A DNA stretch of 64,000 bases from Nocardioides marinus (GTDB lineage: Bacteria; Pseudomonadota; Alphaproteobacteria; Rhodobacterales; Rhodobacteraceae), in the NCBI GenBank assembly GCA_019801415.1, contig JAHVJD010000004.1, positions 62,001 through 126,000 of the forward strand, given 5' to 3'. The notes under the pieces were generated by a model. The model worked only from the letters and a program-made list of their open reading frames with translations, made no database searches and had not been told where the DNA came from. The stretch's first letter is position 1. Each line of letters begins with the position of its first letter. Below are positions 1 through 64,000 of this stretch, one piece after another. The position numbers and the translations under genes are program-made.

Positions 1-1
1 T

Positions 2-742
2 CGCAAGATCGGCGTGACCGAGCTGGTGCTGGAGAAAATGCCGGTATCGATCTCGCTTGGCCTGTGGTCGACGCTGATCGCCTATCTGATCTCGATCCCG
101 ATGGGCATTCGCAAGGCGCTGACGGATGGCTCGCGGTTCGACACCTGGACCAGCGGCGTGATCATCGCGGCCTATGCGATTCCGTCGTTCCTGTTTGCGA
201 TCATGCTCCTGGTGCTGTTTGCCGGTGGCTCCTACTGGCAGATATTCCCGTTGCGCGGGCTGACCTCGGACAACTGGGAGGATCTGAGCCTGTTGGGCAA
301 GGTGGCCGATTATTTCTGGCACATCGCGCTGCCGGTGCTGGCCTCGACCATCGGTGCCTTTGCGACGTTGACGCTGCTGACCAAGAACTCCTTCCTTGAT
401 GAGATCAAGAAGCAGTATGTGATGACCGCCCGCGCCAAGGGGCTGAGCGAGAACCGGGTGCTGTACGGCCATGTGTTCCGCAACGCGATGCTGATCGTGA
501 TCGCGGGTTTTCCGTCGGTGTTCATTGGCATCTTCTTTTCCGGTTCGTTGATCATCGAGACGATCTTCTCGCTCGACGGTCTGGGGCGGCTGGGGTTCGA
601 GGCCGCGGTGGCGCGGGATTACCCGGTGATCTTCGGTACGCTGTTCATCTTTGGCCTGATGAGCCTGGTGGTCGGTATCATTTCGGACCTGATGTATGTG
701 CTGGTCGATCCGCGCATCGACTTTGAAAAGCGGGAGGGCTGA
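2..742 (+). CDS. yejB: Peptide/microcin C ABC importer permease YejB (5' truncated by window edge)
   Basis: Inner-membrane permease of a Yej-type peptide ABC importer. The reading frame is open to the left edge of the window, and about 245 residues are present against roughly 360 for the family, so the N-terminal third is missing. A GTG at position 14 is a possible codon but not a credible start, because homologous sequence continues upstream of it. The visible part holds several hydrophobic segments and the cytoplasmic loop with the alanine/glycine signature of binding-protein-dependent permeases ([13 protein letters not shown]), followed by a C-terminal membrane pair. It ends 3 nt before yejE, so the two are co-transcribed. 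The assignment to YejB rather than generic DppB rests mainly on the YejE-like and fused-ATPase genes downstream. Confidence 0.9.
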
Positions 743-745
743 GCC

Positions 746-1852
746 ATGGCACTTTCCCCCCTGAACCAGCGCCGCTGGAACAATTTCCGCAAGAACAAGC
801 GCGCCTACTGGTCGCTGATCATCTTCTCGGTGCTGTTCACGCTGTCGCTGTTCGCCGATTTCCTGGCCAATGAAAAACCGATCCTCGCCAGCTACCGCGG
901 CGAGCTGTACACGCCGATCTTCAAGTTCTACCCGGAGACCGAATTCGGCGGCGATTTCCAGACCGAGGCGCCCTACCGCGACCCGGAGGTGGAATGCCTG
1001 ATCCGCTCCGGCGGCATCGAGGATTGCTTTGACGATCCCGAGGGCATCCTGGAGCAGATCGATGCGGGCACCTATCAGGCCGAAGGGTTCTACGAAGGCT
1101 GGACGCTGTGGCCGCCGATCCCCTACAGCTACAACACCTCCGTCGACCGCCCCGGCGCGGCCCCCCTGCCGCCCAACAGCCAGAACTGGCTGGGCACCGA
1201 CGATACCAAGCGCGACGTGCTGGCGCGGGTGATCCACGGCTTCCGCCTGTCGATCCTGTTCACCCTGATCGTGACCGGCGCGGCGACGGTGCTGGGTATC
1301 ATCGCAGGTGCGGTGCAGGGCTATTTCGGCGGCTGGCTCGACCTGATCTTCCAGCGCGCGATCGAGATCTGGAGCGCGACGCCGACGCTCTATGTCATCA
1401 TCATCATGTTCGCGGTGCTGGGGCGCAGTTTCTGGCTCCTGGTGTTCCTGATGGTGCTATTCGGCTGGACCGCGCTGGTGGGCGTTGTGCGGGCCGAGTT
1501 CCTGCGCGCGCGCAACCTGGAATACGTGCGCGCGGCCAAGGCGCTGGGGGTCGGCAACATGACCATCATGTTCCGCCACATGCTGCCCAATGCGATGGTG
1601 GCGACGCTGACCATGATGCCCTTCATCGTCACTGGCACGATCTCGTCTTTGGCGGGGCTGGATTTCCTTGGCTTCGGGCTGCCGTCCTCGGCGCCGTCGC
1701 TGGGCGAGATGACGTTGCAGGCCAAGCAGAACCTGCAGGCGCCCTGGCTGGCCTTCACGGCGTTCTTTACCTTCGCAATCATGCTGTCGCTGCTGGTGTT
1801 CATCTTTGAGGGCGTGCGCGATGCCTTTGATCCGCGGAAGACGTTTTCATGA
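746..1852 (+). CDS. yejE: Peptide/microcin C ABC importer permease YejE
   Basis: Second permease of the Yej importer, 368 residues. It starts with one membrane helix (about residues 20-42), then has a long periplasmic insert (about 43-160) rich in aromatic and acidic residues. That insert separates YejE from ordinary DppC/OppC permeases. Five further membrane helices follow, with a cytoplasmic EAA-type loop near residue 250 (FLRARNLEYVRAAKALG) that docks on the ATPase. The ATG lies 3 nt after the yejB stop. The downstream ATPase gene follows after a 134-nt spacer that can fold into strong hairpins. Assignment is by overall resemblance and gene order. Confidence 0.93.
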   Translation: MALSPLNQRRWNNFRKNKRAYWSLIIFSVLFTLSLFADFLANEKPILASYRGELYTPIFKFYPETEFGGDFQTEAPYRDPEVECLIRSGGIEDCFDDPEGILEQIDAGTYQAEGFYEGWTLWPPIPYSYNTSVDRPGAAPLPPNSQNWLGTDDTKRDVLARVIHGFRLSILFTLIVTGAATVLGIIAGAVQGYFGGWLDLIFQRAIEIWSATPTLYVIIIMFAVLGRSFWLLVFLMVLFGWTALVGVVRAEFLRARNLEYVRAAKALGVGNMTIMFRHMLPNAMVATLTMMPFIVTGTISSLAGLDFLGFGLPSSAPSLGEMTLQAKQNLQAPWLAFTAFFTFAIMLSLLVFIFEGVRDAFDPRKTFS

Positions 1853-1986
1853 GGATAATTTCGGAGACAAGCGCGAGGGCTGTGCCTGCCTGGGCGGGCG
1901 CAAATGCGCCTGCCGAGGGGCAGGCAGGCGCAGCCCGGGCCGCAAACGTCCCGGGCGGAAACTGGGTTACCGGAGACGCAGAATAA
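1853..1986 (+). other. Spacer with two strong hairpins between yejE and yejF
   Basis: This 134-nt spacer separates yejE from yejF. The outer arms TGCCTGCC (1883-1890) and GGCAGGCA (1919-1926) enclose an inner near-perfect pair, GGCGGGCGCA with TGCGCCTGCC. A second stem pairs GCCCGGG (1933-1939) with CCCGGGC (1950-1956). Neither is followed by a T tract, so they look like intra-operon RNA structures (stability or processing) rather than terminators. Confidence 0.5.
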
Positions 1987-3582
1987 ATGACCACGACAAA
2001 CGCTCCCCTTCTGAACGTCCAAAACCTCCGCGTCTCCTTCCGTCAGGACGGCAAGCTGACGGAGGCCGTGCGCGGCGTCTCCTTTTCCGTCGGGCGCGGC
2101 GAGACCGTGGCGCTGGTCGGCGAGTCGGGCTCCGGCAAATCGGTCTCGGCGCTGTCCACCGTGTCGCTGCTGGGTGACAGCGCGATAGTCGAGGGCTCGG
2201 TCACCTACGACGGGCACGAGATGGTCGGCGCGGATGAAAAGCACCTGATGCAGGTGCGCGGCAATGACATCAGCTTCATCTTCCAGGAGCCGATGACCTC
2301 GCTCAACCCGCTGCACACGATTGAGCGCCAGCTGGCAGAATCGCTGGCACTGCACCAGGGGCTGGCAGGCAAGGCGGCGCGGGCGCGCATTCTGGAGCTG
2401 CTGGACAAGGTCGGCATCCGCGATGCGGAAAACCGGCTGTCTGCCTATCCGCACCAGCTGTCCGGCGGCCAGCGGCAGCGGGTGATGATCGCCATGGCGC
2501 TGGCCAACAAGCCCGACATCCTGATCGCGGATGAGCCGACAACGGCGCTGGATGTGACCATTCAGGCGCAGATCCTCGACCTGCTGGCGGAGCTGAAGAA
2601 AAGCGAGGGCATGGGGCTGTTGTTCATCACCCATGATCTGGCCATCGTGCGCCGCATTGCCGACCGGGTCTGCGTGATGAAGAACGGCGAGATCGTCGAG
2701 GAAGGCCCGGCAGCGGAGATCTTTGCCGCGCCCAAGCACCCCTATACGCAGAAACTGCTGGCGGCGGAGCCTTCGGGCCAGCCGAAACCGGTGGCACCGG
2801 ACGCGGAGGAGCTGGTCTCGGCCCGCGATCTCAAGGTCTGGTTCCCGATCCAGCGCGGGCTGCTGAAACGCACCGTGGGGCACGTCAAGGCGGTGAACCC
2901 GATGTCGCTGCGGGTGCGCGCAGGCGAGACCCTGGGCATCGTCGGCGAGAGTGGTTCGGGCAAGACCACGCTGGCGCTGGCGATCATGCGCTTGATCGCG
3001 TCCGAGGGCGCGGTGACCTTCTGCGGTCAGGACCTGCGCAAGTGGTCCACCCGTGAGCTGCGTCGCCTGCGCAAGGACATGCAGATCGTGTTCCAGGATC
3101 CATTCGGCTCGCTCAGCCCGCGGATGACCTGCGCGCAGATCATTGCCGAGGGACTGGCCATCCATAAGGTCGACCAGCACCGTAAGCCGCGCGAGCTGGT
3201 GGCGGAGGTGATGCGCGAGGTTGGCCTCGACCCGGCGGCGATGGACCGCTACCCGCATGAATTCTCCGGTGGCCAGCGCCAGCGCATCGCGATTGCCCGC
3301 GCCATGGTGCTGCGCCCCAAGCTGGTAGTGCTGGACGAACCCACCTCGGCGCTGGACATGACGGTCCAGGTGCAGATCGTCGAGCTGCTGCGCGCTTTGC
3401 AGGCGCGGCACGGGCTGGGCTACCTGTTCATCAGCCATGACCTCAACGTGGTGCGGGCGATGTCGCACAGCGTGGTGGTGATGAACCAGGGCGACGTGGT
3501 CGAGGCAGGGCCGGCGGCGGAGCTGTTTGCCAACCCGAAGGCCGAGTACACCCGCAAGCTGCTGGCCGCGGCCGGGGGCTGA
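1987..3582 (+). CDS. yejF: Peptide/microcin C ABC importer, fused double ATPase YejF
   Basis: A 531-residue protein with two complete ABC ATPase domains in tandem, which power the YejBE permease. Domain 1 has a Walker A motif GESGSGKS near residues 44-51, the signature LSGGQRQR, Walker B ILIADEP and the H-loop THD. Domain 2 repeats all of these, with Walker A near residues 318-325, signature FSGGQRQR and Walker B VVLDEP. The fused form is typical of YejF; Dpp and Opp systems use separate D and F subunits, as in the two operons further along this window. The ATG is preceded only by a weak, distant purine run. Confidence 0.93.
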
Positions 3583-3714
3583 GGGGGGCTGAGCCGCGCC
3601 GACGGGTCAGCTGCGGCAGCAGGGCGCAGCGGGCGACCGGCATTAATCCGGGCCGCCCCGATTGAGCTTTGTGGCTGCTTCCACTAGGTTGTGGCGGACA
3701 GGCCAAGGCCTGCC

Positions 3715-3728
3715 TTGACCCAGATCAA
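3715..3728 (+). promoter_or_regulatory. FNR/FnrL box before fnrL
   Basis: TTGACCCAGATCAA differs by one base from the TTGAT-N4-ATCAA consensus. It ends only 13 nt before the fnrL ATG. A class II FNR promoter would then start transcription inside the gene, so the position fits autorepression better than activation. Confidence 0.75.
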
Positions 3729-3741
3729 ACGGGATCCTCTC

Positions 3742-4470
3742 ATGAATGCGCCTGTCCTGTCCCAGTCCAGATGCGCCGACTGCCCGATCCGCCACCGTGC
3801 CGTTTGCGCCCGCTGCGACGCTGATGAGCTGGAGCAGTTGGACGCCATCAAGTACTACCGCAGCTATGAAGCCGGCCAGCCGGTCATTTGGTCCGGCGAC
3901 CAGATGAGTTTCGTTGGCTCGGTGGTCACCGGTATCGCCTCGCTGACGCAGACGATGGAAGATGGGCGGACCCAGATGGTCGGGCTGCTGCTGCCGAGTG
4001 ATTTCGTTGGCCGGCCGGGACGCGAGGGCGCCGCCTATGACGTGGTCGCCACCACCGACCTCGTGATGTGCTGTTTCCGCAAGAAACCCTTTGAGGATCT
4101 GATGGAGCGCACCCCGCATATTGCCCACCGGCTGCTGGAGATGACCCTGGACGAGCTGGATGCCGCGCGGGAGTGGATGCTGGTGCTGGGCCGCAAGACC
4201 GCCCGGGAGAAGATTGCCAGCCTGCTGGCCATCATCGCCCGCCGCAATGCGGCGTTGACGCCGGGGGGCGACACCGACACCGCCGAGTTCGATCTGCCGC
4301 TGACCCGCGAGGCGATGGCCGATTATCTCGGCCTGACGCTGGAGACGGTCAGCCGTCAGATGTCGGCGCTGAAGCGCGACGGTGTTATTCAGTTGGCGGG
4401 CAAACGCCATGTCACGGTGCCGGACATGACGCGCCTGCTGGACGAGGCGGGCACCGACAGCGAAGACTGA
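3742..4470 (+). CDS. fnrL: FnrL, oxygen-sensing Crp/Fnr-family transcription factor
   Basis: Global regulator of microaerobic and anaerobic genes, 242 residues. The N-terminus carries four cysteines (C11, C14, C22, C25), and a further CC pair lies near residue 112, matching the ligands of an oxygen-labile [4Fe-4S] cluster. A cyclic-nucleotide-like beta-roll, a long dimerisation helix and a C-terminal winged helix follow. The recognition helix reads LTLETVSRQM, with the E..SR triad that defines FNR rather than CRP specificity. The chosen ATG gives this cysteine-rich start; the frame extends upstream only through the FNR box. Its likely targets here are ccoNOQP, ccoGHIS, itself and the predicted small RNA near 10.3 kb. 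The hemN gene that follows fnrL in Rhodobacter species is absent here. Confidence 0.93.
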   Translation: MNAPVLSQSRCADCPIRHRAVCARCDADELEQLDAIKYYRSYEAGQPVIWSGDQMSFVGSVVTGIASLTQTMEDGRTQMVGLLLPSDFVGRPGREGAAYDVVATTDLVMCCFRKKPFEDLMERTPHIAHRLLEMTLDELDAAREWMLVLGRKTAREKIASLLAIIARRNAALTPGGDTDTAEFDLPLTREAMADYLGLTLETVSRQMSALKRDGVIQLAGKRHVTVPDMTRLLDEAGTDSED

Positions 4471-4623
4471 TCCCGGATGCCGCCAGGGCGCCCCCGTCGG
4501 GGTGTGACAGCGCCCTCGTGGCCGGGCCTTGTGGTCACGGTTGCGCGGTTTGCGACCGTGATGGGCTGACCGCAGCGAGGGCCTGTGCTCTACTGCCACT
4601 TGTGCAACGCTGAGGAGGCCGCA

Positions 4624-4881
4624 ATGGAGTTTGGAAGTCTTATCGGGATGTTGATCGTCGGCGCGCTGGCCGGTTGGCTGTCGGGCAAGATCATGCAGGG
4701 GCGCGGGTTCGGCCTGCTGGGCAATATCATCGTCGGCGTGGTTGGCGCGTTTCTGGCCGGTGTCATCTTTCCCGCCCTTGGCTTTGCCGCGGGGGGCGGT
4801 TTCTTCTGGTCGCTGGTCCATGCCACGATCGGCGCCGTGATCCTGCTGTTCCTGATCGGTCTGATCCGCAAGGCCAGCTGA
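4624..4881 (+). CDS. GlsB/YeaQ/YmgE-family small stress membrane protein
   Basis: An 85-residue, glycine-rich, very hydrophobic protein with three membrane helices and the family pattern GxxxGWLSGKIMQG near residues 15-27. The family was formerly called transglycosylase-associated, and its members are stress-induced in enterobacteria; the molecular role is not known. The ATG follows a strong AGGAGG ribosome site (4612-4617). It stands alone between fnrL and the convergent universal stress gene and ends in its own terminator. Confidence 0.85.
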   Translation: MEFGSLIGMLIVGALAGWLSGKIMQGRGFGLLGNIIVGVVGAFLAGVIFPALGFAAGGGFFWSLVHATIGAVILLFLIGLIRKAS

Positions 4882-4886
4882 CCCTG

Positions 4887-4911
4887 AAGGCGCCCCGTGA
4901 CAGGGCGCCTT
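4887..4911 (+). terminator. Intrinsic terminator-like hairpin between the GlsB-family gene and uspA
   Basis: A perfect 9-bp stem, AAGGCGCCC with GGGCGCCTT, and a 7-nt loop lie 5 nt after the stop codon. The stem is palindromic with A's on one side and T's on the other, so it may serve both converging genes. The T tract beyond the stem is short. Confidence 0.65.
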
Positions 4912-4955
4912 GCTGAGCGGCTGGATGCTGGGCGGATTTGAAACCGCCGTGGCGG

Positions 4956-5795
4956 TCAGTGCGCCATCAGCACCGGCACGCGCGCCTGCTCGAGCATGTT
5001 GCGGGTCGCGCCCCCCAGGATCGCCTCGCGAAAGCGCGAGTGCCCGTAAGCGCCCATGACGATGAGGTCGGCGGCGGTGTCGGCGGCGTGGCGGTTCAGC
5101 ACATCGGACACCCGTGGCAGGGTCTTGCTGAGAACGTCGATTTCGCAGGTGACGCCGTGGCGAGCCAGCATCTGCGCCAACAGGCCGCCGGGGTCCGACC
5201 GCTCGCTGCTGTGCTGGGGCGGGTCGATCACCGCGAGGCGGACGAGATCGGCCTGCCTCAGGAAGGGCAGCGCATGGCGCACGGCTGTCATCGCTTCGAG
5301 ACTTTCGTTCCAGGCCACGACGACGGTTCCGGGCTGCCGCAGCGGTGCCTGCGCATCCGGCACCACCAGCACCGGGGCGCGGCCTTCGAACAGGGCGGCC
5401 TCGACGATGGGTTCGGCCTCGGCGCGTTTGCCCTCCCCGTAGGGCTGCCCGAGCACGACCAGATCCGAGAACCGGGCCCGGCGCGCCACATGGCGGCCAA
5501 GGTCCGCCATTTGAGCGACGCCCGTGTCGGTGGAAAAGGGCACGGCCGCGGCCTCCAGCGTGGTTATCGCCAGGGCTTCGAGCGCCTTGGCCTCCTCGCT
5601 GGCGCGGGCCAGGCTTTCCTGCAACACCAGCGCATTGGCCCCGGCGTAGTAATAGCCGGTCTGGGTGCGATCGACGCCCAGGCACAGCGCCTCTGCGTGG
5701 CCACCAAAGGCATCGGCCAGCGCGGCCGTTTGGGCCAGCGGTGCCGACGCGCTCTCGGCGGCGGACAAGACGGTTAACACGGATTTGTAGGCCAT
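4956..5795 (-). CDS. Universal stress protein, tandem UspA domains
   Basis: A 279-residue soluble protein made of two UspA domains, the second ending in the ATP-binding pattern G-x2-G-x9-G-(S/T) (around [18 protein letters not shown]). Universal stress proteins of this form accompany ccoN in many Rhodobacteraceae and are thought to act in redox or starvation stress; the molecular role here is unknown. The start chosen is the ATG at 5795, which has AGGAG nine nucleotides upstream; an ATG nine bases earlier lacks a spaced ribosome site. It is divergent from ccoN and shares the 200-bp region containing the FNR box at 5895. Confidence 0.88.
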
Positions 5796-5894
5796 TTCGC
5801 ACATCTCCTGACGGGCCGACGCCAGCCGCTGCGAGGGGCCGGGCGCGACATTTCACTGCACCTGTACAAGTGTCACATGTCGCCTTCTGACGTC

Positions 5895-5908
5895 TTGATG
5901 CAGATCAA
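5895..5908 (+). promoter_or_regulatory. FNR/FnrL box upstream of ccoN
   Basis: TTGATGCAGATCAA is a perfect match to TTGAT-N4-ATCAA. A class II promoter would start transcription near 5943, leaving a leader of about 57 nt before ccoN. Because the box is symmetrical, it could also influence the divergent stress-protein gene. Confidence 0.88.
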
Positions 5909-5999
5909 GGCGGCAAGGATGCGCTTGCGGCATCAAGGGCACGGTCAAAACATGCCTCCGGGGCGCAAGATTCGCGGAGTGCAGGCAAAGGGACGCAAG

Positions 6000-7613
6000 A
6001 TGTCTAATTATATCAAGCTGATAGCGCTTGGGTTGGTCACGCTGTTTGCGATGATCGGCACCAACTACGCGCGCGATCTGGCCTATCAGGTGCACGCGGT
6101 CATCGTGATGATCGTGGCTGGAGGGCTGTTTCTTTACACGCTGCGCCAGACCGGAGAACCGGTCCCCGCGACGGCGGCGCATCCGCAAAACGAGTACTTT
6201 GACAGCGTGATCCGCGCTGGCACAATCGCCACCGCCTTCTGGGGCGTGGTGGGCTTTCTGGTCGGCACCTTCATCGCCTTCCAGCTGGCTTTTCCTTCCC
6301 TGAACTTCGAGTGGGCCGAGGGGCTGGCGAACTTCGGCCGCCTGCGGCCGCTGCACACTTCGGCGGTGATCTTTGCCTTCGGGGGCAACGCGCTGATCGC
6401 CACCTCGTTCTACGTCGTGCAGCGCACCTGCGCGGCGCGGCTGTGGGGCGGCAACCTGGCGTGGTTCGTGTTCTGGGGCTACCAGCTGTTCATCGTGCTG
6501 GCGGCGACCGGCTACCTGTTCGGCTCCACCCAGTCCAAGGAATACGCCGAGCCGGAATGGCACGTTGACCTGTGGCTGACCATCGTCTGGGTCGCCTATC
6601 TCGCGGTCTTTCTGGGCACGGTCATCAAGCGCAAGGAGCCGCATATCTATGTGGCGAACTGGTTCTACCTGGCCTTTATCGTCACCGTTGCCATGCTGCA
6701 TGTGGTCAACAACATGACCATTCCGGTGTCGATCTGGGGCTCCAAGTCGGTGATCGTCTGGCCGGGCGTTCAGGATGCGATGATCCAGTGGTGGTATGGC
6801 CACAACGCCGTGGGCTTCTTCCTGACCGCGGGCTTCCTGGGCATGATGTATTACTTCATCCCCAAACAGGCCGAGCGTCCCGTCTTTTCCTACAAGCTGT
6901 CGATCATCCACTTCTGGGCGTTGATCTTCCTTTATATCTGGGCCGGCCCGCACCACCTGCACTATACCGCGCTGCCGGACTGGGCCTCGACGCTGGGCAT
7001 GGTGATGTCGGTGATCCTGTGGATGCCCAGCTGGGGTGGCATGATCAACGGGCTGATGACCCTGTCGGGCGCCTGGGACAAGCTGCGCACCGATCCGGTG
7101 ATCCGCATGATGGTGATCTCTGTCGGCTTCTACGGCATGTCCACCTTTGAAGGTCCGATGATGTCGATCCGCGCGGTGAACTCGCTGTCGCATTATACCG
7201 ACTGGACCATCGGCCACGTGCATTCCGGTGCGCTCGGCTGGAACGGCATGATCACCTTTGGTGCGCTGTACTACCTGGTGCCGGTGCTGTGGAAGCGGGA
7301 ACGCCTGTATTCGCTGTCGCTGGTCAGCTGGCACTTCTGGCTCGCCACCATCGGCATCGTTCTTTACGCCGCGTCGATGTGGGTCACCGGCATCATGGAA
7401 GGCCTGATGTGGCGCGAAGTGGACGCCAACGGCTTCCTGGTGAACTCCTTTGCCGACACCGTCGCCGCGAAATTCCCGATGTATGTGGTGCGCGGTCTGG
7501 GCGGGGTCATGTTCCTCGCGGGCGCAATCATCATGTGCTACAACCTCTGGATGACTGTCCGGAAGGCACCGGCCAAAGAGGCCAGCCTGACGGCACCGGT
7601 CCCGGCTGAATAA
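6000..7613 (+). CDS. ccoN: cbb3-type cytochrome c oxidase subunit I CcoN
   Basis: Catalytic subunit of the high-affinity cbb3 oxidase, 537 residues, holding a low-spin haem b and the binuclear haem b3-CuB centre that reduces oxygen. About twelve or more membrane helices are visible. Histidine pairs expected for haem and copper ligands occur in the stretches around [27 protein letters not shown] and [14 protein letters not shown]. The ATG at 6000 has AAAGGGA upstream and gives the usual family length; an in-frame extension to 5877 runs through the promoter and FNR box. It is the first gene of ccoNOQP. Confidence 0.97.
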
Positions 7614-7627
7614 GGAGCCAGGAAACC

Positions 7628-8356
7628 ATGTCTATTCTCGACAAACACAAGATCCTCGAGACCAATGCGACCCTGCTTCTGGTGTGCAGTTTCCTGGTCG
7701 TCACGATCGGCGGGCTGGTGCAGATCACGCCGCTGTTCTACCTGGAAAACACCATCGAGAAGGTGGAGGGCATGCGCCCTTACACCCCGCTCGAGCTGGC
7801 GGGCCGGGAGGTTTACATCCGCGAGGGCTGCTATGTCTGCCACAGCCAGATGATCCGCCCGATGCGCGACGAGGTCGAACGCTATGGCCACTACTCTCTG
7901 GCGGCGGAGTCGATGTATGACCGGCCGTTCCAGTGGGGCTCCAAGCGCACCGGGCCGGACCTTGCCCGTGTTGGCGGACGCTACTCGGACGAGTGGCACG
8001 CCGACCACCTGCGCGACCCGCAGGCGGTGGTGCCGGAGTCGGTGATGCCGAAATACGGTTTCCTCGAGGAGACGCGTATCGATGGCAAATACATCGGCGA
8101 GGTGATGGCGACCAACGCCATGCTGGGCACCCCGTACACCGAGGAGATGATCGCGCAGGCGCAGGCCGACTTCCGCGCCCAGGCCGATCCTGACAGTGAC
8201 TATGACGGGCTGCTGGAACGCTATGGCGAGGACATCAACGTGCGCAACTTTGACGGCCAACCGGGGGTTTCCGAGGCCGATGCGCTGATCGCTTATCTGC
8301 AGATGCTGGGCACGCTGGTCGATTTCTCGACCTTCACCCCGGACGCAAGCCGGTAA
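7628..8356 (+). CDS. ccoO: cbb3 oxidase monohaem cytochrome c subunit CcoO
   Basis: Membrane-anchored cytochrome c of 242 residues that passes electrons from CcoP to the CcoN active site. It has one N-terminal membrane anchor (about residues 15-35) and a periplasmic domain with a single haem c motif, CYVCH, at residues 68-72. Conserved methionines occur further on. A ribosome site AAGGAG lies upstream, 14 nt after the ccoN stop. Confidence 0.97.
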
Positions 8357-8367
8357 AGGGGGCGGAG

Positions 8368-8577
8368 ATGGAGTTCTATACGCTGCTGAGGCAATTCGCA
8401 GACAGCTGGATGATGCTGTTCCTGCTGAGCTTTTTCATCGGGGTGGTGATCTGGGCGTTCCGGCCCGGCAGCACCAGGGTCTACCGCGACACCGCCAATA
8501 TTCCGTTCCGGCATGACGACGCGCCAGCGCCCGCCGGTCCGGCTGACGCCGCTGCCAAGAAGGAGGCAAAGGCATGA
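8368..8577 (+). CDS. ccoQ: cbb3 oxidase small subunit CcoQ/FixQ
   Basis: A 69-residue protein with one membrane helix (about residues 14-31) ending in a FRPG motif, then a charged, proline/alanine-rich cytoplasmic tail. CcoQ helps stabilise the CcoP-core association, particularly in the presence of oxygen. Its last codons overlap the start of ccoP by 4 nt (ATGA), so the two are translationally coupled. Confidence 0.93.
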
Positions 8578-9443
8578 GCAAGAAAGCACAGAAATTCGAA
8601 GGCGATCCAAATACCACCGGCCACGAGTGGGACGGGATCGAGGAATTCGACAACCCGATGCCGCGCTGGTGGCTGTGGACCTTCTACGCCACCATCATCT
8701 GGGGGCTGCTCTACACCGTGGCCTATCCGGCCTGGCCGCTGATCAATGGCGCTACGGCCGGGGTGCTGGGCTGGTCGACGCGCGCAGATGTCGCCGCCGA
8801 AATCGCCGCGGTCGAGGAAGCCAACGCGCCGATGAATGCGCGGCTGGAAGCGGCCGATCTGACGGCCATCGCCAGCGACGGCGAGTTGGGGCCCTATGCG
8901 GTCTCCGCCGGTTCCGCCGTGTTCAAGACTTGGTGCGCGCAGTGTCATGGCTCGGGCGCGGCGGGGGCCAAGGGCTATCCGAACCTGCTTGATGACGACT
9001 GGCTGTGGGGCGGGTCCATGGAGGACATCCATGTGACCGTTGCCCATGGTATCCGCAACGAGGACAGCGACGAGGCGCGCTATTCCGAGATGCCCGCCTT
9101 CGGCCGCGACGAACTGCTGGCAAAGGAAGAGATCTCGCAGGTGGTCAATTTCGTCATGTCGCTGTCGGGGGAGCCGCAGGATGTATCCGAGGTTGCTGCC
9201 GGGGCAGAAGTCTTTGCGGAGAATTGTGCCTCCTGTCATGGCGCCGACGGCACTGGCGACCGCAGCCAGGGCGCGCCGAACCTGGCGGATGCGATCTGGC
9301 TCTATGGTGGCGACTACGCGACCCTGACCGAGACCGTGGCAAATTCCCGCTATGGCGTGATGCCAGCCTGGAACACCCGGCTGACCGAGGCGCAGATCCG
9401 CGCGGTGTCAGCCTATGTGCATCAGCTGGGCGGCGGCGAGTAG
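8574..9443 (+). CDS. ccoP: cbb3 oxidase dihaem cytochrome c subunit CcoP
   Basis: A 289-residue subunit that accepts electrons from soluble or membrane cytochromes. It has the family's N-terminal cytoplasmic stretch and membrane helix (about residues 32-60), then two cytochrome c domains with haem motifs CAQCH near residue 121 and CASCH near residue 218. It is the last gene of the operon and is followed 25 nt later by a strong terminator. Confidence 0.97.
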
Positions 9444-9467
9444 GTCGGTCACTGCAATCGTGACAGA

Positions 9468-9497
9468 AAGGGCCACCCCGCGCGGGTGGCCCTTTTT
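9468..9497 (+). terminator. Rho-independent terminator of ccoNOQP
   Basis: A perfect 11-bp stem, AAGGGCCACCC (9469-9479) with GGGTGGCCCTT (9484-9494), has a 4-nt loop and runs straight into a T5 tract. It lies 25 nt after the ccoP stop. Confidence 0.93.
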
Positions 9498-9532
9498 CGT
9501 GCTGCTCTTGGTGGGCTGAAGCGATCCGCGGA

Positions 9533-10225
9533 TCACCCCATGGAGGTCGCGGTCCCGCGCAGATGTGCGCGTCGGCTGTCGCTCCAGGTGCTCCAGGCGC
9601 TGATCCCGCCCCACAGGGCCACGTAGAAGGCGCCGGTGGCCAAAACCAACTCGCCGGGGAAGGGGCCGATGTCGGCACGGTTGACGGCCTGTTCCAGCGA
9701 GGTCACGGCGGTGGGATGCACCGCGATCTTGCCGGCATAGGCAAGGGTCTGGATCAGCAGGATCCAGAAATAGTTGCGCCGGATCCGCCGCCCGATCGCC
9801 GTCATCTGGCTGACGTGGTATTCGGGCCGCAGGTAGTCTCGGGCCAGAACAGCTTGCCAGTTCTCCTCCAGATGCAGGTCGCCTTCGGTCAGCATCGGGG
9901 CATAGAAATGCGTCTCCATCCAGCGGGCGCGGGCGCGAAATACGTTGAAATAGCGGTAGCGCCGCGCTTCCAGCATCAGGAAGAAGATGATCAGCACCCC
10001 GACCAGGATCAGCGGCAGCGGCGAGGCTTCGGGCGAGGAAAAGGAGATCGACAGCGCCACCCCCAGCGTCACCACCGCCCAGTTGGTGGTGGTGTCCAGC
10101 CGGGTGCGCCAGATCGTGCTGCGGTAGATTTCGCCCCGGTAGAGATGCGCCAGTGCGCCCACCTCTGCCGCGCTCAGCGGTGCGCGGTGGGTGTCCGGAT
10201 GCGGTGCCGTTTTTCTTGTGCCCAT
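9533..10225 (-). CDS. DUF2270 family membrane protein
   Basis: A 230-residue integral membrane protein matching the DUF2270 family of predicted membrane proteins. Its function is unknown. An N-terminal soluble stretch (about 1-45, including a LAHLYRGEIYRS segment) leads into two close membrane helices (about 48-85). A conserved charged central region with RRYRYFNVFRARARWMETHFYAPML follows, and then two C-terminal helices. The gene sits between the cbb3 structural and assembly operons but on the opposite strand, with the FNR box at 10288 about 63 bp upstream of its start. A link to respiration is inferred from position only. Confidence 0.8.
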   Translation of the reverse strand: MGTRKTAPHPDTHRAPLSAAEVGALAHLYRGEIYRSTIWRTRLDTTTNWAVVTLGVALSISFSSPEASPLPLILVGVLIIFFLMLEARRYRYFNVFRARARWMETHFYAPMLTEGDLHLEENWQAVLARDYLRPEYHVSQMTAIGRRIRRNYFWILLIQTLAYAGKIAVHPTAVTSLEQAVNRADIGPFPGELVLATGAFYVALWGGISAWSTWSDSRRAHLRGTATSMG

Positions 10226-10287
10226 GATTTGAGCGTAGGTGCCTTGCCCGGGCAGGGCAAGTTTTTTACCCGGTTCGGGCAGGCGGT

Positions 10288-10301
10288 TTGATCAGGATCA
10301 A
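10288..10301 (+). promoter_or_regulatory. FNR/FnrL box before a predicted small RNA
   Basis: TTGATCAGGATCAA is a perfect TTGAT-N4-ATCAA palindrome. No protein gene starts within 400 bp on the plus strand. A TACAGG hexamer at 10324-10329 would place a start site at 10336, exactly 41.5 nt from the box centre, the classical class II spacing. The divergent DUF2270 gene is the alternative target. Confidence 0.8.
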
Positions 10302-10335
10302 ATCGCGCGGGCAGCCGGGGCGGTACAGGTGATCG

Positions 10336-10469
10336 AGACACCTGATTGCCGCCCCTCCATCCCCCTTCAGGGGTGGCATGTGATCCCGCCCGGCAGACGT
10401 GCAGGCCCGGCGGGCGCTGCGCCGGCTTTCCGATCTGTTCGCGCGTTTCTGGGAAAGCCGGCGCTTTTT
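10336..10469 (+). ncRNA. Predicted FnrL-controlled small RNA of about 134 nt
   Basis: No small-RNA family is recognised; this call rests on signals and structure. A perfect FNR box with class II spacing and a TACAGG -10 element predict a start near 10336. The first stem-loop pairs GCCGCCCC (10348-10355) with GGGGTGGC (10370-10377), exposing a 14-nt C/U-rich loop that resembles an anti-Shine-Dalgarno seed. A second stem pairs CCCGCC (10385-10390) with GGCGGG (10409-10414). The 3' end is a perfect 13-bp stem, GCGCCGGCTTTCC with GGAAAGCCGGCGC, followed by T5. No convincing reading frame or ribosome site lies inside. Oxygen-controlled small RNAs of similar size, such as PcrZ, are known in Rhodobacter. 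Homology to them is not claimed. Confidence 0.6.
10419..10469 (+). terminator. Rho-independent terminator of the predicted small RNA
   Basis: A perfect 13-bp stem (10419-10431 with 10452-10464) and a 20-nt loop are followed by TTTTT at 10465-10469. No protein-coding gene ends upstream on this strand; the nearest is ccoP, which has its own terminator at 9468. Confidence 0.85.
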
Positions 10470-10685
10470 GCGTTTGCCGCGTGGGGCTTGGAGGGCGCGG
10501 CGGCAGTGCGGGACCTGTCGTTACCGGCTTTGGTCTGGGGTGGCGTGATGCGGGTCGCGGTGAAGAGGCTTTGGGCAAGAATACCGATCATGTGTGGGCC
10601 CTCCTTGGGCAGATGGCTGGGTCTTTCGACCCTTGTACCCTTGCGTGGAGGCGCGATTCCTGCCAGTTAAGAAAAATCAGTATCT

Positions 10686-10700
10686 GTAAGTCTGGCTTAC
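10686..10700 (+). promoter_or_regulatory. Dyad GTAAG-N5-CTTAC just before the LysR gene
   Basis: Perfect 5-bp arms GTAAG and CTTAC are separated by 5 nt and end 2 nt before the ATG. It could be a LysR autoregulatory half-site or an RNA hairpin covering the translation start. There is no clear ribosome site here. Confidence 0.35.
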
Positions 10701-10702
10701 AT

Positions 10703-11581
10703 ATGGATTGGAAGGTCATGCCGCCTATGGCGGGGCTGCGCGCGTTCTGTGCCTTTGCCGAAAGCGGCAATCTGGTGCAGGCGGGACAGGCGTTGAATGT
10801 CAGCCACGCTGCCATCAGCCAGCAGTTGCGGGCGCTGGAAGCGCATCTGGGGGTCGCGCTGGTGGACCGCTCCGGGCGGTCTCTGGCGCTGACCGCGGAA
10901 GGTGAACATCTGGCGCGCGCGCTTTTGCTGGGTTTTGGCGCGATGCAGGCGGCCGTGCAGGAGTTGACCGGTGCGAGCGCCGCGCGGCCCCTGCATGTGA
11001 CCTGCACCCCCAGTTTCGCGGCGCAATGGCTGGTGCCGCGATTGCCGGGCTTTCAGGGCGAACACCCCGAGGTCGAGCTGATGCTGGACCCGACCGGCAC
11101 GCTGGTCGAACTGAAGCCGGGCGGCGTCGAGATCGCGTTGCGATACGGTGATGGCCAGTGGCCGGGGCTGGAGGCGGAGTTGCTGCTGATCTCTCCGATG
11201 GTGGTGGTGGCGGCGCCGCAGCTGCTGGCGGGGCGTCGGGTCGATACTGCGGCGGATCTGCTGGACCTGCCTTGGCTCGAAGAGCTGGGCACCAATGAGG
11301 CAAGTCGGTGGTTCCGCTCGCAAGGGGTCGAGGACAGTCTGCGTGGCCCGCGCACCCGGTTGCCCGGCAACCTGCTGATGCAGGCCGTTCGGGCCGGGCA
11401 GGGGGTGGCGGTCAGCGTGCAGAACTTCGTCGAGGAAGACCTTGCCGAGGGGCGCCTGCTGGCCCTGTTCACCGAAGCGGAGGGCAGCGGCTATCACATC
11501 GTCACGCGCCCCGGTGTTCTGCGCCCGGAGGCCCGCGCCTTCATCGCGTGGTTGCGGCGTGAACGGGGGCGGGCGCAATAG
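10703..11581 (+). CDS. LysR-family transcriptional regulator (GcvA-like)
   Basis: A 292-residue regulator with an N-terminal winged helix (about residues 8-66, including SHAAISQQLRALEAHLGVALVDR) and a C-terminal periplasmic-binding-protein-like effector domain (about 95-285). The domain order and the RPLHVTCTPSFAAQWLVPRLPGF stretch resemble the GcvA/AmpR subgroup. The ATG at 10703 is used because the open frame upstream runs through the small RNA and its terminator. The target is unknown; ccoG lies 198 bp downstream on the same strand but has its own FNR box. Confidence 0.87.
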   Translation: MDWKVMPPMAGLRAFCAFAESGNLVQAGQALNVSHAAISQQLRALEAHLGVALVDRSGRSLALTAEGEHLARALLLGFGAMQAAVQELTGASAARPLHVTCTPSFAAQWLVPRLPGFQGEHPEVELMLDPTGTLVELKPGGVEIALRYGDGQWPGLEAELLLISPMVVVAAPQLLAGRRVDTAADLLDLPWLEELGTNEASRWFRSQGVEDSLRGPRTRLPGNLLMQAVRAGQGVAVSVQNFVEEDLAEGRLLALFTEAEGSGYHIVTRPGVLRPEARAFIAWLRRERGRAQ

Positions 11582-11705
11582 CCGCAGGTCCGGGGGAGGC
11601 GCTGCGGCATCGTGCCTCTGGCGGCGGGTTGCGCACAGGCATAGGTGGCGGATTGCCTGCGGGACATCAGGTTCGGCGCGAAAACATGATTGTGTGATGC
11701 CTTTT

Positions 11706-11719
11706 TTGATCCACGTCAA
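11706..11719 (+). promoter_or_regulatory. FNR/FnrL box upstream of ccoG
   Basis: TTGATCCACGTCAA matches TTGAT-N4-ATCAA at all but one position (GTCAA for ATCAA). It lies 60 nt before the GTG start of ccoG, leaving room for a class II promoter starting near 11754. Confidence 0.82.
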
Positions 11720-11779
11720 AGTTGCCGCTCGCCGCATCTGGGACAAGGGCGCAAGACAGCCATAATCCGGAGTGAGTCC

Positions 11780-13219
11780 GTGAGCGATTCAGAACCCGCC
11801 CCCAGCCTGTATGCCGCACGTGAGCCGATCTTTCCGCGGCGCGTCTCCGGCAAGTTTCGGAACCTGAAGTGGTACATCATGGCGGTGACGCTGGGGATCT
11901 ACTACCTGACGCCCTGGATCCGCTGGGACCGCGGCCCCAGCCTGCCGGACCAGGCGGTGTTGCTGGATCTGGCCGGGCGGCGGTTCTACTTCTTCTGGAT
12001 CGAGATCTGGCCGCATGAGTTCTATTTCGTCGCCGGTCTTCTGATCATGGCGGGGCTGGGGCTGTTCCTGTTCACCTCGGCGCTGGGGCGGGTCTGGTGC
12101 GGTTATGCCTGCCCGCAGACGGTCTGGACCGACCTGTTCATCCTGGTGGAACGCTGGATCGAGGGCGACCGCAATGCCCGGCTGCGGCTGCACCGCCAGC
12201 AGGGCTGGGATCTGCGCAAGGCCCGGCTGCGTCTTACCAAATGGGTGGCGTGGCTGCTGATCGGCCTTGCGACGGGCGGCGCCTGGGTCTTTTACTTTGC
12301 CGATGCGCCGACCTTGCTGCGCGATCTGGTGACGCTGAACGCGCACCCCGTGGCCTATACGACGATGGCGATCCTGACCTTGACCACGTTCCTCTTTGGC
12401 GGCGTCGCGCGCGAGCAGATCTGTATCTACGCCTGCCCCTGGCCGCGCATCCAGGCGGCCATGATGGATGAGGACACCTTGACCGTGGGCTACCGCGACT
12501 GGCGCGGTGAACCGCGCGGCAAGCTGAAAAAGGCACCCGCCGCCGCAGTTCCGGAGCCGCAGGGTGACTGCATCGACTGCATGGCCTGCGTCAACGTCTG
12601 CCCGATGGGCATCGACATCCGCGACGGCCAGCAGATGGAGTGCATCACCTGCGCGCTGTGCATCGACGCCTGTGACGACGTGATGGCAAAGATCGGCAAG
12701 CCGCGCGGGCTGATCGACTACATGGCACTGTCGGATGAGGTCGAGGAGCGCGCAGGAAAGCCGCCCAGGAAAGTCTGGACGCATATCCTGCGGCCGCGCA
12801 CGGTCATGTACACGGCCCTGTGGGGGCTGGTCGGGCTGGGGTTGCTGTTTGCCCTGTTCATCCGCTCCGACATCGAACTGACAGTGGCGCCGGTGCGCAA
12901 CCCGACGTTTGTCACCCTGTCGGACGGTTCGATCCGCAATACCTACGACGTGCGACTGCGCAACAAGCACGGCGAGGCGCGGCCCTTCGCGCTGTCGATC
13001 AAGGGCGGCGAGGGCATGAGGATCGCGCTGGAGGGCGTGGACGGCACCATCGTCGAGGTGCCCGCCGATACCGCGCTGCTGCAACGGGTCTATATCGTCG
13101 CCCCGTCACAGGCGCCTGCCTCTGCTGCGGCAACGAGCCCGGTGCGGATCTGGGTCGAGGATCGCGACAGCGGGGAGCGGGCCTACAAGGATACCACTTT
13201 CAACGGACGGGGGAACTGA
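11780..13219 (+). CDS. ccoG: CcoG/RdxB, cbb3 oxidase assembly ferredoxin-like copper reductase
   Basis: A 479-residue polytopic membrane protein that assists delivery of reduced copper to the cbb3 oxidase. Four to five membrane helices occupy the first half, with the family motif CGYACPQTVWTDLF. Two ferredoxin-type clusters follow: CIDCMACVNVCP near residue 263 and CITCALCIDACD near residue 286. The C-terminal part is a periplasmic Ig-like domain after a last helix (about 345-365). The start is GTG with GGAGTGA upstream; extension further up would read through the promoter and FNR box. Confidence 0.95.
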   Translation: MSDSEPAPSLYAAREPIFPRRVSGKFRNLKWYIMAVTLGIYYLTPWIRWDRGPSLPDQAVLLDLAGRRFYFFWIEIWPHEFYFVAGLLIMAGLGLFLFTSALGRVWCGYACPQTVWTDLFILVERWIEGDRNARLRLHRQQGWDLRKARLRLTKWVAWLLIGLATGGAWVFYFADAPTLLRDLVTLNAHPVAYTTMAILTLTTFLFGGVAREQICIYACPWPRIQAAMMDEDTLTVGYRDWRGEPRGKLKKAPAAAVPEPQGDCIDCMACVNVCPMGIDIRDGQQMECITCALCIDACDDVMAKIGKPRGLIDYMALSDEVEERAGKPPRKVWTHILRPRTVMYTALWGLVGLGLLFALFIRSDIELTVAPVRNPTFVTLSDGSIRNTYDVRLRNKHGEARPFALSIKGGEGMRIALEGVDGTIVEVPADTALLQRVYIVAPSQAPASAAATSPVRIWVEDRDSGERAYKDTTFNGRGN

Positions 13220-13222
13220 GCC

Positions 13223-13687
13223 ATGGTGAAGCGAACACGGGAATTCACCGGGAAACATGCGCTGATGGTGTTCTGCGGGGCCTTCGCGGTGATCATTGGC
13301 GTCAACATTGCGCTGGCGGTAAACGCGGTACAGACCTTTCCGGGGCTGGAGGTGAAGAACTCCTACGTGGCCAGCCAGCAGTTCGACCAGCGCCGCAGCG
13401 CGCAGGAGGCGCTGGGCTGGTCGGTCTATGCATCGGCTGCGGGCGACGCGGTGCGGCTGGAGATCACCGATGCAGATGGTCAGCCGGTCGAGGTGGCCAA
13501 GCTGACCGCGACGCTGGGCCGGGCGACACATGTGCAGGATGACCAGCAGCCGCAGTTCACCTTTGACGGCACCGCCTATGTGGCCGCGGCCGATCTGGGG
13601 CCGGGTAACTGGAACATCCGCATGGTGGCGCGGGCCAGGAACGGCACCGAGTTCACCCAGCGGGTGATCCTGCATGTGAAGGGCTAG
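13223..13687 (+). CDS. ccoH: CcoH/FixH, cbb3 oxidase assembly protein
   Basis: A 154-residue protein with one N-terminal membrane helix (about residues 12-34) and a periplasmic domain with the family pattern NSYVASQQFDQ. CcoH is needed for stable assembly of the cbb3 complex. It starts 3 nt after ccoG and is followed 4 nt later by ccoI, so the three are one transcript. Confidence 0.93.
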   Translation: MVKRTREFTGKHALMVFCGAFAVIIGVNIALAVNAVQTFPGLEVKNSYVASQQFDQRRSAQEALGWSVYASAAGDAVRLEITDADGQPVEVAKLTATLGRATHVQDDQQPQFTFDGTAYVAAADLGPGNWNIRMVARARNGTEFTQRVILHVKG

Positions 13688-13691
13688 GGCC

Positions 13692-15869
13692 ATGACCGTC
13701 CAACCCCGTCCCTCGCTCGCCGCCTGCCCGGCCTGCGTTGCCGCCCCGCAGGTCCCCGTCGAGGCCCCCCCGACCGAGGCCCGTCTGGCGCTGTCCCTGC
13801 CGGGCATTCATTGCCAGGCCTGCATTTCGACGGTGGAGCGCGCGCTGAACGCCCACCCCGCCGTGCATTCGGCGCGGGTGAACCTGACCCTGAAGCGCGC
13901 CCTGATCGAGGCAGAGCCCGAGTTGCGCGCGGCCGACCTGATCCCGGTGCTGGCGAAGGTCGGGCATGAGGCGCATGAGTTGGATCTTGCCGCGCTTGCC
14001 ACCACCGGAAGCGACCGGGCAGGGCGCGATCTGCTGATGCGGTTGGCGGTGGCCTTCTTTGCCTCGATGAACGTGATGCTGCTGTCGATTTCGGTCTGGT
14101 CCGGGGCGTCGGACGCGACCCGCGATCTGTTCCACTGGATCTCTGCCGCGATTACCTTTCCGGCGGTCATCTTCTCGGCGCAGCCGTTTTTCGTGAACGC
14201 CTGGAGTGCCTTGCGGGTGGGGCGGCTGAACATGGACGTGCCGATCGTACTCGCCCTGGTGCTGGCGCTGGTGACCTCGCTGTGGGAGACCGCGCTGTCG
14301 GGTGAGCACGCCTATTTCGACGCGGCGCTGACGCTGACCTTCTTTCTGCTGGCCGGGCGCTATCTGGATTACCGCACCCGCGCGGTGGCGCGCTCTGCGG
14401 CGGAGGAACTGGCGGCGCTGGAGGTGCCCCGCGCGCTTCGCCTTGGCGATGGCGGCGCGCAGGAGGTGCCCGTGGCGGAACTGGCGGTCGGCGATCTGAT
14501 CCTTGTGCGCCCGGGCGGGCGGATGCCGGTGGACGGTGAAATCATCGACGGCCAGTCGGAGCTGGACCGCTCCTTGCTGACGGGGGAGACGCTGCCGGTC
14601 TATGCCGCCCCCGGTCTTGCGGTGTCGGCGGGCGAGGTGAACCTGACCGGCCCGCTGACCATCCGCGCGACGGCGGTGGGGGAGGACACCTCGCTGCACC
14701 GGATGGCGGATCTGGTGGCCATCGCCGAGTCGGGCCGCTCTCGCTATACCTCGCTGGCGGACAGCGCGGCCAAGCTCTATGCGCCCGGCGTTCATATCCT
14801 GTCGGCGCTGGCCTTTGTCGGCTGGTACCTCTGGACCTTTGACATCCGCATGGCGCTGAACATCGCCGCGGCGGTGCTGATCATCACCTGTCCCTGCGCG
14901 CTGGGGCTGGCGGTGCCTGCGGTGACCACCGCGGCCTCGGGGCGGCTGTTCAAACGCGGCATGCTGATCAAACACGCCACCGCGCTGGAGCGGCTGGCGG
15001 AGGTCGATACCGTGGTCTTTGACAAGACCGGCACGCTGACGGCGGGCACGCCGCAGCTGACCAACCTGCACGATCATGCCACGGAAAATCTTGCTGTTGC
15101 GCTGGCGTTGGCCGAGGCCTCGGCGCATCCGCTGTCGGTGGCGCTGGCCCGGGCGGCGCGGGACGCGGGCATTGCTGCGGCCGATGTGCAACAGATTGCC
15201 GAGGTGCCCGGCCATGGCACCGAGGGGATGTATCAGGGGCGGGTGGTGCGCTTGGGACGCGCGGCCTGGGTTGGTGCCGTGCAGGGCCGTCAGACGGCGG
15301 CCTGGCTGGATGTTGGCACCGGAGAGGCAAAACCGTTTCTGTTCACCGATGCGCTGCGCCCCGGCGCGGCGGAGGCGGTGGCCGCCCTGCGCGCAGCAGG
15401 CAAGGAGGTGCTGCTGATCTCGGGCGATACCGTCGGGGCGGTCGAGGAGCTGGCCGCGCGGCTGGGGATTTCCAAATGGGTTGCCGAGGCCCTGCCGGAC
15501 GAAAAATCCGCCCGCGTGCAAAAGCTGACGAACCGCGGGCACAAGGTGCTGATGGTGGGTGATGGGTTGAATGACACCGCGGCGCTGGCGGCGGCGCATG
15601 TGTCGATCTCGCCTGCCTCGGCGCTGGATGCAGCGCGGGTGGCCTCGGATATCGTCCTGTTGGGGCAGGACCTGACGCCCATCGCCGAGGCCTGCAGCGT
15701 GGCGCAGAAGGCGACCCGCCGCATCCGCGAGAATTTCCGTATTGCCACGCTGTACAACGTGGTGGCCGTGCCGCTGGCGGTTGCCGGTCTTGCGACGCCC
15801 CTGATCGCGGCCCTGGCCATGTCCACGTCTTCGATAACGGTGTCGCTGAACGCCCTGCGCCTACGCTAG
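13692..15869 (+). CDS. ccoI: CcoI/FixI, copper-translocating P-type ATPase
   Basis: A 725-residue P1B-type ATPase that exports copper for assembly of the CuB site of CcoN. An N-terminal heavy-metal domain carries GIHCQAC (residues 37-43), and an extra CPAC pair lies before it. The core shows the actuator TGE loop, the intramembrane CPC motif (near residue 400, in TCPCALGLA), the phosphorylated aspartate in DKTGT (near residue 443), the HP dipeptide and the hinge GDGLND. Eight membrane helices fit the sequence. Confidence 0.95.
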   Translation: MTVQPRPSLAACPACVAAPQVPVEAPPTEARLALSLPGIHCQACISTVERALNAHPAVHSARVNLTLKRALIEAEPELRAADLIPVLAKVGHEAHELDLAALATTGSDRAGRDLLMRLAVAFFASMNVMLLSISVWSGASDATRDLFHWISAAITFPAVIFSAQPFFVNAWSALRVGRLNMDVPIVLALVLALVTSLWETALSGEHAYFDAALTLTFFLLAGRYLDYRTRAVARSAAEELAALEVPRALRLGDGGAQEVPVAELAVGDLILVRPGGRMPVDGEIIDGQSELDRSLLTGETLPVYAAPGLAVSAGEVNLTGPLTIRATAVGEDTSLHRMADLVAIAESGRSRYTSLADSAAKLYAPGVHILSALAFVGWYLWTFDIRMALNIAAAVLIITCPCALGLAVPAVTTAASGRLFKRGMLIKHATALERLAEVDTVVFDKTGTLTAGTPQLTNLHDHATENLAVALALAEASAHPLSVALARAARDAGIAAADVQQIAEVPGHGTEGMYQGRVVRLGRAAWVGAVQGRQTAAWLDVGTGEAKPFLFTDALRPGAAEAVAALRAAGKEVLLISGDTVGAVEELAARLGISKWVAEALPDEKSARVQKLTNRGHKVLMVGDGLNDTAALAAAHVSISPASALDAARVASDIVLLGQDLTPIAEACSVAQKATRRIRENFRIATLYNVVAVPLAVAGLATPLIAALAMSTSSITVSLNALRLR

Positions 15870-15897
15870 GCGCGGCCAAACAGGAGCTGAGCCTCAT

Positions 15898-16059
15898 ATG
15901 AGTGTGCTTGCCTATCTGATCCCAATTTCGCTGTTTCTCGGCTCGGTGGGGTTGGTCGCCTTTGTCTATACGGTGCGCAGCAACCAGTATGACGACCCCG
16001 AGGGGGACTCGCGCCGCATCCTCAACGACGACTGGGACGACAAGCCCCGCCCGGACTGA
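15898..16059 (+). CDS. ccoS: CcoS/FixS, cbb3 oxidase maturation protein
   Basis: A 53-residue protein with one membrane helix (about residues 3-26), then the family pattern of an arginine-aspartate-rich tail (VRSNQYDDPEGDSRRIL). CcoS is required for cofactor insertion into the cbb3 oxidase. The ATG has CAGGAG upstream and lies 28 nt after ccoI. Confidence 0.92.
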   Translation: MSVLAYLIPISLFLGSVGLVAFVYTVRSNQYDDPEGDSRRILNDDWDDKPRPD

Positions 16060-16179
16060 CCGCGCCCCGCCCAGACCTTTCGGCAGCGCCCCCTTGTGAG
16101 AGGCCAGTCAGTGTCGGCGGGCGGTTCGCCGCGGTGGCGCGGAGACCGAGAGCGACCGGTCTCTCGCCCGATGATCCGC

Positions 16180-17808
16180 TCAGGACTTTTCTTGCTGGGC
16201 CGACTCTGCCAGCACGTCGCGCAGTTCGTCCTCATTGCGATAGCCGATCAGGATTCCCACCTGTGCCTCTCCCAGGCTTGCATTCCGGCTCGCGATCACC
16301 GCGTCGGAAATCGTGGTGCGCTGAGAGGTGCGCCGGGTCCAGTCGAAGAACAACCTCTCCATCCGGGCGATTTCGTCAGCGTGGGCCTGATCGGCCCCAA
16401 GATCCTTCAGTTCGTCAGGATCGGTTTCGAGATCAAAGAGCATCGGCCGGAACCCTTCGGCAAAGATGTATTTCCACCGACCATCGAACAGCATGGTCAG
16501 CTTGGCATCCTTGACCGCGACGCCCAGACGCTTGCGGACATCGCGCATCGAATAGTCGTATTCCGAAACCGCGACCTTGCGGACCTTCTCGGCCTGTCCA
16601 TGCAGGATCGGGGAGAGCGACCGCCCCTCTATGATGTGGGGCACCTGTTCGCCACCGAAATAGTCGAGGATCGTGGGCACCACGTCGATCGCTTCGACAA
16701 GCGCCGCGGAGCGAAGGCCGCGGGTGGCGTCGGCCTGCGGGCGGGGATCGACCACGATCAACGGGATGCGGGCGGATGCATCGTGGAACAGCTCCTTCTC
16801 GCCCATCCAGTGATCGCCGAGGTAATCGCCGTGGTCGGAGGTGAAGACGATCATCGTGTCGTCGGTCAGGCGCTGCTCATCGAGGAAGGCCATCAGTCGC
16901 CCGATCTGGTCGTCGAGTTGCTTGATCAGCCCCATATAGGCGGTCAGGACGCGGGTGCGCGTGCCCTCATCGGTGAAGGCGCGGGAGACGCGCTCTTCCA
17001 TGAAAGCGCCGAACACCGGGTGCGGATCAGCGCGCTCTGCTTCGTCGCGCACCGGTGGCAGATGCGTTTCGGGGCCGAACATGTCGTGGTAGGGCGCTGG
17101 CACGATATAGGGCCAATGCGGCTTGATGTAGCTCAGGTGCAGGCACCAGGGCGTGTCACCTGCCTCGCGGATGAAATCCATCGCCCGGCTGGTGGTGTAG
17201 GGGGTTTCACTGTCCTCTTCGGCGACGCGGGCCGGTTTGTCGGCATGGTCGAGGAACCAGCCGCTGAGAATGTTGCCGTCGGCATCCTCGGCGCTGTTGG
17301 CGACGCTTTGCCAGGGGTTTTCATCGGGCCAGCCGCGCTGCTTCATATGCTGGTCATAGGCCGGGTTCCGGGGGTAGCGCGGGCCATCCGGGTGCAGCCC
17401 GTCGTCGCGCTCGTAGGGCTCAAAGCCGCATTCCGCAACACGCACCCCGATTTCGCTGTCGGGGGCCAGGCCCAGCCGCCGCATGCCTTCGACGTCTGCG
17501 GTCATGTGGGTCTTGCCGACAAGCGCAGTGCGCACACCCAGCGGTCGCAGGTGGTCGCCCAGCGTCATTTCCCCCACTTTCAGCGGAATGTTGTTCCAGG
17601 TGGACCCGTGCGAGCTGACATAGCGTCCGGTGTAAAACGACATGCGTGACGGCCCGCAGATCGGTGATTGCACATAGGCGCGGTCGAACAGCACGCCCTT
17701 TTCGGCAAGCCGGTCGATATTCGGGGTGGGCAGGTGGGGATGACCGGTGCAGGACAGGTAGTCCCAGCGCAGCTGGTCGCACATGATGAAGAGAACATTT
17801 CGAGGCAT
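16180..17808 (-). CDS. Sulfatase-family hydrolase (arylsulfatase / phosphonate monoester hydrolase type), cytoplasmic
   Basis: A 542-residue member of the alkaline-phosphatase/sulfatase superfamily. The nucleophile motif is CGPSR at residues 51-55 (C-x-P-S-R), which is post-translationally converted to formylglycine. Metal ligands are visible in the N-terminal FIMCDQLRWD and in TSDHGDYLGDH about two thirds along. There is no signal peptide, so it acts in the cytoplasm. It is the last gene of an operon with a TAXI-TRAP importer (57-nt gap), so its substrate is probably an imported sulfate ester or phosphonate/phosphodiester. The exact substrate cannot be read from sequence. Confidence 0.85.
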   Translation of the reverse strand: MPRNVLFIMCDQLRWDYLSCTGHPHLPTPNIDRLAEKGVLFDRAYVQSPICGPSRMSFYTGRYVSSHGSTWNNIPLKVGEMTLGDHLRPLGVRTALVGKTHMTADVEGMRRLGLAPDSEIGVRVAECGFEPYERDDGLHPDGPRYPRNPAYDQHMKQRGWPDENPWQSVANSAEDADGNILSGWFLDHADKPARVAEEDSETPYTTSRAMDFIREAGDTPWCLHLSYIKPHWPYIVPAPYHDMFGPETHLPPVRDEAERADPHPVFGAFMEERVSRAFTDEGTRTRVLTAYMGLIKQLDDQIGRLMAFLDEQRLTDDTMIVFTSDHGDYLGDHWMGEKELFHDASARIPLIVVDPRPQADATRGLRSAALVEAIDVVPTILDYFGGEQVPHIIEGRSLSPILHGQAEKVRKVAVSEYDYSMRDVRKRLGVAVKDAKLTMLFDGRWKYIFAEGFRPMLFDLETDPDELKDLGADQAHADEIARMERLFFDWTRRTSQRTTISDAVIASRNASLGEAQVGILIGYRNEDELRDVLAESAQQEKS

Positions 17809-17864
17809 GGTGACAGCTCACTTTCAGGCAGGCGAGGCGCGCAGCGCGCCCCGGGACGTTGGGG

Positions 17865-18896
17865 TCAGGCGCGGGCACTCTCGGGGATGGTTACGCCCAG
17901 ATCCTCAAGCGCGCGCCGGGCACCGTGGTGCAGGGGCATGTTGAGGTCCTGGACGGCGCCTTCGGGGGTGACGGCCTGCAGCCAAGGGGCGCTGTCGCGC
18001 ATCTCCTGCACGCCTGCGTAGAAAGCCTTTGTCATGTCGTGGACCATAGCTTCATCGGTAGTATCGCGTGTGATGATACTTACGGTGACGCGCAGCGTGT
18101 TCGTCGGTCCTTCGTTGAGCTGATTGTCGCCGTAGACACCAGCCGGGATCGTTGCCAAGCCAAAGCCTGGCCGCGAGACCAAGGCTTGTACTGCCTCGCT
18201 GTCCAGTTGATCCTGTGGTATGCCAAGGAAACGGATCGGGTTGGTGACGGCGATCTGGGTCAACACCGGGCTGGGGGCATTGGTCGGGTTGCAGTAGATG
18301 TCTAGGTTGCCGTCCTGAAAAGAGGCCGCTGCGGCATCCCAACCGAGTTTCACCACCTCATAATCGATGTCCGGTTCAAGTCCTGCGACGGCTTTGAACA
18401 GGCGGCGCATGGTAGCGTTGGCTGCGCCACCTGGAGGGCCGAGAAAGACGCGTTTGCCACGGGCACCTTCAAGCGAAGTGATGCCAGAGGAGTCATAGAC
18501 CGCAATGTGGTAGACACCCATCGGGAAGTTCAGAACCGTGCGCAGCTTCTTTGCTAGTGCGGGTGCCTGGTCCATCTTGGCGAACATGGCCTGCTGGTTC
18601 GACATCAGGGCATGAATCGCGGGCGAGGACATGCAAAAGGCGGTCTTTCCCATCGCCACTTCCAGCACATGGCGGGTGGCGGCCCCGGTTGCATTCACCT
18701 GAATCTCGTAGTCGGGCAGCTCCCGGTTGATGATGCTGGCAAAGGTGGTCATCACTAGGTTCGGACTGGTGCCCGGACCCAGTGTGGACATTCGCAACAA
18801 TTCCTTGGCCTGTGCCATTCGTGGAAGCAAGGGAACGGCTGCGGCGGCTGCGCCATGGGTCAGGACCGCGCGACGATCGAGGCGTAGGGGTTTCAT
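17865..18896 (-). CDS. TAXI-family TRAP transporter solute-binding protein
   Basis: A 343-residue periplasmic receptor of the TAXI class. The N-terminus has a signal peptide with a paired arginine (LDRRAVLTHG, possible Tat signal) and a hydrophobic stretch ending AQA. The mature part holds the family GPGTSPN and VFLGPPGGAAN stretches. The ATG at 18896 follows GAGGAG that overlaps the stop codon of the permease gene, indicating coupling. The ligand is unknown; the neighbouring sulfatase suggests a sulfated or phosphonated organic compound. Base composition is somewhat lower in GC than the flanking cco genes. Confidence 0.87.
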   Translation of the reverse strand: MKPLRLDRRAVLTHGAAAAAVPLLPRMAQAKELLRMSTLGPGTSPNLVMTTFASIINRELPDYEIQVNATGAATRHVLEVAMGKTAFCMSSPAIHALMSNQQAMFAKMDQAPALAKKLRTVLNFPMGVYHIAVYDSSGITSLEGARGKRVFLGPPGGAANATMRRLFKAVAGLEPDIDYEVVKLGWDAAAASFQDGNLDIYCNPTNAPSPVLTQIAVTNPIRFLGIPQDQLDSEAVQALVSRPGFGLATIPAGVYGDNQLNEGPTNTLRVTVSIITRDTTDEAMVHDMTKAFYAGVQEMRDSAPWLQAVTPEGAVQDLNMPLHHGARRALEDLGVTIPESARA

Positions 18897-18907
18897 GGTT
18901 GTGCTCC

Positions 18908-20794
18908 TCATGTTCGTGAAAGTTTTCTTGCAGACTGCCCCGGTCGGTCGAGGACAAGGGATGCACCGGCCAGTGCGACACAGAGCCAGGAAACCAGAGG
19001 GTTGAGAAAGATGAGGCCGCCTGCGAGGGCCAAGCCGACCGGCGTCATGTAGGTCTTGTTTCGGCGTGGGTAGCAGGCGCGCGAGATCACGATGACCGCC
19101 AGCAGCACGAAAAGGATTGCCTGTGCTGTCTCGGTGATCGGATATCCGGTGCCGAGCAGAAGGGCTGGCTGATAGACGAAGGCGAAAGGGATCACGAAAC
19201 CGGGCAGCGCTAGCCGGGAGGCCTCGAGGGCGGTGGCCATTGGCGGCGCCCCCGCGATAGGCGCGGCGGCAAAGGCAGCGAGCGCCACAGGGGGCGTGAT
19301 CGCCGACAGAACTCCGAAATACAGAACGAACATATGCGTGTGCACGATCGGCACCCCCAGCTTTTGCAGCGAAGGTCCCATGACCAGCACGATGATTAGA
19401 TAGGCTGGCACTGTGGGCATGCCCATGCCGAGCAAGAGGCAGGCTAGCGCCATGAGCAGCAAGGAGAGGATCAGCTGATCGCTTGCCAGATTGGAGAGGA
19501 GGGCGGCAAAGCGCAGCCCGACTCCAGTCAGGTTCAAGACGCCGATCACGATCCCGACGGCGCCGACGATCACGACAAGCTGGGCCGAGATCAGCCCTGC
19601 AGAGCGCACAAACTTGAGCCATGCCTGAAGGTCAAACACCAGGTCCGGTCGAACGGAAAAGCCGAGAACCGTTGCCAGAGCTACGCCGATGAAACCTGCA
19701 TAGGCCGGAGACGCACCGGCGACCATGGCGCAGACAATACCTGCAAGCGCGATGGCGAAAATGGCGATCTGGAGTAACTCTCGCCAAGTGAAACGAACCG
19801 TTGGTTGGGCTTCCTCCACCAGCTCCATATTGTCTGTCGCACGCGAAATTGCGACGAACAGGCCGCAGTAGTAGATCACGGCCGGAACCGCGGCGGCCGC
19901 ACAGATCGTCAAGTAGGGAACACTCGTCACGTCCGCCATGATGAAGGCGACGGCGCCCATGATCGGCGGTGTGATCTGTCCGCCACTTGAGGCTGCGGAC
20001 TCGACGGCCCCGGCGAAACGCGCGGAGAACCCGCGCTTCTTGATCAGTGGGATCGTGATGACCCCGGTTCCCACCACATTCGCAACGGCGGAGCCGGATA
20101 TGGTGCCAAATAGACCGCTTGCCACCGTTGCGGCGGCTGCTGGTCCGGACTTCAGCCGTCCGGTTGCCGCCACAGCCATGCGCACCAGAACGCGATCTAT
20201 GGACAAAAGCTCTAGCAAGGCGCCGAAAAGAATGAAGATCAGGATTGTCGAGACCACGGTTGCCATGGGACGACCAAAAACGCCGTCAAAGGAGAACCAC
20301 AGAACTGTCATCAACTCATCTGCTGAAATCCCGGCGTGGCGCAGAAACCCCGGTGTCATATGGCCAAAGGCCCCGTAGGCCAGTACGATCGCCGCCACCA
20401 GGGCCATCACAAGACCGACGGACCGCCGGGTCAGCTCGATGACGGCGAGCAGCCCCAGCAGGCCAAACCAGATGTCGGTGGTGCTGAGGAAGTATAGCCC
20501 AGTCTCAATCTCGTCGGCGGCGCGGAAATACTGGTAGACGGCCAGAAACAGCGCCGCAGCCGTCAAGAACATAGGAAGGCCGGTGCGCAGGGATAGGCGG
20601 GTATCGCTGAGATCGCGTGTGCGGCCTAGACTGGACAGGACGACCAGCAGCCCGCTGATCAGCAGCATGCCCACACGCAGATAGGAATCCGAGAACACCC
20701 CAAAGAGTGACACGTAGAGAACGGTGGCAACCACGATGAGCGACAAAAGCGTGACCAGATGATCCGCGACTGGGATTCTCTTGAAAACCGACAT
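18908..20794 (-). CDS. TRAP transporter fused 4TM/12TM permease (TAXI type)
   Basis: A 628-residue inner-membrane protein in which the small (DctQ-like) and large (DctM-like) TRAP subunits are fused, as usual for TAXI systems. The first third carries about four helices; the rest carries the DctM-type repeats with GTISGSAVANVVGTG and GGQITPPIMGAVAF, and a later repeat GMGMPTVPAYLI. The ATG at 20794 has an excellent GGGGAGGAG ribosome site; the frame continues upstream with no such site. It is the first gene of the operon that also contains the solute receptor and the sulfatase. Confidence 0.9.
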   Translation of the reverse strand: MSVFKRIPVADHLVTLLSLIVVATVLYVSLFGVFSDSYLRVGMLLISGLLVVLSSLGRTRDLSDTRLSLRTGLPMFLTAAALFLAVYQYFRAADEIETGLYFLSTTDIWFGLLGLLAVIELTRRSVGLVMALVAAIVLAYGAFGHMTPGFLRHAGISADELMTVLWFSFDGVFGRPMATVVSTILIFILFGALLELLSIDRVLVRMAVAATGRLKSGPAAAATVASGLFGTISGSAVANVVGTGVITIPLIKKRGFSARFAGAVESAASSGGQITPPIMGAVAFIMADVTSVPYLTICAAAAVPAVIYYCGLFVAISRATDNMELVEEAQPTVRFTWRELLQIAIFAIALAGIVCAMVAGASPAYAGFIGVALATVLGFSVRPDLVFDLQAWLKFVRSAGLISAQLVVIVGAVGIVIGVLNLTGVGLRFAALLSNLASDQLILSLLLMALACLLLGMGMPTVPAYLIIVLVMGPSLQKLGVPIVHTHMFVLYFGVLSAITPPVALAAFAAAPIAGAPPMATALEASRLALPGFVIPFAFVYQPALLLGTGYPITETAQAILFVLLAVIVISRACYPRRNKTYMTPVGLALAGGLIFLNPLVSWLCVALAGASLVLDRPGQSARKLSRT

Positions 20795-20879
20795 TAACTC
20801 CTCCCCTGGCACACGGCGTGCCCGATCGGTGTTCCGACACTGGGGGCAGCGCCGACGTTGCGCCTCGGTGAAAAGGTAT

Positions 20880-20891
20880 TGAACAGGTTCA
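20880..20891 (+). promoter_or_regulatory. Palindrome TGAAC-AG-GTTCA between TRAP operon and IclR gene
   Basis: Perfect 5-bp arms separated by two bases lie in the 135-bp divergent region. It is a candidate operator for the adjacent IclR regulator or a promoter element of the TRAP operon. Confidence 0.4.
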
Positions 20892-20907
20892 CTGTTGTCG
20901 AATAGGT

Positions 20908-20924
20908 GTTTCACCAGGTGGAAC
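20908..20924 (+). promoter_or_regulatory. Candidate IclR operator GTTTCACC-A-GGTGGAAC
   Basis: The eight-base arms match at seven positions around a single central base. The site ends 5 nt before the IclR ATG and overlaps its ribosome site, as expected for autorepression. IclR-type operators are commonly palindromes with GGAA/TTCC-like arms. Confidence 0.45.
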
Positions 20925-20929
20925 GTAGC

Positions 20930-21712
20930 ATGATGAAACTGAACCGCTCGATTGACAGGGGGCTGACCGTGCTGGAGACGGTCCAGCGCTGCGGCACTTG
21001 CTCTCTGGCAGAGCTGGCCGACCGCACCTCATTACCCAAGGCAACCCTGCTGAGGATCTGCGCCACGCTGGAGGCGCGCCGCTGGCTGGCCCGCCGCAGC
21101 AGTGACGGCAGATACCAGGTTGGCTCGGCCTTCCCGCAGGAAGAGCGGGCCGAGGGATACGCGGATTTGATGGTGGCTGTCGGCAAGGAAGAAGTGCTGG
21201 CGGTCAGTCGGGACACCGGGCTGGCCGTCGATCTGGCCGTGGCCGTTGGTGGCGGCAGGATCGAGATCGTCGACACCTCCCGGAACTTCAATGTGCATGG
21301 GGTGCACCCCGACACGGTGGGCTATCGCCCGTCGCCGGTTCTCTCTGCTCTGGGCACGGCCTATCTGTCCGCGCTGTCAGGGGAGGACCGGGTGGTTGCC
21401 CTGCGGGAGCTGTTCGGGCGTTTGCCCCGCGAGGACGCGGAGGCCTTTCCCCGCCTTGCGCAAATCCTTGGCCAGATTGCCGAGCGGGGCTATGCAGTGC
21501 GCCCATCCGGATATTGGGGGCGCGCAGTCGATTACGGCGCGCTGCCGGCTGCAATCGCGGTGCCGGTCATTGCCGGGGCCACGGCCATTGGGGCGATGAA
21601 CCTGGTGTGGAATGCCAGTGACTACAGCGTCGAGGAGGTGGCAGACAAACACCTGGCCCGGCTGAAACTGGCCGCGCAACGGATCGGCGCGGCCTTTGCG
21701 AGCGCTGGGTAA
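20930..21712 (+). CDS. IclR-family transcriptional regulator
   Basis: A 260-residue regulator with an N-terminal winged helix (about residues 5-65, SLAELADRTSLPKATLLRIC) and a C-terminal IclR effector domain (about 80-255). It is divergent from the TAXI-TRAP/sulfatase operon, which it most likely controls. Two adjacent ATG codons are possible starts; the first is used. The region between the two transcription units holds two palindromes. Confidence 0.88.
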   Translation: MMKLNRSIDRGLTVLETVQRCGTCSLAELADRTSLPKATLLRICATLEARRWLARRSSDGRYQVGSAFPQEERAEGYADLMVAVGKEEVLAVSRDTGLAVDLAVAVGGGRIEIVDTSRNFNVHGVHPDTVGYRPSPVLSALGTAYLSALSGEDRVVALRELFGRLPREDAEAFPRLAQILGQIAERGYAVRPSGYWGRAVDYGALPAAIAVPVIAGATAIGAMNLVWNASDYSVEEVADKHLARLKLAAQRIGAAFASAG

Positions 21713-21755
21713 GGTTTGCACTGCAGGGGAATGCGAGTGCCCGCTGATCTGACGG

Positions 21756-22370
21756 CTAGTACAGCCCGGCCTCGCGTGCGGCCAGCGCCGCCTGCGTGCG
21801 GTTGGTGACCTCCAGCTTTCGGTAAAGCGTTTTCATGTGCAGCTTCACCGTGGGTTCGGAAATCTCCAGATCCCGGGCAATTTCCTTGTTGGACTTGCCC
21901 TCGGTCAGGCCTTTCAGAACCTGACGCTCTCGGGGGGAGAGCTTTTCCGCCAGAGGATGGGTTTCCTCGGTTTCCGTCGCGGTCATGAAATCGATGGGGG
22001 CATATTGCTCTCCCATAGCCATGAACTTGACCGCGTTGATCATCGATTTCGCCGACAGGGTCTTGGGGACGAATCCTGCCGCCCCGGCCTCCAGCGCCTG
22101 CTCGGCGATCTGGCGGGTTGCGGTGCCGGACATCAGGGCGACCCGCTGCCCATCCTTCAGCTCCATGGCCCGCTTCAACCCGTTAAGCCCGTCCATGCCG
22201 GGCATGTTGAGGTCCAGAAGCACAAGGTCGAAAGGGTCCTCGGTCTCGATCAGTTTGCAGGCCTGGTCCAGATCCGCAGCGGTTCTGGTGGTGATGGAGC
22301 CCTGGCCTTCAAGGAACAGGACAAGTGTATCGCGCAACAGGTCGTGATCGTCGGCAATCAGTACTCTCAT
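21756..22370 (-). CDS. LuxR/NarL-type response regulator
   Basis: A 204-residue two-component regulator. The receiver domain (about 1-118) has acidic residues DD at 7-8, phospho-acceptor D53 in LLDLNMPGMDG and K103 in VPKTLS. The C-terminal LuxR helix-turn-helix (about 140-204) contains LSPRERQVLKGLTEGKSNKE. It is divergent from the small exported protein and the hybrid histidine kinase starting at 22.6 kb, the obvious partners. The 237-bp divergent region carries two palindromes that are candidate binding sites. Confidence 0.9.
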   Translation of the reverse strand: MRVLIADDHDLLRDTLVLFLEGQGSITTRTAADLDQACKLIETEDPFDLVLLDLNMPGMDGLNGLKRAMELKDGQRVALMSGTATRQIAEQALEAGAAGFVPKTLSAKSMINAVKFMAMGEQYAPIDFMTATETEETHPLAEKLSPRERQVLKGLTEGKSNKEIARDLEISEPTVKLHMKTLYRKLEVTNRTQAALAAREAGLY

Positions 22371-22522
22371 CTCAGGCTCCTTGCTCTCGCCCTATAAGAC
22401 GTAACCTGTGTTTGCGGCGCTTGCACGGCAAAATTGGCACGTATTCGTCACAGCTTGGCGGGAAATCGGCGGCACGGCAAGCGGGGTATCGGACAGCGGG
22501 GCGCGGCTGTGCCTATTCGAAA

Positions 22523-22538
22523 GGATAGGGGGGTATCC
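22523..22538 (+). promoter_or_regulatory. Palindrome GGATA-G6-TATCC
   Basis: Perfect 5-bp arms flank a run of six G. It lies 70 bp before the exported-protein gene, in the region shared with the divergent response regulator. It is a candidate regulator site or part of the -35 region. Confidence 0.3.
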
Positions 22539-22562
22539 GTCTAACCTTTTGGCCCTGTACTA

Positions 22563-22581
22563 CCCACGTGCGATACGTGGG
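22563..22581 (+). promoter_or_regulatory. Palindrome CCCACGT-N5-ACGTGGG, candidate LuxR-type operator
   Basis: Perfect 7-bp arms are separated by 5 nt, with an extra matching CTGT/ACAG pair further out. It lies 27 nt before the ATG of the exported protein. Length and symmetry fit a dimeric NarL/LuxR response regulator, and the likely owner is the divergent gene at 21756. A role as an mRNA 5' hairpin is the alternative. Confidence 0.45.
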
Positions 22582-22607
22582 ACAGCTCAACCAAGGAAGG
22601 TCATGAC

Positions 22608-23114
22608 ATGCTTCGCCGCGCGCTCCAGACGATTGCCATTTCCATGTTGGCCATGCTGCCCCTTGCGGCCGCCAGCCAGGCAGACCCCGCCGGGGAAGTG
22701 CTGTTGACCGTAACCGGTCCGATGGCAGGCCAGGCGGAGGCCGAGGCGGTGCAGTTTGACCTTGAGATGCTGCAAGAGCTGGGCACCGTAGAATTCGAAA
22801 CCTCCACCATCTGGACGCAGGGGGTGCAGACATTCGAGGGGGTGCCGCTGAGTGCGTTGGTCGAGAGCCTGGGGATGTCCGGCACCACGCTGAGAGCGAC
22901 CGCGATCAACGACTATGCGGTCGATATTCCGATCAGCGATGCAGTCGAGGACGGGCCGATCATCGCGTACAAGCTCAACGGTGAGGAAATGTCAGTGCGC
23001 GACAAGGGGCCGCTGTGGATTGTTTACCCTTACGACAGCAAAAAGGAATATCAATCAGAAGTGGTCTATTCCCGCAGCATCTGGCAGCTGGACCGGATCG
23101 AGGTGATCGAATAG
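22608..23114 (+). CDS. Exported molybdopterin-oxidoreductase-fold protein without cysteine
   Basis: A 168-residue protein with a clear signal peptide (about 1-25, cleaved near AASQA). The mature part resembles the oxidoreductase molybdopterin-binding (SUOX) fold: it has TFEGVPLSALVESLGM and the late KGPLWIVYPYD stretch seen in YedY-like proteins. It contains no cysteine at all, so the cysteine that normally ligates the molybdenum cofactor is missing. Catalysis of the usual kind is therefore unlikely, and a ligand-binding or sensory role is inferred. It is followed 58 nt later by a hybrid histidine kinase with a periplasmic domain. Confidence 0.7.
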   Translation: MLRRALQTIAISMLAMLPLAAASQADPAGEVLLTVTGPMAGQAEAEAVQFDLEMLQELGTVEFETSTIWTQGVQTFEGVPLSALVESLGMSGTTLRATAINDYAVDIPISDAVEDGPIIAYKLNGEEMSVRDKGPLWIVYPYDSKKEYQSEVVYSRSIWQLDRIEVIE

Positions 23115-23172
23115 CGACACGCGGGGGTGCGGCATCGGTGCCCCTGGCTGCCTGCACTTGAGGAAGATGGCG

Positions 23173-25695
<2,523 letters not shown>

Positions 25696-25789
25696 CGCAG
25701 CTGGTCAGTGATTGGAGCGTCTGACGTCGCCCGACATGCCGGATGGTTTGAGGGCCGGGCCTGTTTCCGGGGTGCGTTTGCCGGGCGGC

Positions 25790-26653
25790 TCAGTCGAGAA
25801 ACAGCCCGAAATAGTCCTGCGCCTCGGACAGTTTGCGCACGCGTTGCCCGGCCGCTTCGCCCAGTTCCGTGCTGACATCCTGTAGCAGCAGGTTCAGCCC
25901 TGTGGTGATGCCCTGGGGCATGGCCAGAAAGAAATGAGTCTCGGCGGGATAGCGCAGCACATAGGGGGTGATGCCGCTGGCCCAATCGCAGAATTCATCT
26001 GCGAGGATCACGACCTCGATGCCGCGCTCCTTGGCCAGCTGCGCAAGCTGCGGACCATGGGCACCGTAGCGGTAGATGTCCATGATGATGAGAACAACCC
26101 GTTCGCCCGGTTCTGGCAGAAGCCCGGCATAGACGCCGTCGATGCCATCCACGATGTGAACCCGGTCGCGCAGGTACGACAGGCGGCGACAGAACCCGTC
26201 GGCCAGATAGTACATGGTCTGAAAACCCGTCACATGCACCGCGTCGCAGGTGCCGACGAGTGCCACGATCTCCTGCCAAAGAGGCGTGCTTCTGAACTTG
26301 AAGGCCGCCTCGATCGAGGCGCGGCCCAGTTCGATGTAGCGGGCATCATCCGAGGTCTGACGCTGTGAAAAACTGTCCTGGAAACGTTGGTCGACGCGGT
26401 CATTCCCGGGGCCATAGCTGCTGCGGATCGCCTTGCTGCGTGCATCCGCGGTGTCGTCGAAACCGAGCTTTCGGAAGAAGCGGGTCAGCGTCATGGGGCT
26501 GAGGTCCAGCTTTTTCGCGATATCGGCGTTCTTTTCCACGATCACCGCATCGGGCCGGGCCAGAAAGTAGGCCGCGATGCGCCGTTCCTTTTGGGTCAGC
26601 TTTGATTCCGCAGCAGCGATAGCGGCGGCCAAGAGGTCTCGGTCTTGCGGCAT
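25790..26653 (-). CDS. RpiR/MurR-family transcriptional regulator
   Basis: A 287-residue regulator with an N-terminal HTH_6 domain (about 1-78, ending DLSPMTLTRFFRKLGFD) and a C-terminal SIS sugar-isomerase-like domain (about 125-265). SIS domains usually bind phosphosugars or amino sugars; MurR responds to N-acetylmuramic acid 6-phosphate. It is divergent from the DctPQM TRAP operon and presumably controls it. The intervening 263 bp include an AT-rich stretch with a strong palindrome. Confidence 0.88.
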   Translation of the reverse strand: MPQDRDLLAAAIAAAESKLTQKERRIAAYFLARPDAVIVEKNADIAKKLDLSPMTLTRFFRKLGFDDTADARSKAIRSSYGPGNDRVDQRFQDSFSQRQTSDDARYIELGRASIEAAFKFRSTPLWQEIVALVGTCDAVHVTGFQTMYYLADGFCRRLSYLRDRVHIVDGIDGVYAGLLPEPGERVVLIIMDIYRYGAHGPQLAQLAKERGIEVVILADEFCDWASGITPYVLRYPAETHFFLAMPQGITTGLNLLLQDVSTELGEAAGQRVRKLSEAQDYFGLFLD

Positions 26654-26727
26654 TTTACGCTCCCATCTCTGCTGTCATACGCGGCGCAGTTCCTAATTAT
26701 TGAACACAATCAAAATAGTTATGCAAA

Positions 26728-26751
26728 ATGTTAGTCCAAAATCTATAACAT
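26728..26751 (+). promoter_or_regulatory. Palindrome ATGTTA-N12-TAACAT, candidate RpiR operator
   Basis: Perfect 6-bp arms with 12 nt between them lie in an unusually AT-rich patch (about 26690-26780). A related direct repeat, GCAAAATGTTA (26723-26733) and GCAAATGTTTA (26753-26763), overlaps it. It is placed between the divergent RpiR gene and the TRAP operon. Confidence 0.5.
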
Positions 26752-26916
26752 CGCAAATGTTTACTTGATAACAAAATCGGCTTTCGCTATCAGATTCGCC
26801 AGTGTGCTGCGGCGTCTCGTCTGACCCAAGGGTTTCTCGCGGGGGACCTGGTCTGCGCGATTTTTCCGCCGTGGCCTGCACCAAGAAAACGCTTATTCAA
26901 CGGGAAGGATCGCTTC

Positions 26917-27924
26917 ATGAAAAACAAGATTTTGGCCGCCGCCGCGCTGCTGATGTCCACTGCCCTGGCCGTGCAGGCAGAGCCGATCAAGCTGGGCTAC
27001 AACGGTGCTCCGGACGCAAAGAAGAACGCGGTGCATTACTTCGCGGAAACGCTGGAAGCGATCGTCGAGGAAAAGACCGACATCGAGATCGAGCTTTATC
27101 CAAATTCGCAGCTGGGCAGCGAACAGGAGCGGATGGAAAATACCCTGGCGACACCATCGCTGAACGTGGCGAGCTTTGCCGGTCTGTCGCCGGTGGTGCC
27201 GGAGAGCTTTGTCTCCAACACGCCCTTCATGTTTACCTCGCCCGAGGAAGCGCGCCGTTTCTTTGACGAAGGCAAATACTGGTCCATGGTCGAGGATGCC
27301 TTCCGCGAGCGCACCGGCGGCTCGGAAATTCTCGCCGTGGTCGAAGAGGGCGGTTTCCTGGCCTTCACCAGCACCGACAAGCCGATCCATTCGCCTGCGG
27401 ATTTCGAGGGCATGAAGTTCCGCGCGATGGATCCCTCGCAGGTGGCCCTGTACGAGGCGATGGGCGCGTCCGGCACCCCGATCCCGTGGACCGAGGTCTA
27501 TTCCGCGCTGCAGACCGGCGTGGTCGAAGGCCAGATGAACCCGCCGCTGTACATCATCCTCGGCTCGCTGAACGAGGTGCAGAAATACATGACGCGGGCA
27601 AACGTGCAGTATTCCATGCAGTTCCTGGTAGCCAACGGCGAATGGCTGGCCTCGCTGTCCGACGAGGACCGCAAGGTGCTGGAAGAGGCCGTGGCCGAAG
27701 CCAACGCCAAGACCCGCGAGAAGGTTCAGTCCTCGGTTGAGGAGCGCGTGACCTGGCTGGCGGAGAATGGCATGGAGGTCATCACCCCGACCGCCGAGCA
27801 GATGGCCGAATTCCAGAAGATCGGCCAGCCGAGCTTCATCGAATGGCTGGGCACCCAGAGCATCGACCAGAGCTTCATTGACGCGGCCTTTGCCGATCTG
27901 GGCAAGTCCGATCTGCTCAAGTAA
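26917..27924 (+). CDS. TRAP transporter solute-binding protein, DctP family
   Basis: A 335-residue periplasmic receptor with a signal peptide (about 1-21, cleaved after AVQA). The family core is present, including the ligand-clamping arginine region GMKFRAMDPSQ near residue 169 and the IPWTEVYSALQTGVVEGQ helix. DctP receptors bind carboxylate-bearing compounds through that arginine. The stop codon overlaps the next start (TAATG). The ligand may be a peptidoglycan-derived peptide or acidic amino sugar given the RpiR regulator and D,D-dipeptidase alongside; that is inference. Confidence 0.92.
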   Translation: MKNKILAAAALLMSTALAVQAEPIKLGYNGAPDAKKNAVHYFAETLEAIVEEKTDIEIELYPNSQLGSEQERMENTLATPSLNVASFAGLSPVVPESFVSNTPFMFTSPEEARRFFDEGKYWSMVEDAFRERTGGSEILAVVEEGGFLAFTSTDKPIHSPADFEGMKFRAMDPSQVALYEAMGASGTPIPWTEVYSALQTGVVEGQMNPPLYIILGSLNEVQKYMTRANVQYSMQFLVANGEWLASLSDEDRKVLEEAVAEANAKTREKVQSSVEERVTWLAENGMEVITPTAEQMAEFQKIGQPSFIEWLGTQSIDQSFIDAAFADLGKSDLLK

Positions 27925-28409
27925 TGCTTGCGCTTGTGCAAAAATGGCTGGCACGTCTCACCATGGGCGTGTCGGCTTTGCTGATCGCCTGGGTGGCGTT
28001 GTTCATCCTCTACGGGGTGGGCGCGCGCTACATCTTGGGTTCGTCGCCGATCTGGTTTGATGAGCTGGCCCGCTACAGCATCATCGCGGCGGCGATGATC
28101 GGGGTTGGCGCGGTCTGGGTCGAAGGCGCCCATATGCGGGTGTCCGTGGTCGAGGACCGTGCGCCCGCGGCGCTGCGCCGGGCCATCATCCTGTACCAGT
28201 GGCTGTTGACGCTGGGCCTGACCGGGGCGATGGCCTGGTTTTCCTATGAATATGTGGGCAAGGTCGGGTTCTTCAAAACCCAAGGCCTGCAAATCTCGCG
28301 CTCGGTGCCGGTGGCCATCCTGCCGGTGGGCTTCGGCCTCTTGTTCCTGATGGTGCTGCTGCACGGCCCCAGGGCGCTGCGCGCACAGACGGTCGAGGAC
28401 GACGAATGA
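27924..28409 (+). CDS. TRAP transporter small permease, DctQ family
   Basis: A 161-residue membrane protein with four helices and the DctQ signature WFDELARYSIIAAAMIGVGAVW. It pairs with the large permease to form the TRAP membrane unit. Its ATG overlaps the receptor stop by one base, and its end overlaps the DctM start by 4 nt (ATGA). Confidence 0.92.
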   Translation: MLALVQKWLARLTMGVSALLIAWVALFILYGVGARYILGSSPIWFDELARYSIIAAAMIGVGAVWVEGAHMRVSVVEDRAPAALRRAIILYQWLLTLGLTGAMAWFSYEYVGKVGFFKTQGLQISRSVPVAILPVGFGLLFLMVLLHGPRALRAQTVEDDE

Positions 28410-29683
28410 TCTCTGTTATGCTGGCGGTGATGCTGATCAACGTGGTGATCGGCCTGCCGCTGTTCCTCAGCCTCATGGCCACCGCCGTTGTGGGCTTTGC
28501 CTTCGTCGGCTTTGATCAGATGAGCCGGATCATGCCGCAGCAGGCGTTCGGCGGCATCGACGCCTTTTCGCTGATGGCGATCCCGCTGTTCATTCTGGCG
28601 GGCAACCTGATGAACAATGGCCAGATGACACCGCGGTTGCTGCGGCTGGCCGACCGGCTGGTGGGCCACCTGCGCGGCGGGCTGGGCCATGTGAACGTGG
28701 TGGCCAGCGTCTTCTTCGCAGGCATCAACGGCTCTGCTGTGGCGGATACTTCGGCGCTGGGAACGCTTCTGGTGCCGGGCATGCGCAAGGCGGGCTTTCC
28801 GGGGCCCTATGCCGCCGGGCTGACCGCCGCCAGTTCACTGATCGGGCCGATCATCCCGCCGTCGATTTTCATGATCCTCTATGCCAGCCAGACCGGCACC
28901 TCTGTCGGCAGCCTGTTCCTCGGTGGCATCCTGCCGGGGCTGGCGCTGGGTGTGGCCTTCATGGGGATGAATGTGGTCTATGCGCGCGCTTATGGCGTGA
29001 CCAAGAACGCCGCCCGCGCGCGCCTGATGGAGATCGCCTGCGCCGCCTATGCGGCGCTGCCGGCGCTGATCGCCCCGGTCATCATCGTCGCCGGGATCGT
29101 ATTCGGCGTGGTGACGCCAACGGAATCCGGTGCGCTGACGGTGGCCTATGTGCTGCTTTGGGGGCTGGCGACCGGCAACCTGAACCTGGCCAGCCTGTGG
29201 GCCTCGCTGCGCGACACCGCGGTGCTGACCTCGGCGGTGTTCGTCATCATTGCAATCTCGTCCATCATCTCCTGGCAGCTGGCCTATGCCGATGCGCCAG
29301 AGGCCTTTGCCGATCTGCTGGCGCCCTTTGCGCATAGCCCGGCGCTGACGCTGGTCGCGATCTCGCTGGTGACCTTCGTGACCGGCATGTTCATGGAGGA
29401 GGTCTCCGCCCTGATGCTGCTGACGCCGATCTTTCTGCCGGTGGCACAGGCGACCGGGATCGATCCGGTGCATCTGGGGATCGTCATCACCCTGAACATC
29501 ACCATCGCGCTGATCACCCCGCCGATGGGCGCCTGCGTCTTTGTCGCCTCGGCCGTGGGCAAGGTTGATATCGCGCGGTTGTTCGTGGCGATCTGGCCGT
29601 TCATCGCGGTGGCGCTTGGCGTGCTGCTGATCATCATCCTGGTGCCGGGCATGACCACCTGGCTGCCTTCGGTTCTGAACTGA
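28406..29683 (+). CDS. TRAP transporter large permease, DctM family
   Basis: A 425-residue membrane protein of about twelve helices that carries the sodium-coupled transport path. Typical stretches are FAGINGSAVADTSALG, LIGPIIPPSIFMILYAS and, near the end, TLNITIALITPPMGACVFV. It is translationally coupled to DctQ and followed after one base by the dipeptidase gene. Confidence 0.94.
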   Translation: MISVMLAVMLINVVIGLPLFLSLMATAVVGFAFVGFDQMSRIMPQQAFGGIDAFSLMAIPLFILAGNLMNNGQMTPRLLRLADRLVGHLRGGLGHVNVVASVFFAGINGSAVADTSALGTLLVPGMRKAGFPGPYAAGLTAASSLIGPIIPPSIFMILYASQTGTSVGSLFLGGILPGLALGVAFMGMNVVYARAYGVTKNAARARLMEIACAAYAALPALIAPVIIVAGIVFGVVTPTESGALTVAYVLLWGLATGNLNLASLWASLRDTAVLTSAVFVIIAISSIISWQLAYADAPEAFADLLAPFAHSPALTLVAISLVTFVTGMFMEEVSALMLLTPIFLPVAQATGIDPVHLGIVITLNITIALITPPMGACVFVASAVGKVDIARLFVAIWPFIAVALGVLLIIILVPGMTTWLPSVLN

Positions 29684-29684
29684 C

Positions 29685-30356
29685 ATGAGTGCAAAGCAGC
29701 AAGAGGCGCTGGACTGGAGCGCGGCGGCGCAGATCGTGCCGGGGACCAGTGAAGAGCCGCTGGTCCCGGCGTCGCCCTGCCCGCATTGGATCACCTGGCC
29801 GGTCTACTACAAACAGGGGCTGGCCGGTGCCTTGCCCGAGGTCTGGCTGCGGCAAGGGGTCTATGATCGGCTGCTCGTGGCCGCCCGGGCGCTGCCCGGG
29901 GATGTGCAGCTGGTGCTGCTGGACGGCTGGCGCCCGAAGTCGGTGCAGATGCAATTGTTCGAGGACATCCGCCAGCAGGTGGCGCTGGACAATCCCGGCC
30001 TCGAGGCTGCGGAGGTCGAGCGCATCACCCTGCAGTTCGCGGCGCGGCCCTCGGATGACCGGCAAAGCCCCAGCCCGCATATTACCGGCGGTTCCGTGGA
30101 TGTTACGCTGGCGGACCGCGAGGGGCGGATGCTGAACATGGGCAGCCGGTTCGACGAACCCAGTGAACGCAGCTGGACCGCCGCGGATGTCGGTGCGGCA
30201 CAGCGGCAGCGTCGGCGCATGCTGGCGGACGCGATGGGGCAGGCGGGCTTTACCAACCTGCCCAGCGAATGGTGGCATTTCGATTACGGCAACTGGGTCT
30301 GGGCCTGGTACAGCGACCAGCCTGCCGCCCTTTATGGTCCGGCGTCACTGGCCTGA
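29685..30356 (+). CDS. VanX-like D-alanyl-D-alanine dipeptidase (peptidase M15D)
   Basis: A 223-residue zinc peptidase of the VanX/DdpX type, which hydrolyses D-Ala-D-Ala. Zinc ligands are visible as H132 and D139 in SPHITGGSVDVTL and H198 in EWWHFDYG, with the catalytic E195. The substrate-contacting arginine is in LLDGWRP. No signal peptide is present, so it works in the cytoplasm on imported dipeptides. It starts one base after DctM, making it part of the TRAP operon. This is most likely nutrient scavenging rather than vancomycin resistance, since no vanH, vanA or vanRS genes are nearby. Confidence 0.85.
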   Translation: MSAKQQEALDWSAAAQIVPGTSEEPLVPASPCPHWITWPVYYKQGLAGALPEVWLRQGVYDRLLVAARALPGDVQLVLLDGWRPKSVQMQLFEDIRQQVALDNPGLEAAEVERITLQFAARPSDDRQSPSPHITGGSVDVTLADREGRMLNMGSRFDEPSERSWTAADVGAAQRQRRRMLADAMGQAGFTNLPSEWWHFDYGNWVWAWYSDQPAALYGPASLA

Positions 30357-30393
30357 TGGCCTGACCGTCCGGCTTTCGGTCTGCTGAGCTTTA

Positions 30394-30428
30394 CGGGCGC
30401 CCGCACTGCTGCGGGCGCCCGTTCTTTT
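30394..30428 (+). terminator. Rho-independent terminator of the TRAP/dipeptidase operon
   Basis: A perfect 12-bp stem, CGGGCGCCCGCA with TGCGGGCGCCCG, and a CTGC loop are followed by TTCTTTT. It lies 38 nt after the dipeptidase stop and just before the convergent TRAP permease end, so it may also limit read-through from the other side. Confidence 0.92.
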
Positions 30429-30437
30429 GGTCCGGTC

Positions 30438-32222
30438 TCAGATCCACAAACCAGAGAAGATAACCGCCAGACCAGCAGCGCAGAAGCTGATCGTCGGCAG
30501 CGGTTTGCGCGCGCCAATCAGCCCGGTGGAAACCAGGGTCAGCCCGACGGCCATCCGCACGAGGTCGCTCAGCGCCGCCAGTGGCGCGGTTGCAAGGTTC
30601 AGAAGGTCCGGATTGGCGACCATCCCCAGCGGGATCAGGTACAGGCCGACCCCCAGCGACATCGCGGTCAGCGCCACTTTCAGCCAGCTCTCGCCGATCA
30701 TGCCCGCCGCGATGAAGACCGCGCCGCAGACCGGCGGGGTGATGGTGGACAGAAGCGCGAACCAGAACACGAAGAGATGCGCCTGCAGCGGTTCCAGCCC
30801 CAGCTGGGTCAGCGCAGGACCGGCAACCGACACGCAGATCACGTAAGCCGCAGTGGTCGGCACCTCCATGCCCAGCACCAGGCAGGCAATGGCGGTCAGG
30901 ATCAGCGAGGGCCACAGCAGCCCGCCGGAGCCCTGGATGATCAGCGAGGTGATCTTGACACCCAGACCGGTGATCGACAGTACCCCGATGATGATCGAGG
31001 CGCAGAGGATGATGGCCGCGATCATCGAGACCTGCCGCGCCGCGTTCAGCAGCGCATTCGCGGCGCGCTCGGCGATCTGCTGCCTGTCGAATGTCAGCTG
31101 CCCGTTGAACAGCAGCAGGCCCGCACCCGCGATCACCGCCAGCGCGGCGGCGTATTCGGGGGTGAAGCCGGCGCCGAACATCGCCCAGAGCAGCACGCTG
31201 AAGGGCACCAGGAAGAACAGCGAGGTCACGATCACGTCGCGGCGCTTGGGGCGGTCCTCCTCGGGCACGCCTTTCAGGTCGAACCGGCGGTTGTAGGCGT
31301 TGATGCCGACCCAGACGGCCAGGAAATACAGCAGGGCAGGCAGGAACGCCGCCGCCATGATCGAGGTGTAGGGCACGCCCGTCAGCTCGACCATCACGAA
31401 GGCGCCGGCCCCCATCAGCGGTGGCATGATCTGCCCGCCGGAGGAGGCCACCGCCTCGACCGCTGCCGCAAGGCGCTTGGGGTAGCCCAGCCGTGTCATC
31501 GCGGGCATGGTGATCGCCCCGGTCGAGGCCACATTGGCCGAGGCTGAGCCGGAGATCGAGCCAAACAGCGCCGAGGAGATAACCGACACCTTGGCCGCAC
31601 CGCCCTTGAGCCGCCCGGCGGCCGCGCCCGCGACATTCATGAAACCCTGTCCGGCCTCACCCGCGTTGAGCACCGCGCCGAAGATCACGAAGATCGACAC
31701 GACACCCACGGAAACCCCGGTGAGCGAGCCCCAGATGCCGCCCTCGGCAATGGTCAGCGTGCCGAGGAAGCTTTGCAAGGGCGTGCCGGAATGGCCGAAT
31801 TCGCCGGGGATATGCTGGCCGAACAGCCCGTACAGCAGCGCCAGAGCCGCCACCACCGGCAGCGGCCAGCCGATGGCGCGGCGGGCGGTTTCCAGCACCA
31901 CCGCCAGCAGCAGCAGCGCGATGACCTCCTGCAGGCGTCCCTCAAGAAACCCGTACTGATCCCCCAGCGCATCCGCGTTCATGGCCACCCAGATCGCCGC
32001 CGAACAGCCCAGCACCGCAAGTACAATGCCGGACCACAGTTGCCCGCGGTGCGTGACCCCGTACACCAGCGCGAAGGGCAGGATGAAGGCCATATGCAGC
32101 GGACGGCTGACAAGATTCGGCACGATGCCTGCAAAGACCAGCGCCAGGTGGTAGCCGACAAGGGCCGCCGCCAGCAGCAGCCAGAAACCGCCCACGAGGC
32201 GGTGTTTGGAAAGGAGTGTCAT
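30438..32222 (-). CDS. TRAP transporter fused 4TM/12TM permease (TAXI type)
   Basis: A 594-residue fused TRAP permease. Four helices of the small-subunit part occupy the first 150 residues; the DctM-like part follows, with GSISGSASANVASTGAITM, SSGGQIMPPLMGAGAFVM and the later GMEVPTTAAYVI repeat. It lies 77 nt after its receptor gene, with a stable stem-loop in the gap. This is a separate system from the TAXI-TRAP at 19-21 kb. Confidence 0.91.
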   Translation of the reverse strand: MTLLSKHRLVGGFWLLLAAALVGYHLALVFAGIVPNLVSRPLHMAFILPFALVYGVTHRGQLWSGIVLAVLGCSAAIWVAMNADALGDQYGFLEGRLQEVIALLLLAVVLETARRAIGWPLPVVAALALLYGLFGQHIPGEFGHSGTPLQSFLGTLTIAEGGIWGSLTGVSVGVVSIFVIFGAVLNAGEAGQGFMNVAGAAAGRLKGGAAKVSVISSALFGSISGSASANVASTGAITMPAMTRLGYPKRLAAAVEAVASSGGQIMPPLMGAGAFVMVELTGVPYTSIMAAAFLPALLYFLAVWVGINAYNRRFDLKGVPEEDRPKRRDVIVTSLFFLVPFSVLLWAMFGAGFTPEYAAALAVIAGAGLLLFNGQLTFDRQQIAERAANALLNAARQVSMIAAIILCASIIIGVLSITGLGVKITSLIIQGSGGLLWPSLILTAIACLVLGMEVPTTAAYVICVSVAGPALTQLGLEPLQAHLFVFWFALLSTITPPVCGAVFIAAGMIGESWLKVALTAMSLGVGLYLIPLGMVANPDLLNLATAPLAALSDLVRMAVGLTLVSTGLIGARKPLPTISFCAAGLAVIFSGLWI

Positions 32223-32245
32223 CGGGGGAATTCCAGAAATGAATT

Positions 32246-32284
32246 GGCCCCGCCCGGCCCAGGACGGGCGCAGCGTGCGGGGCC
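32246..32284 (-). other. Stem-loop between TAXI receptor and permease genes
   Basis: Perfect 8-bp arms GGCCCCGC (32246-32253) and GCGGGGCC (32277-32284) have a GC-rich interior. No T tract follows on the minus strand. It probably stabilises the abundant upstream receptor mRNA relative to the permease message. Confidence 0.5.
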
Positions 32285-32299
32285 GGTTCAGGTTGCGGC

Positions 32300-33259
32300 T
32301 TACTTCTGGGCGTCGCTCAGCGCGATGCCGACCTCTTCGTAGTAGCGGATGGCGCCGGGGTGCAGCTTGGTGCTGATATGCGTCATCAGCTCAGGCGTGA
32401 CGCCGTTCCACCAGGGCGAGACATCGGCCATCTTTGCCTTCTGCTCCCAGAAGGTGCGGGTCAGCGCATAGGCCGTGTCGGCGTCCATCTTGGTGGTGGT
32501 GAAGGCGGCCACCGGCAGCGAGGTGGTGGTGATGTCCTCATCCTGTCCGGCGTAGGTACCCGCCGGGATCACCAGCGTTGCGCGCTTGGTTTCGGCGATC
32601 TCTTCCGCGCTCAGCGACAGCACGGTAACGGGGGTGGAGGCGGCGGCCTCGACCACGTTCGGCGCCGGGAAGGAGCCAGCGGTCACAAAGGCGTCGATCT
32701 GGCCGTTTTTCAGCGCCGCGACCGCGTTGGACAGTTCCGCCTCTGCGATCTTGACCGAGTCCGCCAGTCCGAAGAGCGACAGGTATTTCTCGCCTTCGCG
32801 CGCGCCGAAGGAGCCCTTGCCGAGCAGGATCGTCTTGCCTTCCAGATCCTTCAGGGTGCCGGTGCCATCCTGACCCGCCATCACGAAATGCATCGTCAGC
32901 GAGGGGATCGGGAACAGGGCGCGGATCTCGTCGAACTGCGGCGCGCTGCGGTCCTTGAACGGGCCCTTGCCCTCCTGCGCGAGGCCGATCAGCGCGGGCG
33001 GCGTGGTGAACACATAATCACCGCCGCGGGCGCGCACTTCCATCACGTTCTGGGTCGAACCCTGGCTTTCTTCGACGGTGACGATGATATCGCCGTTGGT
33101 GCCGGCTTTCATCGCTTCGGCCAGCTCCACGCCCATCTGATAATAGGAAGAGCCACTCTTGGCGGATTTATAGGTGACGCGCGTTTCCGCCGCGGCGCCC
33201 TGGGCCATCAGCAGGCCAGCGGCCAGCGCGGCGCCGACAATGCGTTGAAACTTGGACAT
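32300..33259 (-). CDS. TAXI-family TRAP transporter solute-binding protein
   Basis: A 319-residue periplasmic receptor with a standard signal peptide (about 1-24, cleaved after GAAA). The mature start YKSAKSGSSYYQMGVELAEAM and the later GKGSFGAREGEKYL stretch are TAXI-type. It is first in a two-gene operon with the fused permease. No catabolic gene or regulator is attached, so the ligand cannot be guessed. Confidence 0.89.
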   Translation of the reverse strand: MSKFQRIVGAALAAGLLMAQGAAAETRVTYKSAKSGSSYYQMGVELAEAMKAGTNGDIIVTVEESQGSTQNVMEVRARGGDYVFTTPPALIGLAQEGKGPFKDRSAPQFDEIRALFPIPSLTMHFVMAGQDGTGTLKDLEGKTILLGKGSFGAREGEKYLSLFGLADSVKIAEAELSNAVAALKNGQIDAFVTAGSFPAPNVVEAAASTPVTVLSLSAEEIAETKRATLVIPAGTYAGQDEDITTTSLPVAAFTTTKMDADTAYALTRTFWEQKAKMADVSPWWNGVTPELMTHISTKLHPGAIRYYEEVGIALSDAQK

Positions 33260-33459
33260 GGTGGTACTCTCCCTTGCAGATCCGGTAACATCCTTGCTGC
33301 TGTAAATGACGCCGCGCGGCTCCCCGCGTCAACCGCAAGAGCGCCGTGGAGACCGGCAAATCGCCCCCTTCACAGCGGGCAATCACGGGTGCGCGGGGCG
33401 GCAGGTGATTTTGTGCGTGATGCGCGCGAATGGCGGGCCGGAAGGGCGCGTTGCCAGCT

Positions 33460-33487
33460 AAAAAAACGGGGCCGCGTGCGGCCCCGT
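33460..33487 (-). terminator. Rho-independent terminator of the dipeptide ABC operon (minus strand)
   Basis: On the minus strand, a 10-bp stem (ACGGGGCCGC in plus orientation with GCGGCCCCGT) runs into a tract of seven T's at the 33460-33466 end. It follows the stop of the last ATPase gene by 34 nt. The apical two bases leave a tight loop, so the top pair probably opens. Confidence 0.88.
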
Positions 33488-33521
33488 CTATCTGGTTTCA
33501 CCTCTGCCGAGGACTGAGAGG

Positions 33522-34277
33522 TCAGGCCACCCGGTTTACAGAAGCCTGCAGCAGCTGGCTGGTGTAGCCGTGTTTGGTGCGGCCTGCGCGCATGTCCTCG
33601 ATGCTGATGATCTCGACGATCTCGCCGTTGCGCATCACCGCCGCCTGGTCGCACATATGCGCAACCACGGCGAGGTCGTGCGACACCATCACATAGGTCA
33701 GCCCGTGCTCGGCGCGCAGATCGCTGAGCAGGTTCAGGATCTCGGCCTGCACCGACACGTCCAGTGCCGAGGTGGGTTCATCCAGCAGCAGGATCTGCGG
33801 TTCGGACGCTAGTGCGCGCGCGATGGCCACCCGCTGGCGCTGGCCGCCGGACAGCTGGTGCGGATAGCGGAAGCGGAACGCCGGGCCGAGGCCCACGTCC
33901 TGCAACAGCCGTTCGATCCGGCTGTTGATGTCGCTGAACCCATGCAGTTGCAGCGTCTCGGTCAGCACCTGGTCCACCGACTGGCGCGGATGCAGCGAGG
34001 CATAGGGATCCTGGAACACCATCTGCACGGTCTTGTAGAAAGTCCGGTCGCGCTTGCGGTCCAGTTCCCTGCCCGCGACGCTCATGTGGCCCTCCCACTG
34101 CGGGGCGAGGCCGGTCAGCGCCTTCAGGATGGTCGATTTGCCAGAGCCGCTTTCCCCCACCAGGCCAAAGCTTGCGCCCTTTTCGACCGTGAAGCTGGCG
34201 GATTTCACCGCCTGGAACAGGTCGTGGTGGTCGCCGAAATAGACGCTGAGGTCGTTGATCTCCAAAGCTGCTGTCAT
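33522..34277 (-). CDS. Dipeptide/oligopeptide ABC importer ATPase (DppF/OppF type)
   Basis: A 251-residue ABC ATPase with Walker [10 protein letters not shown] (about residues 39-47), signature [15 protein letters not shown], Walker [13 protein letters not shown] and H-loop SHD. The C-terminal oligopeptide-ABC extension with clustered cysteines seen in full-length DppF is absent, so it is a short form. It overlaps the preceding ATPase gene by 4 nt and is the last gene of the operon. Confidence 0.9.
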   Translation of the reverse strand: MTAALEINDLSVYFGDHHDLFQAVKSASFTVEKGASFGLVGESGSGKSTILKALTGLAPQWEGHMSVAGRELDRKRDRTFYKTVQMVFQDPYASLHPRQSVDQVLTETLQLHGFSDINSRIERLLQDVGLGPAFRFRYPHQLSGGQRQRVAIARALASEPQILLLDEPTSALDVSVQAEILNLLSDLRAEHGLTYVMVSHDLAVVAHMCDQAAVMRNGEIVEIISIEDMRAGRTKHGYTSQLLQASVNRVA

Positions 34278-35131
34278 GTTCCGGTCTCCACGCTGGGGGC
34301 GTCGCGCCAGGCCGGATCGCGGTTCAGAACCTCAAGCCGTTTGCGCGGTGCGTCGAATTGGGGCAGGGAGCCGAGCAGCCCCTGGGTGTAGGGGTGCTGG
34401 GCCTGATGCAGCTTGTCCGCATCGCAGACCTCGACCACGCGGCCGGCATACATGATCAGCACTCGGTCGCAAAACTGTGACACCAGGTTCAAATCGTGGC
34501 TGATGAAGATCAGCCCCATGCCGCGGTCTTTGACCAGCTTGTCCATGATGGACAGCACCTGCCCCTGCACGGACACATCCAGCGCCGAGGTGGGTTCATC
34601 CGCAATCAGGATTTCCGGGTTCGGAATCAGCATCATGGCGATCATGATCCGCTGGCCCATGCCGCCCGACATCTCGTGCGGATAGGCTTTCATCACCCGC
34701 TCGGGCTCGCGGATCGATACCGCCTCCAGCATCTCCAGCGCCTTGGCGCGGGCCTCGGCCTTGCTGGCGCGGCTGTGCAGCCGGTAGGCCTCGATGATCT
34801 GGTCGCCGATGGTCATCACCGGGTTCAGCGAGAACTTGGGGTCCTGCATCACCATGGAAATTTGCTTGCCGCGCACGGCCCGCATCTGCCGTTCCGGCAG
34901 ATCCAGCAGGTTCTGCCCATGCAGCGAGATGTGGTCAGCCTCGATCATGCCGGGCTTGCGGATCAGCTGCAGGATGGCGCGGCCGGTCATAGATTTGCCG
35001 GAGCCGCTTTCGCCGACGATGCCCAGCCGCTCCTTGCCGAGCGAGAAGCTGACCCCGCGCACGGCGTCAAAAATACCGTTGCGGGTGGGAAATTTCACCC
35101 AGAGGTTCTTTACGTCCAGAAGCGTGCTCAT
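34274..35131 (-). CDS. Dipeptide/oligopeptide ABC importer ATPase (DppD/OppD type)
   Basis: A 285-residue ABC ATPase with Walker [10 protein letters not shown] (about 38-46), a signature variant MSGGMGQRIMIAMML, Walker [13 protein letters not shown] and H-loop SHD. Signature glutamine variants of this kind (MSGG-M) are usual in DppD. It heterodimerises with the adjacent short ATPase. It overlaps both neighbours by 4 nt (ATGA). Confidence 0.91.
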   Translation of the reverse strand: MSTLLDVKNLWVKFPTRNGIFDAVRGVSFSLGKERLGIVGESGSGKSMTGRAILQLIRKPGMIEADHISLHGQNLLDLPERQMRAVRGKQISMVMQDPKFSLNPVMTIGDQIIEAYRLHSRASKAEARAKALEMLEAVSIREPERVMKAYPHEMSGGMGQRIMIAMMLIPNPEILIADEPTSALDVSVQGQVLSIMDKLVKDRGMGLIFISHDLNLVSQFCDRVLIMYAGRVVEVCDADKLHQAQHPYTQGLLGSLPQFDAPRKRLEVLNRDPAWRDAPSVETGT

Positions 35132-36045
35132 GAGGTGCTGTCCTTCGGATCCAGCACATCGCGCAGCCCGTCACCCAACAGGTTGAAGGCCAGCGAAACG
35201 GCAAAGATGGCAAGGCCGGGCATGGTTGCAACCCACCAGTAGTCCAGGATGAAGCGGCGTCCTTCAGATATCATCGCGCCCCATTCCGGGCTGGGCGGCT
35301 GCGCGCCCAGGCCAAGGAAGCCAAGGCCCGCGGCGGCCAGGATGATGCCTGCCATGTCTAGCGTCACCCGCACGATCAGCGAAGAAATACACAGCGGCCA
35401 GATGTGTTTGATGATGATGCGCAAGGGGCCCGCGCCCTGCAGGCGGATGGCGCTGATGTAATCCGACGAGCGGATGGTCAGCGTCTCGGCCCGTGCCATG
35501 CGCGCATAGGGCGGCCAGGCGGTCAGGCTGATTGCCAGCACCGCGTTTTCGATCCCGGCGCCAAGCGCGGCCACAAAAGCCAGCGCCAACACCAGCCGCG
35601 GAAAGGCGAGAAAGATATCGGTGATGCGCATCAGCACCATATCGGTCACCCCGCCGGCATAGCCGGAAATGGTGCCGACCAGCAGCCCCGCCACCGGTGC
35701 AATCAGTGCCACCAGCGCCACGATATACAACGTGATCCGCGCGCCGTGGATCAGGCGGCTGAGGATGTCGCGCCCCAGCGAGTCGGTGCCAAGGAGATGC
35801 CCCTCGGTGCCGAGGGGCTGCAGCCGGTTGCCGAGATCCTGAACAAAGGGATCATGCGGCGCGATCCAGGGCGCAAAGGCGGCGATCAGCACCAGCGCCA
35901 AAATGATGGCAAGGCCTGCCATCGCCATGTGGTTGGATTTGAGCGAGAGCCAGCCCTTGTAGAAGGCGGCCCAGCGGGCCTGGCGGCGCGAGGCCGGGGT
36001 CTCCGACGTGAGCCAGGCGTGCAGTGAAGTTGGCTGGCTGCTCAT
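35128..36045 (-). CDS. Dipeptide/oligopeptide ABC importer permease (DppC type)
   Basis: A 305-residue permease with an N-terminal cytoplasmic stretch, six membrane helices, the GTDSLGRDILSRLIHGAR segment typical of DppC/OppC and an EAA-type loop RAETLTIRSSDYISAIRLQG near residue 205. It is coupled to the DppB-type gene by a 4-nt overlap. Confidence 0.92.
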   Translation of the reverse strand: MSSQPTSLHAWLTSETPASRRQARWAAFYKGWLSLKSNHMAMAGLAIILALVLIAAFAPWIAPHDPFVQDLGNRLQPLGTEGHLLGTDSLGRDILSRLIHGARITLYIVALVALIAPVAGLLVGTISGYAGGVTDMVLMRITDIFLAFPRLVLALAFVAALGAGIENAVLAISLTAWPPYARMARAETLTIRSSDYISAIRLQGAGPLRIIIKHIWPLCISSLIVRVTLDMAGIILAAAGLGFLGLGAQPPSPEWGAMISEGRRFILDYWWVATMPGLAIFAVSLAFNLLGDGLRDVLDPKDSTS

Positions 36046-37100
36046 TTGGACCTCGGGTCAAAGACTTTATACAGAAGATCGGAAAAGACGTTCAGGCAGA
36101 TGAACACAAGGCCCACTATAACCGTGCCGCCCAGCACCGCGTTCATGTCCGCGGACAAAAGCGCCGTGGTGATGTAGCTGCCGATCCCGGGCCAAGAGAA
36201 GATGATCTCTGTCAGCACCGAGCCTTCGAGCAGGTTGGCATAGGACAGCGCGATGACGGTGATCAGCTGCACCCGGATGTTCCTGAACGCATGGGTCCAG
36301 ATCACCGCCCATTCGCTCATCCCCTTGACCCGGGCGGTGGTGACATATTCCGCCGACAGCTGTTCCAGCATGAACGACCGCGTCATCCGGCTGATATAGG
36401 CAAGGCTGTAGTAGCCCAGCAGCGAGGCGGGCAGGATGATGTGGGAAAACGCATCCCAGAAGGCGCCCCAGTCGCCCGCGATGAGCGAATCCAGCAGGAT
36501 CATGCCGGTGACGGAGGGGATCATGTCCTCGTAGAAGATGCCCTGCCGCCCCGGTCCGCCGACCCAGCCCAGGATGCCGTAGAACACCAGCAGGCCCATC
36601 AGCCCGAGCCAGAAGATCGGCATCGAGTAGCCCACCAGCGCCACAACGCGGGCGATCTGGTCGATCCAGGAACCGCGGCGCACCGCCGCCATCACGCCCA
36701 GCGGCACCCCCAGCACGCAGCCAAGGAAGATGCCGATGGTGGCCAGTTCAAAGGTCGCGGGAAAGACGCGGGCGATGTCTTCGGCCACCGGGCGCGCGGT
36801 CAGCAGCGAGGTTCCGAAATCGCCGCGCAGCACATCCGCGACATAATAGAAAAATTGCACGATCAGCGGCTTGTCGAGGCCCAGCTCGAGGAAGACCGCC
36901 TCATATTGCTCCTGGCTCGCGCGTTCGCCGACCACGGCCAGCACCGGGTCGATCGGCATCACCCGCCCGATCAGGAAGGTGACGAACAGAAGACCCAGCA
37001 TGGTAATCGAAATGGAGAAGAGGGAGACAATCAGCCCTCGCACCCAGTGGGGAAGAGGCAGCCGGGGCTGCCTCTTCACAAAGTTACGTTGCATTTGCAT
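36042..37100 (-). CDS. Dipeptide/oligopeptide ABC importer permease (DppB type)
   Basis: A 352-residue permease with six membrane helices, a large first periplasmic loop and the loop SAEYVTTARVKGMSEWAVIW that contacts the ATPase. It begins one base after the stop of the receptor gene. The two in-frame ATG codons at the start (MQMQR) make the exact start uncertain by two codons. Confidence 0.92.
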   Translation of the reverse strand: MQMQRNFVKRQPRLPLPHWVRGLIVSLFSISITMLGLLFVTFLIGRVMPIDPVLAVVGERASQEQYEAVFLELGLDKPLIVQFFYYVADVLRGDFGTSLLTARPVAEDIARVFPATFELATIGIFLGCVLGVPLGVMAAVRRGSWIDQIARVVALVGYSMPIFWLGLMGLLVFYGILGWVGGPGRQGIFYEDMIPSVTGMILLDSLIAGDWGAFWDAFSHIILPASLLGYYSLAYISRMTRSFMLEQLSAEYVTTARVKGMSEWAVIWTHAFRNIRVQLITVIALSYANLLEGSVLTEIIFSWPGIGSYITTALLSADMNAVLGGTVIVGLVFICLNVFSDLLYKVFDPRSK

Positions 37101-37101
37101 C

Positions 37102-38697
37102 TTACTTGGTCACGTTCCAGTAAGCGGCGGCGGTGATCGCACCACCGAGGTTGAGGCCCTCGACATTCTCGGCAATGCCGACCTGCTCCACCTTTTGGAA
37201 CATGATGGCAAAGGGCGAGGTCTCGCGGAATTCGGCCTGGATTTCCTGATAGAGCTTCGCGCGAGTCTCGGTATCGCCCTCAACGACGGCGGCGGCGGTC
37301 TTTTCGGTCAGACCGCCGGTGTCCCAGCTGTTGCGCCAGGCCAGAAGGCCGGTGGCGTTGGCCTCGTCGGAGTTGTCCGGGTTATAGGCGAAAGTGCCGG
37401 CGTTGGTCTGTGGATCGGGGTAGTCCGGCCCCCAGGCGCCAAGGTAGATGTCCAGTTCGCGGGCGCGGTATTTTCCGAGGATCTGTTTGCCGGTGCCGAC
37501 TTCCAGGTTCACCTTGATGCCCGCCTGGCCGAAGGTGTTCTGCAGGGACTGGGCGATCTCCAGCCGCTCCTGCGCCTCGCGCACGCCGATGGTCAGCTCC
37601 ATGCCGTCCACGCCTGCCTCTTCCAGCAGCGCCTTGGCCTTGTCCAGATCCAGCGAGAAGGGGTTTTTATCCACGGCGCCGAGGTAGGTCTTGGGCAGGA
37701 AATTCTGGTGCTTTACATAAGCACCCTTGAGGAAGCTGTTTTCCATCCCGTCATAGTCGATCAGGTACTTCAGCGCCTGACGCACCTGCGGCTTGGACAG
37801 GTCCGGGTGCTTCTGGTTGGCAGAGATATACATCAGGCGGCCGCGCATCTCTTCGAGGATCTCGACACCTTCGGCAGCGCGCACGCCCTCGACGTCAGAG
37901 GGGTTCAGGTCACGGGCCACGTCGATGTCGCCGCGTTCCAGCATCAGGCGCTGGGTGGCGGATTCCTGGACGTGGCGCACGATCACGCGCTTCATCGCCG
38001 GCGCACCGTCGTAATAGTCCTGGTTGGCGGTCAGGGTGACGCTTTCCTTCGGCTTCCAGCTGGCCAGGCTGTAGGGGCCGGAACCGGCCGAGTTGGTGGC
38101 GAGCCAGGCATTGCCCATGTCGCCATCGACCTCGTGCTCCATCACCAGTTTCTCGTCGACGATGGCGCCGATGGTGGCGGTCAGGCAGTTCAGCACGAAA
38201 GAGGTCGCGTAGCGTTTGTCGGTGGTGATCGACACCGTATTGCCATCGACCACGATGGTTTCATCCACGTTTTCCGGGGTGAAGCCAAACTGGGTGATGA
38301 TGAAGGACGGGGTCTTGTTCAGCAGCACCGCGCGCTTCAGCGAAAACGCGACGTCCTCGGCGCGCACCGGGTTGCCGGAGTGGAACTTGACGCCCTCGCG
38401 CATGGTGAAGGTGATGGTGCGGCCATCCTCGGAGACGGTCCAGCTTTCGGCCAGATCGGGCTGGAAGCCCGCGTCCAGATCGGCCGGGTCAAAATTGACC
38501 AGCTTGCCGTAGATGTTGCGGATCACGTCGGCCCCCGCAAATTCAAAGCTTTGCGCGGGATCCAGGGTGGTGATGTCGTCAATGCGGTTGGCGATCACCA
38601 GCATGTTGTCCGGCGTCGCAGCCAGTGCAGGCATCGCGGTCACGCCCAGGGCAAGCCCCAGTGCGGCGGATCCGAGCAAGCGGTTGAATGCGTTCAT
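37102..38697 (-). CDS. Dipeptide/oligopeptide ABC importer substrate-binding protein (DppA type)
   Basis: A 531-residue periplasmic receptor of the SBP_bac_5 family with a signal peptide (about 1-27, cleaved after PALA). Family landmarks are LDPAQSFEFAGADVIRNIYG, FTMREGVKFHSGNPVRAEDV and the C-terminal LGAWGPDYPDP. It delivers peptides to the downstream permeases. The dipeptidase gene precedes it by 81 nt on the same strand. Confidence 0.93.
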   Translation of the reverse strand: MNAFNRLLGSAALGLALGVTAMPALAATPDNMLVIANRIDDITTLDPAQSFEFAGADVIRNIYGKLVNFDPADLDAGFQPDLAESWTVSEDGRTITFTMREGVKFHSGNPVRAEDVAFSLKRAVLLNKTPSFIITQFGFTPENVDETIVVDGNTVSITTDKRYATSFVLNCLTATIGAIVDEKLVMEHEVDGDMGNAWLATNSAGSGPYSLASWKPKESVTLTANQDYYDGAPAMKRVIVRHVQESATQRLMLERGDIDVARDLNPSDVEGVRAAEGVEILEEMRGRLMYISANQKHPDLSKPQVRQALKYLIDYDGMENSFLKGAYVKHQNFLPKTYLGAVDKNPFSLDLDKAKALLEEAGVDGMELTIGVREAQERLEIAQSLQNTFGQAGIKVNLEVGTGKQILGKYRARELDIYLGAWGPDYPDPQTNAGTFAYNPDNSDEANATGLLAWRNSWDTGGLTEKTAAAVVEGDTETRAKLYQEIQAEFRETSPFAIMFQKVEQVGIAENVEGLNLGGAITAAAYWNVTK

Positions 38698-38778
38698 TTC
38701 AATACTCCCTGTTTTGGTTATCTTGTTGGTTTGTTGTTGTGCCTGCCGGTTCGCGACAGTTGTCCGCCCAAGGGCGGG

Positions 38779-39843
38779 TCAGCTCCAGGTCTTGTCCAGA
38801 ACCCGCAGCCAATTCTCGTGGCAAAGCTTGGTCATCAGCGCATCGTCGTATCCATGCGCCCGCATCGCTTGCCGCAGCTTCGGCAGCCCCGCGACGGTGC
38901 CGATTTCGGCGGGCACGGTGGCCCCATCGAAATCGGACCCCATGCCGACCCGGTCTTCCCCCAGCACGTCGATCAGGTAATCGAGATGCCGGATCATCTG
39001 CTCGATCGGCGTGTCCGCCTCCATTCGTCCGTCCTGACGCAGGAAGGCCACCGCGAAGTTCAGCCCGACCATGCCATCACTGTCGCGGATCGCGTGCAGC
39101 TGGCGGTCGGTCAGGTTGCGGCTGTGCGGGCAAAGGGCATGGGCGTTGGAATGGGTGGCCACCAGCGGCGCATCGCTGTGTTCGGCAACGTTCCAGAAGC
39201 CTGCCTCGTTCAGATGCGACAGGTCCACCATGATCTTCATCTGGTTGCAGGCCTTGACCAGCCGGATGCCATCCTCGGTCAGCCCCGGCCCGGTGTCGCC
39301 GGTCGACGGATAGCGGAACGGCACCCCGTGGCCAAAGATCGTCGGGCGGCTCCAGACCGGGCCGAGCGAGCGCAACCCGGCGGCGTAAAGCACCTCCAGC
39401 ATGTCGAAATCGCGGTCAATCGCTTCGGCACCCTCCATGTGCATGACGGCGGCGAGGGTGCCTTTGGCCATCGCGGTGCGGATGGCATCGGTGCTGCAGC
39501 AGATGCGAAGCGCGCCGCTGCGCTCCAGCCGGTGCAGGATTGCGGCCTGCGAGAGCGCGGCTCTCGTGGCGGCTGACAGCTCGACCATCGGGGGCAGGGG
39601 CAGGTCATAGCTTTCGGACATCATCTCTGAATCGTCCAGCGCCTTGTCCGGACTGGGGACGTAGATCGCGAAGAACCCGCCGCCAAATCCGCCCGCCCGT
39701 GCTTTCACCAGATCGATCTGGTTGCCGCCGTCACCAAGAAACCCGTCTGTTTCGCCGGAGACGTCCCCGTTGTGAATGCGCAGCAGAAGATCATTGTGCC
39801 CGTCGAAAATCAGGGGAGCTTGCATCAAATCTATCCATTCCAT
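38779..39843 (-). CDS. Membrane-dipeptidase family (M19) dipeptidase
   Basis: A 354-residue zinc dipeptidase of the renal dipeptidase family. Ligands are visible as the H-x-D of DGHNDLLL near the N-terminus, the glutamate in HMEGAEAI, the histidines in THSNAHALCPHSRNL and the aspartate in GMGSDFDG. It has no signal peptide, so it acts in the cytoplasm, cleaving dipeptides (often including D-amino acid or non-standard ones) brought in by the ABC importer of the same operon. The start is either the ATG at 39843 or an ATG six codons later; neither has a strong ribosome site. Confidence 0.9.
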   Translation of the reverse strand: MEWIDLMQAPLIFDGHNDLLLRIHNGDVSGETDGFLGDGGNQIDLVKARAGGFGGGFFAIYVPSPDKALDDSEMMSESYDLPLPPMVELSAATRAALSQAAILHRLERSGALRICCSTDAIRTAMAKGTLAAVMHMEGAEAIDRDFDMLEVLYAAGLRSLGPVWSRPTIFGHGVPFRYPSTGDTGPGLTEDGIRLVKACNQMKIMVDLSHLNEAGFWNVAEHSDAPLVATHSNAHALCPHSRNLTDRQLHAIRDSDGMVGLNFAVAFLRQDGRMEADTPIEQMIRHLDYLIDVLGEDRVGMGSDFDGATVPAEIGTVAGLPKLRQAMRAHGYDDALMTKLCHENWLRVLDKTWS

Positions 39844-40289
39844 TCAAACTGTCGGTCGCGCCCTCGGACCGCTGCGGCCCGGTAAAGCGAACAGTCATTC
39901 TCTAATTGCGACATAAAGTCTTACGCAGATCGGCAAACGGAGCAAGAGAGAGATGAAACTTGTTAAGTATCGTGAGGGGCGACGGACCAGCGCGAAACGA
40001 TTTGCCTTGTTCTGGCGCAATTCGATACAGGAGCCCCGCGTCAGGTGTCGTCAGGGCGGGCGGGGGCCTTCGCAACAGCCTGTGACGGGGCGAGGTATTC
40101 AAGTATACCCGTGTGAGCCCAATATCCGGGCGGGTTGGGACCGGTACGTGATCGCACGCCTATCGCGAACGGCCTTTCGGACGTCAGATCCTGCAATTTG
40201 CTGGTTTTTCGGTGCGAGAGAATAAATGCGAATTTTGGTGTCTTTTGGGCTTGCGTCTCCCTCGCGCTGCGCGTAAACCCCGCCGCAGT
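39844..40289. other. 446-bp intergenic region before tRNA-Arg, no recognised gene
   Basis: This stretch should hold the promoter of the minus-strand dipeptidase/ABC operon and that of tRNA-Arg. A 90-codon frame (39953-40225, plus strand) with a purine-rich leader exists, but its product looks like nothing known and is rich in arginine and proline as random GC-rich frames are. No integrase, attachment-site repeat or insertion sequence is seen next to the tRNA. Confidence 0.5.
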
Positions 40290-40366
40290 GGACCGATAGC
40301 TCAGCTGGATAGAGTACTTGACTACGAATCAAGGGGTCGGGGGTTCGAATCCTCCTCGGTCCGCCA
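40290..40366 (+). tRNA. tRNA-Arg (anticodon ACG)
   Basis: A complete 77-nt cloverleaf. The acceptor arms GGACCGA and TCGGTCC are followed by discriminator G and an encoded CCA. The anticodon stem CTTGA/TCAAG encloses loop CTACGAA, with anticodon ACG at 40324-40326, and the T arm reads GTTCGAATC. The ACG anticodon needs deamination to ICG by TadA to read all CGN-U/C/A codons. Confidence 0.97.
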
Positions 40367-40670
40367 CTACCTCCCCTCCGAACATTTAGTGACAGATGCA
40401 CGCCACGTGCCGTTCGGTGCTCCGGGCATGCGCGTTTGTTGCGCTTTGCAGTGATGCCTTCTGCTGCCGGAAGAGCAGGGACCTGGGGCTTGGCTACCGC
40501 TGGATTTCGCCACATGTGGGATTGACGGTGGGGTAAGCGTCTGTCGGCGCAGGGTTATTTGCCTGCTGCATAGCACCAATGCCTGCACTGCATACCCTAT
40601 GCGATATCGGCATTTCACATAATTTCTTCTGCGCAGTAGCGTGCCGTCATAATCACAGGGAGTATGCCTA
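40367..40670 (+). other. 304-bp region upstream of the second dipeptide ABC operon
   Basis: No gene is seen here. It contains a 13-bp palindrome at 40590-40602 and a ribosome site CAGGGAG just before the receptor ATG. The promoter of the operon should lie between about 40600 and 40655, a relatively AT-rich stretch. Confidence 0.5.
40590..40602 (+). promoter_or_regulatory. Palindrome GCATA-CCC-TATGC, candidate LysR binding site
   Basis: Perfect 5-bp arms around a 3-nt centre lie about 70 bp before the receptor ATG. The core ATA-N3-TAT and the overall size fit a LysR-type half palindrome. The operon ends with its own LysR gene, which is the likely binder. Confidence 0.4.
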
Positions 40671-42233
40671 ATGACGAAACTTGTCAGAAGCCTGGCGGCC
40701 GCGGTCGCTGTGGCGGCGATGGTACCTATGGCTTATGCCGAGACCACCGTTCGCGTTGCCTATGACGCGGACCCGGTCTCGCTTGACCCGCACGAGCAGC
40801 TGTCTGGCGGTACATTGCAGATGTCGCACATGGTGTTTGATCCGCTGGTGCGCTGGACGCAGGACTTGCAGTTCGAAGCGCGCCTGGCCGAGAGCTGGGA
40901 GCAGATCGACGAAACCACCATGCGCTTCAAGTTGCGCGAGGGGGTGACGTTCCACAGCGGCAACACGCTGACGGCCAAGGACGTTGACTGGACCTTTGAC
41001 CGCCTGAAGCGCAGCGATGACTTCAAGGGTATTTTCGCCCCGTTCACCGACGTGGAAGTGGTCGACGATCTGACTTTCGATCTCAAGACCTCGGAACCCT
41101 ATCCGCTGGTCCTGCATACCGCGACCTACATCTTCCCGATGGACAGCGCCTTCTACACCGGCACCAGCGAAGACGGTAAAGACAAGTCCGAGCTGGTCAA
41201 ACATGGCGACAGCTTTGCGTCGCGCAACGTTTCCGGCACCGGTCCGTTCGTGGTCACCGAGCGGGAACAGGGCGTGCGCGTCGTGTTCGAGCGTTTTGAC
41301 GGTTACTGGGACGCGGATGCGGGGAACGTCGACAAGATCGTGCTGACCCCGATCAAGGAAGACCCGACCCGCGTGGCGGCCCTGCTGTCCGGCGACGTCG
41401 ACTTCATCGCGCCGGTTCCGCCGACCGACCTCAAGCGGGTTGAAGGGGCCGATGGCGTCGAGCTGATCACCATGCCCGGTACGCGCATCATCACCTTCCA
41501 GATGAACCAGGAACGGGTCGAAGCCTTCAAGGACGCGCGCGTGCGCAAGGCGATCGACTACGCCGTCAACAATGCCGGCATCGTCGACCGTATCATGCGT
41601 GGCTTCGGAACCGTGGCAGGCCAGGCCAGCCCGGATGGCTACCTGGGCTACAACGAAGCCTATGCACCGCGCTACGACTTGGAAAAAGCCAAGGCCCTGA
41701 TGGCCGAGGCAGGCTATGCCGACGGCTTCTCCATCACCATGATGGCGCCGAACAACCGCTACGTGAACGACGACAAGATCGCGCAGGCGGTGGCCTCGAT
41801 GCTGGCGCAGATCAACATCAAGGTTGACCTGCAGACCATGCCCAAGGCGCAGTACTGGCCCACGTTCGACGAGCGCGCGGCCGACATGATGATGATCGGC
41901 TGGCACGCGGACACCGAGGATTCGGCCAACTTCCACCAGTTCCTGACCGCCTGCCCGGACAAGGAAACCGGCAACGGCCAGTACAACTCGGGCAACTACT
42001 GCAACGAGGAAGCTGACGCGCTGATGAACCAGGCGAACGCGGAAACCGATCCGGACAAACGCGCCGAGCTGCTGCAGAAGCTGGAAGGCATTCTGTACGA
42101 CGAGGCCGCCTTTATCCCGCTGCACTGGCAGAACCTGGCCTGGGGCGCGAAGTCCGGCATGAACGCGGCAGAGATCGTGAACGCGCTGAACTTCCCCTAC
42201 TTCGGCGACTTGGTCGTCGAGACCGGCAGCTAA
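40671..42233 (+). CDS. Dipeptide-type ABC importer substrate-binding protein
   Basis: A 520-residue SBP_bac_5 receptor with a signal peptide (about 1-23, cleaved after AYA). Landmarks are DPVSLDPHEQLSGGTLQMSH, FKLREGVTFHSGNTLTAKDV and MMMIGWHADTEDSANFHQF. The last replaces the usual GWxxDYPDP, suggesting a different ligand preference from the receptor at 37-38 kb. It starts the operon receptor, permease, permease, ATPase, ATPase, LysR. Confidence 0.92.
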   Translation: MTKLVRSLAAAVAVAAMVPMAYAETTVRVAYDADPVSLDPHEQLSGGTLQMSHMVFDPLVRWTQDLQFEARLAESWEQIDETTMRFKLREGVTFHSGNTLTAKDVDWTFDRLKRSDDFKGIFAPFTDVEVVDDLTFDLKTSEPYPLVLHTATYIFPMDSAFYTGTSEDGKDKSELVKHGDSFASRNVSGTGPFVVTEREQGVRVVFERFDGYWDADAGNVDKIVLTPIKEDPTRVAALLSGDVDFIAPVPPTDLKRVEGADGVELITMPGTRIITFQMNQERVEAFKDARVRKAIDYAVNNAGIVDRIMRGFGTVAGQASPDGYLGYNEAYAPRYDLEKAKALMAEAGYADGFSITMMAPNNRYVNDDKIAQAVASMLAQINIKVDLQTMPKAQYWPTFDERAADMMMIGWHADTEDSANFHQFLTACPDKETGNGQYNSGNYCNEEADALMNQANAETDPDKRAELLQKLEGILYDEAAFIPLHWQNLAWGAKSGMNAAEIVNALNFPYFGDLVVETGS

Positions 42234-42254
42234 GCCAGCCCTGCAAAAGACACA

Positions 42255-42280
42255 CCGGGGCGGCGCCGCTGCCGCCCCGG
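42255..42280 (+). other. Strong stem-loop between receptor and permease genes
   Basis: A perfect 10-bp stem, CCGGGGCGGC with GCCGCCCCGG, and a 6-nt loop lie 21 nt after the receptor stop. No T tract follows, so it is more likely an mRNA-stabilising element that raises receptor over permease expression than a full terminator. Confidence 0.6.
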
Positions 42281-42380
42281 CCACCCAGCCAGAAGAACTG
42301 CAGCCACCGGGCTGCGCATGCGGGAGCCGTGCCGGATGGCGCATCCTGCGTGCTGAACAAATTCTACAAAGGTCAGGAAG

Positions 42381-43361
42381 ATGTTTGCCTATCTCGCCAA
42401 GCGAGTGATTCAGGCGATTGCCGTGATGTTCGTCATCTCGCTGATCGCCTTTGCCATCCAGGGCAACCTGGGCGACCCGCTGCGTGAGCTGGTCGGCCAG
42501 TCCGTCTCTGAGGAAGTGCGCCAGCAGCTGCGCGATGAGTTGGGGCTGAATGACAGCTTCGTGACCCAATACCTGCGCTTTGCCGGCAACGCCCTGCAGG
42601 GCGACCTCGGCACCTCGTATTTCTTCAAGGAACCGGCCCTGGACGTGATCCTGAAGAAACTGCCCGCCACGCTGGAGCTGGTGTTCGGCGCGACGCTGAT
42701 CATCATCGGCTTCTCGGTGCCGCTGGGCGTCTATACCGCGATCAAGCCGGACACGATCATCAGTCGCATCATCATGGGCCTGTCGATCGTCGGCATTTCG
42801 ATCCCGGTGTTCCTGACCGCGATCCTGATGATCTTTGTGTTTTCGGTCGAATACGGCTGGCTGCCGTCCTACGGGCGCGGCGATACCGTGCATGTCTGGG
42901 GCTATTGGGAGACCAATTTTGCCACCGCTGACGGCTGGACCCATATCATCCTGCCCTCCTTTGCGCTGGCGTCGATCATGCTACCGCTGTTCGTCCGCCT
43001 GATCCGGGCCGAGATGATGGAAGTGCTGCAGTCGGAATACGTGAAATACGCCAAGGCCAAGGGTATCAAGCCGTGGCGGATCTACTTCGTGCACGCTCTG
43101 AAGAACACGCTGCTGCCGGTGATCACCGTGGGCGGCGTGCAGATCGGCACCATGGTGGCCTACACCATCCTGACCGAGACCGTGTTCCAGTGGCCGGGCA
43201 TGGGCTTCATGTTCCTTGAGGCGGTGAACCGCGTCGATACCCCGCTGATCGTGGCCTACCTGATCGTCGTCGGCTTCATCTTTGTGGTCACCAACACCGT
43301 GGTCGACCTGATCTATGGCCTGGTCAACCCGACCGTGAACATCGCGAGGATGGGCGCATGA
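42381..43361 (+). CDS. Dipeptide-type ABC importer permease (DppB type)
   Basis: A 326-residue permease with six membrane helices and the loop QSEYVKYAKAKGIKPWRIYF near residue 220 that contacts the ATPases. The ATG follows AGGAAG. Its end overlaps the next permease start by 4 nt. Confidence 0.93.
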   Translation: MFAYLAKRVIQAIAVMFVISLIAFAIQGNLGDPLRELVGQSVSEEVRQQLRDELGLNDSFVTQYLRFAGNALQGDLGTSYFFKEPALDVILKKLPATLELVFGATLIIIGFSVPLGVYTAIKPDTIISRIIMGLSIVGISIPVFLTAILMIFVFSVEYGWLPSYGRGDTVHVWGYWETNFATADGWTHIILPSFALASIMLPLFVRLIRAEMMEVLQSEYVKYAKAKGIKPWRIYFVHALKNTLLPVITVGGVQIGTMVAYTILTETVFQWPGMGFMFLEAVNRVDTPLIVAYLIVVGFIFVVTNTVVDLIYGLVNPTVNIARMGA

Positions 43362-44305
43362 GCGAGACAGTGATCCCCAACGACCGCCCGTCGCGCTGGT
43401 CGCGGATGTGGAACTCCAACATGGGTTACAGCTTCCGCCGCAACCCGGTGGCCGTGGTCAGCATGATCGTTTTCCTGATGATCGCCTTCGCGGCCTTCCT
43501 GGCGCCGGTGATTGCGCCCTATGATCCTTATGATCCCGCCAACATTGACATCATGAACTCGGAATACCCGCCGATCTGGGTAGATGGCGCACTGCCTGAA
43601 TTCATGCTGGGCACTGACGATCAGGGCCGCGATCTGTGGTCCACCATCCTGTATGGCACGCGGCTGTCATTGCTGATCGGCATCTGCGCGGTTGCGCTTC
43701 AGGCCTTCCTCGGTATTTCGATTGGTCTGATTGCGGGCTATGTGGGGGGTCGCCTCGACAGCCTGCTGATGCGGCTGGCCGACATTCAGCTGTCCTTCTC
43801 GACGCTGATGGTGGCGATCATCTTCCTGGCCGTGACGCAGGCGATGTTCGGTTCGGATACCTTCAACCGCTACGCGGTGGTGTTCCTGATCGCGGTGATC
43901 GGCGTCGCCGAATGGCCGCAGTACGCCCGCACCGTGCGTGCAACCGTGCTGGCGGAGAAGAAGAAGGAATATGTCGACAGCGCCCGGGTGCTGGGTTTTG
44001 GCCCGCTGCGCATCATGGTGCGGCACATCCTGCCGAACTCGCTGTCGCCGATTTTCGTGATCTCCACCGTGCAGGTCGCCAATGCGATCATCTCCGAGGC
44101 GTCGCTGTCCTTCCTTGGTCTGGGCATGCCGCCGAGCCAGCCGTCGCTGGGCTCGCTGATCTCCTCGGGCTTTGACTATATCTTCTCGGGCAGCTGGTGG
44201 ATCACTGCCATTCCCGGCGTGGTGCTGGTGGTGCTGGTTCTTGTCATCAACCTGCTGGGCGACTGGATGCGCGACGTCCTGAACCCGAAACTTTACAAGG
44301 GGTGA
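43358..44305 (+). CDS. Dipeptide-type ABC importer permease (DppC type)
   Basis: A 315-residue permease with the DppC/OppC landmark LGTDDQGRDLWSTILYGTR and the ATPase-contact loop KKKEYVDSARVLGFGPLRIM near residue 205. It is coupled to the upstream permease (ATGA overlap), and the first ATPase follows directly. Confidence 0.93.
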   Translation: MSETVIPNDRPSRWSRMWNSNMGYSFRRNPVAVVSMIVFLMIAFAAFLAPVIAPYDPYDPANIDIMNSEYPPIWVDGALPEFMLGTDDQGRDLWSTILYGTRLSLLIGICAVALQAFLGISIGLIAGYVGGRLDSLLMRLADIQLSFSTLMVAIIFLAVTQAMFGSDTFNRYAVVFLIAVIGVAEWPQYARTVRATVLAEKKKEYVDSARVLGFGPLRIMVRHILPNSLSPIFVISTVQVANAIISEASLSFLGLGMPPSQPSLGSLISSGFDYIFSGSWWITAIPGVVLVVLVLVINLLGDWMRDVLNPKLYKG

Positions 44306-44309
44306 CGTG

Positions 44310-45305
44310 ATGAGCCTTCTTTCCGTACGTGACCTGACCGTCAAATTCGCCATGCGCGACCAGACGGTGACCGCGCTGAATGGCATCTCCTTTGACCTTG
44401 CCAAGGGCGAGCGCCTGGGCATCGTCGGCGAAAGCGGCGCGGGCAAGTCGATCACCGGCTTTTCGCTGATGAACCTGCTCAGCCGCCCCGGCTATATCGA
44501 CAGCGGCAAGATCGAGTTCGAGGGCGAGGATGTCGTCAAGATGTCCGACAAGCGCCTGCGCGATCTGCGCGGAAACCGCATGGCGATGATCTTTCAGGAC
44601 CCGATGGTGACGCTGAACCCGGTGCTGACCATCGGCCAGCAGATGATCGAAACCCTGATGGCGCACCGCAAGCTCAGCCGTGAAGAGGCGCGCCAGATCG
44701 CCATCGTCAAGCTGCGCGAGGTCTATATTCCGTCGCCCGAGGAGCGTCTGGAGCAATACCCGCACGAGCTGTCGGGCGGCATGCGCCAGCGGATCATCAT
44801 CGCGATTGCGCTGCTGCTTGATCCGCAGCTGATCATCGCGGATGAACCGACGACGGCGCTGGACGTGACCATTCAGGCCGACATCATGGAGCTGCTGCTG
44901 GAACTGTGCCAGTCCAACCAGGTGGGGCTGATCCTGATCACCCACGACCTCGGCGTGGTCAGCCAGATGACCGAGCGCACGCTCGTGATGTATGCCGGCC
45001 GCATCATCGAACAGGGCCGCACCCGCGAGATCATCAACGATCCGCAGCACCCTTATACGCAAGGGTTGATCAACGCGCTGCCGCAGCAGACGGTGCCGGG
45101 GCAGCGGCTGAAGCAGATCCCCGGCAACATGCCGGGCCTGGCCAGCATCCCCACCGGCTGCGCCTTCCACCCGCGCTGCAAATACGCCACCGATCTGTGC
45201 CGCAGCCAGATCCCCGAGGTGGTGCAATACGGCGACCTCAAGGTCGCCTGCCACGAGGTGCAGCGCCTGCAAGCAGATGAAGACCGCCAGGAGGTTCGCG
45301 CATGA
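44310..45305 (+). CDS. Dipeptide-type ABC importer ATPase (DppD type)
   Basis: A 331-residue ABC ATPase with Walker A GESGAGKS (near residue 40), signature [15 protein letters not shown], Walker [13 protein letters not shown] and H-loop THD. The C-terminal oligopeptide-transporter extension is present, with the cysteine pattern [15 protein letters not shown] seen in DppD-like proteins. The frame allows ATG at 44307 or 44310. The stop overlaps the next ATPase start. Confidence 0.93.
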
Positions 45306-46345
45306 CGGACGCCAAGACAGAGACCCCGCTGCTGGACATCCGCAACCTCGAGAAACGGTTCGACCTGGACCACGGGCTGCTGGAGACGCTGAAGTTCCGC
45401 AAGGGCAAATTCGTCCGCGAGACCCGCTCGGTTCATGCGGTCAACAACATCTCGTTGCAGGCCCGCAAGGGCGAGGCGCTGTGCGTGGTGGGCGAATCCG
45501 GCTGCGGCAAATCCACCGTGGCGCGGCTGGTGGCCGGCCTGCTGACCCCGACCGCGGGGGAAATCCACTATGACGGCCAGCGCATCGACAACCTGTCGCG
45601 CGCGGGCATCCAGCCCCTGCGCAAGAAGATCCAGATGATCTTCCAGAACCCCTATGCCTCGCTCAACCCGCGCATGACCATCCGGCAGGCGCTGGAAGAA
45701 CCGGTGCGCCATCACAACCCCAACGCCTCGGCGGCGGAGGTGCGCGACAAGGTGACCGAGGTGATGCTGTCGGTGGGCGTCGATCCCAGCTGGGCCAAGC
45801 GCTATCCGCATGAATTCTCCGGCGGCCAGCGCCAGCGGATCGCCATCGCGCGGGCGCTGACGGTGAACCCGGAATTCATCATCGCGGATGAGCCGATCAG
45901 CGCGCTGGACGTGTCGATCCAGGCGCAGGTGCTGAACCTGATGCTGGAGGCCAAGGAAAGCCGCGGCCTCACCTATCTGTTCATCACCCACGACCTCAGC
46001 GTGGTGGAGCATTTCGGCACCCGCGTTGCGGTGCTTTACCTCGGGTCGGTCTGCGAGGTTGCCGATACGGCGACCCTGTTCTCCAACCCCAAACACCCTT
46101 ATACTCGGGCGTTGCTGTCCGCGGTGCCGCAGCTGAAGGACGACCGGCCGAACCATATCCGCCTCAAGGGCGAGATCCCGACGCCGATCAACCTGCCCAA
46201 GGGTTGCCCGTTCCAAAGCCGCTGCGCCTTTGCGGGTGCACGTTGTAAAAGTGAAAAGCCCAACGCCATTCACCAGCCCGACGGCAGCATGGTCGCATGC
46301 CATGCCGTCGAGGAAAACAGGCTGGACGAGATGGCGGCCGGTTAA
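45302..46345 (+). CDS. Dipeptide-type ABC importer ATPase (DppF type)
   Basis: A 347-residue ABC ATPase with Walker A GESGCGKST (near residues 63-71), signature [15 protein letters not shown], Walker B FIIADEPISALD and H-loop THD. It has the C-terminal cysteine-containing extension (GCPFQSRCAFAGARC). An N-terminal insertion after LEKRFDLDHG, with LETLKFRKGKF, is longer than in standard DppF. It overlaps the DppD-type gene by 4 nt; the LysR gene begins 14 nt after it. Confidence 0.93.
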   Translation: MTDAKTETPLLDIRNLEKRFDLDHGLLETLKFRKGKFVRETRSVHAVNNISLQARKGEALCVVGESGCGKSTVARLVAGLLTPTAGEIHYDGQRIDNLSRAGIQPLRKKIQMIFQNPYASLNPRMTIRQALEEPVRHHNPNASAAEVRDKVTEVMLSVGVDPSWAKRYPHEFSGGQRQRIAIARALTVNPEFIIADEPISALDVSIQAQVLNLMLEAKESRGLTYLFITHDLSVVEHFGTRVAVLYLGSVCEVADTATLFSNPKHPYTRALLSAVPQLKDDRPNHIRLKGEIPTPINLPKGCPFQSRCAFAGARCKSEKPNAIHQPDGSMVACHAVEENRLDEMAAG

Positions 46346-46359
46346 GACGGGACGCCCAG

Positions 46360-47280
46360 TTGGACATCATCTGGCTCAGAGATTTTGAAGCTTTGGTCGC
46401 GTGCAAGAATTTCTCGCGCGCGGCCGAAGAGCGCAATGTAAGCCAGCCTGCCTTCTCACGCAGGATCCGGGCGCTGGAAAATGAAATCGGCGTGCGGCTG
46501 ATCAACCGCGAGACCCTGCCGCTGACGCTGACGCCGGCGGGAGAGGTGTTCCTGTCGCAGTCGCGCATCATGCTGCGCACCTACGAGGAAACCATCGAGC
46601 GTTGTCAGACCATCGATGCGGCAAGCGAAAACGTGATCCGATTTGCCGCCTCGCAGTCGCTGTATATGACGCACTACAAGACCCTGATCGCGCCGCTAGT
46701 CAGCGAGGATGGGCTGGAGACCGACCTGAACTCGACGTCCTGGGCGGCGGATCAGTTCGTCAGCGCGCTGCAACAGGGCTATTGCGACGTGATCCTGACC
46801 TACTGGCATCCGTCGATGGATTTCCTCGGCCCGCTTGAAGTTGCCAATTTCGAATATCTGACGCTGTCCACCGACCGGTTTGTCCCCGTGTCCCGCACGC
46901 TGCCGGACGGCACCCCGGAATTCAATTTCACGGCTTCGGGCAAGGACGCAGTGCCGTTGCTGTCTTATGGCGCCGTGTCGGCGTTGCGGTCGGTTCAGGA
47001 GTTTGCCCTGGAACAGCTGCTTCCGCGGCAAAAGGTCTTCGTGGTCAATCAGAACGCGCTGGCGAACAGTGTAAAGGCGATGATCGAAGAGGGCTTTGGC
47101 ATGGGGTGGCTCCCGCTGAGCCTGTGTCGCCGCGAGATTGGCACCGGCCGGTTTGCGGTGGTTGATGATCGGCTGTCCACGGACCTTGAAATCCGGCTCT
47201 ACCGCGATCCGCGCAGCACCAAGTCGACGCTGGACGTCCTGTGGAAACAGCTGCGACAGGCGGCAGTGGACGCCGCCTGA
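46360..47280 (+). CDS. LysR-family transcriptional regulator, last gene of the dipeptide ABC operon
   Basis: A 306-residue regulator with a winged helix (about 1-60, FSRAAEERNVSQPAFSRRIR) and a LysR substrate domain (about 85-295). The start is a TTG: it is the only start-type codon in frame after the DppF stop that gives the normal LysR N-terminus, and AAGACGGGA lies just upstream. Its position 14 nt after the ATPase gene implies co-transcription and therefore autogenous control of the whole operon. The candidate operator is at 40590. Confidence 0.85.
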   Translation: MDIIWLRDFEALVACKNFSRAAEERNVSQPAFSRRIRALENEIGVRLINRETLPLTLTPAGEVFLSQSRIMLRTYEETIERCQTIDAASENVIRFAASQSLYMTHYKTLIAPLVSEDGLETDLNSTSWAADQFVSALQQGYCDVILTYWHPSMDFLGPLEVANFEYLTLSTDRFVPVSRTLPDGTPEFNFTASGKDAVPLLSYGAVSALRSVQEFALEQLLPRQKVFVVNQNALANSVKAMIEEGFGMGWLPLSLCRREIGTGRFAVVDDRLSTDLEIRLYRDPRSTKSTLDVLWKQLRQAAVDAA

Positions 47281-47468
47281 CGATCCTTGCACAAATGCGA
47301 TAAGCCGGGGCCTGTCGAACATCTTTAAACTCCGCGACATTTCTACCTAGGATTGATCTGGAGTAATTTAGCCAAATCTGGCATTGCTGACTGAGGCAGT
47401 GGTCCGTGCCGCCAAGGCGGGCACGCCTTTCACCCGCTCCTGTGGGGCGTTTGCAAGGATGGAGCTGA

Positions 47469-48677
47469 ATGCATTATCTCAAGCAAGAGTTGTATGATCT
47501 GGTCAAACGCGAGGACACGATCTTCGAGTTCCTGCAACTCGGTTCGCTTGACGGCTTGTGGTACTGGGACCTGGAAAACCCCGAGAACGAGTGGATGAGC
47601 CCGGAGTTCTGGCGCCTGTTTGGCATCGATCCGGCCACCCGGGAGCACCGGGCAGAGGAGTGGCAGGACCTGATCCACCCGGACGACCTTGCCCTCGCGT
47701 TGGACAATTTCAACAAACATCTGGCAGACCCGGATCACCCCTATGACCAGATCGTGCGCTATCGCCATGCCGAGGGCCATATGGTCACGGTTCGCTGCCG
47801 CGGTCTGGCGATCCGCGACGAGACCGGCAAACCCGTGCGGATGCTTGGTGCCCATAGCGATCTGACCCAGTTGCGGGCCAGCGAGGCCAGCGAGGCCCGG
47901 TTTGCCGAGTTGAATGCGATGCTCGCGTCCGAGGTGGTGCGGGCGAATACGGCGGTGGAGGCCCGAACCGCCTTCCTGGCAACCATGAGCCATGAAATCC
48001 GCACGCCGCTGAACGTGATTCTCGGGCTGTTCCACCTGATCAAGACTGACGAAAGCGCCTCGGACAAGACGCGGGAGCGGGCGGATGTCGGTCATCGCGC
48101 GGCGGAACTGCTGCTGTCGCAACTCGTCAACGTGCTGGAGGCTGCGCGTCTCGATTCCGATGCGCTGAAGTGGAACCCGCGCCCGACCATGGTCGCGGAT
48201 CTGGCACGGCAATGGCGCGAGATGCTGACCGCGAATGTCAGTCGATACGGCAAACCGCTGGAAACCACGGTGGACGTGGTCGCAGGGGTTCCGACGCAGC
48301 TGGTCGTGGATCATGGGAAGGTGTCGCAGATCGTCAACAATCTTGCCGACAACGCGGTGAAATTTTCCGATCAGGGGCGGGTTTGTATCCGCGTGCAATA
48401 TGAAGCGGGCGACCGTCTGCCGATCCGTGTCACCGTGCTGGATACCGGCCTGGGCATTGCCGTCGACGACCGCGAGCGTGTCTTCGAGCGTTTCACCCAG
48501 TTGGAAACAGCCCGTGTTCAGCATCGGGGTGGCTCCGGACTGGGGCTGTCCATCTGTCGCGAACTGGCGGCGCTGATGGGGGGCAGCCTGGAGATACGCG
48601 ATGATCCAACGGGGGAGTTCAACCTCGCGGTCAGCCTGTTGCTGCCGGAGCCCGACAGGACGCCGCCCACCGCCTGA
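47469..48677 (+). CDS. Cytosolic PAS-domain sensor histidine kinase
   Basis: A 402-residue kinase without membrane helices. The order is a short N-terminal helix (1-22), a PAS fold (about 25-135, with [20 protein letters not shown] and [10 protein letters not shown]), a coiled linker, a HisKA domain with H175 in [11 protein letters not shown] and an ATPase domain with [16 protein letters not shown] and GGSGLGLS. The PAS composition resembles PAS_3-type domains of redox or light sensors, but no cofactor-binding residue is obvious. No response regulator is adjacent, so it is an orphan. The 188 bp before it hold no other gene. Confidence 0.88.
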
Positions 48678-48740
48678 CGAGGCGCGTCAGCCTTTCCGCC
48701 AGCTCGTGGCCGAAATGGTGCCAAGCGCATTCCGTGAAAA

Positions 48741-48770
48741 CAAAAAAGGCGCCCGAAGGCGCCTTGTTTT
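48741..48770 (+). terminator. Bidirectional terminator between the PAS kinase and tRNA-Pro
   Basis: An 8-bp stem, AAGGCGCC (48746-48753) with GGCGCCTT (48758-48765), and a CGAA loop are preceded by A6 and followed by TTGTTTT. It can end both the kinase transcript (plus) and the tRNA transcript (minus). Confidence 0.9.
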
Positions 48771-48772
48771 AT

Positions 48773-48849
48773 TGGTCGGAGCGAGAGGATTCGAACCTCC
48801 GGCCCCTGCCTCCCGAAGACAGTGCTCTACCAGGCTGAGCTACGCTCCG
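48773..48849 (-). tRNA. tRNA-Pro (anticodon CGG)
   Basis: A 77-nt cloverleaf read on the minus strand. The acceptor arms CGGAGCG and CGCTCCG are followed by discriminator A and an encoded CCA (48773-48775). The anticodon stem CTGTC/GGCAG encloses loop TTCGGGA, with CGG at 48813-48815 in plus coordinates. The T arm reads GGTTCGAATC. Confidence 0.96.
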
Positions 48850-48963
48850 ACCGTGGAGGGCGAAATAGCTCAGGGCGGACGATTTGACAAGGGTGATTTG
48901 ACAGAAAGATGCCGATTTCGGCAAAAGATTTCGCCGCGCGCCGTCAGGCAAGTGGGCCAACGC

Positions 48964-48996
48964 AAAAGCCCCGCACCGGCGATCGGGCGGGGCTTT
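48964..48996 (-). terminator. Rho-independent terminator of leuB
   Basis: The arms AAAGCCCCGC (48965-48974) and GCGGGGCTTT (48987-48996) form a perfect 10-bp stem with a 12-nt loop. On the minus strand it runs into TTTT. It lies 27 nt beyond the leuB stop. Confidence 0.85.
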
Positions 48997-49023
48997 CATG
49001 AGGCAGTGATTAGCTCTCTGATA

Positions 49024-50127
49024 TCAGAGGCTTGCGTCCAGCGCTGCGACGATTGCGTCACCCATCTGGCTGGTGGAGACCGGCTCCACGCCTTCTTCTC
49101 CCAGAAGGTCGGCCGTGCGCACGCCGTCGGCCAGAACCTTTTCTACCGCGGCTTCGAGACGCGCGGCCTCATCGCCCAGATCGAAGCTGTAGCGCAGCGC
49201 CATGGCAAAGCTCAGGATGCAGGCAATCGGGTTGGCCTTGCCCTGGCCCGCGATGTCGGGGGCAGAGCCGTGCACCGGCTCGTACAGCGCTTTCGGGCGG
49301 CCGTTGGCCATAGGTGCGCCGAGCGAGGCGGAGGGCAGCATGCCGAGCGAGCCGGTCAGCATCGCGGCACAGTCGGACAGGATGTCGCCGAACAGGTTGT
49401 CGGTCAGGATCACGTCGAACTGCTTGGGCGCGCGCACCAGCTGCATCGCGCCGTTGTCGGCGTACATGTGCGACAGTTCGACCTCCGGGTATTCCTTGCC
49501 GACGCGGGTCACCACCTCGCGCCACAGGATGCCGGATTCCATCACGTTGGCCTTCTCCATCGAGCAGAGCTTCTTGTTGCGGCGCATCGCCAGCTCGAAG
49601 GCCGAGCGCGCGGCGCGCTCGATTTCGCTCTCGGTGTAGCGCTGGGTGTTGATGCCGACGCGCTCGTTGCCTTCCTCGAAGATGCCGCGCGGCTCGCCGA
49701 AGTACACGCCCGAGGTCAGTTCGCGCACGATGACGATGTCGAGCCCGGCAACCACGTCTTTTTTCAGGGAGGAGAAATCCGCCAGCGCATCAAAGCACTG
49801 CGCCGGGCGCAGGTTGGAGTAGAGGTCCATTTCCTTGCGCAGGCGCAGGAGGCCGCGCTCGGGCTTTACCGAGAAGTCCAGCGCGTCATACTTCGGGCCG
49901 CCGACGGCGCCCAGCAGAACCGCATCCACTTCCTGTGCCTTGGCCATGGTTTCGTCTGCCAGCGGCACCCCGTGTTTGTCGTAAGCTGCACCACCGACCA
50001 GGTCTTCGCTGACGTCGAACTTCACGCCGCGCTTGTCGCCGAACCAGGAGATGACCTTACGGACTTCGGTCATGACTTCGGGACCGATCCCGTCGCCGGG
50101 CAGAATCAGAATAGATGGGTTGGGCAT
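49024..50127 (-). CDS. leuB: 3-isopropylmalate dehydrogenase LeuB
   Basis: Third step of leucine synthesis: NAD-dependent oxidative decarboxylation of 3-isopropylmalate. The 367-residue length is normal for the family. Landmarks are the N-terminal [11 protein letters not shown], the substrate arginines in [15 protein letters not shown], the metal site [10 protein letters not shown] and the nucleotide-binding [18 protein letters not shown]. The ATG at 50127 has a strong TAGGAGG site; the frame runs further upstream without one. It is separated from leuCD by the membrane protein and nuclease genes. Confidence 0.97.
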
Positions 50128-50247
50128 GGATATCCTCCTAAAATCAGCTGTCACGGGCGTAGCGGCAGCGGGGGGCGGGGTCAAGAATATGGGGCTCTGG
50201 GATTGGCCTTCGCGCGATTTTCAGGCGGCAGGTCCGCCTGGCAGCAC

Positions 50248-51291
50248 TCAGGGCAGGGTGATGTCGGTCCAGACCAGCCGGTGACGGCTGGCGCGGTGTG
50301 CCGCGTCCTGCGCGTCGTGTGGCCAGTCGACACCGGAGCCGGTAATACGCAGCCCGGCCGATGGCAGCACGTAGCTCACCCGCATCTTCCCGACGCTGGC
50401 CCAGTCCACGGTCGCTGTGCCCGCCTCGGCGCTTTCGGGCACCGGATCCTGCAGGCGCGGGTCGCTCAGCAGGTCACGGATCGCGGAGCGTCTTCCCGCG
50501 CCGCGGTCCGGGTCCAGGTTGGCATCGCCGACGATCACGAAGGGGGCGGGCGGCACTGGCCCCAACTCTCCATTCAGAAGCAGTTGCCAGAGGCGGATCT
50601 CGTCGTGGTTCCGCCTGCCGTTGCGGTCTTCGGGGCCATCAAAGACCGGAGGTGTCGCGTGAAAGCCCAGCACATGCAGCCGCGTGCCGTCCGGCAGCAT
50701 GAGTGGCACAACCCAATGTCCGGTGTCCGACAGCCGCTGAACCTGCTGCGCGTCGCGACTGGGGTAGGGGCTCCCATCGGGGTGACGCGGCAGCTGTGCC
50801 TGGGGCAGTTTGCGCCACAAAAGATCCGACAAGTCGCGCACCGCCGTCACATCAATCGGCAGTTTCGACAGAAGTGCCATGCCGCCTTGTCCGCGGAAGC
50901 GGCCATAGCCATGGTTGTCCCCCGGTCCGCCGCGTTTTCCGTCGCCGTCCAGATCCAGCGGCTGAGCGGGGGGGCGACCGGCATTGGGTTGCAGGGACAA
51001 AAGATGGGGGTAATCCGTGCCAGCCTCGGACAGGCGGCGGCGCAGCGCCTGTACGGCCCGGTTCTCCAGGTCCCAGTCGATGCCTTGCAACAGCAACACA
51101 TCGGCATTGTTCGCGGTGATCACGTCGATCACTGCGGCGATTTGGGGATCCTCGCCGCGGTCGATATCCCGCAGCAGCAAACCGGGGCCGTCGCGGGAAA
51201 GCTCGGTGTTGAAAGTTGCGATGCGCAGCTGTTGGGCAAGGCCCGGTGCAGCGGCCAAGAGCAGAACCAGAGCCGCCGCCACCGCCTTCAT
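50248..51291 (-). CDS. Exported endonuclease/exonuclease/phosphatase-family protein
   Basis: A 347-residue protein with a signal peptide (about 1-20, cleaved after GLAQ). The EEP-fold landmarks are IATFNTELSRDG near the start (metal glutamate), LLLQGID, FHATPPV and VIVGDANLDPD, with the C-terminal DWPHDAQDAAHRASRHRLV holding the catalytic SRH. Such exported phosphodiesterases hydrolyse nucleic acid or phosphate esters; the substrate here is unknown. Its ATG overlaps the stop of the membrane protein gene by 4 nt, so the pair is coupled. Confidence 0.83.
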   Translation of the reverse strand: MKAVAAALVLLLAAAPGLAQQLRIATFNTELSRDGPGLLLRDIDRGEDPQIAAVIDVITANNADVLLLQGIDWDLENRAVQALRRRLSEAGTDYPHLLSLQPNAGRPPAQPLDLDGDGKRGGPGDNHGYGRFRGQGGMALLSKLPIDVTAVRDLSDLLWRKLPQAQLPRHPDGSPYPSRDAQQVQRLSDTGHWVVPLMLPDGTRLHVLGFHATPPVFDGPEDRNGRRNHDEIRLWQLLLNGELGPVPPAPFVIVGDANLDPDRGAGRRSAIRDLLSDPRLQDPVPESAEAGTATVDWASVGKMRVSYVLPSAGLRITGSGVDWPHDAQDAAHRASRHRLVWTDITLP

Positions 51292-52139
51292 GCGGTTTGC
51301 AGCGCGTCTTCTTCGGCCTCGTCCCGGCAGGCGGCCCGGCGCTTCTGGGCGATCAGACCGGCGATCCTCAGCATTGCCATGCCGCGCATCACCATGGACG
51401 CCGGCACCAGCGCCCAGCCGCCCGCGATCCAGATCAGCATCTGGGGTGAGGGCAACAGGGCGGGACCGACCCAACCGGCTGTCATCTGCACCGCAGCAGG
51501 CAGGGCAAAGGGCAGCAGGACGCCGCCGATGATGTTGATCCGCCCATCCCGTTGCAACCGCTGCACCACGTCGCCGCCCGTGGTGGGGTCGAACAGGGGC
51601 AGATTGACCCAGACATTGAACGGGCCGTTGCCGATCGGCCAGTGACCGAAGCGGATGACCAGGGCGAAGATGCCTGTTGCCGTTGCGGTCAGCGTCGCCG
51701 CCAGCGCCGCCGCGTTCCGCACCATCACAACCGTGTCGAGGGGCACCTGTTGTGGCAGCATCAACATGGTCAGCTGCACCGGGGAATACGCAAAATCCAG
51801 CTGCCCGCCGAGCCAATGGGCAAGCTGCTGGACCAGCGCGGTCAGGCCGGTCGGGGCCAGCGGATGGGCCATCAGCAGGCTGAGCCCGCCGATGACGGCG
51901 ACCGCCATGGCAAACCGCAGCCGGTTTATGGGAGGCGCGTTGCGGAATTCCACGAAGCTGGGGAAATGGGCGGCATATTCCGTCACGACCAGCGCCGCCG
52001 CGAGCAAGGCGATAAAGAGGGTAATTTCCGGAGACGTGGTAACGCTGGCAGGCAGGATCAGTGCCGGCGTGGCAAACAGCAGTGCCACCATTGATCCGCG
52101 GAGAACCGCGCCTGTGATACGTGCAATCACCGTTGTCAT
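51288..52139 (-). CDS. Polytopic membrane protein of unknown function
   Basis: A 283-residue protein that I do not recognise. About six to seven hydrophobic segments are spread along it, with a longer polar loop in the middle (around TTGGDVVQRLQRDGRINIIG) and a charged C-terminal tail ending in acidic residues. The ATG at 52139 has GAAGGG upstream; an earlier in-frame ATG lacks one. It is translationally coupled to the exported nuclease-like gene, which suggests that the two act together at the envelope. Confidence 0.75.
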   Translation of the reverse strand: MTTVIARITGAVLRGSMVALLFATPALILPASVTTSPEITLFIALLAAALVVTEYAAHFPSFVEFRNAPPINRLRFAMAVAVIGGLSLLMAHPLAPTGLTALVQQLAHWLGGQLDFAYSPVQLTMLMLPQQVPLDTVVMVRNAAALAATLTATATGIFALVIRFGHWPIGNGPFNVWVNLPLFDPTTGGDVVQRLQRDGRINIIGGVLLPFALPAAVQMTAGWVGPALLPSPQMLIWIAGGWALVPASMVMRGMAMLRIAGLIAQKRRAACRDEAEEDALQTA

Positions 52140-52494
52140 CCCTTCAAACCGGATCGGGTATTTGTACCTCTGTGTCCGGCTGTGAAGCTCCCGGTCCAAC
52201 TTGCCGGGGGCTCTGCCTCATTTTTGCCCCAATCTGCCGTTTGGCGGCTTTCCGCTCAAGAGGCGGACGGGATGGAGGACGCAGGTTGGTGTCAGCACTG
52301 GTGCGAGATTGCATCAATATCCAGCGTCAGCCCCGCGGCTGCGTCGGCTATGATACTAGATAGTGTGGCTGGTCGGAAATGTGCCACAATGAGCCAGATG
52401 CCGAGGCGCGGCGACCGGATTGTGTCAGAACTGCGGCAGAATCAACTGCGATGGCGGGCAGCCGCCCCGATCAACAGGGCGGCCACCTCTGTTT
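52140..52494. other. 355-bp intergenic region between the membrane protein gene and leuD
   Basis: No gene is seen. Near the leuD end, arms GCCGCCC (52462-52468) and GGGCGGC (52478-52484) form a 7-bp hairpin 10 nt beyond the leuD stop, possibly a weak terminator without a T tract. The promoter of the membrane protein/nuclease pair should lie in the less GC-rich part near 52150-52380. Confidence 0.45.
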
Positions 52495-53100
52495 TCAGAC
52501 CCAGGGACGCGCCTGCGACGCCTGTTCTTCGAAGGTCTTGATCGCGTCGGCCTTCTCCATCGTGAGGCCGATATCGTCGAGGCCATTCAGCAGGCAGTGC
52601 TTCTTGAAGGGGTCGACGTCGAACGTGATGACCACGCCGTCCGAGGTGGTGATCTCCTGTGCTTCGAGGTCCACGGTCATGCGGGCGTTGGCGCCTTTTT
52701 CGGCGTCGGCCATCAGGATGTCGACCTGCTCCTGCGGCAGTACGATCGGCAGGATGCCGTTCTTGAAGCTGTTGTTGAAGAAAATGTCGGCAAAGGAGGT
52801 GGACACGATGCACTTGATGCCGAAATCGGCGATCGCCCAGGGCGCGTGCTCGCGCGAGGAGCCGCAGCCGAAGTTGTCGCCCGCGATCAGGATCTCCGCG
52901 TTGCGGTACTGCGGCTTGTTCAGGACGAAATCCTCGATCTCGGTGCCGTCGCGGTTATAGCGCATCTCGTCGAACAGGTGCTTGCCAAAGCCGGTGCGCT
53001 GAATGGACTTCAGGAACACCTTGGGGATGATCATGTCGGTGTCGATGTTCACCAGCGGCATGGGCGCGGCGATGCCGTGAAGTTTCTGGAACTTTTCCAT
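52495..53100 (-). CDS. leuD: 3-isopropylmalate dehydratase small subunit LeuD
   Basis: Small subunit of isopropylmalate isomerase, 201 residues, the typical length. It shows the family stretches [14 protein letters not shown], the swivel-loop [15 protein letters not shown] and [18 protein letters not shown]. It pairs with LeuC for the second step of leucine synthesis. Its ATG overlaps the stop of the preceding glycosyltransferase-like gene by one base (TAATG), so it is expressed from the leuC transcript. Confidence 0.97.
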
Positions 53101-53927
53101 TACTCGTTTCCTTGTTTCTGGTGCTTCAATCCGCTGAGGTCAAAACCGATTTCCTGTGCGAAGCGGTAAATGAAGCTGTGTTTTTCGGGCCGGTGCGCCT
53201 TGTGATAGCGGCGCACCATGGAGGCATAGAGGTGGATGGCCAGGGTATTCTGCGTCAGCCAGCCGTCTTCCTGGCAATGGCCGCTGAAGAAGACGTCCGT
53301 CAGCACGCCGCGGATCGGGTAGAACACGTCCGGTTGGCGGACGTGCTGCACCTCGCCGGTCAGGTTCAGCGTGTGATCCAGCGCCCGTGGCCCCAGCGAA
53401 GGGCGTTGCAGCTCAAAGGCCTTGAGCAGCCGCTTGCCGGGCGCGGCGGCCTCCACTTCCTTGCGGATCTTGCGGGGCAGCCATGGTGGCACGAACTCGG
53501 GATCCTCGAACCAGTCCAGCAGATGGTTCAGCGTCGCCGACCCCTTGGGCAGTCGCAGAACCGCGCCGTTGATCGACCGCGTGGGCTCATACCCCACGTG
53601 GTAGTCCGCATCCGGCAGCGGCCGGTAGCAGAGCATGTCGGTGTCGATCCAGATCATCTCTGTCTGCTTCAGCAGATAGAGCCGGAACAGATCCGACAGC
53701 ATCGAGGCAGGCGCCTCTCCATGGCCCGCGGCAGCCGCATCCCAGATCTCTGCCGCCGGACAGGTGCGGACACCTGCCGGAACCGGCGGCGGGGAAGGGG
53801 CGGTGTGGAACAGGACAACCTCGTGGCCGCGCTGCACGAAACTGGCCAGAGACAGTTCGTGCAGCCAGTTGAGGCGATCCCCGATCCACAGGCTGGCTAC
53901 CGCAGGAAGAGAGGTGCTGGACGCCAT
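53100..53927 (-). CDS. Glycosyltransferase-like protein (GT32-type DXD fold) inserted between leuC and leuD
   Basis: A 275-residue soluble protein with a GT-A-like pattern: an N-terminal stretch with [20 protein letters not shown], then [22 protein letters not shown], where DTD is the nucleotide-sugar/metal-binding DXD motif. The order matches GT32-type capsular/glycosphingolipid glycosyltransferases, and a role in surface polysaccharide is inferred. It begins 17 nt after leuC and ends overlapping leuD, so it is embedded in the leucine operon though unrelated to it in function. Confidence 0.72.
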
Positions 53928-53944
53928 GGTCTGGCCTCTCCTGC

Positions 53945-55348
53945 TCAGATCAGCTCACGTACGTCCGTCAGCCTGCCGGTGAGAGCTGCTGCGGCTGCCA
54001 TTGCCGGGCTGACCAGGTGGGTGCGCCCCTTGTAGCCCTGGCGGCCCTCGAAGTTGCGGTTCGAAGTGGCCGCGCAGCGCTCGCCGGGGGCCAGCTGGTC
54101 GGGGTTCATCGCGAGGCACATGGAGCAGCCCGCGAGGCGCCATTCGAAGCCGGCGGCCTCAAAAATCTCGGCCAGGCCTTCTTCCTCGGCCTGCGCCCGC
54201 ACCAGGCCGGAGCCGGGAACGATCATGGCGCGCATGCCGTCCTTGATCTTCTTGCCCTTCACCACTTCGGCCACGGCCCGCAGGTCTTCGATGCGACCGT
54301 TGGTGCAGGAGCCGATGAACACGGTGTCGATCTCGATGTCGGTCAGCTTCTGGCCCGGGGTCAGACCCATGTATTCGATCGAGCGGCGCGCCGCCTCGAC
54401 CTTGCCACCGGTGAAGTCCTCGGGGTTCGGCACCACGCCGGTGATCGGCAGAACGTCCTCGGGGCTGGTGCCCCAGGTCACGACCGGCTCGATGTCTTCG
54501 CCCTTCAGGGTGACGACCTTGTCGAAATGGGCCCCTTCGTCGGTGTAGAGCGTCTTCCACCAGTTCAGCGCGGCTTCCCACTGCGCGCCCTTCGGCGCGT
54601 GCGGGCGGCCCTTGACGTATTCAAAGGTGGTCTCGTCCGGGGCGATCAGGCCCGCGCGGGCGCCGCCTTCGATTGCCATGTTGCAGACGGTCATGCGGCC
54701 TTCCATCGACATGTTGCGGATCACTTCGCCGCAGTATTCGATGACATAGCCGGTGCCGCCGGCGGTGCCGGTGGCGCCGATCACGGCCAGCGTCACGTCC
54801 TTGGCGGTGACGCCCGGCTTCAGCTTGCCGGTGATCTCCACCTTCATGTTCTTGGACTTCTTCTGGATCAGCGTCTGGGTGGCCAGCACGTGCTCCACCT
54901 CGGAGGTGCCGATGCCATGCGCCAGCGCGCCGAAGGCGCCGTGGGTGGCGGTGTGGCTGTCGCCGCAGACCACGGTCATGCCGGGCAGGGTCCAGCCCTG
55001 TTCGGGGCCGACGATGTGCACGATGCCCTGGCGGATGTCATCCACCGGGTAGTAGTGCACGCCGAACTCCTTGGCGTTCCGGTCGAGCGCTTCGACCTGG
55101 ATGCGGCTTTCCTCGTTCTCGATGCCTTTGGCGCGGTCGAGCGTGGTGGGCACATTGTGGTCCGGCACCGCGATGGTCTTGTCCGGGGCATGCACCTTGC
55201 GGCCGGCCATGCGCAGACCCTCGAAGGCCTGCGGGCTGGTCACCTCATGGACCAGGTGGCGGTCGATATAGAGCAGGCAGGTGCCGTCCTCTGCTTCATG
55301 CGCGACATGCGCATCCCAGATCTTGTCATAGAGTGTTTTGGGGGACAT
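53945..55348 (-). CDS. leuC: 3-isopropylmalate dehydratase large subunit LeuC
   Basis: Large subunit of isopropylmalate isomerase, 467 residues. [4Fe-4S] cysteines are visible in [11 protein letters not shown] and in [18 protein letters not shown]; the active-site region [20 protein letters not shown] is present. It is the first gene of the leu segment; the 307 bp upstream must hold its promoter. Confidence 0.97.
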
Positions 55349-55655
55349 GGGTCCACTCCCGTAATGTATTGGGTATGCTGGCTGTTGGGCTGGGCAAACG
55401 CCTTATAGGCGCGCCAGGACCGTGCGGGCGGCGCCAAAGAACCGTTCGCGCAGCCGGGCGCGGTCTTGCAGTTCAATCTTTTGGGCCAATACGAGGGTCA
55501 TGGCTGTCAGATACATCCGCGCGGGCCGGCAATCAAGATTCGTTCTCTCTGACGCCTGTGGAAGCCCGTGCGGCGGTTCCGTTCCATCGCGGCCTGTCCC
55601 CGTCTTTTCTTGATCCCGACCGGTCGCAACGGCAGACTGTCTGAAAAGGGGAGGC
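55349..55655. other. 307-bp divergent region between leuC and the MscS gene
   Basis: No gene is supported. A 32-codon minus-strand frame (55403-55501) lacks a ribosome site and has only scattered leucine codons, so it does not look like a leucine attenuator peptide. The MscS ribosome site AGGGGAGG ends at 55654. Confidence 0.5.
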
Positions 55656-57035
55656 ATGATGGAGCCCGAGGAGCAGGTCCAACCCAAGGATGCCCTGGCA
55701 GAGGGGGCAGCAGAGGCGATTGCGCTTGGTCAGCAACTGTGGACCTTCGCCATCGACACGGTCGAGCACCTGCTGCGGCCGTGGAATGCCTACCAGATCG
55801 GTATCGCGGTGGGGCTGTTTGTCCTCGCCACACTGGTCGCGCGCCCGCTGAGTGCTGCGTTCCACAACTGGCTGCGCAGCCGCGAAGGCTGGCCGCGCTG
55901 GCGGATGCGGGCAGGGCTGGTGCTGCACAAGCGGATCCGCGGCATCGTTTTCGTGGTGCTGATCTGGCTGGTGGTGCTGATCATGCAGGAGGTCACCTGG
56001 CCCAGCCGATCGCGGTTGCTGACGGTGATCGCCAACCTGTCCCTGGCCTGGCTGATCGTGTCTTTCGCCACCCGGCTTGTGGCCAATCCACTGCTGCGGA
56101 ACCTCGTCAAATACGGCGCCTGGATCTGGATCACCTTGCGCATCCTCGGGGTCACGGAGGAGGCGACTGCCCTGCTGGATGGCGTCGCCATCGATTTCGG
56201 AGACCTGAGGATCTCGCTGTATCTGGTGGTGCAGGCGGCGGTGATCCTGGGGGTCATGCTGACGCTGGCACGGGTGATTTCCTCGGTGGCGGCGAACCGC
56301 ATCCGTGGCAATCCCGACATTTCGCCATCCATGCAGGTTCTGGGGGCCAAGCTGGCGCAGATCCTGCTGTTCGGTGCGGCGTTCTTCATCGGGCTGAAGG
56401 CGATCGGTATCGACCTGACCGGGCTGGCGGTGCTGTCAGGGGCCATCGGCGTGGGGCTTGGCTTTGGCCTTCAGAAGGTGGTCTCGAACCTGGTGTCGGG
56501 CCTGATCATCCTGTTGGACAAGTCGATCAAGCCCGGCGACGTGATCTCGCTGGGCGACACCTTCGGCTGGATCAACGCTCTGGGCGCGCGCTATGTCTCC
56601 GTGGTCACCCGCGATGGGCGCGAATACCTGATTCCGAACGAGGATCTGATCACCTCGCAAGTGGTGAACTGGTCGCATTCCAACAAGTTCGTGCGGCTCG
56701 ACCTGCATTTCGGCACCGGCTATGGCGACGATCCGCACAGGGTGCGCAACATCGCGATCGAGGCCGCGCTCGGGGTGGACCGGGTGCTACAGGCGGGCAA
56801 CCGCCGCCCGGTCTGCCATATCACCGGCTTCGGCGACAGCAGCGTCGACTATGTGCTGCGCTTCTGGATCGACGATCCCACCGGCGGGCTGACGAATATT
56901 CGCGGCAATGTCTACCTGGCGCTGTGGGACGCCTTCCAGGCTGAGGGCATTTCCATCCCCTTCCCGCAGCGCGAGGTGCGGATGCTGAACGACGAACTTC
57001 CGGTCAGGGTTGCGCCTGCGGGCAAGGAGGGATAA
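55656..57035 (+). CDS. MscS-family mechanosensitive ion channel
   Basis: A 459-residue small-conductance channel that releases osmolytes on hypo-osmotic shock. About five membrane helices precede the conserved pore-lining helix LAVLSGAIGVGLGFGLQKVV (near residue 255), followed by the beta domain with IKPGDVISLGDTFGWI and RDGREYLIPNEDLI and a cytoplasmic C-terminal domain. The extra N-terminal helices make it longer than E. coli MscS (286 residues). It stands alone, divergent from leuC. Confidence 0.92.
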   Translation: MMEPEEQVQPKDALAEGAAEAIALGQQLWTFAIDTVEHLLRPWNAYQIGIAVGLFVLATLVARPLSAAFHNWLRSREGWPRWRMRAGLVLHKRIRGIVFVVLIWLVVLIMQEVTWPSRSRLLTVIANLSLAWLIVSFATRLVANPLLRNLVKYGAWIWITLRILGVTEEATALLDGVAIDFGDLRISLYLVVQAAVILGVMLTLARVISSVAANRIRGNPDISPSMQVLGAKLAQILLFGAAFFIGLKAIGIDLTGLAVLSGAIGVGLGFGLQKVVSNLVSGLIILLDKSIKPGDVISLGDTFGWINALGARYVSVVTRDGREYLIPNEDLITSQVVNWSHSNKFVRLDLHFGTGYGDDPHRVRNIAIEAALGVDRVLQAGNRRPVCHITGFGDSSVDYVLRFWIDDPTGGLTNIRGNVYLALWDAFQAEGISIPFPQREVRMLNDELPVRVAPAGKEG

Positions 57036-57145
57036 AGCACATGGCTTGCATCACGGGTGGGGGATTCATTGAAATTTTACCCACTGGTTGCTACATTATT
57101 AACAGGCCCGGCGCCGGGGCTTGGCGGCGCGTTGTAAGGAGGACT

Positions 57146-57202
57146 ATGTCCTGTCACCCGTACCTCAAGCGGCGGATGCCGCTGTTTCTGGGGCAGCCGT
57201 GA
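57146..57202 (+). CDS. Possible 18-residue leader ORF overlapping the rsfS start
   Basis: An ATG at 57146 follows AAGGAGG (57136-57142) by 3 nt and reads MSCHPYLKRRMPLFLGQP before a TGA that shares its last base with the ATG of rsfS at 57202. This would couple translation of the two. The alternative is that the AAGGAGG serves a rare CTG start at 57151 in the rsfS frame (8-nt spacing). Confidence 0.35.
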   Translation: MSCHPYLKRRMPLFLGQP

Positions 57203-57576
57203 TGGCCGCCCAGTCCCAGCCCACCAGCGAACAGCTGCTGGAGCGGATTCTCTCCTCACTCAGCGATGACAAAGCCGAAGATGTTGTGCAGATCGACCTG
57301 CGCGGCAAGACTTCGATCGGGGATTACATGGTGCTGGCCTCGGGCCGCTCCACCCGTCAGGTTGCGGCCATGGCTGAAAAACTGACCGACCGGCTCAAGC
57401 AGGAGTACCGGATTGTCAGCAAGGTCGAAGGCAAGGATGCCGGCGACTGGGTTCTGATCGACACCGGCGATGTGATCGTGCATATCTTCCGCCCGGAAGT
57501 GCGCGAGTTCTATCAGCTGGAAAAGATGTGGATGCCCGCAGGCACTGCTGCCGCCGCTCAGACCGGCGACGACTGA
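57202..57576 (+). CDS. rsfS: Ribosome silencing factor RsfS (Iojap/YbeB)
   Basis: Binds ribosomal protein L14 and blocks subunit joining when nutrients are scarce. The 124 residues from this ATG include the whole family core (LLERILSSLSDDKAEDVVQI, IGDYMVLASGRSTRQV, DWVLIDTGDVIVHIF and YQLEKMWM). The start is uncertain: GTG at 57199, ATG at 57202 or a rare CTG at 57151 are all in frame, and the strong ribosome site lies far upstream at 57136. It pairs with rlmH downstream, an arrangement common in bacteria. Confidence 0.92.
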   Translation: MAAQSQPTSEQLLERILSSLSDDKAEDVVQIDLRGKTSIGDYMVLASGRSTRQVAAMAEKLTDRLKQEYRIVSKVEGKDAGDWVLIDTGDVIVHIFRPEVREFYQLEKMWMPAGTAAAAQTGDD

Positions 57577-57641
57577 GCCGGGGCACTTGCCTCTGATTGC
57601 GGCCCGCGCAAAGGGTGCGGGCCATATGGTGTGGAGCCTCT

Positions 57642-58112
57642 ATGCGTCTGCATATCTGTGCGGTTGGCCGCCTGCGCGCTGGCCCCGAAAAATCCCTGAT
57701 TGATGATTACCTTACCCGGTTCGACCGGACCGGCCGCGCCCTTGGCCTGGGCCCGGCCCGTGTGGTTGAAGTCGAGGACAAGAAGAACGGCGGCATGGCG
57801 GCCGAGGCGGCGCTGTTGCGCAAGGCCTTGCCGCGCGGCGCGGTGATCTGCACCCTGGATGAGCGCGGCAAGGTGATTTCCTCCCCGGATTTTGCCGACA
57901 GGCTGGCCGGTTGGCGCGACAGCGGGCGGCAGGATCTGGCGCTGATCATTGGCGGTGCCGACGGCATCGATCCCGGCCTGCGCGCTGAGGCCGATTTCTC
58001 GATCTCCTTTGGCAAGATGGTCTGGCCGCATATGCTGGTTCGGGTCATGCTTGCCGAACAGGTCTACCGTGCCGCGACAATCCTGAGCGGCAGCCCGTAC
58101 CATCGGGTGTGA
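57642..58112 (+). CDS. rlmH: 23S rRNA pseudouridine-1915 N3-methyltransferase RlmH
   Basis: SPOUT-class methyltransferase that modifies pseudouridine 1915 of 23S rRNA, 156 residues, the normal length. It carries ICTLDERGKVISSPDFADRL, the AdoMet-binding knot IIGGADGIDPGLR and the conserved C-terminal LAEQVYRAATILSGSPYHR. The ATG is 65 nt after rsfS; a hairpin (GGCCCGC 57601-57607 with GCGGGCC 57617-57623) lies just before it. Confidence 0.96.
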   Translation: MRLHICAVGRLRAGPEKSLIDDYLTRFDRTGRALGLGPARVVEVEDKKNGGMAAEAALLRKALPRGAVICTLDERGKVISSPDFADRLAGWRDSGRQDLALIIGGADGIDPGLRAEADFSISFGKMVWPHMLVRVMLAEQVYRAATILSGSPYHRV

Positions 58113-58162
58113 CGCCACCCGGATCGCGTCGTTTCCACCAATTTATACTACGTGCCAGCGGC

Positions 58163-58528
58163 CTAGGGTAGGCTGAGGTGATAAGTCGCCCGCGCCCAGC
58201 CGTCGATCAGGCAGCGCGCCTGGATTTGTACCTGAGTGGTCTGGGCCGGGATCTGAATGTTGCTCAGCGAACGGGTGAAGGGTTGTTCGCGCGCGTGCGG
58301 ATGGGCCAGCACCCGCAGGCCCAGTTCATTGCCATCCATGTCAAGCACGCGCCAGCCATCGGCGTAATGGTCCCAGCCAGTGTCGGGATGGGACAGGGTC
58401 ACGCTGATTGTCCAGCCATCTGCCGATCGGCGCGCGCTTGCGTCCTCAATCACCGGGGGGTCCGCCTTGGCGGCAGGGGGCGCCAGAAAGAGCGGGCAAA
58501 TGGCAAGGGTGGCGAGTCGCAGGATCAT
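58163..58528 (-). CDS. Small exported protein of unknown function
   Basis: A 121-residue protein that I do not assign to a named family. A signal peptide (about 1-22, cleaved after AKA) is followed by a domain with aromatic and acidic residues (SHPDTGWDHYADGWRVLDMDGNE) that looks like a small beta-sandwich. It is convergent with rlmH and downstream of the DUF599 gene on the same strand (37-nt gap), so it is probably co-transcribed with the latter. Confidence 0.75.
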   Translation of the reverse strand: MILRLATLAICPLFLAPPAAKADPPVIEDASARRSADGWTISVTLSHPDTGWDHYADGWRVLDMDGNELGLRVLAHPHAREQPFTRSLSNIQIPAQTTQVQIQARCLIDGWARATYHLSLP

Positions 58529-58565
58529 GGCGCCAGTCTGACACTGGCTCAGCGCATTGGTATAG

Positions 58566-59288
58566 TCACGATGCCGTGTCACCCTTGCTTTCGGGCGGGG
58601 TGCGCAAAAGGATGCTGCGCGATTGCGAGGCAAACTCGCGCCGGTACAACACTGCCATGGTGATGAGCGCCGCGGCTGCCAGCGCGGCTGCACCGGCCAG
58701 CCAGGCCACGGCTGCCAGCGCAAAATAGGTGGCCCGCATGCCGCGATTGAAACTGCGCGCGGCGGTGATGTTGATCTCGGCGGCCTGTGCCGCCCGCGGA
58801 TAGGCCTGCGGATCCGCCCGGTCGTTCGGCACCGCCGCCATCAGCACCGCGCAATAGCCGAACAGACGGTGTGACCAGACAAACTTCAGGAAGGCGTTGG
58901 AAAGGAACAGGACCACCAGCAGCACCTTGATCTCCCAGACGAAAGCGGGGGCGCTGTCCTGCATCAGGTCTTCGGCCACCCCTGCCAGCTGCTCTGTATT
59001 GCCGATCAGCGCCAGCCCGCCGCCGATGGCGATCATCGCGGCAGAGGCGAAAAAGGCGGTGGCCTGGCGCAGGTTGCCCACCAGCTGGGCGTCAAAGATC
59101 CGCGGGTCGCGTTCGACCATGCGTTTCATCCAGTCGCGCCGGAAATCCGCCATCAGCCACGACACCGAAGGTCGCCCCTTGGGCGGGTTTTCGATCCGCC
59201 AGCCGATCCACAGCCAGCCGCAGACCAGCAGCGCCAGCGCGGCCAGGTCAAAGAGCGAAAAAAGTGTCAAACGGTCGATCCAGGTCAT
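58566..59288 (-). CDS. DUF599 family membrane protein
   Basis: A 240-residue membrane protein with four hydrophobic segments. It shows the DUF599 features WLMADFRRDWMKRMVERDPRIFDAQLVGNLRQATAFFAS after the first helix and the conserved KFVWSHRLFGYCAVL region. Function is unknown. It is divergent from glcD, and the 80 bp between them carry a candidate operator. Confidence 0.85.
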   Translation of the reverse strand: MTWIDRLTLFSLFDLAALALLVCGWLWIGWRIENPPKGRPSVSWLMADFRRDWMKRMVERDPRIFDAQLVGNLRQATAFFASAAMIAIGGGLALIGNTEQLAGVAEDLMQDSAPAFVWEIKVLLVVLFLSNAFLKFVWSHRLFGYCAVLMAAVPNDRADPQAYPRAAQAAEINITAARSFNRGMRATYFALAAVAWLAGAAALAAAALITMAVLYRREFASQSRSILLRTPPESKGDTAS

Positions 59289-59334
59289 GGGCGCACCCTA
59301 GCGCGGCAATCCGCCACTTGCCAGATGGGGTAAA

Positions 59335-59355
59335 TTGGTAATATTAATTGACCAA
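59335..59355 (+). promoter_or_regulatory. Palindrome TTGGT-N11-ACCAA upstream of glcD
   Basis: Perfect 5-bp arms flank an AT-rich 11-nt centre that also resembles a -10 element (TAATATTAAT). GntR/FadR-family regulators such as GlcC bind TGGT/ACCA arms, though normally with a much shorter spacer. It lies 14 nt before the glcD ATG. Confidence 0.4.
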
Positions 59356-59368
59356 AGAGGAGAGCCCC

Positions 59369-60817
59369 ATGCAGATGCCATCCCCGAACCCCGCCATTCT
59401 GGCCCGCAAGGACGCGCTTGTGGCGCGGTTGGCAGAGGTGCTGCCTGCCGATGCGGTCATCCAGGATGAGGCCGAGACCCGCGTCTACGAATGTGATGCG
59501 CTGACGGCCTACAAGTGCCCGCCGTTGCTGGCGGTGCTGCCGCGCAGCACGCAGGAGGTTTCGGACGTGCTGCGGATCTGCCACGAGGAGGGGGTGCCGG
59601 TGGTGCCGCGCGGGGCAGGCACCTCGCTGGCGGGTGGGGCCTTGCCGACGGCCGACTGCGTGATCCTCGGCGTTGCCCGCATGAACGAGGTGCTGGAAAC
59701 CGACTATGACAACCGGTTCATCCGGGTCCAGGCGGGCCGCACCAACCTCAGCGTGTCCGGCGCCGTTGAGGAAGAGGGGTTCTTCTACGCCCCGGACCCG
59801 TCCTCGCAGCTGGCTTGTGCGATTTCTGGCAATATTGCGATGAACTCCGGCGGGGCACATTGTCTGAAATACGGCGTGACCACCAATAACCTGCTCGGTG
59901 TGACCATGGTGATGATGGACGGCTCGGTGGTCGAGATCGGCGGTGCGCATCTTGATGCAGGCGGTCTCGATCTGCTGGGCGTGATCTGTGGCAGCGAAGG
60001 ACAGCTGGGTGTGGTCACCGAAGCCACCCTGCGCATCCTGCATAAGCCCGAGGGCGCGCGGCCGGTTCTGATCGCGTTTGACAGCAACGAAGTGGCCGGA
60101 GCCTGTGTCAGCGATATCATCAAGGCGGGTGTCCTGCCGGTTGCGATCGAATTCATGGACCGCCCTTGCATCGAGGCTTGCGAGGCCTTTGCGAAGGCGG
60201 GCTATCCGATGTGCGAGGCGCTTCTGGTGATCGAGGTGGAGGGCAGCGCGGCGGAGATCGACCACCAGCTGGCGCTGATCGCGGAGATCGCTCGCGCGCA
60301 CAACCCGGTGGAGCTGCGCGAAGCCCGCGATGCCGATGAGGCCGCCCGCATCTGGCTGGGCCGCAAGTCGGCCTTCGGGGCGATGGGGCAGATCAACGAT
60401 TACATGTGCCTCGACGGCACGATCCCGGTTTCGGCCTTGCCGACGGTGCTGCGCCGGATTGGAGAGTTGAGCAAGGAGTTCGGGCTGGATGTGGCCAACG
60501 TCTTTCATGCAGGCGACGGCAACATGCACCCGCTGATCCTGTTTGACGCCAACAAGCCGGGTGATCTGGAAACCTGCGAGGCCTTCGGCGCCGAGATCCT
60601 GAAGCTTTGCGTCGAAGTGGGCGGCTGCCTGACCGGCGAGCACGGCGTCGGTATCGAGAAACGCGACCTGATGCTGCATCAGTACAGCGCTGCCGATCTG
60701 GAGGCGCAGCTGAGGGTCAAGGACGTGTTCGATCCGAAGTGGTTGCTGAACCCGGCCAAGGTCTTCCCCCTGTCGGTGACCGAAAGCCGCCGCGGCGTGG
60801 TGATGTCCGCTGCATAA
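59369..60817 (+). CDS. glcD: Glycolate oxidase FAD subunit GlcD
   Basis: FAD-linked catalytic subunit of glycolate oxidase (glycolate to glyoxylate), 482 residues. It shows the PCMH-type FAD domain with VPVVPRGAGTSLAGGALP and the SGGAHCLKYGVTTNNLLGV loop, and the C-terminal FAD-oxidase domain with HAGDGNMHPLILFD and GEHGVGIEKRDLM. The ATG with AGAGGAGA is at 59369; an earlier ATG has no spaced site. Glycolate is a common algal exudate, which suits a marine bacterium. Confidence 0.95.
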   Translation: MQMPSPNPAILARKDALVARLAEVLPADAVIQDEAETRVYECDALTAYKCPPLLAVLPRSTQEVSDVLRICHEEGVPVVPRGAGTSLAGGALPTADCVILGVARMNEVLETDYDNRFIRVQAGRTNLSVSGAVEEEGFFYAPDPSSQLACAISGNIAMNSGGAHCLKYGVTTNNLLGVTMVMMDGSVVEIGGAHLDAGGLDLLGVICGSEGQLGVVTEATLRILHKPEGARPVLIAFDSNEVAGACVSDIIKAGVLPVAIEFMDRPCIEACEAFAKAGYPMCEALLVIEVEGSAAEIDHQLALIAEIARAHNPVELREARDADEAARIWLGRKSAFGAMGQINDYMCLDGTIPVSALPTVLRRIGELSKEFGLDVANVFHAGDGNMHPLILFDANKPGDLETCEAFGAEILKLCVEVGGCLTGEHGVGIEKRDLMLHQYSAADLEAQLRVKDVFDPKWLLNPAKVFPLSVTESRRGVVMSAA

Positions 60818-60819
60818 TT

Positions 60820-60862
60820 GGGGCTTTGCCCCAAACCCCAGAGTATTTGGACAAAGATGAAG
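60820..60862 (+). repeat. Repeat-like intergenic element before glcE
   Basis: The hairpin GGGGCTTTGCCCC (60820-60832) is followed by AAACCCCAGAGTATTTGG and ACAAAGATGAAG. From general knowledge, elements of the form GGGGC-TTT-GCCCC-AAACCCC-GAGTATTT-AAGATGAAG recur between genes in many Rhodobacteraceae genomes. Only one copy is seen here. It supplies the likely glcE start codon. Confidence 0.5.
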
Positions 60863-61963
60863 ATGATGACACCAGAGACAGAGGCGGAGCTGGCCGACGC
60901 GATCGCCAATGCCGAGGGGCCTTTGGCCATTCAGGGTGGCGGCAGCCGCGGGCTGTCGGTGGCGGGCGTTGTGCTCAGCACCCAAGGGCTGACCGGCGTG
61001 GAGCTGTATGAGCCGGGCGCGCTGACGCTGGTGGTGCGGGCGGGAACGCCGGTGGCCGAGGTCGAGGCGCTGCTTTCTGCGGAGAACCAGCAACTGGCGT
61101 TTGAGCCGATGGATCATCGTGGTCTTCTGGGCGATGCCGGTACGCCGACGATTGGCGGGGTGATTGCCGCGAATGTGTCGGGTCCGCGCCGCATTCAGGC
61201 GGGGGCTGCACGGGACCATCTTCTGGGGGTGCGGTTTGTCGACGGAAGCGGGCAGGTCCTGAAGAACGGAGGCCGGGTGATGAAGAATGTCACCGGTTAT
61301 GACCTGGTCAAACTGATGTGTGGTGCCCATGGCACGCTGGGGGTGCTGAGCGAGGTCTCCCTGAAGGTGCTGCCGCGGCCCGAAGCTGCCGTTACCGTGG
61401 CTGTCGAGGGCCGCGATCTGTCCTCTGCCGTGGCGGCCATGTCAGCGGCCTTGGGGTCGCCCTATGATGTGACCGGGGCGGCCTATGATCCTGATCGGTC
61501 GGTCGCTTACGTGCGCGTCGAAGGCTTTTCCTCCTCGGCGGCCTACCGGGCCGAACGGCTGGTGGCGGAACTGGGCCGGTTCGGCTCGACAAGGCTGGCG
61601 GAGGACAGCGAGGCAGTGTGGCAGGGCATCCGTGACGTTGCGGCGTTCCACGGGCGCACGGGCGATGTCTGGCGAATTTCGGTCAAACCGTCGGATGCGG
61701 TGACCCTGGCCCCGCAGTTGCAGGCCGAGGCGCTGCAGTTCGACTGGGGCGGCGGGCTGATCTGGGCGCTGGTGCCTGAAGGTACCGATCTGCGTGCCCG
61801 CATCACCGTGCCAGGCCATGCAACGCTGGTGCGCGCCAGCGCCGAGACCCGCGCCCGGCTTGGGGTCTTCCAGCCGCAGCCCGCGCCGCTGGCGGCGCTG
61901 TCGGCGGGACTGCGGCAGCAGTTCGATCCGCGCGGCATTCTGAACTCAGGCCTGATGGGGTAG
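60857..61963 (+). CDS. glcE: Glycolate oxidase FAD-binding subunit GlcE
   Basis: Second FAD-domain subunit of glycolate oxidase, 368 residues. It has the PCMH-type IQGGGSRGL and [34 protein letters not shown] loop and the conserved KNVTGYDLVKLMCGAHGTLGV. Three ATG codons lie close together (60857, 60863, 60866), and none has a strong ribosome site; the first is used. The start region overlaps a repeat-like element. Confidence 0.93.
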   Translation: MKMMTPETEAELADAIANAEGPLAIQGGGSRGLSVAGVVLSTQGLTGVELYEPGALTLVVRAGTPVAEVEALLSAENQQLAFEPMDHRGLLGDAGTPTIGGVIAANVSGPRRIQAGAARDHLLGVRFVDGSGQVLKNGGRVMKNVTGYDLVKLMCGAHGTLGVLSEVSLKVLPRPEAAVTVAVEGRDLSSAVAAMSAALGSPYDVTGAAYDPDRSVAYVRVEGFSSSAAYRAERLVAELGRFGSTRLAEDSEAVWQGIRDVAAFHGRTGDVWRISVKPSDAVTLAPQLQAEALQFDWGGGLIWALVPEGTDLRARITVPGHATLVRASAETRARLGVFQPQPAPLAALSAGLRQQFDPRGILNSGLMG

Positions 61964-61966
61964 GAC

Positions 61967-63289
<1,323 letters not shown>

Positions 63290-63397
63290 ACAAATGAAAA
63301 GAATCCCCCAATACGGGGCTGCCTTTGTCCGCCGCTTGCCGTAATTTCGCCTGAAGAGACAGGTAATCTCCCGGTTGGTGGACAAGAGGAGACGCGA

Positions 63398-64000
63398 GTG
63401 AGGCAGTGGGTTCTGGCGGTTCTGGCAGCGGTGCTGCCAGCCGTGTCTTTGGCGCAGGACAGCCGTCTGCAACGGATGGATACGCTGGATGCAGGCCGCA
63501 AGTGGGAAGCCGTCGGGCGGCTGGATGTCAATGGCGAAGGTTTTTGCACTGGCGCGCTGATCGCGCCCGATCTGGTGCTCACGGCGGCGCATTGCCTTTA
63601 CGACAGCCGCACCAAGGAACGGATCGACCCCTCGACGATCGAATTTCTCGCAGGGTGGCGCAACGGTCGCGCCTCGGCGTACCGCTCGGTGCGCCGGGCG
63701 GTCGAGCATCCTTCCTACGTGTTTGACGGTGCCCTGTCGACGGATCGCGTGCGTAATGACCTGGCACTGCTGCAATTGCAACGCCCGATTCGGAACACCA
63801 CCGTCACCCCTTTTGAAACCGATGCCCGCCCGCGCAAGGGGGCCCGGATCGGCGTGGTGTCCTATGCCCACGACCGCTCGGAAGCGCCCTCCCTGCAAGA
63901 GGTCTGCGCGGTGATGGCGCGGCAGGAGGGGGTGTTGGTGATGTCCTGTGATGTGGACTTTGGCTCCTCCGGGGCGCCGGTGTTTTCCTTTGACGGGGAT
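63398..64000 (+). CDS. Trypsin-like serine protease, exported (3' truncated by window edge)
   Basis: A secreted serine protease of the S1 family; 201 residues are visible and the frame runs off the end. The start is GTG with AGAGGAG upstream. A signal peptide (about 1-20, cleaved after LAQ) is followed by the catalytic histidine in LTAAHC, the aspartate in RNDLALLQL and the serine in DFGSSGAPVF. The whole triad is therefore present. The last residues and any C-terminal domain lie outside the window. Its substrate is unknown. Confidence 0.85.
   Translation, partial: MRQWVLAVLAAVLPAVSLAQDSRLQRMDTLDAGRKWEAVGRLDVNGEGFCTGALIAPDLVLTAAHCLYDSRTKERIDPSTIEFLAGWRNGRASAYRSVRRAVEHPSYVFDGALSTDRVRNDLALLQLQRPIRNTTVTPFETDARPRKGARIGVVSYAHDRSEAPSLQEVCAVMARQEGVLVMSCDVDFGSSGAPVFSFDGD

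Follow-up and report, generated by a model that had tools for sequence, protein, structure and literature searches.

The question raised by this locus is what kind of element lies between ccoNOQP and ccoG of Nocardioides marinus, where a small RNA gene had been proposed from the bare sequence, and how such an RNA might be connected with the cbb3 oxidase encoded around it. The window analysed is a stretch of 64,000 nt (contig JAHVJD010000004.1, positions 62,001 to 126,000) from a genome of 3.9 Mb, and the genus is represented by 21 genomes. In the window, ccoNOQP ends at 9443. From there to ccoG follow the minus-strand gene of a DUF2270 membrane protein (9533..10225; Pfam PF10028, 7e-68), which separates ccoP from the predicted RNA gene, an intergenic stretch of 477 nt, and a plus-strand gene for a LysR-type regulator (10703..11581; Pfam PF00126/PF03466). 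The latter occupies the place of hvrB in a published RNA motif (see below) but is assigned by Pfam only and may or may not be HvrB. A palindrome, TGTAAG-TCTGG-CTTACA (10685-10701), is located immediately 5' of the LysR start within a stretch (10637-10703) with matches in some members of the genus, and is likely to be a LysR autoregulatory site. At the other end of the intergenic stretch, a terminator-like hairpin with T6 (10240-10267, plus strand) precedes the predicted RNA gene and perhaps stops read-through from ccoNOQP across DUF2270.

The sequence elements on which the original prediction was built are all present as described: an FNR/FnrL box of perfect match, TTGATCAGGATCAA (10288..10301, plus strand), a -10-like hexamer TACAGG at class II distance (10324..10329, plus strand), a predicted transcription start at A10336, and a 13-bp terminator followed by T5, which together delimit a predicted FnrL-controlled RNA of 134 nt (10336..10469, plus strand). 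The spacing of 41.5 nt between the box centre and the predicted start likewise agrees with a class II promoter. FNR boxes are enriched in the window, with two perfect ones and six with at most one mismatch, compared to 0.84 expected from shuffled sequences; ccoG has a separate box with one mismatch (11706..11719, plus strand), and another one with one mismatch about 14 nt 5' of the likely fnrL start (3715-3728) suggests autoregulation of fnrL. In every one of the 21 genomes of the genus, a box with no more than one mismatch is located at -178 to -182, counted from the end of the terminator, the distance thus being constant within 4 nt. The letters of TACAGG are not conserved, and all 21 genomes keep the TA of this hexamer at the distance of a class II promoter. 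A simple sigma-70/terminator scanner reported neither the promoter nor the terminator of the RNA gene, because the promoter has no -35 element of the sigma-70 kind and the terminator loop exceeds the scanner limit of 8.

The strongest conservation is seen in the terminator hairpin (10419-10464, with T5 extending to 10469; plus strand), which resembles the published motif HRC-8-4 and exposes the invariant loop core CTGTTCGCGCGTTTC (10435..10449, plus strand). The 3' part of the segment (10383-10469) is matched in 21 of 21 genus genomes with 83-87% identity in the 20 others, the window representing a divergent member whose terminator stem carries C-G where the 20 others carry U-A, a compensatory difference. 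A covariance model built from the RNA of the genus, searched against 394 genomes of the family, matched 140 places in 139 genomes, nearly all of different genera; two places without the loop (L203, L208) were left out, leaving 138 loci, two of them from the genus of the window. In these, the 15-nt terminator loop CUGUUCGCGCGUUUC is exact in 133 cases and differs by a single change in the other five. The exact 15-mer occurs in 173 of the 394 family genomes (reversed control, 5 of 394). Of 385 genomes sampled across the class, 15 contain it, including four from the family; the 11 genomes outside the family compare, by simple count, to four for the reversed control. The exact loop is tied to the oxidase, being present in 171 of the 355 family genomes that encode CcoO, compared to 2 of 39 without (overlap of the two lists taken by eye), and absent from 184 of the CcoO-bearing ones. 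Among 20 loop-less relatives hand-picked from these 184, mostly with strong CcoO matches, near-variants were recognised in four, one with a single mismatch 635 nt behind ccoP (L370) and three directly behind ccoP (L377, L379, L380), while the other 16 contain ordinary hairpins or none recognised. Together with the five single changes, the near-variants narrow the core of the loop to about GUUCGCG.

The stem behaves differently from the loop. When the 138 hairpins are aligned, 95.2% of the stem cells are paired, compared to 37-53% when the alignment is slid, and both-side changes are found in 353 cells, compared to 115 in shuffles; 12 of the 13 pairs show at least one such change, a value that as a lone count is little above the shuffles (10.8). 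Compensatory stem changes among relatives, the kind of evidence the original prediction had called for, are therefore present in the terminator stem across the 138 family loci, and the combination of an exact loop and a covarying stem indicates that the loop is kept as sequence and the stem as structure. The excess of G-U over A-C cells in the stem (102 vs 24) further indicates that the hairpin is read from the same strand as ccoP. Among the matches listed (at least 80 loci), loop hairpins adjoin cco genes in Paracoccus yeei, Rhodobacter viridis, Roseovarius and Shimia, and likewise in Thalassovita, Gemmobacter, Salipiger and others, and those in clearly other groups were without an adjoining cco gene. 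The hairpin is also observed in tandem or double copies with the same loop, 91 to 286 nt apart (L238, L254, L259, G206, L257/L278). Three copies are present in G206 (G206:C42:10850-11047), Pseudoruegeria aquimaris is among the genomes with multiple copies, Shimia thalassica carries two on one contig, one of them adjoining DUF2270, and L031 has a second loop copy inside DUF2270.

A view on the genomic context of the 138 loci shows two arrangements. In 85 of them the hairpin is located directly behind ccoP, i.e., in the 3' UTR (loop no more than 105 nt past the point where the CcoP match ends, a cut chosen after the distances had been seen), and in the remaining 53 it is displaced, as in the window. 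Tails of at least 5 T in 9 nt follow the hairpin in 33 of the 85 and 25 of the 53 loci, respectively. The occurrence of FNR boxes tracks this division: a strict box (at most one mismatch, between -200 and -60) is present at none of the 85 3'-UTR loci and at 40 of the 53 displaced ones (Fisher p 9e-24), and a relaxed box (TTGAY-N4-RTCAA, between -250 and -50; a definition chosen after degenerate boxes had been seen) at none of the 85 and at 51 of the 53 (p 7e-36), both p values ignoring kinship. The two displaced loci without even a relaxed box are L059 and L161, the latter, with a distance of 138 nt, being an exception to the rule under the 105-nt cut. Kinship was considered by a CcoP tree of 125 of the 138 loci, built by a quick method with a simple model and evaluated with the relaxed definition, on which the arrangement changes about 25 times; in eight supported independent pairs the box follows the arrangement in 7.8 on average and the opposite is never observed (sign test p 0.008). 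From a tree of CcoG (104 loci) only three supported pairs are obtained, which is too few for a test, with agreement in all or nearly all pairings. This alternation of the hairpin between a 3' UTR and a promoter of its own, with the box tracking the arrangement, is new here.

When the 40 displaced promoters with a strict box, two of which come from the genus of the window, are aligned on this box, they share an A at position 2 of the -10 element in 34 cases, a T at position 6 in 22 and an A at +1 in 26, and this common -10 at class II distance provides independent support for the promoter call of the original prediction. FnrL control and a non-coding transcript, both predicted, are thus well supported by comparison, and it is from comparing genomes that the conservation, the strand read, the promoter architecture and the tie to cco genes and FNR boxes are deduced. 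As for the 3'-UTR loci, binding of FnrL at ccoNOQP is recorded for R. sphaeroides (PMC4263372), and further studies describe an approximately 1.5-fold activation of ccoNOQP and repression of ccoGHIS by FnrL in R. capsulatus (PMC4634722) and induction of fixNOQPGHIS by FnrL in Dinoroseobacter shibae (PMC5398030). Since ccoNOQP is FnrL-activated in relatives, a hairpin at its 3' end should be under FnrL control as well, and it appears that this control of the RNA is retained whether it is an mRNA tail or a gene of its own.

The 5' half of the predicted RNA is less uniform. The segment 10336-10469 folds with -65.9 kcal/mol (z -3.0; a value equalled by 1 of 200 shuffles) into a first hairpin of 10 bp (10347..10378, plus strand), a GC-rich second hairpin (10380..10417, plus strand) containing the genus-invariant stretch ACGTGCAGGC, and the terminator hairpin. 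In the genus consensus, three of nine pairs of the first hairpin are changed on both sides and none of the second. The C/U-rich loop of the first hairpin, given as 14 nt in the original prediction, comprises 12 nt in the fold (10357-10368), and its proposed role in pairing with Shine-Dalgarno sequences is not supported as the main function of the RNA: CCUCC is found in the 5' half of 7 of 85 3'-UTR loci, compared to 6.1 expected, and it is the terminator loop that is almost invariant. At displaced loci CCUCC is more frequent (12 of 40, compared to 3.6 expected with kinship ignored), and a C/U-rich first loop is visible, by uncounted inspection, across much of the genus alignment, so the motif may be an addition in some of the independent RNA genes. 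No Rfam family matched the RNA segment at family thresholds, and the best hit at a loose threshold, P10 at 10224-10300, lies outside the RNA (E 0.016, 20.4 bits vs 37 required). A small protein, read in a frame through the loop as SDLFARF that is open in the window, is rejected on the whole: a one-base insertion upstream of the hairpin breaks this frame in L019 and L021, and the 133 unchanged loops are unchanged at the third codon positions of the frame as well. Three of the five single loop changes are silent in this frame, which makes the argument from loop changes weak when taken by itself. On the minus strand, a 74-aa reading frame at 10367-10591 shows a strong Shine-Dalgarno sequence by eye and no Pfam match.

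The reading which we prefer, and consider rather probable, is that the segment represents an FnrL-controlled small RNA acting in trans via its terminator loop and tied to the FnrL/cbb3 response, and that it is probably switched on at low oxygen. Under this condition, FnrL would bind to the box at -41.5 and start an RNA of about 134 nt, with the HRC-8-4 terminator as its end. The majority of the relatives examined have this hairpin at the 3' end of the FnrL-activated ccoNOQP mRNA, from which it would be released as a 3'-UTR RNA, and where DNA has come between ccoP and the hairpin, the latter has a predicted FnrL promoter of its own, so that its supply would stay tied to FnrL. The exposed 15-nt terminator loop would then serve as the contact site of an RNA forming a companion arm of the FnrL/cbb3 response. 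From the conserved features we infer the transcript itself, its release from the 3' UTR, its action in trans and the existence of a partner for the loop. More tentatively, we consider it possible, although somewhat doubtful in its full extent, that the hairpin has switched repeatedly between the tail of the cbb3 mRNA and a gene of its own, always under FnrL, with the loop being read by a dedicated partner (a protein, a ligand or a set of mRNAs) that couples oxidase supply to another process. Should the preferred reading be correct, an RNA arm belongs to the FnrL control of cbb3 respiration in roughly half of the family genomes that were sampled and carry cco genes (exact loop in 171 of 355). 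The loci also provide a natural series for the step from a 3'-UTR RNA to a free-standing small RNA gene, or for the opposite step, with an unchanged regulator.

The partner of the loop is where this reading meets its most serious rival. The exact 12-mer complement of the loop was found elsewhere at 10 places in 12 genomes, as often as with the reversed control (also 10), and no consistent base-pairing target emerged from the few genes and patterns searched. The ccoG mRNA was rejected as a target. The mean longest complement at its starts is 6.72 nt, compared to 5.80 nt for shuffled loops, and at least 9 nt in 21 of 115 cases, but this excess looks like protein coding: it is mostly due to CGCGCGAAC at about codon 10 (16 of 115), inside the protein motif AREP, and the match does not differ between 116 loop-bearing and 12 loop-less genomes (p 0.47, the latter being few); the ccoG of the window itself is complementary to the loop over just 3 nt. 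The aa3 oxidase, considered because FnrL is described to repress it in Dinoroseobacter (PMC5398030), is unsupported as a target, as the duplex energies at ctaC and ctaD are no better than with shuffled loops (28 genomes each), the longest exact complements being slightly longer (6.5 vs 6.2 and 6.9 vs 6.0, respectively). LysR starts are slightly above shuffles (5.88 vs 5.22; 58 loci), those of ccoO and ccoP are not. A gene-start pattern searched in 39 genomes hit 38 places, compared to 13 with the reversed pattern, which is a poor control because reversal breaks ATG and codons; the 38 include the element itself (G359), and the 30 loci inspected show one protein twice, presumably a dehydratase, and yield no target that could be named. 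Two weak leads, both in coding sequence, come from the genus. Codons 14-18 of prkA (L091:1455-1469 and orthologues) contain a 15-mer complement with one G-U pair in 12 of 21 genomes, the 11 inspected ones representing one gene (PrkA in G000), which may reflect coding constraint. The DUF2270 mRNA start contains a 10-nt complement (GCGCGAACAG) in 10 of 21 genomes, reaching 15 nt in L019 and L021 (around 1338-1352) and being absent from the window.

Fifteen invariant nucleotides exceed the usual need of a seed and would equally suit the binding of a protein or a ligand. Because no convincing target was found, a protein partner must be taken seriously, the loop being a site for an RNA-binding protein and the RNA a sponge, scaffold or stability handle without mRNA pairing. 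We consider this version unlikely as compared to the preferred one, as it comes without a candidate protein, the target searches covered few genes and patterns, and the gene-start pattern gave 38 hits vs 13, albeit with the poor control mentioned. Less likely still is a terminator-embedded riboswitch or attenuator, in which a ligand or HvrB on the loop would let transcription pass into the LysR gene (hvrB) or ccoG. The aptamer-like conservation of the loop would suit it, and so would the nearest downstream gene in 54 of the 138 loci, which codes for a LysR-type regulator with no FNR box in between (54 of 54; 234 nt from the terminator end in the window), so that attenuation at these 54 loci is possible. 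A general attenuator is disfavored by the 69 loci with ccoG as the next gene, since 62 of the 63 within 900 nt have a separate TTGAY-N4-RTCAA box between hairpin and ccoG, by four loci where a DUF2270 gene in the opposite orientation comes next and five where LysR is the nearest upstream gene, and by the many hairpins without a good T tract. That nothing but a small RNA would explain the promoter-terminator pair, as originally stated, is in any case too strong, because the hairpin matches HRC-8-4, whose authors speculated on a terminator-embedded riboswitch or on binding of HvrB, according to the text consulted (PMC8632094).

It is very improbable that the hairpin is a plain terminator of ccoNOQP, or a stabiliser of its 3' end, which insertions have left behind. 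Its good stem and its position directly behind ccoP at the 3'-UTR loci would agree with this, but displaced copies keep both the loop and an FNR promoter, several loop-less relatives use ordinary small-loop hairpins behind ccoP, and, to our knowledge, loops of terminators are not normally conserved, let alone exact in almost all loci. Practically no weight is left for the FNR box serving the divergent DUF2270 gene (start on the minus strand, 63 nt from the box) without any plus-strand RNA, because minus-strand DUF2270 is the nearest upstream gene in only 6 of the 53 displaced loci, and the 21 genus genomes have a conserved -10 on the plus strand and no common hexamer at that distance on the minus strand.

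The preferred reading, a trans-acting FnrL-controlled small RNA, may be compared to several known systems. FnrS of Escherichia coli is a small RNA that is activated by FNR and has a promoter and a terminator to itself, and the predicted RNA would work alike, a class II FNR promoter, a predicted short non-coding RNA and a terminator being found here as well; the likeness is one of description. The hairpin loops of the CcsR (cuckoo) RNAs are C/U-rich and carry an anti-Shine-Dalgarno motif, whereas the terminator loop of the present RNA has no such motif. The arrangement of the 85 loci, on the other hand, resembles RNAs of the PcrX and CcsR1-4 type from R. sphaeroides, which are described as 3'-UTR-derived and released from mRNA (PMC8307010, PMC8625941). 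PcrZ of Rhodobacter sphaeroides, a small RNA active at low oxygen with FnrL among its controllers, as far as described in PMC8307010 and PMC4263372, is similar by description alone and differs by acting on the photosynthesis genes puc2A and bchN. No report of an FnrL-driven RNA at the cco locus was found in the parts of the literature searched, and no mention of cco in the parts of PMC4809877 and PMC5107571 searched for it; the RNA may still be an unnamed entry in a published small RNA list.

The closest counterpart is HRC-8-4, described in 2021, as far as the consulted parts of that report go, as restricted to Rhodobacterales, located between ccoNOQP and ccoGHIS, and consisting of a terminator-like stem with a conserved tip, often with hvrB of the LysR family immediately downstream (PMC8632094). 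The terminator hairpin studied here is equated with it by position, stem and the description of the tip. The hairpin of the window is located between ccoP and ccoG and forms an intrinsic-terminator stem with a conserved tip, and a LysR-type gene follows downstream in the window as at 54 of the 138 loci, being the nearest upstream gene at five. As published, in the parts consulted, HRC-8-4 is a riboswitch-like candidate, for which no FNR promoter, no alternation between 3' UTR and own promoter and no small RNA are named. The comparison given here argues against this first reading as a riboswitch and provides an orphan RNA motif with a role that can be tested.
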